A stretch of DNA of 62,003 bases from Hyphomonadaceae bacterium. Lineage in GTDB: Bacteria > Pseudomonadota > Alphaproteobacteria > Caulobacterales > Aquidulcibacteraceae. The position numbers and the translations under genes are program-made. The stretch spans positions 1 through 62,003 of the forward strand of contig JAEUMT010000011.1 of assembly GCA_016791365.1 (NCBI GenBank), in the 5' to 3' direction. The notes under the pieces are model-generated. The model was not told the origin of the DNA, searched no databases, and saw nothing but the letters and a program-made list of their open reading frames with translations. Shown here piece after piece: positions 1-62,003 of this stretch; position 1 is the stretch's first letter; each line of letters begins with the position of its first letter.

Positions 1-1
1 C

Positions 2-148
2 TTCATTTGCCTCGACGATGCGCGCTTTCTGGACAAGCAATACACGGTCTGGGGCGTCGTCGAAGAAGGCATGGAAGCGGTCGACGCGCTGCCGAAAGGC
101 GAGCCGCCGCGCAATCCAGGCAAGATCGTCTCCGCGAAAGCGGAGTGA
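2..148 (+). CDS. Peptidyl-prolyl cis-trans isomerase (cyclophilin), C-terminal end
   Basis: Only the last 48 residues of a gene that begins before the window are present. They read through FICLDD near the start and [15 protein letters not shown] after it, which is the usual C-terminal end of bacterial cyclophilins (phenylalanine/cysteine-containing strand, then the FGxVxxGMxxVD-type segment). Cyclophilins catalyse proline cis-trans isomerisation during protein folding. The fragment ends in TGA 74 bases before queA. Whether the full protein is cytoplasmic or exported cannot be judged from this fragment. Confidence 0.85.
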
Positions 149-151
149 ACG

Positions 152-219
152 ATATGGACCGCCGGCGCCCTCGCCGGCATACGCCGGAGTCGGCCGGCGA
201 GGGCGCCGGCGGTCCATAT
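152..219. repeat. Perfect 27-bp inverted repeat (TGGACCGC family, copy 1)
   Basis: Positions 152-178 and 193-219 are perfect 27-base complements around a 14-base loop. The outer end is ATATGGACCGCC and the inner arms are rich in GCCGGC. It fills almost the whole gap between the cyclophilin stop and the queA start. It shares TGGACCGC/GCGGTCCA termini with elements at 6411, 15881 and 37556. As RNA it would form a very stable hairpin ending two bases before the queA start codon. Confidence 0.85.
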
Positions 220-221
220 TA

Positions 222-1280
222 ATGCGCGTCGATCTTTTTGATTTTGAACTCCCGGAAGAGCTGATCGCGTTGCGGCCGGCGCGGCCGCGCGATAGCGCGC
301 GGCTGCTGCATGTTTCGTCCGCGGGCGAGATCGAAGATCGCATTGTGCGGGACGCGCCGGACCTCTTGCGGGCGGGCGACGTGCTGGTGTTCAACGACAC
401 GCGCGTGATTCTGGCGGCGTTGAAGGCGGTCCGGCCAAGCCGTGATGCGGCCAGTCCGGCCGTCAATGTGTCGCTCAATCTGATTGAACGGGTGGGGCCG
501 GAGGTTTGGCGGGCGCTGGCGAAGCCGGGCAAGCGGCTCAGTGTGGCGGACAGATTGTTGTTCGACGACGGCCTGGCGGCGGTGATCGAGGCCAAGGGCG
601 AAGAGGGCGAGTTCACGCTGCGGTTCGATCGTGCTGGTCCGGCGTTGGATGAAGCGATCGCAAAAATCGGCGCGCCGCCGCTGCCGCCGTACATCGCCGG
701 CAAGCGGGCGCCCGATGCGCAGGACCGCGCGGACTATCAGACGATTTACGCCGCCGAAGACGGCGCGGTCGCGGCGCCGACAGCGGGGCTGCATTTCACC
801 GAAAGCCTGATGAAGCGGCTCGCGGCCATGGGCGTCGAACGCACGCAGGTGACGCTGCATGTCGGCGCCGGGACGTTCCTGCCGGTGAAGGCCGACGATA
901 CGGCGGCTCACGTAATGCATTCCGAGTGGCGCAAGATCAGTGCGGAGACGGCGGAGGCGATCAATCGGGCAAAGCGCGAGGGGCGCCGTGTTGTCGCGGT
1001 GGGCACCACTGCTTTGCGGTCGCTGGAGTCAGCGGCGAATGAAGATGGGACCGTGCGCGCCGAAGCGGGCGGCACCGATATCTTCATCACGCCCGGCTAT
1101 CGCTTCCGCGTCGTTGATGGGTTGTGGACCAATTTCCATCTGCCGCGTTCAACGCTGTTCATGCTGGTGTCGGCGTTCGCCGGGCTTGATCGCATGCGGG
1201 CGGTTTATGCGCACGCGATTGCACAGGGCTATCGCTTCTATTCCTACGGCGACGCGAGCCTGTTATGGCGGGCGCAATGA
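222..1280 (+). CDS. queA: S-adenosylmethionine:tRNA ribosyltransferase-isomerase
   Basis: 352 residues, the usual QueA size. QueA moves the ribosyl part of SAM onto preQ1 in tRNA to make epoxyqueuosine at position 34. The N-terminus [16 protein letters not shown] and the internal segments [16 protein letters not shown] and [14 protein letters not shown] are family hallmarks. The ATG at 222 is chosen because it matches family N-termini; the frame stays open upstream but that extension is low-complexity. No clear ribosome binding site is visible because a perfect palindrome occupies the leader. It overlaps or abuts tgt, which acts one step earlier in the pathway. Confidence 0.95.
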
Positions 1281-2416
1281 GCTTCCCATTTGAGATCAAG
1301 GCGCGTGACGGCGAGGCGCGAACAGGCGTTTTGCATACCGCGCGCGGGGATATTCAAACGCCTGCTTTCATGCCGGTCGGCACCGCCGGCACGGTGAAGG
1401 GGCTGACTGTCGATCAGGTCGCATCGACCGGCGCCGATATCATCCTCGGCAACACCTACCATCTGATGCTGCGCCCGGGCGGCGAGCGCATGGCGCGTCT
1501 GGGCGGGCTGCATTCGTTCATGCGGTGGGACAAGCCGATCCTGACCGATAGCGGCGGCTATCAGGTCATGTCGCTCGCGCAGCTGCGGACACTTGATGCG
1601 GACGGCGTCACGTTTCGTAGCCATGTCGACGGCAGTCAGCATCGCCTGACCCCCGAGAGCGCAATGCACATCCAAGCCGATCAGATCGGCGCGGACATTG
1701 TGATGCAGCTCGACGAGTGTCCGGCGCTGCCGGCGCCGCGCGAGGATGTCGAGAAAGCGATGCGGCTGTCACTGGCCTGGGCGAAACGCTGCAAGACGGC
1801 GTTTGGAAAGCGTGACGCACAGAACTTGTTCGCGATTGTGCAAGGCGGCGTGGATCCGGAACTGCGACGCATTTCCGCTGAGGCGCTCGTTGCCGAGGGC
1901 TTTGATGGCTACGCGATCGGCGGGCTCGCCGTGGGCGAAGGTCATGAGGCGATGCTGGCGACGCTCGACATAACGACGCCGCTCCTGCCGCGGGATCGGC
2001 CGCGCTATCTGATGGGCGTCGGCAAGCCGATCGATATCGTTGAGAGCGTGGCGCGCGGTGTCGACATGTTCGATTGCGTCTTGCCGACGCGCTCTGGCCG
2101 GCATGGGCAAGCGTGGCTCGATGATGGTTCGATCAACATCACCAATGCGCGCTTTGCCGAGGACTTGACGCCGCTCGATCCGCGCATTGAATGTCCGGCG
2201 AGTCGCGATTATTCGAAGGCGTATCTGCATCACCTGTTCAAGACGGGCGAGTTGCTGGGCCAGGTGCTGCTTTCCTGGCATAATGTCGCCTACTACCAAT
2301 TCCTGATGGCGCGGTTGCGCGCGGCGATCCGTGAGGGGCGCCTCACGCAGTTCGTTGTTCAGTTCAAAGCGCTCAGTTCTGGCGCTGACGCGCGGCCGGA
2401 GGCGGCGGCGGAATAA
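1277..2416 (+). CDS. tgt: tRNA-guanine transglycosylase
   Basis: 379 residues. Tgt exchanges guanine 34 for preQ1 in tRNAs with GUN anticodons. Visible family segments are [32 protein letters not shown] (containing the active-site Asp), the GGVD region and [11 protein letters not shown]. The start at 1277 (ATGA overlap with the queA stop) fits family N-termini; ATG at 1265 is an alternative. Odd point: where the family zinc site has the pattern CxCxxC, this protein reads IECPAS, keeping one of three cysteines, while the later WHN histidine is present. The 3' end overlaps the convergent lipoprotein gene by 44 bases. Confidence 0.94.
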
Positions 2417-2915
2417 TGCTCGGGCAGCCGAGCGAAGCGCCGTAGCCGCGCAGGAACGTGCGGCGCTGTTGACCATTCGCAACGGCGCGCAAGGCGTCGC
2501 GTTCAGCGCGGCTGGCGCCGCTGATGCGGCGCACCCAGGAGCGGAATGGGATCAAATCCGAGGCTGCATCTTCGGCCGCCTGGATGGTTTGATCCTCGAC
2601 GAAATCGCCGCTGCGGTCCCAGATGTTGCGGTTCGGGCCTGGCTGGTAGCTCTCGGGACCAAGCACCGCGTCGAGTTGGCTGATCTCGCGCGCGACGGCC
2701 GCGCAATCGGTGAGCGATGCTGTCGAGTACGGATATTGAAGATTGCGCAGCAGGAGCGGAATTTCCTGCCGCATGAGGCCAACATCGCGGAGCGGAATGG
2801 AGGCGGCGCCGGTGACGCCGCGGCGCGTGTCGGCCGTGCGCCCTGTTGAGCACGCCGCCACGCCGAGGCAGACGGCGAGCGCCACTGCACATTTCCCCAA
2901 ATTCCGCACGCGCAT
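2373..2915 (-). CDS. Putative lipoprotein, unknown function
   Basis: 180 residues with a signal peptide ending in a lipobox (LGVAAC, Cys at about residue 22), so it is probably exported and lipidated. The mature part has two cysteines (in TDCAAV and LGCPS) that could form a disulphide, and ends in a short polyproline stretch. I do not recognise a named domain. The gene is convergent with tgt and overlaps its 3' end. The leader shared with the divergent hrpB gene is about 100 bases. Codon use looks like that of its neighbours. Confidence 0.7.
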
Positions 2916-3015
2916 TGTCCAGCTCCCGGCTCGAAGGCGGCCAGCCTATACCCCCGCCAAGCTGCCGCGCCAATGCGGCGAGACATCGACAAGGCGATTA
3001 GGTTAAGCCCGGAAC

Positions 3016-5451
3016 ATGCTTCCGGTTGAGGATGTCCTTCCCGCTCTTCTGGCGGCGCTCGATGCGCGCGGCGAAGCCGTGTTGGTTGCGCCTCCGGGCG
3101 CCGGCAAAACCACGCGCGTTGCGCCGGCCTTGCTTGACGCCGCCTGGCGCAAAGGCGGCAAGATCATCTTGTTGTCTCCACGCCGGATTGCGGCGCGCGC
3201 GGCGGCGTCGCGGATGGCGTTCGAGCGTGGTGAGCCGGTCGGCGCGACGACTGGCTATCGGGTGCGGCTGGATTCGAAGATCGGGCGTGAGACGCGGATC
3301 GAGGTTGTGACCGAAGGCGTGTTCACGCGGATGATCCTCGATGATCCGGAGCTGCGCGGCGTCGCGGCGGTCGTGTTCGATGAATTCCATGAGCGCAGTC
3401 TTGAGGGCGATCTGGGGTTGGCGCTGGCGCGGGATGCGCAGAGTGCGTTGCGGCCGGATCTGCGTATCGTGGTGATGTCGGCGACTTTGGATGCAGCGCG
3501 GGTGGCTTCGCTCTTGGGCGATGCGCCGGTGGTGGTGAGCGAGGGTCGGATGTTTCCGGTGCGCCACGTCTATCGGCCGCGCGATGCGCGGGCGCGGCTG
3601 GAGGATGAAGTCGCGGCGGCGACGCGGGCGGCGTTGGCGGCGGATGCGGGCTCGGCGCTGGTGTTCTTGCCGGGGGTGCGGGAGATCGAGCGCACCGCGG
3701 AGCAATTGCGCGCGACGGTGCGCGATCCAAACGTCGATATTCGCCCGCTCTATGGCGCGATGAGTCCGGGTGATCAGGACGCCGCGATTTCGCTGGCGCC
3801 GGCGGGCCGCCGCAAGGTGGTGTTGGCGACTTCAATCGCGGAGACGAGCTTAACGATCGAGGGCGTGCGGATTGTTGTGGATAGCGGCTTGGCGCGGCGA
3901 CCGCGGTTTGAGCCGGCGTTGGGTCTGACGCGGCTGGAGACGGTGCGCGCGAGCCAGGCTTCGATCACGCAGCGCGCAGGACGTGCGGGGCGGTTGGAGC
4001 CGGGCGTTGCGTGGCGCTTATGGAGCGAAGGCGAAACGCGGGCGCTGCCGCAGTTTGATCGTCCTGAGATCATGGACGCGGATTTGAGCGGGCTTGCGCT
4101 CGATCTGGCGGCTTGGGGTGTCGCCGATCCGATGACATTGGCTTGGCTTGATCCGCCGCCTGCGCCGGCCTGGAATGAAGCGATGGCGCTGTTGAAGCGG
4201 ATCCGTGCGCTGGATGGCGATGGGCGGCTTACGGCGCATGGGCAAGCGGTGGCGAAGCTGCCGCTGCCGGCGCGGTTGGCGCATATGGTGATAACGGCCG
4301 CGCGCGATGGCGAGGCGTTGCTTGCGGCGCGGATTGCGATGGTGCTGACGGAGCAAGGCTTGGGCGGCCGCAGCGCTGATCTGCGCGATCGTTTGCATAA
4401 GTTTGCGAGTGAGCGCGGGCAGCGTGCGGACAGTGCGCGCGGGCTTGCGGACCGGATTGCGCGTTTGGCGGGCGGCGCCCGTGGTGAAGCGAATGAGGAT
4501 CACGCCGGGCGGATACTCGCGATTGCGTATCCGGATCGTGTCGCGAAGGTGCGCCAGGGCGGATTCAGTTTGGCGAATGGGCGTGCGGCGATTGTTGATG
4601 AAGCGTCGTCGCTGCTGAAAACGCAGTACGCGGTGATCGCGGATATGGCGGGCGCGGCCGGGCGCGCGCAGGTGATCCTTGGCGCGCCGATCGACTTTGC
4701 GGACATCGAGGCGATGTTCGGCGCGCAGATTGAAACGCGCGCGTCGGCGACGATTGATCCGGCAAGCGGCGCGTTGCGTGGCCGCAAGGTGCGGCGGCTG
4801 GGCAAGCTGGTGCTTTCCGAGGCGCCGCTGGAAAGGTTGTCAGGATCTGAACTTGCGCAGGCGCTGCTTGATGTTGTCGCTGAGACGGGTCTTGGGTTGC
4901 TTGATTGGGATGACGCGGCGCGGCAGACGCGCGGACGGGTGCAGTTCATGCGCGGGCTTGAAGGCGATGCCTGGCCGGATTGGAGTGATGAACAGCTGTT
5001 AGAGAACTTGAACGCTTGGTTGGCGCCTGCTCTGGATGGCGCGGCGTCGTTGAAGAGCGTCGATGTCTCGCGGGCGTTGCTGCAGTCGCTGGACTATGAG
5101 CAGCGGCGACGGCTCGATGCCGAGGCGCCGGCGAAGTTCGAGACGCCGGCGGGCTCGTCGCTGTCGATTGACTATGAGAGCGATGGCGGGCCGGCGCTGG
5201 ATGTGCGGCTGCAGGAGATGTTTGGCGAGGCAAAGCACCCGATGATCGCCAACGGGCGCGCGCCGCTGAGCTTGCGGCTGCTTTCACCGGCGCATCGGCC
5301 GGTGCAGACGACGAAAGACTTGCCAGGGTTCTGGCGCGGCTCGTATGCGGCGGTGCGTAGCGAGATGCGCGGCCGCTATCCGAAGCATCCCTGGCCCGAC
5401 GATCCGCTGAGCGCGCCGCCGACACGGCGCGCTAAACCAAGAGGCTCCTGA
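3016..5451 (+). CDS. hrpB: ATP-dependent RNA helicase HrpB
   Basis: 811 residues, full length for HrpB, a DEAH-type helicase. Walker A is APPGAGKTT near residue 25, motif II is DEFHERS, motif III is SATLD, and motif VI is QRAGRAGR. The HrpB-specific C-terminal region follows, with the typical late segments HPxI (KHPMIANGRAPL) and RGRYPKHPWPDDP. The family is implicated in RNA metabolism, but its precise substrate is not established. The stop TGA shares its last base with the ATG of the next gene, so the two are probably co-translated. Confidence 0.95.
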   Translation: MLPVEDVLPALLAALDARGEAVLVAPPGAGKTTRVAPALLDAAWRKGGKIILLSPRRIAARAAASRMAFERGEPVGATTGYRVRLDSKIGRETRIEVVTEGVFTRMILDDPELRGVAAVVFDEFHERSLEGDLGLALARDAQSALRPDLRIVVMSATLDAARVASLLGDAPVVVSEGRMFPVRHVYRPRDARARLEDEVAAATRAALAADAGSALVFLPGVREIERTAEQLRATVRDPNVDIRPLYGAMSPGDQDAAISLAPAGRRKVVLATSIAETSLTIEGVRIVVDSGLARRPRFEPALGLTRLETVRASQASITQRAGRAGRLEPGVAWRLWSEGETRALPQFDRPEIMDADLSGLALDLAAWGVADPMTLAWLDPPPAPAWNEAMALLKRIRALDGDGRLTAHGQAVAKLPLPARLAHMVITAARDGEALLAARIAMVLTEQGLGGRSADLRDRLHKFASERGQRADSARGLADRIARLAGGARGEANEDHAGRILAIAYPDRVAKVRQGGFSLANGRAAIVDEASSLLKTQYAVIADMAGAAGRAQVILGAPIDFADIEAMFGAQIETRASATIDPASGALRGRKVRRLGKLVLSEAPLERLSGSELAQALLDVVAETGLGLLDWDDAARQTRGRVQFMRGLEGDAWPDWSDEQLLENLNAWLAPALDGAASLKSVDVSRALLQSLDYEQRRRLDAEAPAKFETPAGSSLSIDYESDGGPALDVRLQEMFGEAKHPMIANGRAPLSLRLLSPAHRPVQTTKDLPGFWRGSYAAVRSEMRGRYPKHPWPDDPLSAPPTRRAKPRGS

Positions 5452-6395
5452 TGATCCCGACGATTGAAGACGTGAAGGCCGCCGCCAAGCGGATCGAAGG
5501 CATCGCGGTGAAGACGCCGCTGATCCGCAACGATGTGCTGGACGAGATCACTGGCGCGAAGGTCTGGGTGAAGGCCGAGAACCTCCAGCGCGGCGGCGCT
5601 TTCAAGATGCGCGGCGCGACCAATGCGATTTCGGCATTGGCGCCGGAGGTGCGCGCCAACGGCGTGATCGCGTTTTCGTCGGGCAATCACGCGATCGCGG
5701 TGGCGACGGCGTCGAAGATATTCGGGATCAAGGCGACGATCGTGATGCCGGCGGATGCGCCGAAGATCAAACTCGGCACCACGCGGAGCTTGGGCGCGAC
5801 GGTGGTGACGTATGATCGGGTTGGTGAGAGCCGTGAAGAGATTGGCGCGCGGCTCGCGGCCGAGGGAGGTCTCTCCTTAATCAGACCTTTCGACGATCCG
5901 TTTGTGCTGGCGGGGCAGGGGACCGCCGGTTTGGAAATCGCCGAGCTGATTTCGCCCGATATCGTGTTCGTGCCGGCGAGTGGCGGCGGCTTGTCGGCGG
6001 GCACGGCGTTGGCGTTGCCGAAGGCGCGGGTGTTCGCGGTGGAGCCGGAGGGGCACAACGACATTCAGCAGACGTTGGAGTCAGGCTCGATCAAGCGCAA
6101 CGCGCCGGGGATACGCTCGATCTGCGACGGCCTGCTCACCGAACAAATGGGCGAAATCCCCTATGCGATCGCGCGGGAGCGGTTTGAGCGCGTGTTTGCG
6201 GTTTCGAACGAGGCGGTGCTGCGGGCGATGAAGTTCGCGTTCCAGCGTTTGAAGCTGGTGCTTGAGCCGTCGGGCGCGGCGTCGCTGGCGGCGCTGCTGG
6301 AGGGCGGCGCGGATGTAAGCGGGCAGACAGTGGCGATCATCGCCAGCGGCGGCAACGTGGATGTTGAGACGTTTGAGCGGGCGCTGGCGGCTTAG
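5451..6395 (+). CDS. Threonine/serine dehydratase-like PLP enzyme
   Basis: 314 residues, a single fold-type II PLP catalytic domain without the C-terminal ACT-like regulatory domain of biosynthetic IlvA. The PLP-binding lysine is Lys52 in GGAFKMRGA. The phosphate-binding glycine loop is PASGGGLSAG and the serine-rich end is IASGGNVD. Such enzymes deaminate threonine or serine to 2-oxo acids, and some relatives are serine racemases. The sequence does not separate catabolic threonine dehydratase from serine racemase. It starts on the last base of the hrpB stop. Confidence 0.88.
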   Translation: MIPTIEDVKAAAKRIEGIAVKTPLIRNDVLDEITGAKVWVKAENLQRGGAFKMRGATNAISALAPEVRANGVIAFSSGNHAIAVATASKIFGIKATIVMPADAPKIKLGTTRSLGATVVTYDRVGESREEIGARLAAEGGLSLIRPFDDPFVLAGQGTAGLEIAELISPDIVFVPASGGGLSAGTALALPKARVFAVEPEGHNDIQQTLESGSIKRNAPGIRSICDGLLTEQMGEIPYAIARERFERVFAVSNEAVLRAMKFAFQRLKLVLEPSGAASLAALLEGGADVSGQTVAIIASGGNVDVETFERALAA

Positions 6396-6410
6396 CGCTT
6401 GGAGCGTCGT

Positions 6411-6503
6411 TTGGACCGCCGACGTCCTCGCCGGCGGTGTGGCGAGTCCTGATCAGGTTATGACGTTTCGAGCACCCCCGCCGGCGAGACGCCGGCGGTC
6501 CAA
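6411..6503. repeat. Imperfect inverted repeat (TGGACCGC family, copy 2)
   Basis: Outer arms 6411-6437 and 6478-6503 begin TTGGACCGCC and end GGCGGTCCAA. They pair over about 26 bases with one mismatch and one extra base. The 40-base centre is less structured. It lies between the convergent dehydratase and lytic transglycosylase genes, so it could also act as a transcription stop, but no T-run is present. Confidence 0.75.
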
Positions 6504-6515
6504 GGGCTGACGGCG

Positions 6516-8561
6516 TTAGCCGCCCCGCTTCAGATCCTGCTCAAGCGTGATCGGCGTTGGGCGCCCGGCCAGGCGATAGCGATAGACCTGCAGGTTCTCG
6601 GTGACGCGCTGCACGTAGTTGCGGGTTTCCGAGAACGGGATGAGTTCGATCCAATCGACGACATCGACGTTCGATGAGCGCGGGTCGCCCCAGTCGTCGA
6701 TCCACTCGCTCGCGCGGTGCGAGCCGGCGTTATAGGACGCGATCGCCAACACGTACGAGCCGTTGAAATTGTCGACGAGGTCAGCGAGGTGGGCTGAGCC
6801 GAGCGTCATGTTGTATTGCGGATCGGTTGTGAGCGCGGCGCGCTCGTAGGTCATCCCCTCGCGGCGCGCCTGCAGCTGCGCGGTGGACGGAATGAGTTGC
6901 ATCAAACCGCGGGCGTTGGCGCTGGAGATGGCGCCGACGTCGAACTCGCTTTCCTGACGGATGATGGCGAGAACAAGCGCCGGCTCGATACGGCCCTGGC
7001 TGCGCACCGCGGGCGGCAGATCGATGAGTGGGTAAGCCGAACTCGTGGCGACGACGTTGCGAAAGAGCCCTGCCTTGGCGCTCCTGAGCGCCGTGCGGTG
7101 ATAGGATTGCTCACGCGCCAGTTGCGACAGGAGTTCCATCTCCATCGGGTCGTCGAGCGTGTCGTCGAGATAGAACGCGATCGACTCGAAGTCGCGCTGG
7201 GCGCCGACTTCGGCCATGACGCGGAGCGCGCGGACGAGTTCGCGGTTGTTGAAGCGGTTGCGGGCTTCGTCACTCACCTGCGCGGTCTCGGGCAGCGACA
7301 GGTTGGCGGTGCGGTTGCCGCGCGTGGCGGCGAGCTGGCCGTAATAGGTGAAGTTGAAGCGGGCGGCTTCGTTGAAGAGCCGCTCGGATTCACCGTTGTT
7401 GCCGAGCGCCTGCTGCGCTTCGGCGCGCCAGTAAAGTGCGCGTGAGAGCGACACTGGCGACGACACGTTGTCGGCCAGGTGCGAGAAGTGTTCGGCGGCG
7501 CGTTGCGGGTTGCTGAGATAGCGCAGGCTGATCCAGCCGGAGAGCCATTCGGCGTCGGCGAAAGATTCGCCGCTGGTCAGGCCGTGATTGGAAACGAGCT
7601 GATAGGCCAGCTGGTAATTTCCGGCGCGCATGGCGCGCGGGACGTAGAGGCGGCGTTCCTTGAAGATGTCCGAACGCGCGGCGAGCGGCGCGGCGCGCGG
7701 ATCGATGCGCGCGGCCATCTGCATCGCGTCGACCGGCTGATCGGTGCGGCGGCGATATTGAGCGCGATCGAACAGGAGGCCTGCATCGTCTTGGCGTGAG
7801 GCTGGCACGGCGTCGATGGCCGCTTGCAGGCCGCGGCGTTGGCGGGTCTGCACGGCGATGCGCGCGTGCGCGAGCGCGCGGTCGGCTGGTGAAATGCGTG
7901 AGAAGAGACGCTGCGCGGCGGTGCGCTGGTCGCGCCAGAGGAGCCCCGCCACGCGCGCGGCATGATCGTCCTGCGTCAGCACGGAGCTGAATTCCTGCAG
8001 CGCGCGATCTTCGGTAGCGCTGGTCAGAGCGTCATCGCGCCAGGCGGCGCGGGCCATGTCGTTGGCTTCAGACCGTTGGCCGGCGTCGCGCAAAGCCATA
8101 GCCAGTGCGATGCGGCCGTCGCCGGTGATCGGGCCGTTGTCCTGGCGCAGGAACGCGATGCGGTCGTTCGGCGAGAGTGTGCTGTCGAAGATGGCCTGCT
8201 CGGCGCGCTGGCGCATGGAGGTGCGGCCCGGCCAGCCCTGCAGTTCGTCCAGGGCTTGTTTAATGTCGTTGAAGTAGAGCGGCGCCTCGGGGGCCGCGGC
8301 CCAGCGCCATTGCAGCATGTGGCGGATCAGCGGATCGCTGGCGCCGTCGCGGAGAGACGCAACCGTCCCCCAGTCGCGGCTTTCGGCGGCGGCCATGCCG
8401 TCGCGCAAACGCGTGCGTTCAGCGACGGATGGCATGGGCGCGATTTCCTGCGCGCTCGCGGGCGCCGGCGCGACCACCCGCGGCAGCATCGCGGAAGCGG
8501 CGGCAATCAGCCCCACGGCAGCCACCATGGCGCCATTACGGATCAATTTGGACCGGTCCAT
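6516..8561 (-). CDS. Soluble lytic murein transglycosylase (Slt-like)
   Basis: 681 residues with an N-terminal signal/anchor at about residues 12-38. A long helical, superhelix-like region follows (residues ~50-480), then a C-terminal goose-lysozyme-type catalytic domain. The catalytic glutamate is Glu537 in IIRQESEF, followed by ARGLMQLIPSTA and the IASYNAG motif of family 1 lytic transglycosylases. It cleaves peptidoglycan glycan strands to 1,6-anhydromuropeptides in the periplasm. It is divergent from dapA across 131 bases in which I see no strong promoter. Confidence 0.93.
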   Translation of the reverse strand: MDRSKLIRNGAMVAAVGLIAAASAMLPRVVAPAPASAQEIAPMPSVAERTRLRDGMAAAESRDWGTVASLRDGASDPLIRHMLQWRWAAAPEAPLYFNDIKQALDELQGWPGRTSMRQRAEQAIFDSTLSPNDRIAFLRQDNGPITGDGRIALAMALRDAGQRSEANDMARAAWRDDALTSATEDRALQEFSSVLTQDDHAARVAGLLWRDQRTAAQRLFSRISPADRALAHARIAVQTRQRRGLQAAIDAVPASRQDDAGLLFDRAQYRRRTDQPVDAMQMAARIDPRAAPLAARSDIFKERRLYVPRAMRAGNYQLAYQLVSNHGLTSGESFADAEWLSGWISLRYLSNPQRAAEHFSHLADNVSSPVSLSRALYWRAEAQQALGNNGESERLFNEAARFNFTYYGQLAATRGNRTANLSLPETAQVSDEARNRFNNRELVRALRVMAEVGAQRDFESIAFYLDDTLDDPMEMELLSQLAREQSYHRTALRSAKAGLFRNVVATSSAYPLIDLPPAVRSQGRIEPALVLAIIRQESEFDVGAISSANARGLMQLIPSTAQLQARREGMTYERAALTTDPQYNMTLGSAHLADLVDNFNGSYVLAIASYNAGSHRASEWIDDWGDPRSSNVDVVDWIELIPFSETRNYVQRVTENLQVYRYRLAGRPTPITLEQDLKRGG

Positions 8562-8692
8562 CCACCCGCCTCATAAAAACAGCACACCGCCCGCAAAACC
8601 GGAGTTCGGCGGACCGCTATTTAACCTCGCCTGACACTGTGGCAGGAATCGCGCCAACTCCACCCTATAACCAAACATAGCGGACACGTTTC

Positions 8693-9565
8693 ATGGTTCA
8701 TGGTTCGATTCCTGCGCTGATTACGCCATTTCGCCACGGAATCGTTGATGAACAGGCGTTTAGGGCGCTGGTGGCGCGCCAGATCGCGGAGGGCACGCAC
8801 GGCCTGGTTCCATGTGGTACGACCGGCGAAAGCGTGACGCTGAGCACGAAAGAGCACGTCCGGGTCGTCGAAATGTGTGTGGAAGTGGCGGCGGGAAAAG
8901 TGCCGGTCATTGCGGGTGCGGGATCGAACAACACCGCCCATGCGATCGAACTTGCGCAGCACGCCAAGCGCGCCGGGGCCGATGCGGTGCTGGTGGTTGC
9001 GCCGTACTACAACAAGCCAAGCCAAGACGGGATGTTCGCGCACTTCAAGGCGATAAACGACGCCGTCGATATTCCGATCTACCTCTACAATGTGCCCGGC
9101 CGCACCGTGGTGGACATCTCGCCCGAGACGGTCGGGCGTGTTTCACAATTGAAGAACGTCGTCGGCATCAAAGACGCGTCGAACGATCTTGGGCGCATCG
9201 CCAAGCATCGGGCGCTTGCGGGCGAGACGTTCATTCAACTGTCCGGTGATGATCCGAATGCGATTGGGTTCAACGCGCATGGCGGACGCGGTTGCATTTC
9301 GGTGACGGCGAACGCAGCGCCGCGGCTTTGTGCGCAGTTGCAGGAAGCAACGCTGCGGGGCGCCTACGACGCGGCGCGCACGATCGATGACAAGCTCTGG
9401 CCGCTGCACAAGGCGATGTTCTGCGAGCCATCGCCGGCGCCGGCCAAGTACGCCTGCTCGCTGCTGGGCTTGTGCACGGACGAGGTGCGTTTGCCGATCG
9501 TGCCGTGCAGCGATGCGGCCAAAGCGCAAATCCGCTCGGCAATGACGCATGCAGGACTTATCTAA
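8693..9565 (+). CDS. dapA: 4-hydroxy-tetrahydrodipicolinate synthase
   Basis: 290 residues, the usual DapA length. It condenses pyruvate with aspartate semialdehyde in the lysine/meso-diaminopimelate pathway, so it feeds cell-wall synthesis. Visible signatures are PCGTTGES near residue 40, Tyr132 in YLYNVPGRT and the Schiff-base lysine Lys160 in VVGIKDAS. It is followed closely by smpB, with a 5-base gap. The peptidoglycan-cleaving enzyme lies divergently upstream. Confidence 0.96.
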
Positions 9566-9570
9566 GCGCC

Positions 9571-10044
9571 ATGGCCAAGAAAGCAGACCCCTCGCGCAAG
9601 CTCATCGCGGAGAACCGCCGCGCCCGCTTCGATTACCTGATCGAGGACACGCTGGAGGCCGGCATCCAACTCGTCGGCACCGAGGTGAAGTCGCTGCGCG
9701 GCGGGCGGGCGAATATCGCCGAAAGCTACGCCAGCACCGACAAGGGCGAACTTTGGTTGGTCAACGCGACGATCCCGGAATATCCGCCGGCGGGGCAGTT
9801 CAACCATGAGCCGCGCCGTCCGCGTAAGCTGCTGGTGCGCGCCAGGGAATTGAAGAAGCTTGCGAGCGCCGTGGAGCGTGAAGGCCGCACGCTCGCGCCG
9901 CTTGAGCTTTATTTCAATGACCGGGGGATCGCCAAGATCAAGATCGCCCTCGCCAAGGGCAAGAAGGCGCATGACAAGCGCGAGGCCACGAAGGATCGTG
10001 ACTGGAAGCGTCAGCAAGGCAGGTTGCTGCGGGACAAAGGATGA
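9571..10044 (+). CDS. smpB: SsrA-binding protein SmpB
   Basis: 157 residues. SmpB binds tmRNA and is required for trans-translation rescue of stalled ribosomes. Signatures: [10 protein letters not shown] near the N-terminus, GTEVKSLR, and the C-terminal basic tail with KGKKAHDKR and the [11 protein letters not shown] helix. ATG at 9571 is chosen because it gives the family N-terminus MAKK. The stop overlaps the next start by four bases (ATGA), so the TPR lipoprotein is likely translated from the same message. Confidence 0.96.
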
Positions 10045-10904
10045 GAGCTGCGATCGCCCTGGCGTTTGCTTTGTGTCTCGCCGGATGTTTGCCGCCGGTG
10101 AACGCGGACACCGTTGAAGCCGCGTGGGAGCGCTGTGACGGGCCTGGGGCGCCGGATTATCGCATCAACCAATGTTCGATCGTGATCGGTTTTGCCGGGA
10201 CGACGCCCGAGCGGCGCGCGGCGGCGTTGCTGGTGCGCGGGTCCATCCGTTCGACGGAGGGCCAATATAATCGCGCCCTGGCGGACTTTGGCCGCGTGCT
10301 GCGGATCGATGCGCGCAATGCGCAGGCGTATATTGAGCGTGGCATTGTGCACCAGGCGCGCGGGGCGTTCGATTTCGCACTCCGGGATTTTGATTTTGCG
10401 CTGACGTTGCAGCCGGGTTTGCAGCTTGCTCTTGATCGTCGCGCGCAGGTCATCAGTGACCAGGCGGCGCGCTATCAAGCAGAGCTCACGCAATTGGATG
10501 AGATGTTGAACGAGGCGCCCAACGACGCGACGCTGTTGAACGAGCGCTGCTGGCTGCGGACGGTCAACAATGACAATCTGGATGCGGCGCTGGCTGATTG
10601 TCACGCAGCGCTGGCGGCGGAGAATGACGCCAACGTCTTGGACAGCCGCGGGCTGGTTTTTTACAAGCGCGGGGAGTTTGTCGCGTCGCTTGCCGACTAT
10701 GAGGCCGCGGTCGCGTTGCAGCCCGAACGCGGACATTTCCTCTATGGCCGGGGGCTGGCGCGGGCGGCGCTTGGCATGAACGCCGAGGCGCAAGCGGACT
10801 TTGCGCGGGCTGAAGAGTTGGAGCCCGGGATCGGGCGCGCGTACGAGACGTACAATATCTTGCCGCCCAAGCCGCCTGCCGAGGACGCCGCGCCGGCGGA
10901 TTAG
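10041..10904 (+). CDS. TPR-repeat lipoprotein
   Basis: 287 residues. The signal peptide ends in a lipobox (LCLAGC, Cys at about residue 16), so it is a predicted lipoprotein. The rest is tetratricopeptide repeats: [19 protein letters not shown], then a repeat with [19 protein letters not shown], and later ones with [19 protein letters not shown] and [19 protein letters not shown]. TPRs mediate protein-protein contacts; the partner is unknown. It is translationally coupled to smpB and converges on the glycosylase gene with a four-base overlap. Confidence 0.85.
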
Positions 10905-11545
10905 CCGAAGGCGAGGTCTTTTGCGCGCGCCATCACGGCTTCGAACATTTCGGTCGTCAGGCGGCGGGTTTGCGTGTTGTAGCGCGAGCAATGATAGCTC
11001 GAAATGAGCGTGCGTCCGTCGGGGAGCCCGGTCTCAACGGCGTGGCCGAACTTGGAAAACGCCGGCTTGAGGCCATGTGCGCGCAGCACGCTTTCGTGGG
11101 CGATTGAGCCGAGCGCCAGCATGGCGCGCACGCTCGGGAGGGCTTCGATGCGCGATGCGAGAAACGGCCGGCACGTCGCGATTTCGGCGGGCGTGGGTTT
11201 GTTTTCCGGCGGCGCGCAGCGCACCGCGTTGGTGATCATCGCGCCTTTGAGAGTGAAGCCGTCTTTCGGGTCGGCGCGGTACTCCCCTTCCGCGAGGCCG
11301 AGTTTTTTGAGCGTGCCGTAGAGGAGGTCGCCGGCATAATCGCCGGTGAAGGGACGGCCGGTGCGGTTGGCGCCTGTACGACCGGGGGCGAGGCCGACGA
11401 TGAGGAGGCGCGCCTTGGCGTCGCCGAACGAGGGCGCGGCGCCGTTGAACCATGTGGGCTCGGCGCGCTTGTTATCTACGCGGTAAGCGACGAGACGGGG
11501 GCAGAGCGGGCAATCCTTTGGCGCTTCGGGCGGAGTTTGGCTCAC
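10901..11545 (-). CDS. Uracil-DNA glycosylase, family 5 (UDGb)-like
   Basis: 214 residues, GTG start. Cys12 and Cys15 (CPLC) with Cys110 and Cys125 form the four-cysteine [4Fe-4S] pattern. Motif A is GLAPGRTGANRTGRPFTGD and motif B is SYHCSRYNTQT. The long asparagine-containing motif A and the HxSxxN motif B fit family 5 (UDGb) better than family 4. UDGb enzymes excise uracil and some other deaminated bases during base-excision repair. Single gene, convergent with the TPR gene and divergent from folK. Confidence 0.88.
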   Translation of the reverse strand: MSQTPPEAPKDCPLCPRLVAYRVDNKRAEPTWFNGAAPSFGDAKARLLIVGLAPGRTGANRTGRPFTGDYAGDLLYGTLKKLGLAEGEYRADPKDGFTLKGAMITNAVRCAPPENKPTPAEIATCRPFLASRIEALPSVRAMLALGSIAHESVLRAHGLKPAFSKFGHAVETGLPDGRTLISSYHCSRYNTQTRRLTTEMFEAVMARAKDLAFG

Positions 11546-11606
11546 CGGATTTCGTCTTCGTCTGCTAGGGATCGGTGGTCATAACGTATGGCGGAGATTT
11601 CGGCGA

Positions 11607-12134
11607 ATGACGCGCGCGTTCGTGGCTTTGGGCGCCAACATGGCGTTCGATGGCGTTGAGGGCGCCGAGCTGTTGGCGCGTGCGGTTGCCGCTCTACGTG
11701 AGGTGGGATTGGCCCCGCTTGCGCTCTCCGGCGTTTGGCGAACTGAAGCTTGGCCGCGTGGCGGCGGCCAGCCCGACTATTTCAACGCCGTCGTCGAGGT
11801 CGAGGCGGGGCAACGGACCCCGGCCCAATTTTTCGATCTGCTCCTGGGCATTGAGCGCCGCTTTGGCCGGGAACGGCGTGAGCGCTGGGCGTCCCGCACG
11901 CTCGATCTGGATATTCTCGCGATTGAAGGCGCGGTGGGCGATTTCGACGGCATCTTGTTGCCGCATCCGCGTATGGCGGAACGGGCTTTTGTCCTGGCGC
12001 CGCTGGCCGAGATCGCGCCGGATTGGTGCCACCCGGAGAGCGGGCGGACGGCGGCCGAGATGTTGGCCGCATTGCCAGCCGACTATGACTATCGCCGCAT
12101 TGGTGATCTTTTCCCAGCGCCGCAGGTCGGCTAA
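11607..12134 (+). CDS. folK: 6-hydroxymethyl-7,8-dihydropterin pyrophosphokinase
   Basis: 175 residues. FolK transfers pyrophosphate from ATP to hydroxymethyl-dihydropterin, the step before dihydropteroate synthase in folate synthesis. Signatures: FVALGANM at the N-terminus, DYFNAVVEVE, GIERRFGRERRERW, the RTLDLDIL motif (catalytic Asp pair) and LPHPRMAERAFVL. The ATG at 11607 is the only start that preserves the N-terminal strand. rpoZ follows after 84 bases. Confidence 0.95.
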   Translation: MTRAFVALGANMAFDGVEGAELLARAVAALREVGLAPLALSGVWRTEAWPRGGGQPDYFNAVVEVEAGQRTPAQFFDLLLGIERRFGRERRERWASRTLDLDILAIEGAVGDFDGILLPHPRMAERAFVLAPLAEIAPDWCHPESGRTAAEMLAALPADYDYRRIGDLFPAPQVG

Positions 12135-12218
12135 CACCCTTGCCGCATTGCGAAAAACCGCGAGCCCCACTAGGTTGGGTCTCGTTCCGACCCTTTTTGA
12201 CCCTGAGGAAGCACGCCC

Positions 12219-12569
12219 TTGGCTCGCGTAACCGTCGAAGATTGCGTAGAAAAAATCCCAAACCGGTTCTCGCTGGTGCTTCTGGCCGCGCACCGTGCGC
12301 GCAACATCTCCTCGGGCTCGGAACCCCTGGTCGACCGCGACCGCGATAAAGACCCGGTCGTGTCGCTGCGCGACATCGGCGCTGGCGCCATCACCCCTGA
12401 AGAACTCCGCGACAGCTACGTGATGCTCTACCAGGACGTGCAGCCGGCGGCCGCCGCCGAAGAAGAGTCCGATCGCCTGGCGATCGCGGCCCCGGTCGAG
12501 ACCAGCGAAGACGACGTTCTGCGTGCGCTTCAGCAAGAGGCTGAGGCTCAGCGCGACGAGCGGTACTGA
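12219..12569 (+). CDS. rpoZ: RNA polymerase omega subunit
   Basis: 116 residues. Omega helps assembly and stability of the beta' subunit and takes part in ppGpp binding in proteobacteria. The N-terminus [20 protein letters not shown] and RARNIS are typical of omega. The start codon is TTG: no in-frame ATG gives the conserved N-terminus, and a GAGGAAG ribosome binding site lies at a good distance upstream. It is followed after four bases by the ppGpp synthetase/hydrolase gene, the usual rpoZ-spoT arrangement. Confidence 0.95.
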
Positions 12570-12573
12570 GATC

Positions 12574-14811
12574 ATGTCAGGCGGTGACGGAGTCGCCGCC
12601 AAAGACCCGGCCAGCCAGGCAGCGGCAGGCGCGGGCGCGACCCCACGCAAAAACTATCTGCGCCAGTTCGAACTGGTGGAGCGGGTGCGCGGGTACGATC
12701 CATCGGTCGATGAAAATCTGATCAACCGCGCGTACGTCTATGCGACCGCCAAGCACGGCAGTCAGAAGCGTCACTCCGGCGATCCGTACTTCGCGCATCC
12801 GATTCAGGTCGCTGGCATTCTGACCGAATACAAGCTCGACGCGGCGACGATCGTCGCGGGGCTGCTGCACGATACGATCGAAGATACCGACGCCACGTCC
12901 GAGGAGATCACCAAGCTCTTCGGCGCGCAGGTCAATGAATTGGTCGAAGGCGTCACCAAGCTTTCGCAACTTGAAATTCAGAGCGAGGAAAACAAGCAGG
13001 CGCAGAACCTGCAGAAGTTTATTCTCGCGATGTCGAAGGACGTGCGGGTGCTGATCGTGAAGCTGGCGGACCGGCTGCACAACATGCGCACGCTCAGTCA
13101 TATTCCAAAGCCCGAGAAGCGCCGCCGCATCGCGCTGGAGACGCTGGAGATTTACGGACCGCTCGCGCGCCGCATCGGCATGGAAAAGATGGCGCGCGAA
13201 CTGGAAGGTCTCGCCTTCCACGAAGCATTTCCGGATATGGAAGCGACGATCAATGCGCGCCTGGCGACGCTGCGCGTTGAAAAAGGCGCGAACGTTGCGA
13301 TCATTGTTCAGACGATCATGGAAGTATTCGAGTTCGCGGGCATTGATGCGCGCGTCTATGGCCGCGAAAAGCAGGCCTACTCGATTTGGCGCAAGTTGCA
13401 GCGCAAGAGCATCGAGTTTTCCGATCTTGCCGACGTCTATGCCTTCCGCGTAATCGTGAACAATCCGGACGATTGCTATCGCGCGCTAGGGCTCATTCAC
13501 CAAACGTGGCGGTGCGTGCCTGATCAGCTGGAGGATTTTATCTCCAACGCAAAGCCAAACGGCTATCGATCAATCCACACCACGGTGATTGGGCCGGGCA
13601 ATGTACGTGTTGAGATTCAAATCCGCACGGAAGATATGGATCGGATCGCCGAGAACGGCGTTGCCGCGCACTGGCGCTACAAGAACGAGTCTTACGGCTT
13701 CGACGAAGAGACGGCCGCGAATGCTGGCTTAGATGCGCGCGAGGCGACGCGTTCGTTGCTGGAAATCGCAGAGCATGGCGGCGAAGCGGGTGAGTTCCTC
13801 GAGCATGCGAAGCTCGAAATGTATTCCGATCACGTCTTCGCATTTACGCCGAAGGGTACACTGATCCCGTTGCCGCAGGGCGCGACGCCGCTGGACTTTG
13901 CGTATGCGGTTCACTCTGGCGTGGGCGATCGCTGCACGGGCGCGAAGATCAACGGCGCCGAGAAGCCGCTGCGTACCGTGCTGCGCAACGGCGATGTCGT
14001 GGAAATCTTGACGGGCGACAGAGTCGCGCCGGTTCCCGGCTACGAAGCGCTGACCAAAACCGGCCGCGCGAAGGCGGCGCAGCGGCGGCTCGATCGTCAC
14101 GCCAAGCGCGATGAGTTCGAACGGCTCGGGCGTGATTTGGTTGCGCACGCATTGCATCGCTACGGTCACCAACTTGCGGACACGGCGCTGAAGCAGGCGG
14201 CAGAGACGCTCGGCAAACATGATGAAGAGGAACTCTTCATTGCAGTCGGCGAAGGCCTGATCAAAGCCAGCGCGGTCGCGGTCGCGGCTTTTCCCGGTCT
14301 CAAGGAGAAGGTGCGCAAGGATGAAGGCCGCAGGCCGATGGAGCTGGAAAAGGCCAAGCTCTACGTGCGCGGTAGCGATCTCACCCCAGGTGTGGCGCTG
14401 CATTTTGCCGAGTGCTGCACGCCCATCCCTGGCGATCGCATCATTGGCGTGCAGACGCCGGGCAAAGGCATTGTCATTCACACGATCGATTGCGAGACGC
14501 TGGCTAGTCTGGAGGACAGTGGCGGCGAGTGGATCGATCTGGCCTGGACGCCCACGGCGCTGAACAAGACGCTGGCGGTCGGCCGCATCGTGGCGACGGT
14601 GGAAAACAAGCGCGGCGTGCTGGCCGAACTCTGCGGCATCATTGCCGAAAACCAGGGCGATATTCTGAATTTGCGGCTCGCCAAGCGGACGGTCGATTTC
14701 TTCGACATGATTTTCGACATCGAAGTCGCGGACGCCCGCCATCTGGTGAATATCCTCGCGGCCATGCGTGCGAGCCGGTCCGTGAAAGAAGCCGAGCGCG
14801 TGAAGGGCTGA
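12574..14811 (+). CDS. rsh: Bifunctional (p)ppGpp synthetase/hydrolase (Rsh)
   Basis: 745 residues, full-length RelA/SpoT homologue and the stringent-response enzyme. The hydrolase HD motif is intact (His99-Asp100 in GLLHDTIEDT), and so is the synthetase region with YRSIHTTV. TGS, helical and C-terminal ACT domains follow (CCTPIPGDRIIG, then the ACT segment ending DARHLVNILAAMR). Intact motifs suggest both synthesis and hydrolysis, as in single-Rsh alphaproteobacteria. ATG at 12574 is the first plausible start after rpoZ. The stop shares a base with the next gene's ATG. Confidence 0.95.
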   Translation: MSGGDGVAAKDPASQAAAGAGATPRKNYLRQFELVERVRGYDPSVDENLINRAYVYATAKHGSQKRHSGDPYFAHPIQVAGILTEYKLDAATIVAGLLHDTIEDTDATSEEITKLFGAQVNELVEGVTKLSQLEIQSEENKQAQNLQKFILAMSKDVRVLIVKLADRLHNMRTLSHIPKPEKRRRIALETLEIYGPLARRIGMEKMARELEGLAFHEAFPDMEATINARLATLRVEKGANVAIIVQTIMEVFEFAGIDARVYGREKQAYSIWRKLQRKSIEFSDLADVYAFRVIVNNPDDCYRALGLIHQTWRCVPDQLEDFISNAKPNGYRSIHTTVIGPGNVRVEIQIRTEDMDRIAENGVAAHWRYKNESYGFDEETAANAGLDAREATRSLLEIAEHGGEAGEFLEHAKLEMYSDHVFAFTPKGTLIPLPQGATPLDFAYAVHSGVGDRCTGAKINGAEKPLRTVLRNGDVVEILTGDRVAPVPGYEALTKTGRAKAAQRRLDRHAKRDEFERLGRDLVAHALHRYGHQLADTALKQAAETLGKHDEEELFIAVGEGLIKASAVAVAAFPGLKEKVRKDEGRRPMELEKAKLYVRGSDLTPGVALHFAECCTPIPGDRIIGVQTPGKGIVIHTIDCETLASLEDSGGEWIDLAWTPTALNKTLAVGRIVATVENKRGVLAELCGIIAENQGDILNLRLAKRTVDFFDMIFDIEVADARHLVNILAAMRASRSVKEAERVKG

Positions 14812-15290
14812 TGACGGCGCGACACAAAAACGCCAGTGGCATGTCGCCTGTGCTGACCTTTGCCCTCACGATCACGGATGTAGCTTTCTTGGTCTATTGG
14901 ACTATGGCGGCGCTGCACGCTTTGGCGCTCGTCCAGATTCCGCAGGATTGGCTCTATGCGAATGCTGGAGACCCGCGTGTCGTCGCTTGGAATTGGTCGT
15001 TCTTTCCACTTGATGTTGCTTTCTCCGTGACGGGACTTGCCGCTGTTCGCTGCGCACGCCGCGGAGCAGTCATATGGCGGCCGCTCGCACTCATCTCTCT
15101 AGTATTGACGATGGTCGCCGGCGGTATGGCTGTCGGCTATTGGGTGCTGATGGGTGATTTCGATCCGTTCTGGATCGGCGCGAATGCGTTGTTGTTTATC
15201 TGGCCGATTCTGTTTCTCGGTGGATTGGTAAAATCCTTGAGCGGTGCCACATCGACGCTCGGCGGCGAAACGGCTAAGGACAGCGCATGA
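14811..15290 (+). CDS. Small integral membrane protein, DUF5360-like
   Basis: 159 residues with four predicted transmembrane segments: about 15-37 ([15 protein letters not shown]), 60-80 ([16 protein letters not shown]), 88-112 and 118-137. The TDxxFLxYW and FPLD motifs and the four-helix layout resemble DUF5360/YvaD-type proteins; this match is from memory. Function unknown. It overlaps the rsh stop by one base and pyrE by four bases, so it is an embedded member of the rpoZ-rsh-pyrE operon rather than a stray insertion. Confidence 0.75.
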
Positions 15291-15871
15291 ATCAGGATCA
15301 AGTTCTCGACGAATTCCGCGCAGCCGGCGCGCTGCTGGAGGGGCATTTTATTCTCTCCTCCGGCCTCCACTCACCGGTGTTCTTTCAGAAGAACGCCGTG
15401 TTTATGGATCCACAGCGGACGGAGCGTTTGTGCAAGGCGCTTGCGGAAAAAGCCGAGGCCGCGTTCGGGAAGATTGATGTTGTCGTTTCGCCGGCCGTTG
15501 GGGCGATTATTCCGGGATATGAGACGGCTCGGCATTTGAAGGCGCGCGCGATGTTCGTTGAGCGCGAGAATGGCGCGTTTCAGTTGCGCCGTGGTTTCGA
15601 GATAAAGCCGGGTGAGCGCGTGTTGATGGTGGAGGATGTTGTCACCACCGGGCTGTCGTCGCGCGAGTGCCTGGACTCCATTCGTGGTCATGCCGGCGAA
15701 CTCGTCGGCGCGGCATGTTTGATTGATCGCTCGGGCGGCAAGGCGGATATTGGAGCCAAGCTCGTATCACTCGCGAGTGTAACGGCGCCGGCTTATCCGG
15801 CTGATCAATTGCCACCTGAACTTGCAGCATTGCCGGCGATCAAGCCGGGAAGCCGTGGGTTGGCGGCATGA
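15287..15871 (+). CDS. pyrE: Orotate phosphoribosyltransferase
   Basis: 194 residues. PyrE joins orotate to PRPP, giving orotidine 5'-phosphate in pyrimidine synthesis. Signatures: [17 protein letters not shown] at the substrate-binding N-terminus, the FVEREN loop region, and the PRPP motif [11 protein letters not shown] near residue 108. The ATG at 15287 overlaps the DUF5360 stop by four bases. Pairing with rsh links nucleotide synthesis and the stringent response, a common alphaproteobacterial arrangement. Confidence 0.94.
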
Positions 15872-15880
15872 GCGAGCGTT

Positions 15881-15935
15881 CTTGGATCGCGGGCCTTCAG
15901 GCCCGCACTTGCGCGTCTGAAGACGCGCGGTCCAA
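15881..15935. repeat. Nested inverted repeat (TGGACCGC family, copy 3)
   Basis: Outer arms CTTGGATCGCG and CGCGGTCCAAG pair with one mismatch. Inside are two tight hairpins: GCGGGCC-TTCA-GGCCCGC and GCGCGTCT..AGACGCGC. The whole fold is a three-way cruciform or cloverleaf. It fills the pyrE-pdxJ gap and ends ten bases before the pdxJ start. Confidence 0.8.
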
Positions 15936-15944
15936 GGGGGCGTC

Positions 15945-16703
15945 ATGAGCAATCGCGTGCGGCTGGGCGTGAACATCGATCACGTCGCCACGATCCGCAA
16001 CGCGCGCGGTGTTTCGTATCCTGATCCCGCGCGCGCTGCTGTTGTGGCTTTGGAAGCGGGCGCGGATGGGATCACGGCGCATTTGCGCGAAGACCGCCGG
16101 CATATATCCGACGCCGACATCGATCATCTTGCGGCCATGCTGCGTGAGCGTGGGCGGCCGCTCAATCTTGAAATGGCTGTCACCAGCGAGATGCTGGAGA
16201 TCGCGCTGAAACACCGGCCGCATGCGGTGTGTCTGGTGCCGGAGCGGCGCGAGGAACGCACCACTGAGGGCGGGCTTGATGTGGCTGGCGGCCACAACTG
16301 GATCACGCCGTTCGTTGAAAAGCTCAGCGCCAATGGCAGCCGCGTCTCGTTGTTCATCGGCGCCGATCCGGCGCAGATCGAAGCTGCGAGCCGCACCGGC
16401 GCGGCTGTCGTTGAACTGCACACAGGCGCCTATTGCGACGCCGCGCGTGATGGCGATGCCGATGCGGCCGCGACATTGCTCGTTGGCTTGAAGGCGGGCG
16501 CCAAGTTGGCGGCGTCGCTGGGGCTCGAAGTCCACGCCGGTCACGGCATTGATTATGAGACGGTGACGCCGATCGCCGCGATCCCCGAGGTGGCTGAACT
16601 CAACATCGGCCACTTTCTGGTTGGCGAGGCGATTTTCATCGGTTTGGGACCCGCGACTGTCGAAATGCGCACCCGCATCGACGCCGCGCGCGCCGGCGCC
16701 TAG
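15945..16703 (+). CDS. pdxJ: Pyridoxine 5'-phosphate synthase
   Basis: 252 residues. PdxJ condenses deoxyxylulose 5-phosphate with the PdxA product to form pyridoxine 5'-phosphate, the DXP-dependent B6 route. Signatures: RLGVNIDHVATIRNARG at the N-terminus, ADGITAHLREDRRHI, CLVPERREE (catalytic Glu region), and GHGIDYETV with NIGHFLVGEAIF near the C-terminus. Start ATG 15945 gives the family N-terminus. acpS follows after nine bases, the usual pdxJ-acpS pairing. Confidence 0.96.
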   Translation: MSNRVRLGVNIDHVATIRNARGVSYPDPARAAVVALEAGADGITAHLREDRRHISDADIDHLAAMLRERGRPLNLEMAVTSEMLEIALKHRPHAVCLVPERREERTTEGGLDVAGGHNWITPFVEKLSANGSRVSLFIGADPAQIEAASRTGAAVVELHTGAYCDAARDGDADAAATLLVGLKAGAKLAASLGLEVHAGHGIDYETVTPIAAIPEVAELNIGHFLVGEAIFIGLGPATVEMRTRIDAARAGA

Positions 16704-16712
16704 AACCGCGCC

Positions 16713-17138
16713 ATGATCATCGGCATCGGCTCTGACATCATCGATATCCGGCGCATCGAAAAATCGCTTGCGCGGTTCGGAGAGCGCTTCACTCAGCGAA
16801 TCTATACCGAAAAGGAGCGCGCCCGGGCCGAGCGGCGCCCGGAGCAGCGGGCCTCCACCTACGCCAAACGGTTCGCGGCCAAGGAGGCCACCGCGAAGGC
16901 GCTCGGTACTGGGCTAAAACAGGGGGTGTTTTGGCGCGATATGGGCGTCGCCAACCTGCCCAGCGGCCAGCCGACCATGAAATTGACCGGCGGGGCGGCG
17001 CGACGCTTGGAACAATTGACCCCGCCAGGCCATGTCGCCCACATCCATGTAAGCCTTACGGACGACTACCCGCTGGCTGTCGGTTTCGTCATCATTTCGG
17101 CGGAGTTGGCGCCGATTCAGCCCAAGACGGGCGAATGA
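16713..17138 (+). CDS. acpS: Holo-[acyl-carrier-protein] synthase
   Basis: 141 residues. AcpS transfers 4'-phosphopantetheine from CoA to apo-ACP, activating it for fatty acid synthesis. The Mg-binding motif is [15 protein letters not shown] at the N-terminus and the second motif is [15 protein letters not shown]. The length is typical. It sits in the pdxJ-acpS-lepB-rnc-era string typical of alphaproteobacteria. Confidence 0.95.
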
Positions 17139-17225
17139 CCCGCTCCGGTGGGGAATTGCATGGCCGCGCCGGGGGCGGCGCAGTCAGTACAGGCGGGCGA
17201 CCGAAGGGTCATTAGCGAGAAACGC

Positions 17226-17987
17226 ATGAGCATGACGACGACGAGTTCTTCGACGCCTGCGATGGACGTCTTCTGGGACAATGTGAAGACGATCCTCTAC
17301 GCGCTTGCCCTCGCGATGGTGTTGCGGTTCACGATTGCCCAGCCGTTTCGCATTCCATCGGGTTCGATGCAGCCGACGTTGGAAGTTGGCGACTACATCG
17401 TGGTGACGAAGTGGTCCTACGGGTACGGCCGCTTTTCGTTTGCGCCGCTTGAAGGCCTGCTGCCGCACGGGCGCTTGTTCGGCAGTCAGCCGCAGCGCGG
17501 CGACGTTGTGGTGTTTCGTCCGCAGCCGGAGCCGGATCGCGACTTCATCAAGCGCGTGATCGGCCTGCCGGGCGATCGCATTCAGGTGATCGACGGCGTC
17601 CTGCATATCAACGGCGAAGCGGTGCAGCGCGAGTATCTTGGCGATCTGCCGTTTGAAAATGAACACGGCATCGTTGAGCACATCCCGCGCTATCGCGAAA
17701 CGCTGCCGAATGGCGTGAACTACATCACGTTCGATAAGGGTGTGACTGAATTGGACAACACGCGTGTCTATGAAGTGCCGGAAGGCCATTACTTCATGAT
17801 GGGCGATGATCGCGATAATTCGGCCGATAGCCGTGTGCCGTCGGTTGTCGGCTTTGTGCCGTACGACAATCTCGTGGGTCCGGCGCAATTCGTGGTGGTG
17901 TCGTTCAACGGCTCGACGTCGATGTTTCGTCCGTGGACGCTTTTCACAGGCTTCCGCGGCGACCGCTTCCTAAAGTCAGTCAATTGA
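17226..17987 (+). CDS. lepB: Signal peptidase I
   Basis: 253 residues. LepB removes signal peptides from exported proteins at the inner membrane. One N-terminal transmembrane helix (about residues 20-40) precedes the catalytic Ser in PSGSMQPTL. The catalytic Lys is in RDFIKRVIGLPGD, and box E is MMGDDRDNSADSR. ATG 17226 is chosen because it begins just before the helix; an upstream GTG at 17148 would add a 26-residue tail, and ATG 17232 is also possible. It is followed by rnc after ten bases. Confidence 0.94.
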   Translation: MSMTTTSSSTPAMDVFWDNVKTILYALALAMVLRFTIAQPFRIPSGSMQPTLEVGDYIVVTKWSYGYGRFSFAPLEGLLPHGRLFGSQPQRGDVVVFRPQPEPDRDFIKRVIGLPGDRIQVIDGVLHINGEAVQREYLGDLPFENEHGIVEHIPRYRETLPNGVNYITFDKGVTELDNTRVYEVPEGHYFMMGDDRDNSADSRVPSVVGFVPYDNLVGPAQFVVVSFNGSTSMFRPWTLFTGFRGDRFLKSVN

Positions 17988-17997
17988 GGCGCGGCCC

Positions 17998-18699
17998 ATG
18001 AAAGGGCCGGCCGCAGACCACGACGCCAAGCTCGCCGCGCTCGAACAGCGCATCGGCTACGCGTTCAAGAACCGCGCTTTGCTGCGCGAAGCGCTGACGC
18101 ATGGCAGCGTGCACGAAGGCCAAAAGCGCAGTCGCGATTATGATCGGCTGGAGTTTTTGGGCGATCGCGTCCTTGGGTTGTGCGTGGCGGAGCGCCTGCT
18201 TGCGGATCACCAGACCGATCAGGAAGGCGAACTCGCGCCCCGCTACAACGCGCTCGTGAACAGGCACGCCTGCGCCGCGGCTGCGCGGGCCGCGGGGCTG
18301 GGCGAAGCGCTTGTGCTTTCGCCCGCCGAGGAGGCGCATGGCGGGCGTCAGAAAGAGGCCATTCTTGGCGATGTCTGTGAGTCCGTGATCGCGGCGCTTT
18401 ATCTCGACGCCGATCTCGAAACAGCGCGCGCCTTCATCACCCGCTTCTGGGGAACAGCCTTCGATGACGCCAAGGGCGTGCGTCAGGATGCGAAGACGGC
18501 CTTGCAGGAATGGGCGGCGGCGAGGAAGAAGCATTTGCGCTATGTTGAGATCGGCCAGTCGGGGCCGGAACACGCACCGCATTTTATCATCGAGGCACAT
18601 GTGGAAGGTTTTGCGCCGGTTCGCGGCGAAGGCAGCTCCAAGCGCGACGCGCAACGGACAGCGGCGGAAGCGTTTTTGAAAGCACGAGGCGAACGGTGA
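17998..18699 (+). CDS. rnc: Ribonuclease III
   Basis: 233 residues. It cleaves double-stranded RNA, including the rRNA precursor. The catalytic signature is YDRLEFLGDRVLGL (residues ~47-60), with the second acidic site at LGDVCESVIAALYLD. A C-terminal double-stranded RNA-binding domain ends with EGSSKRDAQRTAAEAFL. The stop overlaps the GTG start of era, so the two are translationally coupled as in many bacteria. Confidence 0.96.
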   Translation: MKGPAADHDAKLAALEQRIGYAFKNRALLREALTHGSVHEGQKRSRDYDRLEFLGDRVLGLCVAERLLADHQTDQEGELAPRYNALVNRHACAAAARAAGLGEALVLSPAEEAHGGRQKEAILGDVCESVIAALYLDADLETARAFITRFWGTAFDDAKGVRQDAKTALQEWAAARKKHLRYVEIGQSGPEHAPHFIIEAHVEGFAPVRGEGSSKRDAQRTAAEAFLKARGER

Positions 18700-19622
18700 G
18701 CGCGCAACGGTGTGCAGTTGTCGCCGTGCTTGGCGCGCCGAACGCGGGCAAGTCCACGCTGGTGAACATGCTCGTCGGCTCGAAAGTCGCGGCGGTTACG
18801 CAGAAGGTGCAGACGACGCGCGCCTTGGTGCGCGGCATCGCGATGCGCGATGAGGTGCAGCTGATTTTGATCGACACGCCCGGCGTGTTCACACCGAAGC
18901 GTCGCCTGGATCGCGCTATGGTCTCGGCCGCTTGGAGCGCCCTTGAAGGTGCGGACGCGATTGTTCACGTTGTTGACGCGGCGGCGCATGTCTCGGGCGC
19001 AAAGGGCGCCGATGCGCACGCGGTGTCTGATACCGCAGCCATAGCCACGAAATTGAAGCAGATGGAGCTGGCTTCGATCCTGGTGCTCAACAAAGTCGAT
19101 GCGGTGCCGCGTCCGGCTTTGTTGGAAGTCACGACCAAGCTGGTTGAAGAAGGTCTCTATACGGATGTTTTCATGATCGCCGCGCGTAAGGGCGATGGCG
19201 TTGAAGACGTGAAGCGGACGTTGGCTGAGCGCGCGCCGGAGGGGCCGTGGCTCTTCCCGGAAGATCAGACGATGGACGCGCCGGCGCGTGTGTTGGCGGC
19301 GGAAATCACGCGCGAGAAGGCGTTCCTGCGTTTGCACGAAGAGCTACCGTACGAGTTGATTGTCGAGACGGATACCTGGGAAGAGCGCAAGGACGGCTCG
19401 GCCAAGATCGATCAGACGATCTACGTGGCGCGTGAAAGTCAGCGGAAGATCGCGATCGGCGCCAAGGGCCAGACGATCAAGACGATTGGCGAACTGGCGC
19501 GCAAGGAAATGGAAGCGGCGTTTGACCGGCGCATCCATCTCTTTTTGCACGTGAAGGTCGATGAGAACTGGCACGAGCAGCGCTCGGTGTTTCAGCGCTT
19601 GGGGCTGGATTATGAAGCGTGA
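18696..19622 (+). CDS. era: GTPase Era
   Basis: 308 residues. Era is an essential small-subunit ribosome assembly GTPase that binds the 3' end of 16S rRNA. G1 is GAPNAGKST, G3 is DTPGVF, G4 is NKVD, and a C-terminal KH domain contains GAKGQTIKTIGELARKEME. Start is GTG (GTGA overlap with rnc). In related genomes recO usually follows directly; here a two-gene toxin-antitoxin-like pair lies between. Confidence 0.96.
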   Translation: MSAQRCAVVAVLGAPNAGKSTLVNMLVGSKVAAVTQKVQTTRALVRGIAMRDEVQLILIDTPGVFTPKRRLDRAMVSAAWSALEGADAIVHVVDAAAHVSGAKGADAHAVSDTAAIATKLKQMELASILVLNKVDAVPRPALLEVTTKLVEEGLYTDVFMIAARKGDGVEDVKRTLAERAPEGPWLFPEDQTMDAPARVLAAEITREKAFLRLHEELPYELIVETDTWEERKDGSAKIDQTIYVARESQRKIAIGAKGQTIKTIGELARKEMEAAFDRRIHLFLHVKVDENWHEQRSVFQRLGLDYEA

Positions 19623-19653
19623 CCGTTAAGACGCTTTGGCTTATATTGACGCC

Positions 19654-19881
19654 ATGAGCTTGCTGGATCGCATCACTATCGAGCCCGGAAAGATGGGCGG
19701 ACGGCCTTGTATTCGCCGGATGCGGATACGCGTGAGCGACATTCTGGACGTGCTCGCTGGCGGCGCGACACAAGAGCAGATCTTGGAGGACTACCCTTAC
19801 CTCGAAGCTGACGACATCCGTGCCAGCCTCGCCTACGCGGCGGCCCAACTTGGACATACGGTCGTACTTGCTGCTGAATGA
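19654..19881 (+). CDS. DUF433 putative antitoxin
   Basis: 75 residues from ATG 19654. The DUF433 pattern is clear: DRITIEPGKMGGRPCIRRMRI at the start, then VSDILDVLAGGAT, EQILEDYPYLEADDIRASLAYA. DUF433 proteins carry a winged-helix/UPF0150-like DNA-binding fold and often pair with a PIN-like toxin. The gene ends in an ATGA overlap with the downstream DUF5615 gene, which fits an antitoxin-toxin operon. That it acts as an antitoxin is inferred from family and pairing. Confidence 0.85.
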   Translation: MSLLDRITIEPGKMGGRPCIRRMRIRVSDILDVLAGGATQEQILEDYPYLEADDIRASLAYAAAQLGHTVVLAAE

Positions 19882-20204
19882 AGTTCATCGACGACCAGCA
19901 ATTGCCGCCGATCTTGGCGAAGTGGTTTGAGGGGCGAGGCCACAGCGCTGAGCACGTGTTCTTCGCTGGCCTTAGCGAAGTGGATGACCGGATTATCTGG
20001 GACCGTGCGCAAACAGAGGCGGCGATCATCGTCACCAAGGACACAGATTTTGCTGAGCGGCGTTTGAGAGAGGCCCGCGGACCGACAATCTTGTGGCTCC
20101 GTATCGGCAACACCACCAAGCAAGAATGGTTCGAGATCATGGCTCGCACTTGGCCCGTCGTGGAGCCTGCTTTGGCTCACGAGCCAATCGTCGAAGTGCG
20201 CTGA
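19878..20204 (+). CDS. DUF5615 PIN-like putative toxin
   Basis: 108 residues. DUF5615 proteins are short PIN-domain-like nucleases. Visible acidic pattern: Asp5-Asp6 in KFIDDQQLP, Asp in SEVDDRIIWDRAQ, and the late TKDTDFAERR motif. The gene overlaps the DUF433 gene by four bases, and its TGA overlaps the recO ATG. The pair is therefore inserted into, and co-transcribed with, the rnc-era-recO string. A ribonuclease-type toxin is inferred. Confidence 0.83.
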   Translation: MKFIDDQQLPPILAKWFEGRGHSAEHVFFAGLSEVDDRIIWDRAQTEAAIIVTKDTDFAERRLREARGPTILWLRIGNTTKQEWFEIMARTWPVVEPALAHEPIVEVR

Positions 20205-20932
20205 TGGAATGGGTTGATGACGCGATCGTCTTAGGCGCGCGTCCGTTCGGCGAAGGCAAGCTGGTCGCGGAGGTGTTTTCGCGTGAGCATGGTCGCTATG
20301 GCGGTGTTGTGCACGCTGGGCGGAAATCGCAGCCGATCCTGCAAGCTGGCAATCTGGTTCACGTTGGTTGGAAGGCGCGGCTCTCGGAGCAGCTCGGATT
20401 CTATTCGCCGCTCGAACTCGCTGAGCCGCACGCGACGCGCTTGTTGGATGATCCGATTGCGCTTGCGGGTTTGTCGTCCGCTGTGACGTTGATCCGCAGT
20501 GCCACGCCGGAGCGGCAGGCGTATCCGCAACTTTATGACGCGATGATCGTGCTGATCGAAGCGATGCCGCACACGGATGTTTGGCCCGCGCTCTACACGC
20601 GGTTCGAGTTGGGTTTGCTGTCGGCGATGGGCTACGGACTCGATCTGTCGCGCTGCGCGGTGACGGGTGAAACTGGGGGGCTGGCTTGGGTGAGCCCGCG
20701 CACTGGGCGGGCGGCGACGGCGGAGGCTGGCGCCCCGCACGCCGACGTTCTCCTCAGATTGCCGCCGTTCCTGGTTGATCCGGAAGCGGAACTAAAGTCA
20801 GGAGATGTGGCCGATGCGTTTGCGCTGGCCGGATATTTCCTGGAACGGCGCGTTTTTGACCAGCGCGGCGAAGGCATGCCCGAACAACGGCGCAGACTGA
20901 TTGAGCGTTTAGGATTTGCGGGACGTTTGTGA
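20204..20932 (+). CDS. recO: DNA repair protein RecO
   Basis: 242 residues. RecO works with RecF and RecR to load RecA at single-strand gaps. The N-terminal OB fold begins MEWVDDAIVLGARPFGEGKL and continues HGRYGGVVHAGRKS; the C-terminal helical domain includes ELGLLSAMGYGLDLSRCAVTG. The usual zinc-ribbon cysteines are mostly absent, which is common in alphaproteobacterial RecO. The ATG at 20204 overlaps the toxin stop; an upstream in-frame extension is rejected as non-family sequence. Confidence 0.92.
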   Translation: MEWVDDAIVLGARPFGEGKLVAEVFSREHGRYGGVVHAGRKSQPILQAGNLVHVGWKARLSEQLGFYSPLELAEPHATRLLDDPIALAGLSSAVTLIRSATPERQAYPQLYDAMIVLIEAMPHTDVWPALYTRFELGLLSAMGYGLDLSRCAVTGETGGLAWVSPRTGRAATAEAGAPHADVLLRLPPFLVDPEAELKSGDVADAFALAGYFLERRVFDQRGEGMPEQRRRLIERLGFAGRL

Positions 20933-21519
20933 GCGACGAACAAACCAGTTGCGCGAAGTGTGGCGCCGTCATCCTCGTGCTAACGGCGGGCGAGCGCGGC
21001 GGCCTTTGCGTTCCGTGTTCTCGCGGCGAGCGCGAACAGATCGAGGAAGGGAAGCGGCGCTACCAGGAGTGGAAAGCCTGCGTCGCGAGCCCGCCATATC
21101 TATTTTGGAGAGACCTCGTAAACAGGGCGCACGGGGATGGGCTCGGTCGCGTGTCACCAGAGGAACGTGACTACTTCGCTATTGGCGTGCTGCAGGGCGA
21201 AGTGTTCAACGGCGGCTTCTATCAATATTTCTCCAACAGTTCCGGGGATTTGTTTGATCTCACGGTCGCTGCGCTCGAACGCCGGGGGGCGAAGGATGCC
21301 CTCGCTGTCTTGATGGATGCGAAACGATTGCTCTTCGGAGCAGAGCCCGTCGGTGACTGGACGCGACGCAATGCTGCTCTGGATCGTCTCGAAGGCGACG
21401 CTGAAGTCCAAGCGGGGCTCCAGGCTTGCGATGCTCGGCTCGGTGCCATGGATCGCAATCTTAGCGAGATCATGGAGGAATTTGCTGTGGCGAACGGCTT
21501 TTATCCAAGGCCGGTCTGA
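20929..21519 (+). CDS. DUF4375 (DMP19-like) protein with N-terminal zinc ribbon
   Basis: 196 residues, GTG start overlapping the recO stop. The N-terminus has CAKC and, about 18 residues on, CVPC, a probable zinc ribbon (residues ~9-31). The body carries the DUF4375 signature EVFNGGFYQYFSNSSG near residue 90. This family includes the DNA-mimic protein DMP19, and many members have unknown roles. Whether this one mimics DNA cannot be read from the sequence. It sits between recO and parC. Confidence 0.8.
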   Translation: MSDEQTSCAKCGAVILVLTAGERGGLCVPCSRGEREQIEEGKRRYQEWKACVASPPYLFWRDLVNRAHGDGLGRVSPEERDYFAIGVLQGEVFNGGFYQYFSNSSGDLFDLTVAALERRGAKDALAVLMDAKRLLFGAEPVGDWTRRNAALDRLEGDAEVQAGLQACDARLGAMDRNLSEIMEEFAVANGFYPRPV

Positions 21520-21556
21520 CGCCGCGCATAGGGATTTGAGGCCGACTCTGTTTTAA

Positions 21557-21574
21557 GCGTACAGGAAAGTACGC
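21557..21574. promoter_or_regulatory. Short perfect dyad upstream of parC
   Basis: GCGTAC-AGGAAA-GTACGC, six-base perfect arms around a six-base loop, 25 bases before the parC start. It lacks a following T-run, so it is not an obvious terminator. It could be an operator or an RNA hairpin in the leader, or chance. Confidence 0.3.
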
Positions 21575-21598
21575 GGTCGTTTCGGAGTGGAGCCAAGA

Positions 21599-23842
21599 AT
21601 GGCTGACGACATTACTCGCTCGCCGGAAGAAGGCGGGCGCATTGTGGATGAGCCGATCGGCGAAGCGCTGGCCAAGCGCTATCTCGCCTACGCGCTTTCC
21701 ACGATCACGAGCCGTGCGCTGCCGGATGTGCGCGATGGTTTGAAGCCGGTGCACCGGCGTGTCCTCTACGCGATGAAGCGGCTCAACCTCACGGCGGATG
21801 CGGCGTTCCGTAAGAGCGCGAAAGTCGTCGGCGACGTGATGGGCGACTATCACCCGCATGGCGACCAATCGATCTACGACGCGCTCGTGCGCCTCGCGCA
21901 AGATTTCAACTCGCGTTACCCGCTCATCGACGGCCAAGGCAATTTCGGCAACATTGACGGCGATAGCCCGGCGGCGATGCGCTACACCGAAAGCCGCATG
22001 ACCAAGGCCGCCGAGGCCTTGCTTGAGGGCATCGACGAGGACTCTGTTGATTTCCGCGCGAGCTATGATGGTTCGAAGGAAGAGCCGGTTGTGTTGCCGG
22101 CGGCGTTCCCGAACCTGCTGGCGAATGGCTCGTCCGGCATCGCTGTCGGCATGGCGACGAGCATTCCGCCGCACAATCTGGCTGAGCTGATCGACGGCTG
22201 TTTGCTGCTGATCGAGAACTCGAAGGCGACAACGGCGGATTTGCTCAAAGTTATTCCTGGTCCCGACTTCCCGACCGGCGGCATCGTCGTTGAATCGCCG
22301 GAGACGATTCACGAGGCGTACGAGACGGGCCGCGGCGGTTTCCGCGTGCGGGCGCGCTGGCACACCGAAGATCTCGGCCGCGGCATGTGGCGCATCGTCG
22401 TCACCGAGATTCCGCATCTGGTGCAGAAGTCGAAGCTGGTCGAGGCGCTGGCGGCGGTCATCGAGAACAAGAAGGCGCCGTTGTTGGGCGACGTGCGGGA
22501 TGAAAGCGCCGAGGATTTGCGTCTCGTGCTTGAGCCGAAGTCGCGGACGGTTGAGGCCGAGATTTTGATGGAGAGCTTGTTCAAGCTCACCGCCCTTGAG
22601 AGCCGCATTTCGCTCAACATGAACGTGCTGGACGCGCAGGGCGCGCCGCGCGTGATGAGCCTGAAGGACGTGCTGCGTGCGTTCCTCGATCACCGCCGTG
22701 ATGTGCTGCAGCGGCGGACGGCGTTCCGGCTTGAGAAGATCGCCGCGCGTTTGGATGTCCTGGCCGGCCTGCTGATCGTCTTTCTCAATCTGGATGAAGT
22801 GATCCGCATCATCCGCAACGAGGACGATCCGAAGGCCAAGCTCATTCAGCGCTTCAAGCTGAACGAGACTCAAGCCGAGGCCATCCTCAACACGCGCCTG
22901 CGCCAATTGCGCAAGCTCGAGGAAATGGAAATCCGTCGCGAGGATGCGGCGCTGCGCGAAGAGCAGGCGGAACTGCAAGGGCTGCTTGAAGATACGCGTA
23001 AGCAATGGCGCAAGGTTGCGGGCGAGTTGAAGGAAACGCGCAAGCTCTTTGGGCCAGGCACGCCGTTCGGTAAGCGCCGCACGGAGTTGGGCGAGGCGGC
23101 GGCTGTAGCGGCGGATGTAGATATCGAAGCGTTCGTGGCGCGTGAGCCGGTGACGGTGGTGCTGTCTGAGAAGGGCTGGATCCGCGCGCTCAGAGGCCAC
23201 GTCGCTGACATGAGCGAGATCAAATATAAGGACGGCGACGGGCCCGAGCACATCATTCAATGTCAGACGACGGATAAGTTGCTGTTGTTCGCATCGGATG
23301 GCCGTGCGTTCACGCTTGATGCGCACAAGCTCCCGGGCGGGCGCGGACACGGCGAGCCGGTGCGGTTGAGCGTCGATATGGCCGACATCGATCAGGCGGT
23401 TGCGCTCTTCGTCTATGAAGAGGGCTCGAAGCGTCTGGTCGCGAGCCAAGAGGGCTACGGCTTTGTCGTGCCGGAGAGCGAGATGCTGGCGACGAAGCGG
23501 TCAGGCAAGCAGGTGCTCAACGGGCGCGCGATGCAGGCGGCGAAGGTTATCGGCGATCAGGTGGCGGTGATCGGGGAGCGAAAGAAGCTCTTGATCTTCC
23601 CGCTCGCCGAGATGCCGGAGATGAATCGCGGCAAGGGCGTGAAGCTGCAGTCCTATCACGATCGCGGGCTGGCGGACGTAAAGGTGTTCGACAAGGCCGA
23701 GGGGCTCACCTGGGAGGACGGCGCGGGCCGTGTGCGTCAGGTGGCGGAGTGGAAGGACTTCCGCGGCAAGCGCGGCGGCGCCGGCAAGATTGCGCCGAAG
23801 GGCTTCTCGCGCTCAGGCCGTTTCAGCGACGTGATTGGATAG
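21599..23842 (+). CDS. parC: DNA topoisomerase IV subunit A
   Basis: 747 residues. ParC with ParE decatenates chromosomes. The N-terminal segment [23 protein letters not shown] and the catalytic tyrosine region with AMRYTES (Tyr in RYTESRM) are typical of GyrA/ParC. The C-terminal beta-pinwheel is short, without a clear GyrA box, supporting ParC over GyrA. ATG 21599 has GGAG seven bases upstream; GTG 21587 is an alternative. Confidence 0.94.
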
Positions 23843-23895
23843 CGTTACCCACAAGCATCCGCTACATAGAGGCGTTCGTCCGGGAAAGGGTCTCC

Positions 23896-24471
23896 ATGAC
23901 TTTGATTATTGTCCTGATCGTCATCGTCGTTTTGGCGGTGCTGCTGATCGGCATCTACAACCGCCTCGTCGCACTTCGTCAGAACGCCAACCAGGCGTTC
24001 GCCGACATCGACGTGCAGCTGAAGCAACGTCACGACCTCATTCCGAACCTGGTCGAGACCGTGAAGGGCTATGCGGCGCATGAAAAAGGCACGCTCGAAG
24101 CGGTGATCCAGGCGCGCAACGCGGCGGTGAGCGCCGAGCGCACCGGCGATCCCAAGGCAATGGGCCAAGCCGAAGGCGTGCTGGGCGCGGCGCTCGGGCG
24201 GCTTATCGCTTTGTCGGAAGCGTATCCGGACTTGAAGGCCAACGTGAACTTCCAGCAGCTTCAAGCCGAGCTCTCGGATATCGAGAACAAGCTCGCGGCA
24301 GCGCGCCGCTTCTTCAACAACGCCATCGGCGAATACAACACGGCGCGGGAGCAATTCCCGGCGGTGCTGTTCGCCGGCATGTTTGGCTTTGGCCCGCGTG
24401 AATTCTTCGATGTCGGCGAAGACAGCCGCGCCTCGATGGATGCCGCGCCTCCGCAGGTCAAGTTTAACTAG
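23896..24471 (+). CDS. lemA: LemA family protein
   Basis: 191 residues. One N-terminal transmembrane helix (residues ~2-22, IIVLIVIVVLAVLLIGIYN) precedes a long four-helix cytoplasmic or periplasmic domain. Family features: YNRLVALRQNANQAFADIDVQLKQRHDLIPNLVETVKGYA and, late, RRFFNNAIGEYNT. LemA genes are commonly next to HtpX-like M48 proteases, as here. Function is not well defined; a role in envelope stress is suspected. A hairpin-rich repeat separates it from the protease. Confidence 0.94.
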   Translation: MTLIIVLIVIVVLAVLLIGIYNRLVALRQNANQAFADIDVQLKQRHDLIPNLVETVKGYAAHEKGTLEAVIQARNAAVSAERTGDPKAMGQAEGVLGAALGRLIALSEAYPDLKANVNFQQLQAELSDIENKLAAARRFFNNAIGEYNTAREQFPAVLFAGMFGFGPREFFDVGEDSRASMDAAPPQVKFN

Positions 24472-24477
24472 ATGTTT

Positions 24478-24608
24478 CACCTCCCCCGCGCGCGGGGGAG
24501 GTGGCGAGCGAAGCGAGCCGGAGGGGGACAGTCCGGCAGATGCGCGCGCCACCGCCCCCTCAGTCATCACGCTCCGCGTGCTGACAGCTCCCCCGTGAAC
24601 GGGGGAGC
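24478..24608. repeat. REP-like hairpin element between lemA and the M48 protease
   Basis: Two strong hairpins flank a variable centre. The first is a perfect 26-base palindrome at 24478-24503 (CACCTCCCCC arm). The second, at 24587-24608, is GCTCCCCCG-TGAA-CGGGGGAGC. The middle contains GCGAGCGAAGCGAGC, typical of dispersed alphaproteobacterial elements of this type. The 3' arm of the second hairpin contains GGGGGAG, which is also the likely ribosome binding site of the protease gene. Confidence 0.75.
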
Positions 24609-24612
24609 ATGA

Positions 24613-25668
24613 ATGGGCGGCGCCTACGGACTCCAGACACATATCTGGAACAACAGCTGGAAGACCGTGCTGCTGATGGCCGGTTTTCCGGTTTTGTTGT
24701 TGCTGCTGACGTATGCGCTTTTCCTGCTCTTCGCGGGGTTGACCGGCACGTATTACGGCAACGACCCGATGACGGGCTATTTCATCTGGGCGGGTGATGC
24801 GCTGGCCGAGGCGTGGCCGTTCGCGATCGCGGGCTCAATTTTGTGGTTCGGCATCGCTTACGCGTTCTACCAGAACATTATCGATGCGGCGACGGGCGCT
24901 CACAAAGTGGAGCGCATAGCCGAGCCCAAGCTCTACAACTTGCTTGAGAACCTCTGCATCTCGCGCGGCATCACCATGCCGGCGCTGCGGATCATGGAGA
25001 CGGACGCGCTGAACGCATTCGCGACCGGACTTCATAAGGGCAATTATTCCATCACTGTGACGCGTGGGCTGATGAACGCGCTGAACGATGAGGAATTGGA
25101 GGCGGTGTTGGCGCATGAGCTGACGCACATTCGTAATTCGGACGTGCGGCTCCTCATCATTGCGGTGATCTTTGTCGGCATCTTCTCGTTTGTGGGGGAG
25201 ATGACGTTCCGCAGCTTGCGCTTTGGCGGCATGGGCGGGGGTTCGTCGCGGCGTTCGGGCAGCAGCCGCGATGGCGGCGGCGGGGCGGCGATCGCGATCA
25301 TTGTCGCGCTGGTGATTATCGGCATCGCCTATGCGCTGGCGATTGTGATCCGGTTCGCGCTGTCGCGGCGGCGCGAATATCTGGCCGATGCGGGCGCGGT
25401 TGAGCTGACGAAGAATCCGGATGCGATGATCACCGCGTTGCAGAAGATTTCGGGCAATTCGGTTGTTGCGAGCGCGCCGTCCGAGGTGCGCGAGATGTTC
25501 ATTGAAAATCCGCACTCCGACTTTGCCTCGATCTTCGCGACGCATCCGCCGATTGAAAAGCGCATTGAAGCGCTGGCGAAGTTCGCCGGGGGGCGCGTGC
25601 CGGCGCCGCAAGCGCCGCCGGCGGCCGCAGCCGCGCCATCGTTTGGCAAGCGCGGGCCTTGGGGGTGA
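24613..25668 (+). CDS. M48 family zinc metalloprotease (HtpX-like)
   Basis: 351 residues. The zinc site is HELTH in VLAHELTHIRNSDVRL, with the third ligand region REYLADAGAVELT. Transmembrane helices lie at about residues 18-40, 62-80, 178-198 and 225-248. A glycine/serine-rich loop (~200-222) lies between the third and fourth. HtpX-like proteases degrade misfolded membrane proteins. It is longer than E. coli HtpX and carries an N-terminal extension and a C-terminal alanine-rich tail. Start ATG 24613 lies five bases after GGGGGAG. Confidence 0.92.
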   Translation: MGGAYGLQTHIWNNSWKTVLLMAGFPVLLLLLTYALFLLFAGLTGTYYGNDPMTGYFIWAGDALAEAWPFAIAGSILWFGIAYAFYQNIIDAATGAHKVERIAEPKLYNLLENLCISRGITMPALRIMETDALNAFATGLHKGNYSITVTRGLMNALNDEELEAVLAHELTHIRNSDVRLLIIAVIFVGIFSFVGEMTFRSLRFGGMGGGSSRRSGSSRDGGGGAAIAIIVALVIIGIAYALAIVIRFALSRRREYLADAGAVELTKNPDAMITALQKISGNSVVASAPSEVREMFIENPHSDFASIFATHPPIEKRIEALAKFAGGRVPAPQAPPAAAAAPSFGKRGPWG

Positions 25669-26084
25669 AGCCCTTACTGCGCAGGTTTGTGGTTACGCTC
25701 GGCGTCGTTGCTTCGGTCGGTGTGATTGCATTGGCCTGGTTCGCAATGATCGCTGAGCCTTGTGAGTACACGCCGCTCTACGACAGGCCGTCGCCGACCG
25801 ATCGCTATGTCGCGGAACTCTATCAGGCCGATTGCGGCATGATGAGCCACTCGTTGATGCTGTTCGTGCGCGATCGTTCGGCGCTGTCTTTCTCACTTGG
25901 CGCACGCCCTCCAGGCGCCGTGGTCGCTGTCGATCAGGATCTGGGTCCGTTTGATGATGTCATCTGGGAAGGCGAGACGCGCCTGGTGATCGAATACAGC
26001 AGCAACCTTCACGCGCCAGAGCTGACGCGCCGCGAGTGGGGCGGCGTGCGCATCGAGGCGCGTCACGTTGAGCCGACCCGGTAA
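25665..26084 (+). CDS. Small secreted or membrane-anchored protein, unknown
   Basis: 139 residues from GTG 25665, which overlaps the protease TGA (GTGA); TTG 25659 is an alternative. One N-terminal hydrophobic helix (residues ~10-30) acts as signal or anchor. The rest is a small beta-rich domain with segments VAELYQADCGMMSHSLML and DDVIWEGETRLVIEYS. Two cysteines in the mature part (EPCEY and ADCGM) may pair. I do not recognise the family. Overlap with the protease gene suggests co-expression. Confidence 0.7.
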   Translation: MKPLLRRFVVTLGVVASVGVIALAWFAMIAEPCEYTPLYDRPSPTDRYVAELYQADCGMMSHSLMLFVRDRSALSFSLGARPPGAVVAVDQDLGPFDDVIWEGETRLVIEYSSNLHAPELTRREWGGVRIEARHVEPTR

Positions 26085-26141
26085 AAAATTGGGCGCGACC
26101 TTGGAAAGCCGCGCCCTAGGCTATGGAGCTTGTGATGGAGC

Positions 26142-27266
26142 TTAGCCTTGGCTGCTCCAGTAGGTAACGAAGTCGCGGATGACGACGTAGCCTTGTTCGA
26201 TGAAGGCGCGGGCTTCTTCCGAATAGGTCCAGGCGAAGGCGCCGACGATGATGACGATCGCCAGTGTGGCGAGGCCGTCGGTGGCGCCGCCAGTGCGGCG
26301 CCCGCTCAAGGTTGCGTATGAGGTGCGTTGCAGCGCGCTGAAGGGCGAGGAGATCGCGGCGTAGGCGATCGCGATGACGACGAGGACCAGCCAGGTGGGC
26401 ACATCTGCGGGCGGCGTCCAGCCCAGCACCGAGCCGTTGCTCAGGATCGAGAAGAACGCGATCAGGAAGGCGATCAACAAAGCCGCGGTGATGATCGAGA
26501 AGACGAAGGCGAAGAGCCCCGCGAACATGCGCTCGACGTAGCCGACAGGGTGAGCGGGCGCCGCCGCGGCTTGAGCTGCGCCCGCGGCCCATCCGGCGTC
26601 CCAATTGCGCTCTGAGCGGCGCCATGATCGGCGCCAGCGTCGTTCTTCGTTGCGCCATTGGGCGCTGCTGGTTTCGGCAAAGCGGCCGGCTTCGCGGCGG
26701 GCGCGGTCGATGACTTCCTGTGCGTTGAACGGTGCGCCATGCGCGGCGGCGAGTTCTTCGCTGGTTGAGGCGACAGGCACAGCGAAGATCATCACCAGAT
26801 AGACAAGGCAGGTGAAGCCGCCAGTGAAGAGGCCGCTGACGATCCAGAAGACGCGCACCCAAGCGACGTCGATGCCGGCATAGGCGGCCATGCCGGCGCT
26901 GACGCCGGTCCAGGCGCCGTTGTCGTAGATGCGATAAAGACGGCGTGCGGGGCGCCATGGTTCATGTTGAGGCGCGGCGCCGCCTTGCGCTTGTTCGGCG
27001 CCGGCTTGAGCTTCGCCTTCGACGGGACCCATCTCTTCGAGGATGCGCGTCATCTCGGACGCAGAAACAACCGATTTGCCGGGCGACAGATGCGCCGAGC
27101 ATTTGTCGGCGATGGCTTGCTCAAGATCGCGGACGATCTCAGCTTTGTCGGGGTTGGCGCCCAGCGCGGCCTCGGCGCGCGTCATGTAGGAGCGCAGCGC
27201 GTCGTAAGCTGGTTCTTCCAGCTGGTACGAGTTGCCGTTCAGATTGATCGTGACGACGCGTTCCAT
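26142..27266 (-). CDS. PspC domain membrane protein
   Basis: 374 residues. The N-terminal ~85 residues (TINLNGNSYQLEEPAYDAL...) are a cytoplasmic helical domain often fused to PspC. A PspC domain follows at ~105-165 (RRLYRIYDNGAWTGVSAGMAAY, then a long hydrophobic segment). Three more hydrophobic helices lie at ~245-270, ~290-310 and ~335-352. PspC proteins sense or respond to membrane stress. It is six bases downstream of padR, so the pair is probably one operon controlled by PadR. Confidence 0.85.
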   Translation of the reverse strand: MERVVTINLNGNSYQLEEPAYDALRSYMTRAEAALGANPDKAEIVRDLEQAIADKCSAHLSPGKSVVSASEMTRILEEMGPVEGEAQAGAEQAQGGAAPQHEPWRPARRLYRIYDNGAWTGVSAGMAAYAGIDVAWVRVFWIVSGLFTGGFTCLVYLVMIFAVPVASTSEELAAAHGAPFNAQEVIDRARREAGRFAETSSAQWRNEERRWRRSWRRSERNWDAGWAAGAAQAAAAPAHPVGYVERMFAGLFAFVFSIITAALLIAFLIAFFSILSNGSVLGWTPPADVPTWLVLVVIAIAYAAISSPFSALQRTSYATLSGRRTGGATDGLATLAIVIIVGAFAWTYSEEARAFIEQGYVVIRDFVTYWSSQG

Positions 27267-27272
27267 GAGCTT

Positions 27273-27602
27273 CTATCGCCCCAGGCTTTCGACTGTGGAG
27301 GTGAGATGACGCCAATAGGCGCCGAGTTCGCCGAGCCGGCCGGAGCCCTTGTCGGTGAGCTGGTAGTATTTTCGTGGCGGACCCTGGCCGCTCTCGACCC
27401 ATTGGTAGTCGACGAACTCTTCGCGCCGGAGCTTGGAGAGGAGCGGGTAAAGGGTGCCTTCCTGGGTGGCGAACGGGGTGGGGGCGAGCGCTTCCAGAAT
27501 GTCGCCCACGTAGGCGCTGGTCCGGCCCGACACGAACGTCAGGATCGCGAACTCCAGAAGGCCTTTGCGTAGGCCGGCAAATTGCTCGTCAGCGACTGGC
27601 AT
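27273..27602 (-). CDS. PadR family transcriptional regulator
   Basis: 109 residues from ATG 27602. PadR winged-helix features: LRKGLLEFAILTFV, YVGDILEAL, TQEGTLYPLLSKLRREEFVDYQW and KYYQLTDKGSGRL. PadR proteins are usually repressors released by a small ligand or stress. The gene sits directly ahead of the PspC gene and has its own promoter candidate just upstream; autoregulation is likely by family habit but not shown. Confidence 0.92.
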   Translation of the reverse strand: MPVADEQFAGLRKGLLEFAILTFVSGRTSAYVGDILEALAPTPFATQEGTLYPLLSKLRREEFVDYQWVESGQGPPRKYYQLTDKGSGRLGELGAYWRHLTSTVESLGR

Positions 27603-27621
27603 AAAGCTACCTTGTGATAAA

Positions 27622-27650
27622 AAGGTATAGGTGCATGCCAAGGTTGTCAA
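27622..27650 (-). promoter_or_regulatory. Promoter candidate for padR-pspC
   Basis: Read on the minus strand, TTGACA (27650-27645) is followed by TATACCTT, giving a -10 of TATACC with 15-base spacing or TACCTT with 17-base spacing. A perfect -35 hexamer this close to the padR start is the strongest sigma-70-like signal in the region. The A/T-rich run ATAAAAAGGTATAG over the -10 could be the PadR operator. Confidence 0.5.
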
Positions 27651-27674
27651 GGGTGGAAAGGGTGGTTTGGGAGG

Positions 27675-28061
27675 TCAGGCCGGGAGGGCGCTGACCATGA
27701 CGTAGTAGCCGTCTGGATCGCGCAGGGCGAATTCGAATGTGCCGGTGGCGGGATTGAGGTGCGGCTCTTCCTCGATCCGGCTGGCCAGGGTTCGCGCGCG
27801 GGCCAGTGTCTCGTTGAAATCATCAACGCGAAAGAAGAGCAGCAGGCCGTTGCCGGGTGTCGCATGGTCGGGACTGGCGAGCGTGGGATGATCGTGTTCG
27901 CCCCATGAATGGAGGCACAGCAACACCTCGCCGTCGTCGTCGGCGATCTGCCCGAAATAGTCGTGATGAGGCGCCGTTAGAGGCTGACCGAAGAGCGTTT
28001 GGCGCCATGCACAACTTCGCGCCACGTCCGCGACGCCGAGAATGGTCCACGTGCGCTTTAT
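27675..28061 (-). CDS. VOC/glyoxalase-fold protein with ATA at the expected start
   Basis: Reading from an ATA codon at 28061 gives 128 residues, beginning (M)KRTWTILGVADVARSCAWRQ, the expected N-terminus of this VOC subfamily. The later segments DDDGEVLLCLHSWGEHDHP, NGLLLFFRVDDFNETLAR and RDPDGYYVMV fit. The first canonical start, GTG at 28025, would delete the first beta strand. The ATA overlaps the upstream stop as ATAA, exactly where ATGA would couple the genes. Either ATA is used, or the gene is weakly expressed, decaying or affected by a base error. Confidence 0.75.
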   Translation of the reverse strand: MKRTWTILGVADVARSCAWRQTLFGQPLTAPHHDYFGQIADDDGEVLLCLHSWGEHDHPTLASPDHATPGNGLLLFFRVDDFNETLARARTLASRIEEEPHLNPATGTFEFALRDPDGYYVMVSALPA

Positions 28062-29728
28062 TCCGGCTGCGCGGGCGTTGCCGAGATCGAGTCACCCGGC
28101 TCTGACGCTGCCGCGGTGTTCTCGATGTTCAGCCACTCGAAGAACGTAGCCAGGCACGCGCGCTGTTTTGGCGGCATGTATTCGAAGTTGCGGCCGCGGT
28201 CGGTGATTTCCCAGAAGTCCTTGTCGGCGACGACCTCCAGCTGGCGGCGGATTTGACGGAGGCGCTCGGCCGGTTCGTCACGCATGTCGTTGGCGATGGC
28301 GCGGGCGCGATCTTCCTGCTCGGCGAGAATGTAGTAGGCGGCGAGCTTCGTTTGCGCCTTCCGCACGCCCATCAGCGCTTTGTCCTGGCCGCGCACGAAG
28401 GGCGGGCGGTCGAGTTCGAGAAACTCCGCGAGGATTTGTCCTTCGCAGGGCGAGCCGACCTGGTTGGCGATCTGCGCCAGAGTCGACATGTCATACGCCA
28501 CCGTCTCGGTGACGAAGGTGAGGTCCATGTCGAAAGCGACGAGCCCATAATATTTCATGTGCCGCACGCAATCGAGCGCGTCCTGATGGTGACCGTCGAG
28601 CAGCATGAACTCGCCGAGCTTCCGGTATTGGTTCATCACGTTGTAGGTGGTGCGGACGTCCCGGGCGTTCAGCGTTGCGCGAACGTAGGAATTGAGAAAG
28701 CGGAAGACGAGCTGCACGAGTTGCTCGTCGCCGGCTTTGGCGGCGGCTTCGGCGATGTAGCGGGTGTCGATCGCGATCAGATAATTGATGTCGCGCATCG
28801 GCCCCAGGGCCTCGTTGTAGATGCTGAGGTACTGGCGCAGCACTTTCCACTCGACCCAGGTTCGCCGGGCTTCGAGATCGCGCAGGGATTCCGGATCCAT
28901 GGCGACGAAATCAGGATTGAGCTGGATTTGTGGACCGACATTGAACCAGGAATCATGCGCGTGCGGCTTTACGCGCAGGTACTCGATGGCGAGATCGCGC
29001 AAGGCGTCGACGGCGGCGCTGGCAATGATCTTGTCCTTGCCGGAGATCGAGTTGCTGGTGATGTCGGTGAGTTCTTCCAGGGCGTCGATGATCTGCGCTT
29101 GCGCCTCGGCGGAGCGCTCATTGGTGTGCGTTGCGCTGTCGCCGGCGATGGCGACGGCTTCACCGCGGATGCGCGAAATGAGGTTCTGCGGTTCGAGGAA
29201 CCAGAACACGTAGGCGAAGTAAGGCACCATCAGCACGATGCCGCCTGTCGTGAGCGACAAGGCGAGCACTACTGTGATGGGCGCCAGATAGTCCGGTTGC
29301 AGTGATGCGGAAAGCCAGAGGCTGAGAACGCAGGTGATGACGTAGTAGGCGGCCACTATGGTGTTGGTGCGGTCACGCAAGAAGAGGCCGGCAACGCCGG
29401 TGTAGCGATCGGCGGTCAGTTGCACGATGATGCTGCAGACGGTGATGACGATGCCGAAGACAGCCGCGTTGATGCCGGTGAGCGCTGAAACCGGGTTGTT
29501 GACGCTCGCCGGATCGAACGCAAAAAAGCCGGCCAGCGGATTTCCGCCAATGTTGTTTCGGCCGATGATCGCGGTGTGGATCAGAAAATCGCCGATATAG
29601 AAGGCCCAAAAGACGCCCACGCCGACGCAGGCCAGAAAGGCCGCGCGCATCGCGAACATCCGAAAGGCGTCGTTGCCGCCGTGTACGCCGCTAATCATTT
29701 CGATCCCGCCGCGGACTCGCGTCCGCAT
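28058..29728 (-). CDS. DUF2254-like integral membrane protein
   Basis: 556 residues. Four predicted helices lie in the first ~180 residues: ~22-45, ~82-105 (GINAAVFGIVITVCSIIVQLTA), ~122-142 and ~145-170. A long soluble region follows (~180-556), helical and rich in charged residues. The topology, and ITVCSIIVQLTADRYTG after the second helix, resemble DUF2254 proteins; this is a moderate match. Function unknown. The VOC gene overlaps its stop by four bases. Confidence 0.65.
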   Translation of the reverse strand: MRTRVRGGIEMISGVHGGNDAFRMFAMRAAFLACVGVGVFWAFYIGDFLIHTAIIGRNNIGGNPLAGFFAFDPASVNNPVSALTGINAAVFGIVITVCSIIVQLTADRYTGVAGLFLRDRTNTIVAAYYVITCVLSLWLSASLQPDYLAPITVVLALSLTTGGIVLMVPYFAYVFWFLEPQNLISRIRGEAVAIAGDSATHTNERSAEAQAQIIDALEELTDITSNSISGKDKIIASAAVDALRDLAIEYLRVKPHAHDSWFNVGPQIQLNPDFVAMDPESLRDLEARRTWVEWKVLRQYLSIYNEALGPMRDINYLIAIDTRYIAEAAAKAGDEQLVQLVFRFLNSYVRATLNARDVRTTYNVMNQYRKLGEFMLLDGHHQDALDCVRHMKYYGLVAFDMDLTFVTETVAYDMSTLAQIANQVGSPCEGQILAEFLELDRPPFVRGQDKALMGVRKAQTKLAAYYILAEQEDRARAIANDMRDEPAERLRQIRRQLEVVADKDFWEITDRGRNFEYMPPKQRACLATFFEWLNIENTAAASEPGDSISATPAQPE

Positions 29729-29816
29729 GTGCGCAGTCTAACAGGTCTGTTGGTTTGGCAAGGCTGCGCTTGCGCGGGATGCAAACGCGTCAGCCGAAAT
29801 TCTCGCCCGGGAAGCG

Positions 29817-30734
29817 TCAGAGATCGTGATCGACCGGCAGCGGCGGCGCTTCGCGCAGCAGCGTGATGGCGATGCGCCGATTGCCGGGGAGCGTGGGATC
29901 ATCCGCGAACAGCGGCTCGCTGTCGGCCCGGCCGGCGACTTCGTAAATGCGGTCAGCGGGAATGCCTTGCGCCTGGAGGATGCGGCGCGCCTCGTTGGCG
30001 CGCGCGGCCGAGAGTTCGAAGTTCGTCGCGTAACGGCTGCCAGGCGCCGAACCGTCGGTGTGGCCGGAGATGGTCACACGGTTTGGCAATTGGGCGACGA
30101 CGGTGGAGACGGCGGCGAGCAGGCGTTGGGCGCGATCATTGGGGCGCGCGTCGCCAGCGGCGAACATCGAGCGGCCTTCCTGATCGACGATCTGGATGCG
30201 CAAGCCCTCGGGCGTCTGCTCGACAATCACGTTGCGCGAAAGCTCCGCGACATCGGGCATGTCCTGCATGGCTTGCCGGATGGCGACTTCGGCGCGCGAG
30301 AACTCGGCGGTCTCGCGCAGCGTGCGTGCGCGCGAGAGGCTATCTTCGTTTGGATTGTTTTCGCCGCCGGCGCCGGTGTTGGTGTCCGCTTCGTTCTGGT
30401 CGCTGGCGGTGGACGTGTTCTGGGGTTCAGCTGCTGCTGCGACAGGCGCTGAATGGCCGTGGCGCACGCCTTCCTCAGCGAAGCTCGTTCCTTCCAGCAG
30501 ACCGCCGGCGCCGGAGGAAACACGGCTGACGCTGGCTGGCGCGAAGAACTCGGCAATACCCCTTCGCTGTTCAGGGCTTGTCGTATTGATCAGCCACATC
30601 AGCAGGAAGAACGCCATCATGGCGGTCACGAAGTCGGCGTAGGCCACTTTCCACGCGCCGCCGTGATGGCCGCCGCCGACCACCTTTTTGACCTTCTTGA
30701 TAAGGATAGGGCGTTGATTGGTCGCAGCAGTCAT
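29817..30734 (-). CDS. motB: Flagellar motor protein MotB
   Basis: 305 residues. MotB is the stator subunit that anchors to peptidoglycan and, with MotA, couples proton flow to rotation. One transmembrane helix (~30-50) contains the proton-binding Asp34 in VAYADFVTAMMAFFLLMWLI. A low-complexity linker follows (~85-140), then an OmpA-like domain with VTISGHTDGSAPG and ELSAARANEARRIL. motA is not adjacent. The organism is therefore probably flagellated. Confidence 0.94.
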   Translation of the reverse strand: MTAATNQRPILIKKVKKVVGGGHHGGAWKVAYADFVTAMMAFFLLMWLINTTSPEQRRGIAEFFAPASVSRVSSGAGGLLEGTSFAEEGVRHGHSAPVAAAAEPQNTSTASDQNEADTNTGAGGENNPNEDSLSRARTLRETAEFSRAEVAIRQAMQDMPDVAELSRNVIVEQTPEGLRIQIVDQEGRSMFAAGDARPNDRAQRLLAAVSTVVAQLPNRVTISGHTDGSAPGSRYATNFELSAARANEARRILQAQGIPADRIYEVAGRADSEPLFADDPTLPGNRRIAITLLREAPPLPVDHDL

Positions 30735-30812
30735 TGTCCGTCCACCGGGCGCAGAGTGGGCACCTTTGGCCGAACAGCGTTAAGATCGTGTTGAACACAA
30801 AACGGAGTGACT

Positions 30813-31298
30813 GTGGAGAGCGACCCCGAACAGGTCTTTCGGCGCGCGATGGGCGCCTTCGCCACCGGCGTGACGGTGGTGGCGGCGGCCGATGCGGCCG
30901 GCCGGTTGTCGGGGATGACCGTCAATTCGCTGACGTCGGTGTCGCTGGCGCCGCGTCTGGTGCTTTGGTGTCTGGGCGATCGCTCGGCGCGGTACGCCGC
31001 GTTTGCTTCCGCTGAGCGTTGGGGCGTGACGGTGCTGGGCGCTGAAAGCGAGACGCTTGCGCGGCGCTTCGCGCAGGCGCGTGCGCAGGATATGCACGCC
31101 GAGGAGGCGGAGACGCTCGCGGGTGTAAGCGTCTTGCGTCAAGGGGTGGCGCAACTGGCCTGTCGTACCCACGATAGGATTCAAGCAGGTGATCATCTTA
31201 TCATTGTTGGCGAGGTGCTGGATGTTTGTGTCCGGCCTGGCGCGGCTTTGACATTCTTCCGCGGCGGTTACGGCGAGATTGCCGGCCCCGCGGACTAA
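30813..31298 (+). CDS. Flavin reductase-like FMN-binding protein
   Basis: 161 residues. The flavin reductase fold is visible: FRRAMGAFATGVTVVAAAD at the N-terminus, GMTVNSLTSVSLAPRLVLW (flavin-binding TxxSxxSxxP-type motif), then HDRIQAGDHLIIVGEV and FFRGGYGEI at the C-terminus. Such proteins reduce FMN or FAD with NAD(P)H for a partner monooxygenase, or bind FMN for other uses; no partner is nearby. GTG 30813 is chosen because GGAG lies five bases upstream; GTG 30807 would overlap that site. Confidence 0.88.
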   Translation: MESDPEQVFRRAMGAFATGVTVVAAADAAGRLSGMTVNSLTSVSLAPRLVLWCLGDRSARYAAFASAERWGVTVLGAESETLARRFAQARAQDMHAEEAETLAGVSVLRQGVAQLACRTHDRIQAGDHLIIVGEVLDVCVRPGAALTFFRGGYGEIAGPAD

Positions 31299-31315
31299 AC
31301 CCGGGAGTTACAGAT

Positions 31316-32182
31316 ATGGCGAAAACAGCTTTCATCGGATTGGGCGTGATGGGCGGGCCGATGGCCGGCCATCTGGCGCGCGCCGGTCACGATGTCGCCG
31401 TTTACAACCGCACCGAAGAGAAGGCCCGCGATTGGGCGCAACGCCACAAGGGGCGGACGTATTCGTCGGTGGCGAAGGCTGCCGAGGGCGCGGACATCGT
31501 GTTCTCGTGCGTGGGCAACGATCGGGATCTGCGCGAAGTGTTCGACGCGGCGAGCGCGACGATGCGCAAGGGCGCGATCTTCGTCGATCACACGACAGCG
31601 TCGGCGGAGATCGCGCGCGAGTTGGCCGCGAAGGCGCTGGAGCGCGATCTTGGGTTCCTGGATGCGCCGGTGTCCGGCGGGCAGGCGGGGGCGGAGGCGG
31701 GCAAGCTCACGGTGATGGCCGGCGGCGAGCCCGGCGTGTTCTCCGAGGCGCAACCGATCATGGCCGCTTACGCCGCCAACATGACGCTGATCGGGCCGGC
31801 GGGTTCGGGGCAGTTGGCGAAGATGGTGAATCAAATCTGCATTGCCGGCGTCGTGCAGGGGCTCGCGGAAGGGCTGCACTTCGCCAAGCGCGCCGAGCTT
31901 GATGTCGAGAAGGTCATCGCCGCGATCTCCAAAGGCGCAGCGCAGAGCTGGCAGATGGAAAACCGCTGGAAGACCATGAATGAGGGCCGCTTTGATTTCG
32001 GCTTTGCGGTTGATTGGATGCGCAAGGATTTGGGGTTGGTGCTTGAAGAAGCGGCGCGCAACGGCGCCAAGCTCGAGCTGACGCAATTGGTCGATGACTA
32101 TTACGCCGATGTGCAGGCGATGGGTGGCAAAAGGTGGGATACGTCGAGCCTCATCGCGCGTCTTGAACGGCAGAAGAGCTGA
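31316..32182 (+). CDS. NAD(P)-dependent 3-hydroxyisobutyrate dehydrogenase-family oxidoreductase
   Basis: 288 residues. The dinucleotide-binding loop is FIGLGVMGGPMAGHL, the substrate-binding motif is DAPVSGGQAGAEAGKL, and the catalytic lysine is in GSGQLAKMVNQI. The C-terminal helical domain ends with RWDTSSLIARL. The family reduces or oxidises small beta-hydroxy acids, and substrate cannot be assigned from sequence alone. It lies 17 bases after the flavin reductase gene, so the two may be co-transcribed. Confidence 0.9.
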   Translation: MAKTAFIGLGVMGGPMAGHLARAGHDVAVYNRTEEKARDWAQRHKGRTYSSVAKAAEGADIVFSCVGNDRDLREVFDAASATMRKGAIFVDHTTASAEIARELAAKALERDLGFLDAPVSGGQAGAEAGKLTVMAGGEPGVFSEAQPIMAAYAANMTLIGPAGSGQLAKMVNQICIAGVVQGLAEGLHFAKRAELDVEKVIAAISKGAAQSWQMENRWKTMNEGRFDFGFAVDWMRKDLGLVLEEAARNGAKLELTQLVDDYYADVQAMGGKRWDTSSLIARLERQKS

Positions 32183-32287
32183 CAGGCGTGGTTAACGAGG
32201 CGCCTATCTGTAGTTGACGCTACGAACGGCTTTCAATGTCTTTTAAATGCTGTCGTGTACTTTGCGCGCTTCTGTCGGAGCGTGGCT

Positions 32288-33136
32288 TTGAACAACCTGA
32301 AGACCTGGACCGTGCTGGTTGTCGAGCCCAACAAGTTCGAAGGCCAGATCATTCTCGATCTCCTGCGCAACGCCGGTGTCGACAAGGTGAAGGTCTGCAT
32401 GGACCAAGCCGCGGCGATCGATCTTCTTGAAGTTTATCCGGCGAACGTGGTGATCGCCTCATTCGAAATGCTGCCGATGGATGGCGCCGCCTGGACGCGT
32501 GCGTACCGCCGCAATCACAAGCTGCCGGGACGCAAGCAGGCGATCTTCATCACGTCAGGTGCGTTCTCGCTAGCGATGGCCGAAGAGTGCCGTCATGCCG
32601 GCGCCAACGCGCTGATCGGCAAGCCGATCTCGGCGAAAGTGCTGACAGCGACCATTAGCAAGGTTCTCGGCAAGCCGCGCGAGTTCATTGACGCCGCGGG
32701 CTATGTTGGTCCGTGCCGGCGCGCCGGCATTGTCACCGCCGGCGCGCCAAAGCAGCGCCGCAAGGCCGATGACTCGGCAACGAGCATGGACGCGAAGACA
32801 CTGCAGAGCGTGGTTGACGCTCTGGTGCAGGCAGCGGCGGCCTATGCGATGGACGCCAACAAGCTTGACGGTTGTGAATCGGCATTGCGCCAGGTGCAGG
32901 CGTACGCCGTGAACTCCGGTGACGGGCCGCTCATGCGGGCGTGCGCGGCGTTCGCGCTGCAATTGTCGTCGGCGAAGGGGCTGCGCGTTGAAGCGGTGCG
33001 GGCTTCGCTTGAGGTTTGCGTGAATGGCGTTGTGAAGCTGGTGTCGCTGGGCGCCGATCAAGCCGCGCGCCGCGAAGAGATCGCCGAAGGCGTGCGTCAA
33101 GCGGTCGGCAAAGCGTCTATGCAGCGGGCGGCGTAA
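32288..33136 (+). CDS. Response-regulator-like protein lacking the phosphoacceptor Asp
   Basis: About 282 residues. Residues ~1-125 fold like a receiver: WTVLVVEPNKFEG, VVIASFEMLPMDG, the IFITSG strand and LIGKPIS with the conserved Lys. The usual acidic pair is EP instead of E/D-D, and the phosphoacceptor Asp is replaced by Ser in IASFEM. It is therefore a pseudo-receiver. The C-terminal ~150 residues are helical (residues ~170-280), unknown. Start is uncertain: GTG 32255, GTG 32282 or TTG 32288; GGAG at 32277 best fits the TTG. Confidence 0.7.
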   Translation: MNNLKTWTVLVVEPNKFEGQIILDLLRNAGVDKVKVCMDQAAAIDLLEVYPANVVIASFEMLPMDGAAWTRAYRRNHKLPGRKQAIFITSGAFSLAMAEECRHAGANALIGKPISAKVLTATISKVLGKPREFIDAAGYVGPCRRAGIVTAGAPKQRRKADDSATSMDAKTLQSVVDALVQAAAAYAMDANKLDGCESALRQVQAYAVNSGDGPLMRACAAFALQLSSAKGLRVEAVRASLEVCVNGVVKLVSLGADQAARREEIAEGVRQAVGKASMQRAA

Positions 33137-33212
33137 GCGACGCTACAGCGGGCCTACCGGGCCGGTTACAGAAATACCATGTCCGTGTTAGCGTCTCCCT
33201 TGGGAGGCGGGC

Positions 33213-34376
33213 ATGGGGCGGGCAATCTTCCTCAGCTATCGGCGGGCGGACACCAGCGATGTGGTCGGACGCGTGAATGACGCGCTCGTTGGCGCGTTCG
33301 GCGAGAGCCAAATCTTTCGCGATGTCGACAGCATTCCGATGGGCGCCGATTTTGCGGCGCATATTGGCGCGACGTTGAGGCGTTGCCGCGTTGTGCTGGC
33401 GTTCATTGGGCCGGACTGGGCGGAGGTTCGTGACGAGCAAGGCCGGCGGCGGCTGGATGATCCGAATGATCTGGTGCGCGTCGAGTTGGAGACGGCGCTT
33501 GAGACGTCGAAGCTCTTGGTGGTGCCGATCCTTGTGAACGGCGCGCGGATGCCGAATCGGGAAGAGTTGCCGATCTCACTGCGTGATCTTGTGGCGCGCA
33601 ATGCAGGGACGATGCGGCGCGATCCGGATTTTCGCGCGGACATGGGACGGCTGGTGGATGCGTTGCGCGCGCATCTGCGCACGGGGCGATTGGATTTGAG
33701 TGCGCTGGGCGGTGTGGCGACGCGGGCCGCGGGCATTTCAGGAGCAGCCGTCGCGGCATGGCTCGCGCTGGCTGGCGTGGTTGGTGTAGCGGGGGTGGTG
33801 CCCGAAATCCGTGAGCCAATAATCTCGGCGGCCGCCACCCTCTTCCGAAGCAACGAGCGTGACGCGCCAACGCCAGCAGCGCCGACGCCTGTGAGCGCGG
33901 AAAGTAGTGACGGGCCTGCGGATGTCCCCGCGAATATCCTGCCGACGCCGGAACAAGCGGTGGCCAGCCCAGCTCAACAGATTGCATCGCCCGCACAAGA
34001 GCCGCCGAGCGAGCGCATCGATCCAATTGTGGGTCGATGGACGGACGGTGTTTCAGTTTTTGATTTTCGTGCTGACAGAAGCGTAGTGGCTCAAGTGCGT
34101 CAGGAGGCCGCCAACGGACGATCCGTTCCTTTGGGAGTGGGAACGTGGCGGCGGACGGGCGCTACCTTGTACTGGCGACAGAACGCAACAACCAGCCTTG
34201 GAAATTCGTTCACACAAGCGAGCACCTGTCAGATCACTGGCGGTTCATTGGAATGCGACGTGCGCTATGTTCAACCGACATCTTGTGAGTTGTCGGAAGA
34301 AGGAGGCAATCACATCACCTGTTCGACCGGGATGATCCTCTATGGTGGTCCGGCGGCTGCACTCGTGCGGGAGTAG
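33213..34376 (+). CDS. TIR domain membrane protein
   Basis: 387 residues. A TIR domain (residues ~1-150) starts AIFLSYRRADTSDVVGRV, with FRDVDSIPMGADF and VVLAFIGPDWAEV; Glu91 in VRVELETAL is a candidate NADase catalytic residue. One transmembrane helix lies at ~176-198. A proline/alanine-rich linker (~218-265) leads to a C-terminal domain (~268-387) with GRWTDGVSVFDFRADRS and three or more cysteines, which should be extracytoplasmic. TIR proteins act in NAD-dependent defence or signalling; the role here is unknown. yciB is convergent downstream, ten bases away. Confidence 0.8.
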   Translation: MGRAIFLSYRRADTSDVVGRVNDALVGAFGESQIFRDVDSIPMGADFAAHIGATLRRCRVVLAFIGPDWAEVRDEQGRRRLDDPNDLVRVELETALETSKLLVVPILVNGARMPNREELPISLRDLVARNAGTMRRDPDFRADMGRLVDALRAHLRTGRLDLSALGGVATRAAGISGAAVAAWLALAGVVGVAGVVPEIREPIISAAATLFRSNERDAPTPAAPTPVSAESSDGPADVPANILPTPEQAVASPAQQIASPAQEPPSERIDPIVGRWTDGVSVFDFRADRSVVAQVRQEAANGRSVPLGVGTWRRTGATLYWRQNATTSLGNSFTQASTCQITGGSLECDVRYVQPTSCELSEEGGNHITCSTGMILYGGPAAALVRE

Positions 34377-34386
34377 ATCTTGAGCA

Positions 34387-34962
34387 TCAGCCAACATTGG
34401 CCGTAAGCGCGGCGCTCCGCGCGGCGATAACCTTTGCGCGCATCGCCGCGTAAGTAAGCCCGAACAGCGCGAATTTGCTGACAAGTCCAAAAATCGAAAG
34501 CGAGGCGCTCCAGGCGATTGGATCGAGCGTTAGCGCGAGGGCGATGTTGAGGGCGCCGCTGAGGAACATGAGGCTGGACCAGGCGTAGCCCCAGGGGGTC
34601 ATGTCGGCGGGCGTCAGGTATTGGCGCGCGATTTGGGGCGCGTAATCGTACATCCAGCCGGGCTTCAGCATCACAGCGCCGATGAGGCTGTAGGCGATGG
34701 TCGGCTTTAGCATCACGAACAGCGGTTGATGCGTGAGGATGCTGGCGCTGCCCATGATGATGACGAGGCCAAGGCTCATCCAGGTGATGATGCCGACAGG
34801 CTTCTTGCGGATGAGACGGATAGTGACTTCGATGACGCCCGCCGCGATCCCGAGCGCGGTGGCAAGGATGAAGTCGTGCGTTGTCCAGAGCAGGATGAAG
34901 AAGACGATCGTCGATAGGAGATCGACCAGGATCGGCCGCGCTGCTTCGAGGATATAGCGCAC
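34387..34962 (-). CDS. yciB: YciB/IspZ inner-membrane septation protein A
   Basis: 191 residues, about five to six transmembrane helices. Family features: LVDLLSTIVFFILLW near the N-terminus, KPVGIITWMSLGLV, the PTIAYSLIGAVML segment, and WSSLMFLSGALNIALAL. YciB is an inner-membrane protein linked to cell envelope synthesis and septation. Start is GTG, following directly on the hemB stop (TGAGTG), so the two are probably co-transcribed. Membership is clear from pattern; precise role is not. Confidence 0.9.
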   Translation of the reverse strand: MRYILEAARPILVDLLSTIVFFILLWTTHDFILATALGIAAGVIEVTIRLIRKKPVGIITWMSLGLVIIMGSASILTHQPLFVMLKPTIAYSLIGAVMLKPGWMYDYAPQIARQYLTPADMTPWGYAWSSLMFLSGALNIALALTLDPIAWSASLSIFGLVSKFALFGLTYAAMRAKVIAARSAALTANVG

Positions 34963-35979
34963 TCAGGCTCCGAGCAGTTCCGCCGCCCTCGGCGCGAAGT
35001 AGGTGATGATCCCGTCGGCGCCGGCGCGTTTGAAGGCGGTGAGGCTTTCGAGGATGGCGCGGTTTTCGTCGAGCCAGCCGTTTTGCGTCGCGGCTTTGAT
35101 CATGGCGTATTCGCCGCTGACCTGGAACGCATAGGTCGGCACGCCGAACTCGGCTTTCACGCGTGCGACGATGTCGAGGTACGGCATGCCAGGCTTCACC
35201 ATCACCATGTCGGCGCCCTCGGCGATGTCCATGGCGACTTCGCGCAGCGCTTCGTCGGTGTTGGCGGAATCCATTTGATAGGTGCGCTTGTCGCCGGGAT
35301 TGGCGACGGCGCCGCCGCCGAGTTTTCCAGAGCCGATGGCTTCGCGGTACGGGCCGTAGAACGCGGACGCGTATTTGGCGGCGTAGGACATGATCATCGT
35401 GTCCTGAAAGCCTGCGCCGTCGAGGCCGGCGCGAATGGCGCCGACGCGGCCGTCCATCATGTCGGAAGGCGCGACGATATCGGCGCCAGCGCGGGTTTGC
35501 ACGATGGCTTGTTCGACGAGAACCGCCACTGTGTCGTCGTTGATGATGCGGCCGTCTTTCAGGAGGCCGTCATGTCCGTGATCGGTGAACGGATCGAGCG
35601 CGACGTCGACCATGATGCCGACTTCGGGCGCCGCGTCCTTCATCGCGCGGACGGCGTTGCAGACGAGGCCGTTGGCGTTGAGCGCTTCCTTCCCGCTGGG
35701 GTCCTTCTTTGCGCTATCGATGAATGGAAAAACCGCGATCGCGGGGATGCCGAGGTCTTGCGCGCGCTTGGCGGCTTTGGCTGCGGCGCGGACGGACAAG
35801 CGCGCGGTTCCGGGCATGGCCGCGACGGGGATTTCGTCGTCACTCCCCTCGTGGACAACCATTGCCCAGATGAGATCATCGACGCTCAACTGCGTTTCGC
35901 GTGTGAGACGCCGCACCCAATTGTTTTGGCGCAAACGACGCGGGCGGGAGGCGGGATATCTTCCGGAATAGCTTTTCAT
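34963..35979 (-). CDS. hemB: Delta-aminolevulinic acid dehydratase (porphobilinogen synthase)
   Basis: 338 residues from ATG 35979. HemB joins two ALA molecules to form porphobilinogen. Active-site lysine segments are SYAAKYASAFYGPYREA and MVKPGMPYLD, with DPFTDHGHDG at the metal-site loop. That loop lacks the DxCxC zinc cysteines, so this is probably a Mg-dependent type. TTG 35994 is an alternative start. It is divergent from hemA, which makes its substrate. Confidence 0.94.
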   Translation of the reverse strand: MKSYSGRYPASRPRRLRQNNWVRRLTRETQLSVDDLIWAMVVHEGSDDEIPVAAMPGTARLSVRAAAKAAKRAQDLGIPAIAVFPFIDSAKKDPSGKEALNANGLVCNAVRAMKDAAPEVGIMVDVALDPFTDHGHDGLLKDGRIINDDTVAVLVEQAIVQTRAGADIVAPSDMMDGRVGAIRAGLDGAGFQDTMIMSYAAKYASAFYGPYREAIGSGKLGGGAVANPGDKRTYQMDSANTDEALREVAMDIAEGADMVMVKPGMPYLDIVARVKAEFGVPTYAFQVSGEYAMIKAATQNGWLDENRAILESLTAFKRAGADGIITYFAPRAAELLGA

Positions 35980-35992
35980 GCGAACCGTTCGC

Positions 35993-36057
35993 AACTGAGG
36001 CGTTTTACATGTGCGTTAGCGCCTCAGTTACCCTGTCCGCCTGAAACATCCTATAAG
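35993..36057. promoter_or_regulatory. Dyad and promoter candidate between hemB and hemA
   Basis: AACTGAGGCG (35993-36002) and CGCCTCAGTT (36020-36029) are perfect ten-base inverted arms, 17 bases apart. A hemA promoter candidate has -35 TTACCC (36028-36033) and -10 TATAAG (36052-36057), spacing 18. The right arm of the dyad touches the -35. The dyad could be an operator shared by the divergent hem genes, or an RNA hairpin. Confidence 0.5.
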
Positions 36058-36098
36058 TCTCATGCGCGCGGGCGCTGTCCGCGTTGAAAGGCCGAGTT

Positions 36099-37322
36099 GT
36101 GAGAGACGCCGACAAAGAAGTGTTCGAGACCGCCGTCGCGAATATTCGCGACGAGGGCCGTTATCGCGTCTTCGCGGATATCATGCGTGAGCGCGGCCGG
36201 TTCCCGCACGCGACGCTGCGCCGTGAAGACGGTACGACGCGCGACATCGTGGTGTGGTGCTCGAACGACTATCTCGGTCAGGGGCAAAGCCCCGAAGTGC
36301 TCGATGCGGCGCATGCGGCCTTGGATAAGGTCGGCGCCGGCGCCGGCGGCACGCGGAATATTTCAGGCACCACGAGCTATCACGTCGATCTCGAAGCCGA
36401 ACTTGCCGCGCTCCATGGCAAAGAGGGCGCGCTGTTGTTCACGTCCGGCTATGTGTCGAACGACGCGACGCTCTCGACATTGGCGAAGCTCTTTCCGGAC
36501 CTTTGGATTTTCTCCGACGCGCAGAACCATGCCTCGATGATCGAAGGCATCAAGCGCGCGCGGTGTGAGTGCCGTGTGTTCCGCCACAACGACATCCAGC
36601 ACCTGGAAGCGCTGCTGAACGAAGCGCCCGCTGATGCGCCGAAACTGATCGCGTTTGAGAGCGTCTATTCGATGGATGGCGATACCGCGCCGATCGAGGC
36701 GATCTGCGATATCGCGGAAGCCTATGGCGCGATGACGTATCTCGATGAGGTGCACGGCGTTGGCCTGTATGGGCCGACCGGCGGCGGCGTCGCCGAACGT
36801 GACGGCGTCATGCACCGCGTGGACTTCATTGAAGGCACGCTGGCGAAGGCGTTCGGGACGATGGGCGGCTATGTGACCGGCCCGGCGGTGGCGATTGACG
36901 CCATCCGCTCATCGGCCTCGGGCTTTATCTTCACGACCTCGCTCGCGCCTTCGGTGGCGGCGGCGGCGCTGGAGAGCGTGCGGATCGTGAAGGAATGTCC
37001 GCATTTGCGCGATCGGTTGCAGGATCGCTCCGAGCGGCTGAAAGCGTTGTTGCGTGAGGCTGGCCTGCCGGTGATGTCCGAGAGCACGACGCACATTGTG
37101 CCGGTGCTCGTCGGCGACGCGGCGCGCTGCAAGAAGATCTCGGACATCCTGCTTGAGCAGCATGGGATTTATGTGCAGCCGATCAATTATCCGACCGTGC
37201 CGCGCGGCACCGAGCGGCTGCGCATCACGCCGAGCCCCTTCCATGATGACGCGTTGATGGATCGCCTGGTCGCCTCGCTCGAAGCCGTCTGGGCGATGTG
37301 CCCAGTGCATCTCGGCGCGTGA
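36099..37322 (+). CDS. hemA: 5-aminolevulinate synthase
   Basis: 407 residues from GTG 36099, close to the ~405 usual for alphaproteobacterial ALAS. It condenses glycine and succinyl-CoA to ALA, the first step of heme synthesis by the C4 pathway. PLP enzyme signatures: [39 protein letters not shown] and the Schiff-base lysine in [17 protein letters not shown] 36084 would add five residues; AAAGG seven bases before GTG 36099 supports the shorter form. Confidence 0.93.
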
Positions 37323-37552
37323 GCGGCGAAGATCGCGACGTTATTTTCGAAATCACCCGCATAGGGGACGCTCAGCGCGTCGCCGCCATTGATGTTGCGA
37401 CGGGCGTCGAAGTTGTGGTGCAGGCGCCGGCGAACGCGGCGCTGGCGGATGTGCGGACGCTCGCGCTTCGAAAGCTCAAGCGGGCGTTGGGTGGCGACGA
37501 GGCGGCCGGCGGTGGCGCCGGCGGTGATGGCCGTCCGGGGAAGCTGGTTTGA
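37319..37552 (+). CDS. Small DUF6898-like protein
   Basis: 77 residues, GTG start overlapping the hemA stop (GTGA). The core is a small beta-beta-alpha fold: [25 protein letters not shown], then [16 protein letters not shown]. The tail is glycine-rich. It resembles small alphaproteobacterial DUF6898-type proteins; this is a moderate match from memory. Function unknown. A TGGACCGC-family palindrome begins three bases after its stop. Confidence 0.65.
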
Positions 37553-37555
37553 AAT

Positions 37556-37632
37556 CTTGGACCGCGGGTCTTCGGACCCGCATGCCTTCGCACCGTTGAA
37601 ACGAAGGCGGGTCTGAAGACCTGCGGTCCAAG
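37556..37632. repeat. Nested inverted repeat (TGGACCGC family, copy 4)
   Basis: Perfect outer arms CTTGGACCGC (37556-37565) and GCGGTCCAAG (37623-37632). Three hairpins are nested inside: GCGGGTC-TTCG-GACCCGC, GCCTTCG..CGAAGGC and GGTCTGAAGACC. It lies between the convergent DUF6898-like and mucR genes. Confidence 0.82.
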
Positions 37633-37638
37633 TAGGCG

Positions 37639-38028
37639 CTAACCGTCCTTGCGGCGCACGCCCTTGCCGAGGCCGATCTTCTTGGCGAACTCGGAGCGGC
37701 GCGCGGCGTAGGCCGGCGCAACCATTGGATAGTCAGCCGGAAGGCCCCAGCGCTTGCGATAATCGTCCGGCGACATGTTGTAAGTCGAACGCAAGTAACG
37801 CTTGAGCATTTTGAGCTTTTTGCCGTCTTCCAGGCAGATGATGTAATCGTGCTGGACCGACTTGTTGATCGGGGCGGCGGGCTTCGGACGCTCCTGCACC
37901 GCGACCGCGCCGTTGCCGGAAAGGCCGGCCAAAGTGCGGTGGACGGCGCGAATGAGCTCGGTGAGCTCGTCCGGCGAGACCTTGTTGTTGGCTACAAACG
38001 AGGCAACGATGTCTGTGGTCATGCGCAT
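37639..38028 (-). CDS. MucR/Ros family transcriptional regulator
   Basis: 129 residues from ATG 38028. MucR/Ros proteins are zinc-finger-like regulators widespread in alphaproteobacteria. The core is YIICLEDGKKLKMLKRYLRSTYNMSPDDYRKRWGLP. The zinc motif is unusual: instead of two cysteines it reads ICLEDG (one Cys), as in several other MucR proteins. The N-terminal region TTDIVASFVANNKVSPDELTELI is the oligomerisation part. An upstream ATG at 38073 would add 15 residues. The leader shared with glyA (38029-38280) shows TATAAC but no clear full promoter. Confidence 0.85.
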   Translation of the reverse strand: MRMTTDIVASFVANNKVSPDELTELIRAVHRTLAGLSGNGAVAVQERPKPAAPINKSVQHDYIICLEDGKKLKMLKRYLRSTYNMSPDDYRKRWGLPADYPMVAPAYAARRSEFAKKIGLGKGVRRKDG

Positions 38029-38280
38029 CTCGTCACCCTTTTCGGTGACGCCATGCTCATCGTCATCACGCATCGAACAGCCGTTTTCTAAGCGAATACA
38101 AGAGACTTGCTGGCGTATAGGCGGTAAATCATAGGCCCAGCAAGTATAACTATCGGACTAGGCCGGCTTTCTACAGTTTTTGTTCCTGATTACGCGAACA
38201 GATCAGCGATTTTGCTTACGGACGGCGAGCGAACTATGTTCGGCGCAGATTCCAGCACCTGAAGTTGTGGACCCGACCTG

Positions 38281-39579
38281 ATGACCCAAACAGCCGGCAA
38301 TGCCGCTGAACGCGACCGTTTTTTCGAAGCTTCAGTGGAGCGGGCCGATCCGGATATCGCATCCGCGATCGCCGATGAGCTCGGGCGCCAGAAGAAGCAG
38401 ATCGAACTGATCGCGTCGGAGAACATCGTCTCGAAGGCGGTGTTGCAGGCGCAGGGCTCGGTGCTGACGAACAAGTACGCGGAAGGGTATCCGGGGCGGC
38501 GCTATTACGGCGGCTGCGAGTTTGTTGATGAGGTGGAGCGGCTGGCGATCGATCGCGCCAAGCGGCTCTTCGATTGCAAGTTCGCGAACGTGCAGCCGCA
38601 CTCTGGCGCCAATGCGAACCAGGCCGTGTTCTTCGCGCTGCTGCAGCCGGGCGACAAGTTTTTGGGAATGGACCTCGCATGTGGCGGCCACCTCACGCAC
38701 GGCTCGCCGGTGAACATCTCGGGCAAGTGGTTCAATCCGGTCGCGTATGGCGTGCGCGAGGACAATCACCTGATTGACATGGACGAAGTCGCGACGATTG
38801 CGCGCCGTGAGCGTCCGAAGCTGATTTTGGCGGGCGCCAGCGCCTATTCGCGGCAGATCGATTTCAAGCGTTTCCGCGAGATCGCCGATGAAGTCGGCGC
38901 GCTGTTGATGGTGGATATGGCGCACTATGCGGGGCTGGTCGCAGGCGGCGTCTATCAATCGCCGCTGCCGCACGCGCACGTGGTGACGACGACGACGCAC
39001 AAGACGCTGCGCGGTCCGCGCGGCGGTATGATCCTCTCGAATGACGAGGATATCGGCAAGAAGATCAATTCGGCTGTCTTCCCAGGCTTGCAGGGCGGCC
39101 CGCTGATGCATGTGATCGCGGCGAAGGCGGTGAGCTTTGGTGAGGCGCTGCAGCCTGAGTTTAGGCTCTATGCGCAGCGCACGCTGGACAACGCGAAGGC
39201 GCTGGCGGCGCGGCTGGTGGAGAACGGTCTGGCCGTCGTTTCAGGCGGGACCGACAGCCATTTGATGCTGGTCGATCTCAGACCGAAGAAGGTGACGGGC
39301 AAGGCCGGTGAGCAAACGCTCGAGCGCGCACTGATTACGACGAACAAGAACGGCATTCCGTTCGATCCGGAAAAGCCGATGGTGACGTCTGGCATCCGGC
39401 TGGGCTCACCGGCGTGCACGACGCGTGGGTTCGGGCCCGCGGAATTCAGGCAAGTGGCCGATCTGATTTGCGAAGTGCTGGACGGCTATGCCAAGTCGAA
39501 CGGCGACAATTCGGCGACCGAGGCCGCGGTGGCTGCAAAGGTGGAACAGCTAACCGCACGTTTTCCGATTTATGGCTGA
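38281..39579 (+). CDS. glyA: Serine hydroxymethyltransferase
   Basis: 432 residues, full length. GlyA interconverts serine and glycine with tetrahydrofolate. Signatures: [11 protein letters not shown] near residue 40, [38 protein letters not shown]-type segment ([14 protein letters not shown]) and the PLP lysine in [14 protein letters not shown]. In related genomes nrdR follows directly; here an S23 cassette lies between them, beginning five bases after the glyA stop. Confidence 0.96.
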
Positions 39580-39583
39580 ACGA

Positions 39584-39614
39584 GGGAATTGGGAGTAGGG
39601 AATGGGGAATGGGG
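39584..39614 (+). repeat. Left inverted end: G-rich heptamer array
   Basis: About four tandem copies of GGGAATN (variants GGGAATT, GGGAGTA, GGGAATG, GGGAATG). Runs of three or four G recur every seven bases, so a G-quadruplex is possible on this strand. The array ends in GGGGAG, which also serves as the likely ribosome binding site of the S23 gene. Confidence 0.75.
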
Positions 39615-39624
39615 AGAAGCCAAG

Positions 39625-40002
39625 ATGGGCATCCAATCCTACCGCGATCTGAATGTCTGGCAGGAGGCGATGGCCATCGCTGAGGCGGTGTACCTGCTGA
39701 CAAGGTCCTTCCCACAGTCTGAGTTGTACGGCCTGACGACGCAGATGCGTCGTGCATCGGTGTCCATTGCGGCGAACGTGGCGGAGGGCAATGGCCGCGA
39801 GACCTCAGGCGCATATGTCCAGTTTCTTAGAATTTCACAGGGCTCCTTGAAGGAGCTTGAGACACATCTGTTCTTGGCGCAGCGCGTTGATTTGGCGACC
39901 ACCGAACAGGTCGAGCCGATCTTGGATGAATGCGATAAGCTAGGTCGGATGTTGCGCGCTTTGATTCGTGCAATTCAGGAAAAGACCCGACGTGAGGAAT
40001 AG
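39625..40002 (+). CDS. Four-helix-bundle protein, S23/IVP family
   Basis: 125 residues. Family features: YRDLNVWQEAMAIAEAVYLLT (helix 1), LYGLTTQMRRASVSIAANVAEG (helix 2, the most conserved), QFLRISQGSLKELETHLFLA (helix 3) and the final DECDKLGRMLRALIRAI. The family comes from intervening sequences in 23S rRNA genes of some bacteria and includes relatives of Avd proteins of diversity-generating retroelements. Here it stands alone between two protein genes. ATG 39625 follows GGGGAG of the left repeat by about nine bases. Confidence 0.9.
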   Translation: MGIQSYRDLNVWQEAMAIAEAVYLLTRSFPQSELYGLTTQMRRASVSIAANVAEGNGRETSGAYVQFLRISQGSLKELETHLFLAQRVDLATTEQVEPILDECDKLGRMLRALIRAIQEKTRREE

Positions 40003-40033
40003 TCCCATTCCCTATTCCCCACTCCCCATTGCC
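40003..40033 (-). repeat. Right inverted end: G-rich heptamer array
   Basis: Read on the minus strand: GGCAATGGGGAGTGGGGAAT, then AGGGAATGGGA. The same seven-base period as the left end in opposite orientation. It starts on the base after the S23 stop codon. Confidence 0.75.
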
Positions 40034-40054
40034 TGCGAGCGATAGCGAGCCAGA

Positions 40055-40519
40055 ATGCGCTGCCCGTTTTGTCAGAACGAAGACACCCAAGTGAAAGACA
40101 GCCGTCCCACCGAGGACGGCGCCGCGATCCGCCGTCGCCGGCAGTGCGATAAGTGCGGGTCGCGCTTCACGACGTTTGAGCGGGTGCAGTTGCGTGACCT
40201 TGTGGTGTTGAAGCGTTCAGGGCGGCGGGTGCCGTTCGATCGCGATAAGCTCGCGCGTTCGCTTGCCATCGCGTTGCGCAAGCGGCCGATTGAGCAGGAT
40301 CAGATCGAGCAGATGATTTCCGGGATCGTGCGCAAGCTGGAGAGTTCAGGCGAGAGCGAGATCACGTCGGAGACGATCGGGGAGATGGTCATGGAGGCGC
40401 TGCGAAATTTGGATTCCGTGGCCTATGTTCGCTACGCATCGGTTTACAAGGACTTCTCCGAAGCCAGCGATTTCGCGGATTTCATCGAAGAGTCGGACAA
40501 GTCCGGCAAGCGGGGCTGA
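40055..40519 (+). CDS. nrdR: Transcriptional repressor NrdR
   Basis: 154 residues. NrdR represses ribonucleotide reductase genes, sensing ATP/dATP. The zinc ribbon is [15 protein letters not shown] with a second pair in CDKCGSRF; the ATP-cone follows ([20 protein letters not shown]). The C-terminal segment ends FADFIEE. The start at 40055 gives the family N-terminus MRCPFC. It usually follows glyA directly in alphaproteobacteria. Confidence 0.96.
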
Positions 40520-40522
40520 CCT

Positions 40523-40626
40523 TCATCCTGGGGCTTGGCGGCGCCAAGAGCCCGGGAACCAGACGTGATAGAGCCGTGCAGATCGCCCCTGGATCCCGGT
40601 TCGCGCTGCGCGCGCGCCCAGGATGA
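40523..40626. repeat. REP-like element between nrdR and ribD
   Basis: Outer arms TCATCCTGGG (40523-40532) and CCCAGGATGA (40617-40626) are perfect ten-base complements. Inside are CTTGGC-GGC-GCCAAG and a GGGAACC/GGATCCCGG pair. The sequence type TCATCCTGGG...CCCAGGATGA is a common dispersed intergenic repeat in alphaproteobacteria, recalled from memory. It separates nrdR from the riboflavin genes. Confidence 0.7.
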
Positions 40627-40662
40627 CGAATGGACGCGTTGGCGTGCTAAGACGCTCGCAGC

Positions 40663-41328
40663 ATGAACCGCCCCACAGTCACCCTTAAACTCGCGACTTC
40701 GCTCGACGGGCGCATTGCGACCGGTGCGGGTGAAAGCCGTTGGATCACGGGCGAGGCTGCGCGCGGCGAAGTGCAGAAGCTGCGCGCGGCGCATGATGCG
40801 GTGCTGATCGGTATTGGCACGGCGCGGGCCGATGATCCGGAACTGCTCGCGCGCACCATTCCCCCGCCGCAGCGTCAGCCGGTGCGGGTGGTGTTGGACA
40901 CTGAGTTCTCGCTGGCGGCGCGGGGTCGGCTTTTTGAGACGCTGGATCGCGCGACGTTGCTGGTGATTGGCGCTGGTGACGGTGATGCAGCGCGACGCAA
41001 AGCGCTGGAAGACGCGGGCGCGCGGACGGCGGCTGTGGCGCGTGGTCCGCTTGGGATTGGTGCGGAGGCGGCGCTCGCAGCGCTTGCTGAGCACGGCGTT
41101 GGGCGCGTGTTGTGCGAGGGCGGTGGGCAATTGGCGGCATCGCTTATCGCTGCGGAAGTTGTCGACCGGTTGGAGTGGTTTCGTGCGCCGATGGTGCTGG
41201 GCGCGGAAGGCCGGCCTGGCGTTGCGGCATTGGCGTTGAGCAGCCTCGCGGACGCGCCACGCTTTAAGCGCGTTGCATTGCGCGAGCTTGGACCCGACAT
41301 CTGGGAAAGCTACGAGCGGGTTTCCTGA
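40663..41328 (+). CDS. RibD C-terminal-type reductase without the deaminase domain
   Basis: 221 residues. The whole protein matches the reductase half of bifunctional RibD: VTLKLATSLDGRIATGAGESRWITG, then DAVLIGIGTARADDPELLAR, and late VLCEGGGQLAASLI. The N-terminal zinc-dependent deaminase domain (HAE...PCxxxGxxPPC) is absent. RibD reductase converts the ribosylamino-pyrimidine to the ribitylamino form. Position before ribE supports this role. Deaminase activity must come from elsewhere if riboflavin is made. The stop overlaps the ribE ATG. Confidence 0.88.
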   Translation: MNRPTVTLKLATSLDGRIATGAGESRWITGEAARGEVQKLRAAHDAVLIGIGTARADDPELLARTIPPPQRQPVRVVLDTEFSLAARGRLFETLDRATLLVIGAGDGDAARRKALEDAGARTAAVARGPLGIGAEAALAALAEHGVGRVLCEGGGQLAASLIAAEVVDRLEWFRAPMVLGAEGRPGVAALALSSLADAPRFKRVALRELGPDIWESYERVS

Positions 41329-41933
41329 TGTTTACCGGCATTGTCACGGCGCTGGGCGAGGTGAAGGCGGTGGAGACACTGCCTGGGCTGACGCGGCTTA
41401 CGATATCGGCGCCGTACGCGGGCGCGGATATCGGCGCCAGCATTTCGCACGATGGCGTGTGTCTCACCGTGGTGGAGACAGAAACGCATCAGAACGGCAT
41501 GCGGTACGTCGTCGAAGTGGCGCCGGAGAGCCTGGCGCTGACGACGATGGGCGACCTGAAAGCAGGCGATCGCGTCAATCTGGAGCGGTCGTTGAAGGTC
41601 GGCGATGAACTTGGCGGACACATTGTGCAAGGGCACGTGGATGGGCTGGGCCAGGTGCTGTCGGTACGGCAGGACGGCGAGGGCTGGCGCATCCGGGTGA
41701 AGCCTCCGCACGAGATTGCGCATTTGATTGCGCAGAAGGGCTCGATCGCCATTGCTGGCGTGTCGCTGACGGTGAACGAAGTGGACAATGACGGCTTTGG
41801 GGTCCTCATCATTCCGCACACCTGGGCGGTTACGACGCTGTCTAAATTGCGCGCCGGCGATAAGGTGAACCTGGAAGCCGACATGATGGCGCGCTATGCC
41901 GCGCGGCTCGTTGAAGCGCGGAGAAATCAATAA
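41328..41933 (+). CDS. ribE: Riboflavin synthase alpha chain
   Basis: 201 residues. Two tandem lumazine-binding domains: MFTGIVTALGEV with GASISHDGVCLTV, and LGGHIVQGHVDGLGQV with GSIAIAGVSLTVN. It makes riboflavin from two 6,7-dimethyl-8-ribityllumazine molecules. Starts on the last base of the reductase stop (ATGA-type), and ends directly at the ATG of the next gene. Length and motifs are standard. Confidence 0.96.
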   Translation: MFTGIVTALGEVKAVETLPGLTRLTISAPYAGADIGASISHDGVCLTVVETETHQNGMRYVVEVAPESLALTTMGDLKAGDRVNLERSLKVGDELGGHIVQGHVDGLGQVLSVRQDGEGWRIRVKPPHEIAHLIAQKGSIAIAGVSLTVNEVDNDGFGVLIIPHTWAVTTLSKLRAGDKVNLEADMMARYAARLVEARRNQ

Positions 41934-43057
41934 TGGCGGCCAAGCCGTCCCCTCTTGAAGAGCTAAAGCGCGCTATCTCGCCGATCGCGGAGATCATCGA
42001 GGAAGCGCGCGAAGGGCGGATGTTCATCCTCATCGATGAAGAGGACCGCGAGAACGAGGGCGATCTCGTGATCCCGGCCCAGTTCGCGACGCCGGAGAAA
42101 GTCAACTTCATGGCGCGCTATGGGCGTGGTCTGATTTGTTTGACGCTGACGCCCGAGCGCACCGAAGCGCTTGGCCTCGACCCGATGACGCCGCGCAATC
42201 AGACGCGGATGGGCACGGCGTTCACGGTTTCCATTGAAGCGCGCGAGGGCGTTTCGACCGGCATTTCCGCGCATGACCGCGCGCTGACGATCGCGACGGC
42301 GATCGATCCGACGAAGGATCGCCGCGATATCGTTTCACCGGGCCACGTGTTCCCGCTGACGGCGCGTGATGGCGGCACGTTGGTGCGGGCGGGGCATACG
42401 GAAGCGAGCGTCGATATTTCGCGCGCGGCGGGGCTCAATCCGTCGGCTGTGATTTGCGAGATCATGAACGATGACGGCACCATGGCGCGGCTGCCGGAGC
42501 TGATCGCGTTCGCGCAGTTTCATAATTTGAAAATTGGCGCGATTGATGAGTTGATCGCGTGGCGGCGTGTGCACGAGCGCCTGGTTGAGAAGGTTGCCGA
42601 GGCGCCGTTCGAGACGCGCGCGGGCCACGGCTTCAAGGTCGTGGTGTTTCGCAACAAGCTCGACGGCGTGGAACACGTGGCGCTGGTGAAGGGCGCAATC
42701 AGCGCAGACAAGCCGACGCTTGTGCGTGTGCATCGCATCGATTTTGCCGCGGATGTAATGGGCGGGTACGGCGCGCGCGCCGGCTTGATTGATCGCGCGG
42801 TGGCGGAGATCGACGCGGAAGGCGCCGGTATTGTTGTGCTGTTGCGTGATCTTGTGCCGGACGTCATGTCGCGCCGACTGAGCGGCGAGCCGTTGGAGTT
42901 CGAGGCGGATGATATACGCCGGGTGATTGGGGTGGGGTCGCAGATTTTGCGTGAGCTTGGCGTGGGACGGATGACGGTGTTGGGAGCGCCGCAGAAGATT
43001 GTCGGCCTCGACGGGTACGGGCTGACGATTGAAGGCTGGCGCGAGTTCGCGTCGTGA
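41933..43057 (+). CDS. ribB: 3,4-DHBP synthase with degenerate GTP cyclohydrolase II domain (RibBX-type)
   Basis: 374 residues. The N-terminal ~205 residues are an intact RibB domain, with FILIDEEDRENEGDLVIPA, DRALTIATAID and RAGHTEASVDISR. The C-terminal ~165 residues align with GTP cyclohydrolase II. However, the zinc cysteines of SECxTGDxFGSxRCDCG are replaced: the matching stretch is RIDFAADVMGGYGARAG. That half is therefore probably inactive, as in RibBX proteins known from some alphaproteobacteria such as Brucella. A true RibA should exist elsewhere in the genome. Confidence 0.9.
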   Translation: MAAKPSPLEELKRAISPIAEIIEEAREGRMFILIDEEDRENEGDLVIPAQFATPEKVNFMARYGRGLICLTLTPERTEALGLDPMTPRNQTRMGTAFTVSIEAREGVSTGISAHDRALTIATAIDPTKDRRDIVSPGHVFPLTARDGGTLVRAGHTEASVDISRAAGLNPSAVICEIMNDDGTMARLPELIAFAQFHNLKIGAIDELIAWRRVHERLVEKVAEAPFETRAGHGFKVVVFRNKLDGVEHVALVKGAISADKPTLVRVHRIDFAADVMGGYGARAGLIDRAVAEIDAEGAGIVVLLRDLVPDVMSRRLSGEPLEFEADDIRRVIGVGSQILRELGVGRMTVLGAPQKIVGLDGYGLTIEGWREFAS

Positions 43058-43530
43058 AAGATGCCGGTGATAAATCGCCTGTGCCTAAGGTGCCGGGCGC
43101 GAAGCTGCTGATGGTGGTGTCGCCCTATTATCGCGGCGTCGCGGACATGATGCAGCGTGGCGCGGAGGCGGTAGCGGAGCAGGCGGAAGCGACTTTGGAC
43201 CGCATCTTTGTTCCGGGCACATTCGAGCTGCCGGCGGCGATCGCACACGCTTCGAAAGCGAACCTTTATGACGGCTTCATTGCGCTGGGCTGTGTCGTGC
43301 GCGGCGAGACGAGCCACTACGACTACGTCTGCGGCGAGAGTGCGCGTGGGCTGATGAATCTTTCGACGTTTGACGGATTGGCGATCGGCTACGGCGTGCT
43401 TACGGTTGAAAACCTGGAGCAGGCCGAGGTGCGCGCCGATCCGGCGCGCGGCGACAAGGGCGGTGAGGCCGCGAAGGCGGCGCTTGCGATGGTGGCGATC
43501 AAGCGCCGGTTCGCGGGTGCGCCGAAATGA
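43054..43530 (+). CDS. ribH: 6,7-dimethyl-8-ribityllumazine synthase
   Basis: 158 residues, GTG start overlapping ribB by four bases. RibH makes lumazine from the DHBP and ribitylamino-uracil intermediates. Signatures: VSPYYRGVADMMQRGAEA, FVPGTFELPAAIAHA, ALGCVVRGETSHYDYVC (catalytic His in the EThxHxxx-type segment) and the final GGEAAKAALAMV. It overlaps nusB by four bases. Confidence 0.95.
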   Translation: MKDAGDKSPVPKVPGAKLLMVVSPYYRGVADMMQRGAEAVAEQAEATLDRIFVPGTFELPAAIAHASKANLYDGFIALGCVVRGETSHYDYVCGESARGLMNLSTFDGLAIGYGVLTVENLEQAEVRADPARGDKGGEAAKAALAMVAIKRRFAGAPK

Positions 43531-43985
43531 GCGAGAACAGGAACCAGGCGCGTAGCGTGTCGCGTCTCGCGGCGGTGCAGGCGATGTACCAGATGGAAGT
43601 TTCCGGCGCGACGACGGCGGATGTCATCGCCGACTTCAAGGCCGGCAAACTGCCACGCGAAACCGAGGCGTCCTATACCGACTCCGAGGGTGATCTTGAG
43701 CTGTTCACGTTGCTGATCGAGAAGGCCGTCGATCGGCAGGCCACGTACGATCGCACGATTGCACGGCATCTGAGCAAGGGATGGCGGTTGGAGCGCATTG
43801 ATTCTGTAGCGCGTGCTATTCTTCGCACCGGCGCCGCCGAGTTGGAGCAGCGCACTGATATTCCAGTTGCCGTGGTGATCGACGAATACGTTGAAATCGC
43901 GAAGGCCTTCTTCGAGGGCCCGGAGCCGGGCTTCATCAATGCGGCGCTGGATGCTGCAGCGCGCGACTTGCGCTCAGCGGACTAA
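43527..43985 (+). CDS. nusB: Transcription antitermination protein NusB
   Basis: 152 residues. NusB binds boxA RNA with NusE (S10) for rRNA antitermination. Family features: ARSVSRLAAVQAMYQME, the FEGP region, VARAILRTGAAEL, VVIDEYVEIAKAFF and NAALDAAARDLR. Starts four bases before the ribH stop. The ribH-nusB-thiL order is standard. Confidence 0.95.
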   Translation: MSENRNQARSVSRLAAVQAMYQMEVSGATTADVIADFKAGKLPRETEASYTDSEGDLELFTLLIEKAVDRQATYDRTIARHLSKGWRLERIDSVARAILRTGAAELEQRTDIPVAVVIDEYVEIAKAFFEGPEPGFINAALDAAARDLRSAD

Positions 43986-44003
43986 GGGCCATAAGCGGAC
44001 CTC

Positions 44004-45077
44004 ATGTCCGCTGACGAATTTTCCGTGATTCGAGACCTGTTTGCGCCGTACGCGACCAGTGCTTCCGCACGCGCGCTGCGTGACGATGCGGCCGTGCTGG
44101 AAGCGCAAGGCCAGATGGTGGTGACGACGGATACGATCGTCGAGGGCGTGCATTTTCTGGCGGGCGATCCGATCGAGACGATCGCGATGAAGGCGTTGCG
44201 CGTGAATGTCTCGGACGTTGTCGCGAAGGGCGCGCTGCCGGTGCAGGCGTTGTTGAACCTGACCTGGAGCAATGCGCGGCCGGCCTCTGAGATCGCGACG
44301 TTCGCGGAGGCGTTTGGACGCGATCTGAAAACCTTTGGGATTGCGCTGATTGGCGGCGATACGACCTCGACGCCCGGGCCGCTCACGATTTCAGTGACGC
44401 TGTTTGGCGCCCCTGTCGGCTCGCGGGTGCCGGCGCGCGGCGATGCGCAAGTCGGCGAGGATGTCTGGCTGATTGGCGGTGAGATCGGTTCGGCTTGGCT
44501 TGGTCTGCAATTGCGCACCGGCGCGCTGGGCCTGGCGCACTTGCGCAAGGAGCGCGATGAGGCGCAGGCGCAGGCGGATTCGCGCGCGCTTGCCGGGCAA
44601 ATGCCAAGCTACCTGACCTTGCCGAACGAGGACTTCGACGCCGAGGCGGCGTGGTTGATGATGGCGTATCTTGCGCCATTCGTGCGCCCGGAGTGCGCCG
44701 GCGTCGTTTCGAAGTTTGCATCGGCCTCGATGGATGTTTCGGATGGACTTGTCGCGGACGCGAGCAAGCTCGCGGAAGCTTCGGGCGTGGCGCTGCGGAT
44801 CGAGATCAACGCGGTGCCGTTCTCACTTGCGGCGGAGCGTTGGGCCTTTTCCGGCGGTGACGTGCGCAAGCTCATTACCGGCGGCGACGACTATGTCGTG
44901 TTGTTCACGGCGCCGAACGAATTGCGCGGGGCGATTGAAGTGGCCGAAGGCAGTCGTGCGCTGCGCCTTGCGCGGATCGGGGTGGTTGAGGCCGGACACG
45001 GCGTCATCGTCGCCGACCGCGAAGGCCAGCCGGTAGCCGTTTCGGATACGGGATATTCCCACAAGCTCGGGCGGTAA
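44004..45077 (+). CDS. thiL: Thiamine-monophosphate kinase
   Basis: 357 residues. ThiL phosphorylates TMP to the active cofactor TPP. Signatures: DDAAVLEAQGQMVVTTDTIVEGVHF, the ALRVNVSDVVAKGA segment, LIGGDTTSTPG, SASMDVSDGLVAD and GGDDYVVLF. It is about 30 residues longer than E. coli ThiL. The extra part lies in the middle (residues ~180-215, with QAQADSRALAGQMPSY). It follows nusB by 18 bases. Confidence 0.94.
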   Translation: MSADEFSVIRDLFAPYATSASARALRDDAAVLEAQGQMVVTTDTIVEGVHFLAGDPIETIAMKALRVNVSDVVAKGALPVQALLNLTWSNARPASEIATFAEAFGRDLKTFGIALIGGDTTSTPGPLTISVTLFGAPVGSRVPARGDAQVGEDVWLIGGEIGSAWLGLQLRTGALGLAHLRKERDEAQAQADSRALAGQMPSYLTLPNEDFDAEAAWLMMAYLAPFVRPECAGVVSKFASASMDVSDGLVADASKLAEASGVALRIEINAVPFSLAAERWAFSGGDVRKLITGGDDYVVLFTAPNELRGAIEVAEGSRALRLARIGVVEAGHGVIVADREGQPVAVSDTGYSHKLGR

Positions 45078-45112
45078 CTTCCCGTTAGCCAATGCGGCGG
45101 ACTTTCATCGCC

Positions 45113-45577
45113 ATGAACAAGAAGCACGCCGTCGCACGCGCGATCGCCGCGGCCATGGTCGCGTCGACGCTTCTCGCCGGGCTCGCCAATGCGTCGGGGC
45201 CGCCGGCGAAGGGTAAGGCCAAGGGCGAGGAAGAGGGCGCGGCCGAACTCTCGTCGCGTTCGATGGATGCGCCTTACCTGGCCGTTCCGGTGGTGCGTAA
45301 CGGGCAGTTGGTGAACTACCTCTTCGTTTCGATCCGGATTGAGATCGCGCAGGGCGTCGATCTGTGGCGCACGCGTGAGAAGGCGCACTTTCTGCGCGAT
45401 GCGCTGGTGCGCGCCAGCCACGCGAGTGATCTGGTGGACCCCAACGATTCCAACGCCTTGAACGAGCCGCGCGCGCTTGAGGTGTACCGCGCGGCGGCGA
45501 TTCAAGCGCTGGGCGAGAATGCGGTAGGGCCGATCAGCGTCGTCGCCACCTACTCCAGCCAGGGTTCCGGCATCTGA
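45113..45577 (+). CDS. Secreted protein of unknown function
   Basis: 154 residues from ATG 45113, which begins a classical signal peptide (KKHAVARAIAAAMVASTLLAG, cleavage near ANAS). An ATG at 45092 would add seven residues. The mature part has a charged linker (GKAKGEEEG) then a domain with APYLAVPVVRNGQLVNYLFV and RTREKAHFLRDALVRASHA. The latter resembles the ring-forming part of FliL-like or PulG-like domains, but this is weak. No function assigned. It follows thiL by 35 bases. Confidence 0.65.
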   Translation: MNKKHAVARAIAAAMVASTLLAGLANASGPPAKGKAKGEEEGAAELSSRSMDAPYLAVPVVRNGQLVNYLFVSIRIEIAQGVDLWRTREKAHFLRDALVRASHASDLVDPNDSNALNEPRALEVYRAAAIQALGENAVGPISVVATYSSQGSGI

Positions 45578-45738
45578 GAAACCGCAAGGCTGCCCCGCCA
45601 TTGCGGAATCTAACGGCTTTTGGCAGTAACGCGCCCACCTGAGGGGGAAGCGTTTCCGCAGACGGACTGTCGCGGGGCGGCCAACCCAATTCCCCAACCC
45701 GGCGCCGTCTCTCTGGCGCGCGCCCAGGACCTCACAGC

Positions 45739-47889
45739 ATGAGCAACGAACTCATCCTTTGGCTGGTGGTCGCCGCAGGTGTTCTGGCGGCGATCTACGG
45801 CTTTCTTGAAACACAGGCCATTACCAAGGCCAGCGCCGGCACGGACCGGATGAAAGAAATCGCGGCGGCCATTCAGGAAGGCGCGCGCGCCTATCTGAAC
45901 CGCCAATATCGCACGATTGCGATCGTCGGTGTCGGCGTCGTGATCGTTCTGGCGATCCTTTTCCAAAATTGGCAGATTCCGCTTGGCTTCATCATCGGCG
46001 CGGTGCTTTCCGGCGCGGCCGGCTTCATCGGCATGAACGTCTCCGTGCAAGCGAACGTGCGTACGGCGGAAGCGTCGCGTCATTCGCTCGCGGGCGGTTT
46101 GAAAATGGCGTTTAAGGCCGGCGCGGTGACGGGCATGCTCGTCGCGGGCGGCGCGCTCTTTGGTGTCTCTTTCTACTATCTGGTGCTGACGCAATGGCTC
46201 GGCCTGGAGCCGACCAGCCGCACCGTGGTGGACTCGCTCGTTGCCCTTGGCTTCGGCGCGTCGCTGATTTCGATCTTCGCCCGTCTCGGCGGCGGCATCT
46301 TCACCAAGGGCGCCGACGTCGGCGGCGACATGGTCGGCAAGGTTGAAGCCGGCATTCCGGAAGACGATCCGCGCAACCCCGCGACGATCGCCGACAACGT
46401 TGGCGACAACGTCGGTGACTGCGCCGGTATGGCCGCTGACTTGTTTGAAACCTATGCGGTGACGGCCGTCGCCACGATGGTGCTGGCGTCCATTCTCTTC
46501 CGCGAAGCCGCGGAAGTCGCGGACGTGATGCTGTTGCCGCTCGCGATTGGCGGCATCGCCATTATCGCTTCGATCATCGGCACCTACTTCGTGAAGCTTG
46601 GCCCGTCGAACAACATCATGGGCGCGCTCTATAAGGGCCTCGTTGTTGCCGGCGTTCTCTCGTTCGGCGGCTTGATTGTCGCCATTCAAGCGACGGTTGG
46701 CTTCGGTTCGATCGCGCCGAGCCTGGGCCCGACGTCGGATCTTGCCGGCATCACCGGCCAGGACCTCGTCGTCTGCGGCCTCATCGGTCTTCTGGTGACG
46801 GGCGCTATCGTCTGGATCACGGAATACTATACCGGCACGGGCTTTCGTCCGGTGAAGAGCGTCGCCGAGGCCTCCAAGTCGGGCCACGGCACGAACGTCA
46901 TCCAAGGTCTCGCCGTTTCGATGGAATCGACGGCGCTGCCGGCGTTGACGATCGTCGCGGGCATCGTGGCGTGCTTCACGCTGGCTGGCCTCTTCGGCAT
47001 TGCGATCGCCGTCACGACCATGCTTTCGGTCGCCGGCATCATCGTTGCCCTCGACGCGTTTGGTCCGGTTACCGACAACGCCGGCGGGATCGCCGAAATG
47101 GCGGAACTGCCGAAGGAAGTGCGCGTCACGACAGACGCGCTCGACGCCGTGGGCAACACGACGAAGGCGGTCACCAAGGGCTACGCGATCGGTTCGGCCG
47201 GTCTCGGCGCGTTGGTGCTGTTCGCCGCGTACGTTGAGGACTTGAAGTACTATGCGGCCAACGCCGCCGAGTATCCGTTCTTCGACGGCGTCGCGCCGGA
47301 CTTCTCGCTCAACAATCCGTACGTGATCGTCGGTCTCTTCGTTGGCGGCTTGCTGCCGTATCTGTTCGGCGGCTGGTCGATGACGGCTGTCGGCCGCGCG
47401 GCGCAGGCGGTGGTGGAAGAAGTCCGCCGTCAGTTCCGCGAGATTCCGGGCATCATGGAGCGCACCGCTAAGCCGGATTACGGCAAGGCCGTCGACATCC
47501 TGACGCAAGCAGCGATCAAGGAAATGATCATTCCGTCGATGCTGCCGGTGTTGGCGCCAATCGCGCTGTTCTTCGGCGTGTGGGCGATCGCGGGCCAAAG
47601 CCAGGCGCTGGCTTCGGTCGGCGCGCTGCTGGTCGGCGTCATCGTCACTGGTCTCTTCGTCGCCATCTCGATGACCTCGGGCGGCGGCGCCTGGGACAAC
47701 GCCAAGAAGCTGATCGAAGAAGGTCATCACGGCGGCAAGGGCTCTGACGCTCACAAAGCCGCTGTCACCGGCGACACCGTAGGCGATCCCTACAAGGACA
47801 CCGCGGGCCCGGCTGTGAACCCGATGATCAAGATCACCAACATCGTGGCGCTTCTGCTGCTTGCGGTGTTGGCGCACTGGAACGGCTGA
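45739..47889 (+). CDS. hppA: Membrane-bound proton-translocating pyrophosphatase
   Basis: 716 residues, about 16 transmembrane helices. It couples pyrophosphate hydrolysis to proton (or sodium) pumping. Signatures: [20 protein letters not shown] (catalytic DVGGDLVGKVE-type motif), [20 protein letters not shown] (metal-binding), and the C-terminal [18 protein letters not shown]. The second acidic site has Lys in [17 protein letters not shown], a potassium-independence mark (Lys versus Ala) that is position-dependent. A 161-base leader with no clear promoter precedes it. Confidence 0.95.
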
Positions 47890-47909
47890 TCGGCACTGAG
47901 CTGAAAAGC

Positions 47910-47946
47910 AAAACGCCCCGGCATCGCTGCCGGGGCGTTTTTTTAT
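47910..47946. terminator. Bidirectional rho-independent terminator (hppA/bamE)
   Basis: AACGCCCCGGC-ATCGCT-GCCGGGGCGTT stem with TTTTTTT on the plus strand and TTTTGCTTTT on the minus strand. It sits between the convergent hppA and bamE genes, so it can end both transcripts. Confidence 0.9.
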
Positions 47947-47963
47947 TTCGATCGATGTCCTGA

Positions 47964-48452
47964 TCAGTTGCGATCGCGACGCGTGCCGCCTTGATCTTCT
48001 TCACGCGGCAGCGGCGAAGCGCGGCCGACGTTGCCGAGCAATTGTTCGATGACGCCGAGTTCGCGCCCGCGCGTCGGCGTGACGTGATCGTCGTACGCCA
48101 CCAGGCGCCCACGCTCGAGGCCGTACTTTTCGACGCCCGAAACCGTGTCGCCATCAAAGCGGACGACCATGACCCGACGCTCGGTAATGCGGGGGGTGTA
48201 GAATGCGACGCTTTCCTGGATGGAGCTCACATAATACCACGCGGTCTGATCGAACACGGCGGTGGTCGAAGGCGAACCGAAGCGCTGGACGATCGTGTCA
48301 CGCGTATCGACGCCGACCTGCGGGTCCGGGATTTCCTGATTGTTGCGGTCCGGCAAAAAGCCGTTGTAGGAGTGCGTCGGCGCGCACGCTGAGGTCGCTG
48401 TAGCCGCAGCGACGAGAGCCGCCGCCGAAAGACGCAAAAGTCCGCGCTTCAT
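47964..48452 (-). CDS. bamE: Outer membrane assembly lipoprotein BamE/SmpA-like
   Basis: 162 residues. Signal peptide ending in a lipobox (ATSAC, Cys at about residue 23), so lipidated. The SmpA/OmlA domain has DTRDTIVQRFGSPSTTAVFDQTAWYYVSS and RRVMVVRFDGDTVSGVE. BamE is an accessory lipoprotein of the BAM complex that inserts outer membrane proteins. The C-terminal tail is charged and low-complexity. It is convergent with hppA and divergent from the CBP3 gene. Confidence 0.88.
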   Translation of the reverse strand: MKRGLLRLSAAALVAAATATSACAPTHSYNGFLPDRNNQEIPDPQVGVDTRDTIVQRFGSPSTTAVFDQTAWYYVSSIQESVAFYTPRITERRVMVVRFDGDTVSGVEKYGLERGRLVAYDDHVTPTRGRELGVIEQLLGNVGRASPLPREEDQGGTRRDRN

Positions 48453-48538
48453 CCGTCACCCTTTTGGGCAATATGCCCGCTTGGAGACGGGGTACGGCGT
48501 GCCGGGCAGGCCGGCAAGAGGGGAGCACAGGGCAGGGC

Positions 48539-49051
48539 ATGCCGATCTGGCCTTTTCACCGATCACGGGCAGAGCTGGATGGCGAAAAGCTGGCGCTCGC
48601 GGTTACGGCCGCGAGCCGGCGGCCCGAATTTTACGGGGCCGACAAAATCCCGGACACGATGGAAGGCCGGTTTGAGTTCATGGCCCTGAATGGCGTTTTG
48701 GCCATGCTGCGGCTGCAGGCCGAGCCGTCGCTGCGGCCCCTGGCCCAGAGCTTCGCCGACCGGCTCTTTGGTCTCTTCGATGCGGGACTTCGGGAGGCCG
48801 GTACGAGCGATACGGCGGTCCCCAAGCGGATGCACAAGCTGGCCGGGGATTTTTACGGCCGGCTGGACGCCTACGGCGCGGCGCTTGCCGATCCGGAGGC
48901 GCTGCAGACGGCACTGGCGCGCAACGTTTGGCGTCTGGGGTCACACCCGTTCGCGCCGCAATTGGCGCAGTACGTCGCAAGAACGGCCGGCGCCCAGTCC
49001 GGCGCTCCGATTTCGGCCATGTTTGCGGCAGAGGGCTGGCCCACGCTTTAG
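48539..49051 (+). CDS. Ubiquinol-cytochrome c chaperone (CBP3 family)
   Basis: 170 residues. CBP3/UQCC1 domain: MPIWPFHRSRAELDGEKLALAVTAASRRPEFYGADKIPDTMEGRFEFMAL, with the RPxFYxxxxxPDTxxGRFE motif readable at residues ~28-48, and later VPKRMHKLAGDFYGR. It assists assembly of cytochrome b in the bc1 complex. ATG 48539 follows GGGGAG and begins the family N-terminus; longer forms start in non-conserved sequence. Confidence 0.9.
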   Translation: MPIWPFHRSRAELDGEKLALAVTAASRRPEFYGADKIPDTMEGRFEFMALNGVLAMLRLQAEPSLRPLAQSFADRLFGLFDAGLREAGTSDTAVPKRMHKLAGDFYGRLDAYGAALADPEALQTALARNVWRLGSHPFAPQLAQYVARTAGAQSGAPISAMFAAEGWPTL

Positions 49052-49139
49052 GGGTGACGGGTTTGGCTTTCCGTTGGGGCGGGACTATGGTCCGCGCCTT
49101 CGCCAGAGCCGGCGGGGACGATCAGGACAATCAAGCTGA

Positions 49140-50210
49140 ATGACGAACGGTCTCGTTCTTTCCATTGACGGGATGGGCGGCGATTCAGCGCCCGACATCG
49201 TCGTCGAAGGCGTCGATATTTTCACGCGCGCCAATCCCGACGTCCGCTTCCTCGTGCACGGCGATGCGGCGCGCCTCAACGCGCTGATGGACAAGCACCC
49301 CGCGGCGAAGGCGGTGAGCGAGATTGTTCCCGCCGAAAAAGTCATCGGCATGGACGTGAAAGCGAGCCAGGCGCTTCGGCAGGGCAAAGGCTCAAGCCTT
49401 TGGAACGCCGTGCAAGCGGTTGAACTTGGCAACGCGCACGCGGTTGTCTCGGCCGGCAATACGGGCGCGTTCATGGCGATCGCGATGTTCCGTTTGCGAA
49501 CGATGGAGGGCGTGCACCGCCCCGCGCTCGCAACGCGCTGGCCGACAATGAAGGGCGGCTACACGGTGATGCTCGATGTCGGCGCCAACGTCGAGGCGGA
49601 CGCCGAGCAGCTGGTTGAATTCGCCATTATGGGTGAAGCGTTTTCACGCGCCGTATCCGGGGAAGAGCGCCCGAAAGTGGCGCTGCTCAATGTCGGCGCC
49701 GAAGATCAAAAGGGCCACGAGGAAATTCGCGCGGCGGCGAAGCTCATTCGCGAAACCGGCGTCGATATCAATTTCCAGGGTTTCGCCGAGGGCGACGACA
49801 TCGCCAAGGGCACGGTGGACGTGGTCGTCACCGATGGCTTTACCGGCAATATTGCGCTTAAAACCGGCGAGGGAACGGCGCGCTTGGTGGGGCAGTTGCT
49901 GCGTGAGGCGCTGACCAGCGGACCTTTGGCGCAGCTCGGCGCGTTGATCGCCTATCCCGCTCTTCGAAAGCTTCGTACGCGCATGGATCCCGGAACATTC
50001 AATGGCGCCTTGTTTCTCGGCTTGAATGGCTTGGTGGTGAAGAGTCACGGCAGCGCCAACGGGCGCGGCTATGCCGCCGCCATCGGCGTCGCCGAAAAAC
50101 TTGCACGCAGCCATTATCGCGAAGAAGTTGTCTCAAACATTCGCAGGCTTGCCGAGGCGAATGCGAATGCGGCGGCGGCTGCCGCGGCTTCGGCCGGAGA
50201 CGCCAAGTAA
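49140..50210 (+). CDS. plsX: Phosphate acyltransferase PlsX
   Basis: 356 residues. PlsX makes acyl-phosphate from acyl-ACP for phospholipid synthesis. Signatures: [45 protein letters not shown] and [13 protein letters not shown]. The C-terminus is rich in alanine. Stop TAA shares a base with the fabH ATG. plsX-fabH-ihfA is a conserved proteobacterial string. Confidence 0.96.
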
Positions 50211-51175
50211 TGGCGTTGCGTTCAGTACTGACGGGCGTCGGCTCCTATTTGCCCGAGCGCATTTTGACCAACGCCGAACTCGCGCGCCGCGTCGACACCA
50301 GTGACGAATGGATCAAGGAACGCACCGGCATTAGCGAGCGTCACATCGCGGCCGACGACGAGCGCACATCTGATCTTGCGTGCGCCGCGGCGCTCAGAGC
50401 GCTCGAAGCCGCCGGTCGGGGCGCCGGGGATATTGACCTGATTGTGCTGGCGACCGCGACGCCTGATCTGACCTTCCCGGCGACAGCCGCGCGTGTTCAG
50501 GCTGAGCTTGGCGTGACGAAGGGCGCCGCGTTCGATGTGCAAGCCGTGTGCTCGGGTTTCATTTTCGCGCTCGCTACGGCGGATAATTTTCTGGCGCGTG
50601 GACAGGCGCAGGCGGCGCTGGTGATTGGCGCGGAAACGTTTTCGCGCATTGTCGATTGGGAAGATCGCGGCACGTGCGTGTTGTTTGGCGACGGCGCCGG
50701 CGCGGTGGTGCTCGAAGCGCGCGACGATGACGCCGAGCGCGGCGTGATCTCCACCTTCCTGCGCACCGACGGGCGCATGCATGACCTGCTCTACGTCGAT
50801 GGCGGGCCATCGCAGACGCAGAGTGTCGGCAAGCTTCGCATGGTCGGTAACGCGGTATTCCGGCAGGCGGTGGAGCATATTTCCGGGGCCATGCTCGAAG
50901 CGTGCGCGCGGGCCAATGTCTCCCTGGATGATGTCGATTGGTTCGTGCCGCACCAGGCGAACCAGCGGATATTGGACGGTGTGGCGCGCAAGCTCGGCAT
51001 TGATGTCGAGCAGGTCATTTCGACGGTGGCGCTGCACGGAAATACGTCCGCGGCCTCGGTCCCATTGGCGCTCGATGTCGCCACCCGCGACGGACGCATC
51101 AAGAAGGGCGATCTGGTGCTGATGGAGGCGCTGGGCGGCGGTCTCACCTGGGGCGCGGCGCTCGTTCGAATGTGA
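50210..51175 (+). CDS. fabH: 3-oxoacyl-[ACP] synthase III (KAS III)
   Basis: 321 residues. FabH starts fatty acid elongation by joining acetyl-CoA to malonyl-ACP. The catalytic Cys is in [13 protein letters not shown], the His in VPHQANQRI, and the Asn in HGNTSAAS. N-terminal [13 protein letters not shown] and [10 protein letters not shown] are standard. It starts on the last base of the plsX stop. Confidence 0.97.
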
Positions 51176-51259
51176 ACGCCTCCGCAACAATTGACCTAAC
51201 CATCAGGGACGACTAGCTTTTCCGGGCGCACAAGGGTGTGCGCAACGGAGGGGGCTCCG

Positions 51260-51574
51260 GTGACTGGCAAGACCGTTACACGCGCCGATCTCGTCGAAGC
51301 GTTGGCGAAGCGCGCGAACATGCAGCGCGCGGACGCCAATCGTCTGCTCACGCGCATGCTCGAAATGATGCAGGACTCGCTCGTCGATGGCGAGACCGTG
51401 AAGCTGTCGCGCTTTGGGAACTTTAATGTCCGCGCCAAGCGCCAGCGTATCGGCCGCAACCCGAAGACGGGTGAAGAGGTGCCGATCACGCCCCGGCGCG
51501 TGGTCACGTTCCGGCCCTCGCAGATGCTGCGCGAATTTGTGGAAAAGGGCGGTCGTGGCCGCGCCAAGACTTAA
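51260..51574 (+). CDS. ihfA: Integration host factor subunit alpha
   Basis: 104 residues from GTG 51260, with GGAGG upstream. HU/IHF DNA-bending fold: TRADLVEALAKRANMQRADANRL, then LSRFGNFNVRAKRQRIGRNPKTGEE and the RRVVTFRPSQML motif. The alpha subunit is favoured over HU by the NPKTGEE arm and by the plsX-fabH context. An earlier GTG at 51236 is less likely. Confidence 0.93.
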   Translation: MTGKTVTRADLVEALAKRANMQRADANRLLTRMLEMMQDSLVDGETVKLSRFGNFNVRAKRQRIGRNPKTGEEVPITPRRVVTFRPSQMLREFVEKGGRGRAKT

Positions 51575-51644
51575 GCGCGGGAGCGCGCTTGATCTTTTCA
51601 GCGCGAAGCGATTTTCTGCCCCCGGCAATGAGCCGGAGGGTGGG

Positions 51645-52100
51645 ATGATGTTCAGAACTTTGATGAGCGCCGCGGCGCTGTTGACGCTGACGGCGTGCAT
51701 GCACACCGCTAGTGAGCAAGCCGCGCCAGCGCCGGCATTCAATCCCGCCGCCTGCACCGAGCGCGACTTCGTGATTTATTTTGACGAAGGCTCGTTCGAA
51801 ATCACCCAAGAGGCGCGCCGCATCATCGATCTGCAGGCGCGCGATATTGCGGGCTGCACGGTTGAACGCGTCCGCGTTCTTGGGCTCTCGGCGAGCGAAG
51901 AGCAGGGCGGTGGTTCAGCGCGCAGGCTTTCGGAGGACCGCGCGGAAAACCTGGCGGACTATCTGCACGAGCATCAGCGCTGGCCGCGGTCGCGCTTTGA
52001 AGTGCTCGCGGGCGGCGCCTATGGCGCGACGACCTCAGAGGGGCTGGATGTGCCGGTGCGCAACCGCGCGCGCATCGTCGTAACGGCGCGCGCGCCGTAA
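51645..52100 (+). CDS. OmpA-like domain lipoprotein
   Basis: 151 residues. Signal peptide with lipobox (LTLTAC, Cys at about residue 18). The mature part has an OmpA/MotB-type peptidoglycan-binding core: FVIYFDEGSFEITQEARRIID, LGLSASEE, ARRLSEDRAENLADYL and RNRARIVV. It is shorter than Pal. Two near starts (51645 and 51648) differ by one Met; a GGAGG lies upstream. It is 21 bases before the RTX gene and may be expressed with it. Confidence 0.82.
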   Translation: MMFRTLMSAAALLTLTACMHTASEQAAPAPAFNPAACTERDFVIYFDEGSFEITQEARRIIDLQARDIAGCTVERVRVLGLSASEEQGGGSARRLSEDRAENLADYLHEHQRWPRSRFEVLAGGAYGATTSEGLDVPVRNRARIVVTARAP

Positions 52101-52121
52101 GGCGGGATTTGGGGGACGTCG

Positions 52122-54608
52122 ATGGGCACGTGGTCACCGGGCTCGGGCCCAACGACGGGCGATGACACCTACACAGGGACCACCGCGAACGAATCCGCGG
52201 CGGGCGGCGACGGCAATGACACGATCATTGGCGGCGGCGGCGAAGACTTCCTGCAAGGCGGCAATGGCGCCGATACGTTTGTCATCAACGCGACCAGCCA
52301 GCTTAGCGCCGACGACACCTATCTCGGCGATGCGGGCACGGACACGATGCTGCTCACTGCTGCCGGCACGTACAATTTCGCCGGCGTGGGGCTCAATCAG
52401 ATCGAGATACTCACGTTCACGCAGAACATCACCGCGAACATCGTTCAAGATGATTTCAATCTGCCGCAGAGCGATTTGACGATTGACGGCCAAGGCCGGA
52501 CGGCGACGTTCAACTTTCAGGTCGCCAACGGGTTTGGCGTAAGCGCGGGCGGTTGGCTGTTCACCAACGGCAACTTCACCATCAATATCTTTGGCGGGTC
52601 CGGTGATGACACTCTGCGCGGCACCAATGTCGCCGACACCATAACAGGCGGCAACGGGTTCGATCAGATCCACGGCGGCGGCGGCGTCGACACCCTGATC
52701 GGCGGCGCCGGAAACGATATCTATTTTCTGAATTCGGCCACGGACGCCCAGGACATCATCATCGAAGCCGCAAACGGCGGAGACCACGACAAGATCGAGA
52801 CGAACTTCAGTTTCAGCATCGCCGACTACGCCACAATCGAGGACCTGGAGGTCAATTCCAGCGTCGCCGTGACCGTGACCGGCAACACCCTCAACAACAT
52901 CCTCATCGGCGATTTTGGCGCCGACACGCTCAACGGCGGCTTCGGCGACGATTCACTGTTCGGCGGCAACGCCAGCGATACGCTGGTGGGCGGCGCCGGC
53001 AACGACACTTACAACATCAGTGGCGGCGGCATCGACAACATCGTCGAGGCGGCGGGCGAGGGCACGGACGTGGTGTCGCTCAACATGGGCACGGCGGGCG
53101 GGATCACCACGTACTCGCTGGCGGCGGTCGCGAACGTCGAGAACATCAATTATTCGTCGATCAACACGACCGGCACGCGCACGATCACGGGCAACAGCAT
53201 CAACAACGTGATCACCGCCAACGGCCTTGGCACCACTGACACGATCGACGGCGGGGCTGGCGATGACACGATGTCGGGCGGCGGCGGGGCGGACACGTAC
53301 GTCGTCGATAGTTACGGCGATGTGGTGATTGAAACGCTGGCGGGCACGACGGCGCCCGCGATCGACACGATCCGCACCGCGCTCAACTCCTACACGCTCT
53401 CGAACAGCGCCAGCAGTCTGGTGGAGAATCTCGTCTATACGGGCAGCGGCAGCTTCACCGGTGTGGGCAACGATCTCGTCAACATCATCACCGGCGGCGG
53501 CGGCGACGATATGTTGGATGGCGGCATTGGCGCCGATCGCCTTGATGGCGGCGGCGGCAACGACACCATCATGTGGGATGCGGCTGATACGCAACTCACC
53601 GGCGGCGCCGGCAACGATTTGCTCGTCTTCACGAGCGGCGCCGCGCCGACATCGTTCAATCTTGTGGCGCAGGGCTTTGAGGCGGCCGAAGGCCGCTTCA
53701 CCGATACGGGCGCCAATGCCTGGGCGACGCGTGTCGATCGTTACGACAGCCTGTGGCGCATGGATATCTCGACGATTGTAAACGATAACGGCACGCGCGA
53801 GATCACCGATTACGATCAGGCCAATGCGGCAAGCTGGGCAGGTTTTCTTGCGCGCGAGGATTCACTCGGCCGCACGACGGAGACGGTGCTGACGTATGAT
53901 GCCGGCGGCCGCGACACGACAACGTTCGACGTCGATAGTTCGGTGTTCTGGTCGAGCTTCGTCACGCGGACCGACGCACTCGACCGCACGACCGAGACGC
54001 TGTTGATCCATGATGACGGCACGCGCGATACGACCAATTTCGACGGCGATAGCTCTCAATTCTGGACAAGTTTCGTCACGCGTCGCGATGGACTGGGGCG
54101 CACGACGGAAAGCCTGCTGATCCACGATGACGGCGTGCGCGACACGACGAACTATGATGCGGACGAGACGCAATTCTGGACCAGCTTCGTCACGCGGCGC
54201 GATGCGCTGGGCAATACGACCGAGAGCCTGCTCATCCATGACGACGGGACGCGCGATACGACCAATTACGATGGCGACAACTCACAGTTCTGGACGAGCT
54301 TCGTCACGCGCCGGGACTCAGCGGGGCGTTCGACCGAAAGCCTGCTCATTCATGATGACGGCACGCGGGACACAACGAACTTCGATCCGGAGAACGCGGT
54401 GTTCTGGGAGAGCTTCGTCACGCGCCGCGACGCGCTTGGCAGGACGACCGACACGTTGCTCGTCTATGATGATGGCCGGCAGGACTCCACCGATTATGAC
54501 GAAGCCAACGTCAATGATTGGAGCAACGTGGTCTATCGCTACGACGACAACGGCGTGCTTTATCAGACCATCACGACCTACGATGACGGACAGATCATTA
54601 TAATTTGA
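52122..54608 (+). CDS. Large RTX calcium-binding protein with C-terminal 38-residue repeats
   Basis: 828 residues, no signal peptide. Five RTX blocks with GGxGxDxxx units: residues ~28-52, ~157-204 (GGAGNDIY), ~262-300, ~367-396 and ~456-503. Such repeats bind calcium and usually mark type I secreted proteins. From residue ~551 to the end is a tandem array of about seven 38-residue units. The array ends in QIIII, a hydrophobic tail that suits a type I secretion signal. GGGGGA precedes the start. No transporter genes are adjacent. Function unknown. Confidence 0.85.
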   Translation: MGTWSPGSGPTTGDDTYTGTTANESAAGGDGNDTIIGGGGEDFLQGGNGADTFVINATSQLSADDTYLGDAGTDTMLLTAAGTYNFAGVGLNQIEILTFTQNITANIVQDDFNLPQSDLTIDGQGRTATFNFQVANGFGVSAGGWLFTNGNFTINIFGGSGDDTLRGTNVADTITGGNGFDQIHGGGGVDTLIGGAGNDIYFLNSATDAQDIIIEAANGGDHDKIETNFSFSIADYATIEDLEVNSSVAVTVTGNTLNNILIGDFGADTLNGGFGDDSLFGGNASDTLVGGAGNDTYNISGGGIDNIVEAAGEGTDVVSLNMGTAGGITTYSLAAVANVENINYSSINTTGTRTITGNSINNVITANGLGTTDTIDGGAGDDTMSGGGGADTYVVDSYGDVVIETLAGTTAPAIDTIRTALNSYTLSNSASSLVENLVYTGSGSFTGVGNDLVNIITGGGGDDMLDGGIGADRLDGGGGNDTIMWDAADTQLTGGAGNDLLVFTSGAAPTSFNLVAQGFEAAEGRFTDTGANAWATRVDRYDSLWRMDISTIVNDNGTREITDYDQANAASWAGFLAREDSLGRTTETVLTYDAGGRDTTTFDVDSSVFWSSFVTRTDALDRTTETLLIHDDGTRDTTNFDGDSSQFWTSFVTRRDGLGRTTESLLIHDDGVRDTTNYDADETQFWTSFVTRRDALGNTTESLLIHDDGTRDTTNYDGDNSQFWTSFVTRRDSAGRSTESLLIHDDGTRDTTNFDPENAVFWESFVTRRDALGRTTDTLLVYDDGRQDSTDYDEANVNDWSNVVYRYDDNGVLYQTITTYDDGQIIII
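53775..54605 (+). repeat. Tandem 114-bp (38-residue) coding repeat in RTX gene
   Basis: About seven copies plus a partial one. A unit reads LLIHDDGTRDTTNFD followed by a variable acidic stretch, then FWTSFVTRRD and LGRTTE. Outer copies are more divergent than central copies 3-5, which suggests recent expansion of the centre. The D..GR.T....DDG pattern faintly resembles YD repeats. Confidence 0.85.
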
Positions 54609-54612
54609 GGAA

Positions 54613-54690
54613 TGGTCGGAGCGGCGGGATTCGAACCCACGACCCCCTGTCCCCCAGACAGGTGCGCTAACCGGGCTGCGCCACGCTCCG
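54613..54690 (-). tRNA. tRNA-Pro (anticodon GGG)
   Basis: Minus-strand cloverleaf: acceptor CGGAGCG/CGCTCCG, discriminator A, CCA encoded at 54615-54613. The anticodon stem is CCTGT/ACAGG with loop CTGGGGG, anticodon GGG. The T arm contains GGTTCGAATC. It is convergent with the RTX gene, four bases from its stop. Confidence 0.95.
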
Positions 54691-54733
54691 ACCGGCCGCC
54701 AGCGGTCGAGCGACCGTAAGCGGGAGCGTGTCT

Positions 54734-56164
54734 TTAGCCGTCTCGGCGGACGGCGGCAATGCGCGGCGCGCGGCGTTTTGTGGCGCCGCTGTGCGCTTCC
54801 TTGAGCGCGGCGACGAAACTGTCGCGCCAGGCCATGACATCGTCCTTCTCGACGCCGTCCATCAGCGCGCGCCAACGGCGGCGGCGTTCTTCCGGCGGCA
54901 TGGCGAGGGCGCGGCGCATGGCGTCGGCGACATCTTCTTGGCTGAACGGGTTCACGATGAGCGCGTCCTGCATCTGGGCGGCGGCGCCGGCGAAGCGCGA
55001 CAGGATGAGGACGCCCGGATCGGCTTCGTCTTGAGCGGCGACAAATTCCTTAGCCACAAGGTTCATGCCGTCGCGCAGCGGCGTAACGAGCGCAACGTCG
55101 GCGGCGCGGTAGATGCCGGCAAGTTCGTCGCGCCCGTGCAGGCGGTGGACGTTGCGGATCGGGATCCAATCCATTTCGGCGTGGGCGCCATTGATGCGGC
55201 CTGACAGAGAATCTAGGCGCGCGATCATGTCCTGATAGGCTTCGACCTCGCTGCGTGTGTAGGTCGAGATTTGCAGCAGGAAGATTTCGCGCTTCAGTTC
55301 GGGGCTTTCGTTGAGCAGGCGTTCGAAGGCGAGCAGGCGTTCGTCGATGCCTTTGGAATAATCGAGGCGGTCGACGCCGAGCAGCATTTTGCGTCCCGCC
55401 TTGCTTTCGACGATGCGGTGGAAGCTTTCTTGCGCGTCCGGGGTTTCGGCGAGCGCCGCGAAGCTCTTCGCGTCGATCCCAATCGGGAATGCCTTGGGCA
55501 TAACGGTGCGGCCAAAGGCGGTGGCGCGGCCGTCCGAGAGCGCCATGCCGCCCGCGTCGTAGAGCACATAGGAGAGAAAGGCGTTCTTCCACTCTTCGGT
55601 ATGGAAGCCGACGACGTCGTAGTGGAAGAGCGATTCCACCAGCTGACGGTGGCGTGGCAGCGTGAGGATGAGCTCGCGCGCGGGCCACGGGATGTGCAGG
55701 AAAAAGCCCATCGCATTCTTGAGGCCGCGCATGCGCAGTTCGCGGCCGAGCGGGATGAGGTGATAATCCTGCACCCAGATCACATCGTCGGGCTTGATGA
55801 GCGGCGCGAGCATATCAGCAAAGCGGGCGTTGACGCGTTCGTAGCCCTCACCGAACGAGCGCTCGTATTGGGTAAGGTCGATACGATAGTGGAAGAGCGG
55901 CCAAAGCGTGCGGTTGGCGTAGCCGTTGTAGTATTCGTCGATGTCCTGTTCTTCGAGGTCCATTGTCGCGACGGTGACGCCGTTGACGGTTTGGGTGTGG
56001 AGTTCGCCGGTAAATTCGGGCGTCGATTGACCCGACCAGCCAAACCAGATGCCGGAATATTCGCGCAGCGCCGCCGCGATCGCCATGGCGAGGCCGCCCT
56101 GGCTGGCGGCGCCTTCGGGCGCGGGCGGCGTCACGCGGTTGGAGACGACAATGAGGCGGCTCAT
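54734..56164 (-). CDS. otsA: Trehalose-6-phosphate synthase
   Basis: 476 residues from ATG 56164 (overlaps the GH15 stop by four bases). OtsA joins UDP-glucose and glucose-6-phosphate. GT20 signatures: RLIVVSNRVTPP, WFGWSGQ, the VWVQDYHLIPLGRELR segment, FFLHIPWPARELI and VDRLDYSKGIDERL; then PLRDGMNLVAKEFVAAQDE. It is the last gene of otsB-GH15-otsA, so it makes the substrate of OtsB. Trehalose protects against osmotic and drying stress. Confidence 0.95.
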   Translation of the reverse strand: MSRLIVVSNRVTPPAPEGAASQGGLAMAIAAALREYSGIWFGWSGQSTPEFTGELHTQTVNGVTVATMDLEEQDIDEYYNGYANRTLWPLFHYRIDLTQYERSFGEGYERVNARFADMLAPLIKPDDVIWVQDYHLIPLGRELRMRGLKNAMGFFLHIPWPARELILTLPRHRQLVESLFHYDVVGFHTEEWKNAFLSYVLYDAGGMALSDGRATAFGRTVMPKAFPIGIDAKSFAALAETPDAQESFHRIVESKAGRKMLLGVDRLDYSKGIDERLLAFERLLNESPELKREIFLLQISTYTRSEVEAYQDMIARLDSLSGRINGAHAEMDWIPIRNVHRLHGRDELAGIYRAADVALVTPLRDGMNLVAKEFVAAQDEADPGVLILSRFAGAAAQMQDALIVNPFSQEDVADAMRRALAMPPEERRRRWRALMDGVEKDDVMAWRDSFVAALKEAHSGATKRRAPRIAAVRRDG

Positions 56165-57957
56165 CGCACGCTGCTCCACGGATTGGAGAGCAGCACGGCG
56201 CAATTGATGAGACCGGCGAGCGAGTAGGTTTGCGGATAATTGCCCCACGGCGCGCCGGTGGAGAGATCGCAATCCTCCGAGAGAAGGCCAGCGCGCGTGC
56301 GGCGACCGAGCATTTGATCAAACAGGCTGCGCGCTTCCTCGCGGCGCCCGACCAGGAAGAGCGCTTCAATCAACCAGAAGGTGCAGAAGTTGAAGGCGGT
56401 TTCGGGCAGGCCGAAATCGTCCTTGTCGGCGTAGCGCAGGACGACGTCGCCGCGGCGGAGATCGTGCTCCAGATGTTTGAGCGTTGCGAGAAAGCGCGGA
56501 TCGTTAGCAGCGAGGAAGCGGGTGTCGACCATTTGAAGGAGGCTTGCATCCATCTCCTTGCCGCCGAAGGTTGCGGCGTAGCGGCCGAGGTCGGCGTTCC
56601 AGGCCCGGCTCTCGATCGTCGCGCGCATTTCATCGGCGCGGGCGCGCCAATGCAGTGCGCGGTCGCCGAGGCCGAGGCGTTGCGCGGCGTTGGCTAAGCG
56701 ATCGCACGCCGCCCAGCACATGACGGCCGAGTAGGTGTGCGTGGCTTCGCGCGTGCGGAATTCCCAAAGGCCGGCGTCGGGCTTTGCATAGACCGCGTAA
56801 GCGCGATCGCCGACGCTTTCGAGCGCGTGGAAATCGGCTTCGCCGGCGGGACGGAAGAGACGCGCATCGTGGAAGGCTTGCACGGTTGAGAGTATGATCT
56901 GGCCATAGACGTCGTGCTGATGGTGCTCGTGCGCCTGGTTGCCGACGCGGATTGGGCCCATGCCGCGATAGCCCGGAAGCGCGTTGACTTCCGCCTCGGC
57001 GAGGATCGGCTCCATGCCAACCCCGTAAAGCGGCTGGATGCGGCCGCTTGGCGTGGCGTCGATGATGTTGCGTAGGTAGGAGAGATAACCTTCGAGGATA
57101 TCGGCGGCGCCGAGACGGTTGAGCGCTTGCACCGTGTAGTAGGCGTCGCGGAGCCAGCAATAGCGATAGTCCCAGTTGCGGCCGCTGTTGGGCGCTTCGG
57201 GGATGGAGGTTGTCATCGCCGCGACGATGGCCCCGGTTTCTTCATGGACGCAGAGTTTCAGCGTGATGGCGGCGCGGATGACGTCGGCCTGCCATTCGAG
57301 CGGCGTCGCCAGCATGCGGACCCAGTTGCGCCAGTAGAGTTCGGTGTTGTCGCGCATCATGCGCGCGACTTCGCGCAGGTTGCCGTCAAACGGTTCATCC
57401 GGCCCGAGGAAGAAGATGTGCTCTTCTTCGAGGCGGAAGACGCGCGCGTTCAGCACGTGCGAGACGGGCGCCGTGGTCGTGAGGCGCATCATGCCGGGGA
57501 CGCGATAGCGGAGGTGATTGGAGCCGGTGGTGATTTTGGCGTCGTGCGCGCCCCAGTCCGTCGCCGGAAGCAGACGCACGCGGACGCGCGGCGAGCCGTT
57601 GAGCGGCCGGACTGTGCGAATGAAGGCATAGGGGCGATAGGGGCGGTGGTGGCGCCGGAAGCGAGGGCAGAAATCCGTGATCTCGATCGAGCTGCCGCGT
57701 GAGTCCGTGAGCGTGGTCACGAGGATCGGCGTGTTGCGTTCATAGCTTTGCGTGGCGGACACCTGATCAATCAGATCGATGGCCCATAGGCCGCGTTTGA
57801 GCTGGGCAGGGTCCTCACCGCTGAGCAGTGCGCAGAACATCGGATCGCCGTCGACACGCGGCACGCAGGCCCACACGAAGGCGCCGTTGCGGTCCACAAG
57901 GGCGCTGGCGGCGCAATTGCCGATTGGCGCGAGATCGAGATCGCCATAGCAGCTCAC
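56161..57957 (-). CDS. GH15 glycoside hydrolase (glucoamylase/trehalase-like)
   Basis: 598 residues, GTG start overlapping the otsB stop. GH15 has an N-terminal beta domain and an (alpha/alpha)6 barrel. Segments: LDLAPIGNCAASALVDRNGAFVW at the N-terminus, RNWDYRYCWLRDAYYTVQAL (typical GH15 acidic site), EHHQHDVYGQIIL and late EDCDLSTGAPWGNYPQTYSLAGLI. Some GH15 members are trehalases, and others act on glucans. Position between otsB and otsA suggests trehalose turnover or recycling of a related glucan; substrate is not proven. Confidence 0.9.
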   Translation of the reverse strand: MSCYGDLDLAPIGNCAASALVDRNGAFVWACVPRVDGDPMFCALLSGEDPAQLKRGLWAIDLIDQVSATQSYERNTPILVTTLTDSRGSSIEITDFCPRFRRHHRPYRPYAFIRTVRPLNGSPRVRVRLLPATDWGAHDAKITTGSNHLRYRVPGMMRLTTTAPVSHVLNARVFRLEEEHIFFLGPDEPFDGNLREVARMMRDNTELYWRNWVRMLATPLEWQADVIRAAITLKLCVHEETGAIVAAMTTSIPEAPNSGRNWDYRYCWLRDAYYTVQALNRLGAADILEGYLSYLRNIIDATPSGRIQPLYGVGMEPILAEAEVNALPGYRGMGPIRVGNQAHEHHQHDVYGQIILSTVQAFHDARLFRPAGEADFHALESVGDRAYAVYAKPDAGLWEFRTREATHTYSAVMCWAACDRLANAAQRLGLGDRALHWRARADEMRATIESRAWNADLGRYAATFGGKEMDASLLQMVDTRFLAANDPRFLATLKHLEHDLRRGDVVLRYADKDDFGLPETAFNFCTFWLIEALFLVGRREEARSLFDQMLGRRTRAGLLSEDCDLSTGAPWGNYPQTYSLAGLINCAVLLSNPWSSVR

Positions 57958-58712
57958 GATGCGAGCCCCGCTTGCAGCCAGGCGAAGACCGCGCGCGTGT
58001 CGCCGAGGGCGTAGCGTGCGGCGGTTTCGCGCGGCGGACCGACAAGGATGGAGTGACCTCCGAATGTTCCAACGGCGCGGAAGGCGTCTTCGTCGGTGAT
58101 GTCGTCTCCCACGGCGATGGGATTGCGATTGGCGAACGGCGGCGCGGCCATGAAGTCAGCGACGGCGTCGGCCTTGGTGCGCTGACCTATCGTGAGTTCG
58201 ATGACCATTTTGCCTTCAAGAATGCTCAAGGCGTGACGTTGCGCTATTTCCGCGGCGGCGCGGCGGGCGGCGTCGGCAAACTCCGGCGCGCGCCGATAGT
58301 GAAGAGCCAGAGCAAGTCCCTTGTCTTCGAGATCGACTTGCAGCGCGCCCTTGGCGATCAGGGCGCGGGCGTCGTTCAGAGCGGATTGGATCGACGCATT
58401 GTGTGTGGGTTCACGTTCAATCTTGCTGCCGGTGCGGCGTTCGACGCCGTGAATGCCGGCGATATGAACGAGGGCGCCGTCGAGAACAGCGTCGGCGCTG
58501 GCAATGGTGCGGCCGGTGATGAGGGCGACCGCGCCATTCATTGCGCGGGACAGATCGGCGAGCAGCAGACGCAGTTCTTCGCTTGCGACGACGTGTTCGG
58601 GATGCGCCGCGAAATCGACCAGCGTTCCGTCGAGGTCGAGAAAGAGCGCGTGGTTGCGCACGTCCAGCGGCGGCGGCGGCGCAAGCATTGTTATCCCGTT
58701 TGGTCGCAGCAC
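57954..58712 (-). CDS. otsB: Trehalose-6-phosphate phosphatase
   Basis: 252 residues. HAD phosphatase: the catalytic motif is LFLDLDGTLVDF, motif 2 is ALITGRTI, and the late motif is GDDITDEDAF. It dephosphorylates trehalose 6-phosphate. GTG 58712 has GGAG five bases upstream; ATG 58688 is an alternative. First gene of the otsB-GH15-otsA operon. The 287 bases up to the divergent RcnB-like gene contain no other gene I can support. Confidence 0.94.
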   Translation of the reverse strand: MLRPNGITMLAPPPPLDVRNHALFLDLDGTLVDFAAHPEHVVASEELRLLLADLSRAMNGAVALITGRTIASADAVLDGALVHIAGIHGVERRTGSKIEREPTHNASIQSALNDARALIAKGALQVDLEDKGLALALHYRRAPEFADAARRAAAEIAQRHALSILEGKMVIELTIGQRTKADAVADFMAAPPFANRNPIAVGDDITDEDAFRAVGTFGGHSILVGPPRETAARYALGDTRAVFAWLQAGLAS

Positions 58713-58999
58713 CGCGGCTCCTGAAAATCTTGCCCCATGAAGCCGTAGGTCGCCTTGGCAAGGGCGAACTCTTCCCGTGCAGCGCGGGGCCTGTGCAAAC
58801 GCGTGAGCGGGCGCGAAGTTCCGGCGCGTAGGTCCGCGAAAAAAGTTGTGTCAGCTCGTGGCAAACGCCGGTTCTGGCGCCGAACGGCGCCATGTTCGCG
58901 GGCTTGCGCAACACATGCTCAGAACGAGTTCAGCGTGCGGACGTTAGCTTGCCAGACAACGAGATGAGTGAGGTCTCGTAGTGAACGAAGGAGCAAGTC

Positions 59000-59473
59000 A
59001 TGAACAAGCATTTCAAAACGGCGGCGCTTGCGGCGTTGATCATGGTCGGGCCGCTCAGCATGGCGGGCGCGGCAAGTGCGCAAACACGCCGTGATGTGCA
59101 AGAGCAACGTCAGGACGTGCGCGACGCGCGCCGCGACTTGCGCGAAGAGCGTCAGGACCTGCGCCAGGCGCGCCAGGCGCAACGTTGGAATCAACGCCAG
59201 CACAACGGTTATTACGCGAACGGCCGCTTCTATTACGGCCAGCCGTCGGCCGCGATCCAATCGCGCCGCGACTATCGCCCCGCGTATCAGCAATGGCGCC
59301 GCGGTGACCGCCTGCCGAATTACGCGCGGACGCAGTATCGTGAAGTTGACTGGCGTCGTGAGCATCTGCGTCAGCCGCCGCGTGGCTACCATTATGTCCG
59401 CGATGATCGCGGCGAGGTGTTGCTGGTTGCTGTCGCGACGGGCGTGATCCTCTCCATCCTGCTCAACAACTAA
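59000..59473 (+). CDS. RcnB-like periplasmic protein
   Basis: 157 residues. Signal peptide (~1-27, cleavage after AASA). An N-terminal charged coiled-coil follows, with repeats of RxDxRxARRDLR type (residues ~29-62). The C-terminal RcnB-type domain includes QQWRRGDRLPNYARTQYREVDWR and GYHYVRDDRGEVLLVAVATGVI. RcnB in E. coli helps nickel/cobalt homeostasis, but many alphaproteobacterial members have no known metal role. RBS GAAGGAGC precedes the start. Confidence 0.85.
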   Translation: MNKHFKTAALAALIMVGPLSMAGAASAQTRRDVQEQRQDVRDARRDLREERQDLRQARQAQRWNQRQHNGYYANGRFYYGQPSAAIQSRRDYRPAYQQWRRGDRLPNYARTQYREVDWRREHLRQPPRGYHYVRDDRGEVLLVAVATGVILSILLNN

Positions 59474-59495
59474 GGTTGCGACAGCACGGTGCATC

Positions 59496-59528
59496 GCCGC
59501 CCCGGAGTCTTGCTCCGGGGCGGCTTTT
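59496..59528 (+). terminator. Rho-independent terminator after RcnB-like gene
   Basis: GCCGCCCCGGA-loop-TCCGGGGCGGC followed by TTTT. Eleven-base GC-rich stem 23 bases after the stop codon. Its end touches the stop codon of the convergent DUF2842 gene. Confidence 0.85.
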
Positions 59529-59730
59529 ATGAGCCGCGGTTCATCCAGGCGAACAGCGGTTTCAACGGGAATATCCAGACGACGCCGGCAATGGCGTAGA
59601 AGATGAGCTGGGCCCATGTCGGGATGAGCGGAACGAGCGCCACGCCCAAAGAGGCGGCGAGAACCGCGTAAACGGCGATGTAGGTCAGCAAGACAAGACA
59701 GCCGGCCGCCTTGCGGGTGCGCATTTCCAT
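59527..59730 (-). CDS. DUF2842 small membrane protein
   Basis: 67 residues with two transmembrane helices: ~11-33 (CLVLLTYIAVYAVLAASLGVAL) and ~38-54 (AQLIFYAIAGVVWIFP). It ends LKPLFAWMNRGS, the DUF2842 tail (usually PLRPLFRWM). DUF2842 is largely restricted to alphaproteobacteria; function unknown. Divergent from the heme A synthase gene; the two share an 87-base gap. Confidence 0.85.
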   Translation of the reverse strand: MEMRTRKAAGCLVLLTYIAVYAVLAASLGVALVPLIPTWAQLIFYAIAGVVWIFPLKPLFAWMNRGS

Positions 59731-59817
59731 GGATGATCGCCCTACCGCGCGGCGGCGCGCCGCGTTTCCGTCACGCTTGGTGAGTTCTATGGGAGGCGCG
59801 AAGGGACAAACGCAAGC

Positions 59818-60843
59818 ATGTCAGCAGAGGACATTTGGCCGCCGCGGCAGCGATTGGTGGGCATCTGGCTCCTGGTCGTGTGCGTCTTCGTGTTCGCGAT
59901 GGTGATGGTGGGCGGCGCCACGCGCCTCACCGATAGCGGGCTGTCCATCACCGAATGGAATTTCATGAAGCACTTCGCGCCGCCGATGAACGAGGCGGCG
60001 TGGCGACAAGAGTTCGCGCTCTATCAGCAGACGATGGAGTACCAGGCTCAGAACAACGGCATGAGTCTCGATGAATTCCGCCGCATCTATTATTGGGAAT
60101 GGGGCCACCGTTTCCTGGGCCAGACGCTCGGCCTGGTGTTCCTGATTCCGGCGCTGTTCTTCCTTTTCACCGGACGGCTGCGTGGACGTTTTCGCGTCAC
60201 GGCGGCGCTTTTTGCGCTTGGCGGGCTGCAGGGCGCGATTGGCTGGTGGATGGTGACAAGCGGTCTGTTCGATCGGCTGGATGTGAGTCCGCTGCGTCTG
60301 GCGATCCATTTGGCGATGGCGTTTTTCATTCTGGCGCTTGCGCTTTGGACGGCGCTGGGTGCGTTCGGCTGGCCGTCGGAGAGTTCGAAGGCGGGCGTGT
60401 GGCGTTGGGCGCCGTTTGCGTTGATGACGCTCATTTTCGTTCAGGTGATGCTTGGCGCGCTGCTCGCGGGCAGCGACGGGGGCATGGCGTACGCCGATTG
60501 GCCGACGATTGGTGGTGAGTGGATTCCGTCGGGTGCGTTTAGTGAAGAGAGCTTCTGGGCGAACTTTACCGAAGAGCACGCGACACAGCATTTGTTGCAT
60601 CGGAGCATGGGCTACGCGGTGGCGCTCTTTTCGCTGACCTTGGCGCTGGTCGGCCTGATCCGCGGGCAGGGGGAGGCGCGCTGGGCGCTGGGGCTCGTCG
60701 GGCTGGTGGCGCTGCTGCAGGCGGGGCTGGGGATCATGACCGTCGTGGCCGCTTCGCCGTTGTCGCTGAGCCTACTGCACCAGGCCGGGGCGGCGGTCCT
60801 GTGGATGACGGCCCTTGTGGCCGCGCGCGCGGCATGGCGGTAA
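59818..60843 (+). CDS. ctaA: Heme A synthase (COX15/CtaA type)
   Basis: 341 residues, eight predicted transmembrane helices. It oxidises heme O to heme A for cytochrome c oxidase. The four heme-ligand histidines are in EWGHRFLG, LAIHLAMAF, HLLHRSMGY and LLHQAGAAV. N-terminal GGATRLTDSGLSITEW and the long loop with AQNNGMSLDEFRRIYYWEW place it in the COX15-like type of alphaproteobacteria and mitochondria. Start ATG 59818. Confidence 0.95.
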   Translation: MSAEDIWPPRQRLVGIWLLVVCVFVFAMVMVGGATRLTDSGLSITEWNFMKHFAPPMNEAAWRQEFALYQQTMEYQAQNNGMSLDEFRRIYYWEWGHRFLGQTLGLVFLIPALFFLFTGRLRGRFRVTAALFALGGLQGAIGWWMVTSGLFDRLDVSPLRLAIHLAMAFFILALALWTALGAFGWPSESSKAGVWRWAPFALMTLIFVQVMLGALLAGSDGGMAYADWPTIGGEWIPSGAFSEESFWANFTEEHATQHLLHRSMGYAVALFSLTLALVGLIRGQGEARWALGLVGLVALLQAGLGIMTVVAASPLSLSLLHQAGAAVLWMTALVAARAAWR

Positions 60844-60861
60844 CGCTCCGCGCGTATCATA

Positions 60862-60937
60862 TTACCGCTAGTCTAATTGACTGATTATAATACGAAAATC
60901 ATTGCCTCTTGACGCAATTTCCGCGCTGCAATAAACG
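60862..60937 (+). promoter_or_regulatory. Promoter region of rplM-rpsI
   Basis: AT-rich leader. One candidate is TTGACG (60909-60914) with ATAAAC after a 16-base spacer. Another has a perfect TATAAT (60886-60891) with a weak TTACCG at the -35 position, spacing 18. Either would give a short leader before rplM. Confidence 0.5.
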
Positions 60938-60967
60938 CGCGCCTTCGTTTTTGTCAGGAACCACCCA

Positions 60968-61444
60968 ATGCGCACTCTTTCGACGCGCTCGGCCAAGGCT
61001 TCGGAAATCACCAACGGCTGGATCGTTGTGGATGCCGAAGGCGTTGTGGTCGGCCGCCTCGCTTCGTTCATCGCGCTTCGCCTTCGCGGCAAGCATCGCG
61101 CCGATTTCACACCTCACGTCGACACCGGCGATCATGTCGTTGTCATCAACGCCGAGAAGGTCGCGCTGACGGGCAAGAAGCTGACGGACAAGATTTACTA
61201 CCGTCACACCGGTCACCCGGGCGGCATCAAGGAACGCGTCGCGGGCAAGGTCCTGGCCGGCAAGCATCCTGAGCGCGTGCTGGAGAAGGCCGTTGAGCGC
61301 ATGATGCCGAAGGAAAGCCCGCTGGCGCGCAAGCAGCTGGCGAAGCTTCGCGTCTATGGCGGCAGCGAACATCCGCACGCCGCGCAAAATCCCGTCACCG
61401 TCGACTTCAAGTCGAAGAACCGCAAGAACTCGAGGATCGGCTAA
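60968..61444 (+). CDS. rplM: 50S ribosomal protein L13
   Basis: 158 residues. L13 features: [51 protein letters not shown] and [19 protein letters not shown], with the [16 protein letters not shown] tail. AGGAA ribosome binding site nine bases upstream. Usual rplM-rpsI pair; two-base gap to rpsI. Confidence 0.97.
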
Positions 61445-61446
61445 TC

Positions 61447-61941
61447 ATGAGCGACATCAGCCAAGGTCTTGAGTCTCTCGGCGAGATCACCGGCCGCCAA
61501 CCTGGCACCGGCACCGAACACATCGCCATCGCACGCGAAAAGAAGGTCGACAAGTTCGGCCGCGCGTACGCGACCGGCAAGCGCAAGAACGCGGTCGCCC
61601 GCGTTTGGGTGAAGCCCGGCAAGGGCAACATCACCATCAACGGCAAAACCAGCGACGCATACTTCGCACGCCCGGTTCTGCGCATGATGATCAACCAGCC
61701 GTTCAAGGTCACCGAGCGCGAAGGCGAGTTCGACGTGATCTGCACGGTCGTTGGCTCGGGCCTCTCGGGCCAAGCCGGCGCGGTGCGTCACGGCATCTCG
61801 AAGGCGCTGGCTGACTATGAGCCGGCGCTGCGTCCGGCGCTCAAGCATGCCGGCTTCATGACCCGCGACAGCCGCGTGGTTGAGCGTAAAAAGTACGGCC
61901 GCAAGAAGGCCCGCCGGAGCTTCCAGTTCTCGAAGCGCTAA
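61447..61941 (+). CDS. rpsI: 30S ribosomal protein S9
   Basis: 164 residues. The S9 core begins after a ~30-residue N-terminal extension typical of alphaproteobacteria: [18 protein letters not shown], then [15 protein letters not shown]-type segment ([19 protein letters not shown]) and the basic C-terminus [19 protein letters not shown], which reaches the ribosomal P site. Confidence 0.97.
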
Positions 61942-61966
61942 TCGCTTCACGAATATGGGTTACGGG

Positions 61967-62003
61967 ACGGGCGCTTCTCTCAGGGAAGCGCCCGTTTTGT
62001 TTT
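61967..62003 (+). terminator. Rho-independent terminator after rpsI
   Basis: ACGGGCGCTTC-TCTCAGG-GAAGCGCCCGT stem followed by TTTGTTTT at the window edge. It ends the rplM-rpsI transcript. Confidence 0.88.

Follow-up and report, generated by a model that had tools for sequence, protein, structure and literature searches.

The question raised by this locus is why a gene of the S23 / four-helix-bundle family, described as having no known function (PMC4990558), stands between glyA and nrdR, enclosed by opposite-facing arrays of a G-rich heptamer, in the window (the whole stretch of 62,003 nucleotides that was analysed; Table 1). On balance, the feature is probably a complete copy of a widespread mobile element of about 450 bp, here called the S23 element, moved and maintained by the mechanism proposed below.

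Table 1. Positions in the window of the S23 gene, its arms and its neighbours
Feature	Position	Strand	Basis
glyA, upstream neighbour	38281..39579	+	profile search
Left arm (about five heptamers), coding strand G-rich	39583..39616	+	aligned core 39583-39613
GGGGAG within the left arm, probable ribosome binding site for S23	39611..39616	+	sequence; function inferred
S23 / four-helix-bundle gene, 125 aa	39625..40002	+	profile searches
Right arm (left arm inverted), coding strand C-rich	40004..40034	+	alignment
Short stretch TGCGAGCGATAGCGAGCCAGA between right arm and nrdR	40034..40054	+	site comparison
nrdR, downstream neighbour	40055..40519	+	profile search

The coding sequence scored 123.2 bits against TIGR02436 (cut-off 24), which places it in the S23 / 23S_rRNA_IVP family, and 127.9 bits against PF05635 (cut-off 33.8). 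In the best alignment of the arms (39583-39613 with the inverted 40004-40034), 26 of 31 bases were identical, with a score of 42 compared to at most 28 in 2000 dinucleotide-preserving shuffles. GGGGAG (39611-39616) stands eight bases 5′ of the start codon (ATG, 39625), and the C-rich right arm follows the stop codon (40000-40002) from position 40004. The left arm reads GGGAATT GGGAGTA GGGAATG GGGAATG GGGAG and the right arm also contains GGCAATG and GGGAGTG, so that the unit is not strictly GGGAATN; apart from this variation, the sequence-only reading of the locus had described the gene, the inverted arrays and the position between glyA and nrdR accurately. GGGAAT is not enriched in the entire window (17 matches, 26 expected), so its special feature is its arrangement only. 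The arms are 390 bases apart and the S23 gene fills 378 of these, so that a transposase cannot fit inside, in agreement with the earlier description of a single-gene cassette with inverted heptamer ends and without a transposase. An Rfam search of 39400-40200 gave no match up to an E value of 1. Elsewhere in the window, a 114-bp tandem repeat of 5.4 copies is located at 53859-54476.

The upstream flank of each S23 gene was aligned to the reverse complement of its downstream flank. The genome to which the window belongs (G000; 3.46 Mb, 65 contigs) contains three S23 genes including the window copy, and the other two also have inverted heptamer arms, of the GGGACTN and RGAARTC types. S23 was present in 17 of the 41 genomes searched within the genus and order and in 50 of 299 genomes sampled from the phylum; in a scan of named genomes, at least 554 of at least 585 stretches encoded S23 relatives, the best 80 of which were kept. 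The initial flank sample comprised 139 S23 genes, 135 of them with flanks of sufficient length, of which 114 scored at least 24 and 102 at least 30, and the highest score in mononucleotide shuffles, run on the first 31 loci, was 21. After removal of three duplicates and of the genes with short flanks, matching inverted flanks (score of at least 24) were found for 106 of 132 S23 genes, compared to 6 of 255 control ORFs taken from those loci, where all control scores stayed below 30. An element's own downstream flank was the best of the 132 for 41 elements and among the top five for 88. Additional S23 genes with weaker family scores passed in 13 of 20 cases. The sequence-only reading had proposed to inspect the flanks of other S23 genes, and matching inverted flanks are there for 106 of the 132; the remaining 26 have no recognisable inverted flanks, and 7 of the 20 in the weaker sample missed the threshold. 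At one of these seven, L308, the S23 frame reads through its right arm. The two outcomes named in advance as speaking against the reading, a site fixed in all relatives and S23 genes elsewhere that have no repeats, do not hold as a rule.

Passing loci include members of the Cyanobacteria, Acidobacteria, Planctomycetes, Chloroflexi, Nitrospirae and Ca. Kaiserbacteria, and some loci of the same groups fail (for example L069, L124 and L127). No S23 match was found among 50,697 phage records, and a 23S rRNA motif had no match in 306 loci. A scan for other gene cargo between arms found none; the loci scanned were mostly selected for S23, so this absence is weak evidence. The pattern is thus more general than first described: the heptamer arrays are best described as the ends of a mobile S23 element present across bacteria, of which the window copy is one case. 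A different arrangement was seen at L326 (G231 C1:2745040-2748351), where an S23 gene lies between direct repeats of about 60 bp (TCTCGTACCGCGTCCCTAGT...) and not between inverted arrays.

Arm architecture was analysed in an enlarged set of 157 elements with a usable consensus, to which 26 loci of one genus had been added and for which the flanks had been widened. Among the 133 elements that scored at least 28, the best period (4 to 13 tested) was 7 in 122 and 8 in 11, with no other period represented; 75 of the 133 left arms and 89 of the 133 right arms had 4 or 5 units, and G exceeded C on the coding strand in every left arm (133/133). A scan of all loci for inverted pairs of period 7 or 8 showed the G-rich strand pointing inward in 138 of 159 pairs and outward in 21, the latter mostly from loci with several arrays. 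The sequence of the unit is far less constant. The 157 elements gave 74 different consensus units, the commonest of which, GGCAGTA, accounts for 30 elements, mostly at one site; GGGAATN, earlier taken to be the unit, therefore gives way to the period as the fixed feature. GGGAATC was rejected as a signature, being present in 3 of the 299 genomes sampled from the phylum, of which two have S23. The 407,766 bases scanned in the window's own genome contained 20 period-7 arrays, and inverted pairs occurred at period 7 (six) and at its double, 14 (two), and at no other period; periods 6, 9 and 12 also form arrays there, without inverted pairs. Permutation of unit order in 60 elements gave one at p ≤ 0.05, with the observed value above the null mean in 50 of 60; the null was confined to the pre-selected block and thereby biased, and this result is given no weight. 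The comparisons of period, polarity and unit show that, as far as can be read from sequence, the arms vary between elements and that period, polarity and left-right matching are kept.

Whole-element insertion can be followed on cyanobacterial plasmids, where plasmids 91-97% identical differ by the presence of an S23 element. At a trb site of conjugative plasmids (about 97% identical), four empty plasmids (L401-L404) carry AAAAAGTAATTAACAA, and plasmid C of Trichormus variabilis (L216) carries AAAAAGTAAT-[423 bp]-GTAATTAACAA, with a 5-bp duplication, GTAAT. Scytonema NIES-4073 (L406) has the same insertion, again with GTAAT duplicated and with a shorter left arm; the left arms of L216 (5 units) and L406 (3 units) differ by two heptamers, which indicates that the number of units slips. 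The same trb site is occupied in L405 by a derived copy without most of the gene and in L410 by a bare hairpin. At a second site, in Nostoc ATCC 53789, pNsp_a has TTCTA-[413 bp]-TTCTA and pNsp_c, about 96% identical, a single TTCTA. TTCTA flanks this site on both sides in L413 and L424, with one base off in L423, and the unoccupied site has a single TTCTA in L420 and L418 and is also empty in L419 and L422. The trb, second-site and Aulosira elements are 78-82% identical to each other, and their flanks showed no similarity between any pair at an E value of 1e-3. A clean 5-bp target duplication was seen at 2 of the 6 plasmid sites compared. No clear one was found at the integrase site, at sites T and N, or at site Q, where only ATG is common to both sides and a long extra stretch lies beyond the right arm. 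For the flanks of L063, no plasmid record covered 80% of the query. Two further plasmid loci differ in detail: L424 (Nostoc N6 plasmid pNPM1) has a second right-arm-like array inside the S23 element at 690-1345, possibly a nested copy, and in L414 (Nostoc edaphicum pNe_5) the element lies between nrdB and nrdA with S23 opposite to the direction of nrd.

The glyA-nrdR gap was readable in 21 of the 25 genus genomes searched. It is empty in 9 of the 21, holds an S23 gene in 2 (G000, and G008 with an internal deletion) and holds arrays without an intact S23 in 8, one of which, G022, has an apparent remnant of the S23 end. Non-heptamer inserts were present in 2 of the 21, L141 (G003) and L153 (G023). 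The empty site that the earlier reading had suggested looking for thus exists in relatives, and the gap is a recurrent site. Stretches resembling TGCGAGCGATAGCGAGCCAGA adjoin the S23-less arrays in G017, G005 and G018. No target duplication was read at this site, since the alleles could not be aligned to the exact junction. A short loop (CGCGACTC, C or none, GCTTA) is common to G001, G010, G017, G005 and G018, and is enclosed by GGGATTN-like arms in G001, G010 and G017 and by GGCARTN-like arms in G005 and G018. We read this as a change of class by both arms together, in place, with the direction and the steps inferred.

The pip-rodA junction, compared in 23 genus genomes, provides a second case. 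In 6 of the 23 the convergent stop codons stand back to back (TGGTAG|CTACCA or TGGTAA|TTACCA). G007 and G013 carry one S23 subfamily with GGTGTCA arms, decayed in G013, and G010 and G001 carry an S23 with GGGACTA arms that is about 32% identical to that subfamily. Each subfamily has its own heptamer class, which argues that gene and arms go together, and the GGTGTCA-type element also occupies a second site, in G020 and G022. The pip-rodA junction holds bare arrays of two other unit classes in G017, G018 and G014; a few other bases are present in 3 of the 23, and a different neighbour or an unclear end in 6. A target duplication was looked for at pip-rodA and none was visible. In G019 (L382), a different, non-heptamer palindrome follows the pip stop codon, and back-to-back stop codons may therefore attract several hairpin elements. 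These sites and the plasmids show, at the level of sequence comparison, an arm-gene-arm unit inserting whole into intergenic junctions, conjugative plasmids included, and copies that also decay, with gene-less hairpins at the same sites in relatives. Mobility, previously an inference, is upheld by plasmids with and without the element, by two 5-bp duplications, by the empty glyA-nrdR gaps and by occupied and empty pip-rodA junctions.

Gene-less forms are also dispersed in the window's own genome, where bare inverted pairs about 15-100 nt apart lie in intergenic gaps. The heptamer pattern had 109 overlapping matches in this genome, S23 arms included, and the reversed control had none. A scan for pairs within 1,500 bp of each other (407,766 bases) found six, including two of the three known S23 elements; the one missed has weaker arms. 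On contig C46 (40198-40689; L181 198-689), hairpins lie either side of an ORF of about 60 codons that is unrelated to S23; this was considered as an arm pair with other cargo (40198/40651) and rejected, as the sequence reads better as two separate hairpins. G313, of genus g21, has 40 pattern matches and no S23 match in its genome, and the 19 array places inspected in it share one unit class (GCGAATG-type), mostly with a visible inverted partner. S23 had no match in any of the seven g21 genomes sampled, and the other six also have at least 6 pattern matches. The abundance of hairpins in G313 indicates that their persistence does not need S23 in the genome. Across the phylum, at least 6 pattern matches were counted, by hand, in 25 of 50 genomes with S23 and 21 of 249 without it; the Fisher odds ratio of 10.9 is taken as support only, because kinship was ignored and the reversed control was high in several genomes. 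Within the genus, the median was 35.5 matches in 14 genomes with S23 and 5 in 11 without (one-sided p 0.013), five further genomes that had not been searched for S23 being excluded. Arrays of the GGTRTC class outside S23 flanks were present in all four genomes whose S23 has such arms (4/4) and in 8 of 26 others, which include five genomes never searched for S23.

The arms of a given copy resemble each other more than those of its relatives at two sites. At nuoC-nuoD (n=36) the own-arm score was 42.6, compared to 23.0 between species (permutation p 0.0002), and at a second site (n=10) own arms again matched better than arms across species (p 0.0004). At the mmsB site (n=26), where the copies share one unit, own-arm and cross-arm scores were 69.0 and 67.2 (p 0.23). 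In a tree of the S23 protein, built on few columns and weakly resolved, with site groups assigned by motif labels, the nuoC-nuoD group required 7 changes versus 32 in shuffles, and the mmsB copies formed one clade (support 99). Own-arm matching at the sites together with a site-clustered tree suggests that the arms seem to turn over in place. Similarity of the S23 protein correlated with similarity of the heptamer (Mantel r 0.60, n=142), falling to 0.27 below 50% identity and to nothing below 40%, which could fit recognition of the arms as well as joint inheritance. To our knowledge, S23 contains no recognised nuclease motif. Each of the solved relatives 2gsc and 2rld contains five chains, and a toroidal homopentamer has been reported (PMC4990558); purely as a hypothesis, a ring of five and arms of 4-5 units could correspond to one subunit per heptamer.

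The mechanism that we propose starts from one S23 gene between inverted arms, mostly of 4-5 tandem heptamers and sometimes of octamers. Recognition of the arms would depend on their structure, namely the inverted repeat and the 7-nt spacing, and not on any set sequence. They would be bound in the 7-nt register by the S23 protein, whose solved relative forms a homopentameric ring, and a staggered-cutting recombinase supplied in trans would do the cutting. Arm slippage and copying from the opposite arm (template switching) would keep the arms alike. Once transcribed, the arms would base-pair and become accessible to RNase III, as has been reported for a 23S rRNA intervening sequence (IVS) that bears S23; this IVS would be the same kind of element within an rRNA gene. 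A stronger form of this proposal, which we offer tentatively and hold to be rather doubtful, is that S23 elements constitute a novel class of mobile DNA in which spacing and inverted symmetry, and not sequence, define the ends. In this form the S23 pentamer would follow the 7-nt register of the arms that flank its gene, so that the ends drift while both arms change together, and S23 IVSs and the heptamer hairpins of Xanthomonas and Nostoc would be members or remains of the class.

Two rival explanations concern what moves or maintains the element. A miniature element moved in trans by an ordinary transposase (of the DDE type with a 5-bp stagger, or of the RAYT type as for REPINs), with S23 as a passenger, is a possible account that we would not favour. 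It would explain the 5-bp duplications at two plasmid sites, the REPIN-like appearance of the bare inverted doublets (PMC3116915) and the persistence of hairpins without S23 in G313, but the arm sequence varies between elements, even within one genome, so that no shared terminal recognition sequence is seen. An element acting at the RNA level, with the arms kept for pairing in the transcript (an IVS-like RNase III stem) and the stem as what selection sees or what moves, seems to us unlikely. RNA pairing would spare G·U mismatches, but 600 arm mismatches, in a set that still contained the near-duplicate pairs L010/L067, L039/L073 and L047/L105, included 140 of the G·U type and 139 of the A·C type; the lack of an excess favours DNA-level copying or a DNA-hairpin constraint over upkeep by RNA pairing, and selection on the arms for RNA pairing was rejected. 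Copies also lie between convergent genes (pip-rodA) and against the direction of their neighbours (L414). In favour of the RNA-level alternative are the published S23-bearing IVS, which is bounded by a stem and cut by RNase III (PMC4990558), the predicted fold of the window transcript, in which the arms are paired (z -3.9), and the orientation of 36 of 36 nuoC-nuoD copies with the operon. Of the RNA-level action that the sequence-only reading had envisaged, possible in itself, the arm mismatches thus carry no trace.

That replication slippage built the arrays on the spot, around an S23 gene already in place and without any movement, appears very improbable. Empty sites, target duplications, the same element in unrelated flanks and two different gene-and-arm sets at pip-rodA all stand against it, despite the 5 and 3 units of L216 and L406 at one insertion and the reported commonness of heptamer runs in bacteria (PMC4692102, PMC4679880); local slippage is contradicted for the plasmid copies and might still account for how arms are maintained at old sites. 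Least credible of all is an element or regulator driven by G-quadruplexes, which the GGG runs of the window arms and the description of the Xanthomonas repeats as quadruplex-forming (PMC4692102) would recommend: only 18 of the 133 left arms contain four GGG runs and GGG is absent from 58, and a general quadruplex role, like the quadruplex-assisted insertion suggested earlier, was rejected.

The mobile S23 element that we prefer resembles several known systems. The Coxiella 23S IVS carries S23p, has a 28-bp inverted stem and a length of 428 nt, and is cut by RNase III; two or three tandem heptamers, varying between strains, precede the start of S23p (PMC4990558). It is like the S23 element in having one S23 ORF between complementary ends, in its heptamers and in its size (the trb element is 423 bp with a 5-bp duplication), and differs in that the window element lies between protein genes, outside rRNA; in the part of that source consulted, the heptamers are not extended to S23 genes generally. 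The window copy has complementary ends around an S23 ORF and is not located inside an rRNA gene, and for the latter reason is not classed as an IVS. By analogy with the tandem heptamers of the Coxiella IVS, S23-bearing IVSs may be the same element as that described here. The S23 element is also like REPINs and RAYTs in its dispersed, hairpin-forming inverted doublets between genes and in having a gene bordered by repeats of that kind, and differs in that its arms are tandem heptamers of free sequence and not a REP palindrome, and its gene encodes an S23 four-helix bundle and not a tyrosine transposase (PMC3116915); intergenic inverted doublets are present, but the 390 bases between the window arms hold S23 (378 bases) and no RAYT gene.

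G-rich heptamers (GGGAATC, GGGGA(C/T)T) have been described in Xanthomonas and Nostoc, where two Xanthomonas genomes have 70 and 75 convergent pairs and a Nostoc strain has few (PMC4692102). The convergent pairs have the inward polarity of S23 elements; the repeats are stated there to be generally not associated with mobile elements, and S23 is absent from the text of that source (PMC4692102). The accessory protein Avd (bAvd) of diversity-generating retroelements belongs to a related four-helix-bundle family (PF22296, E 2.6e-5, below its cut-off), but no reverse transcriptase lies between the window arms, and Avd was rejected as an identity for the window S23 (bAvd 25.1 bits, cut-off 40; DivGenRetAVD 23.3, cut-off 80; neighbours glyA and nrdR). 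The S23 element resembles MITEs in being short, in its inverted ends and in having no transposase gene. It differs in that it has no constant terminal sequence, its termini differing even within one genome, and in that it carries a conserved gene; target duplication occurs at some sites (5 bp at 2 of 6 plasmid sites, none at pip-rodA). In openly licensed PMC full text, the literature covered here (preprints and subscription journals lie outside it), no link of S23 genes in general with heptamer ends was found.

An S23-only mobile element with heptamer ends would provide one frame for S23-bearing IVSs, whose origin in rRNA was described as still unclear over 25 years after they were discovered (PMC4990558). 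The same frame is offered for S23-family genes in other settings, 18 of them reported from cas loci (PMC3936711) and others from rRNA insertions in CPR bacteria (PMC11270868), and it possibly covers the G-rich heptamer repeats discussed as quadruplexes (PMC4692102). The oddity of such an element would lie in its ends, which have a fixed period and a free sequence and still match each other.
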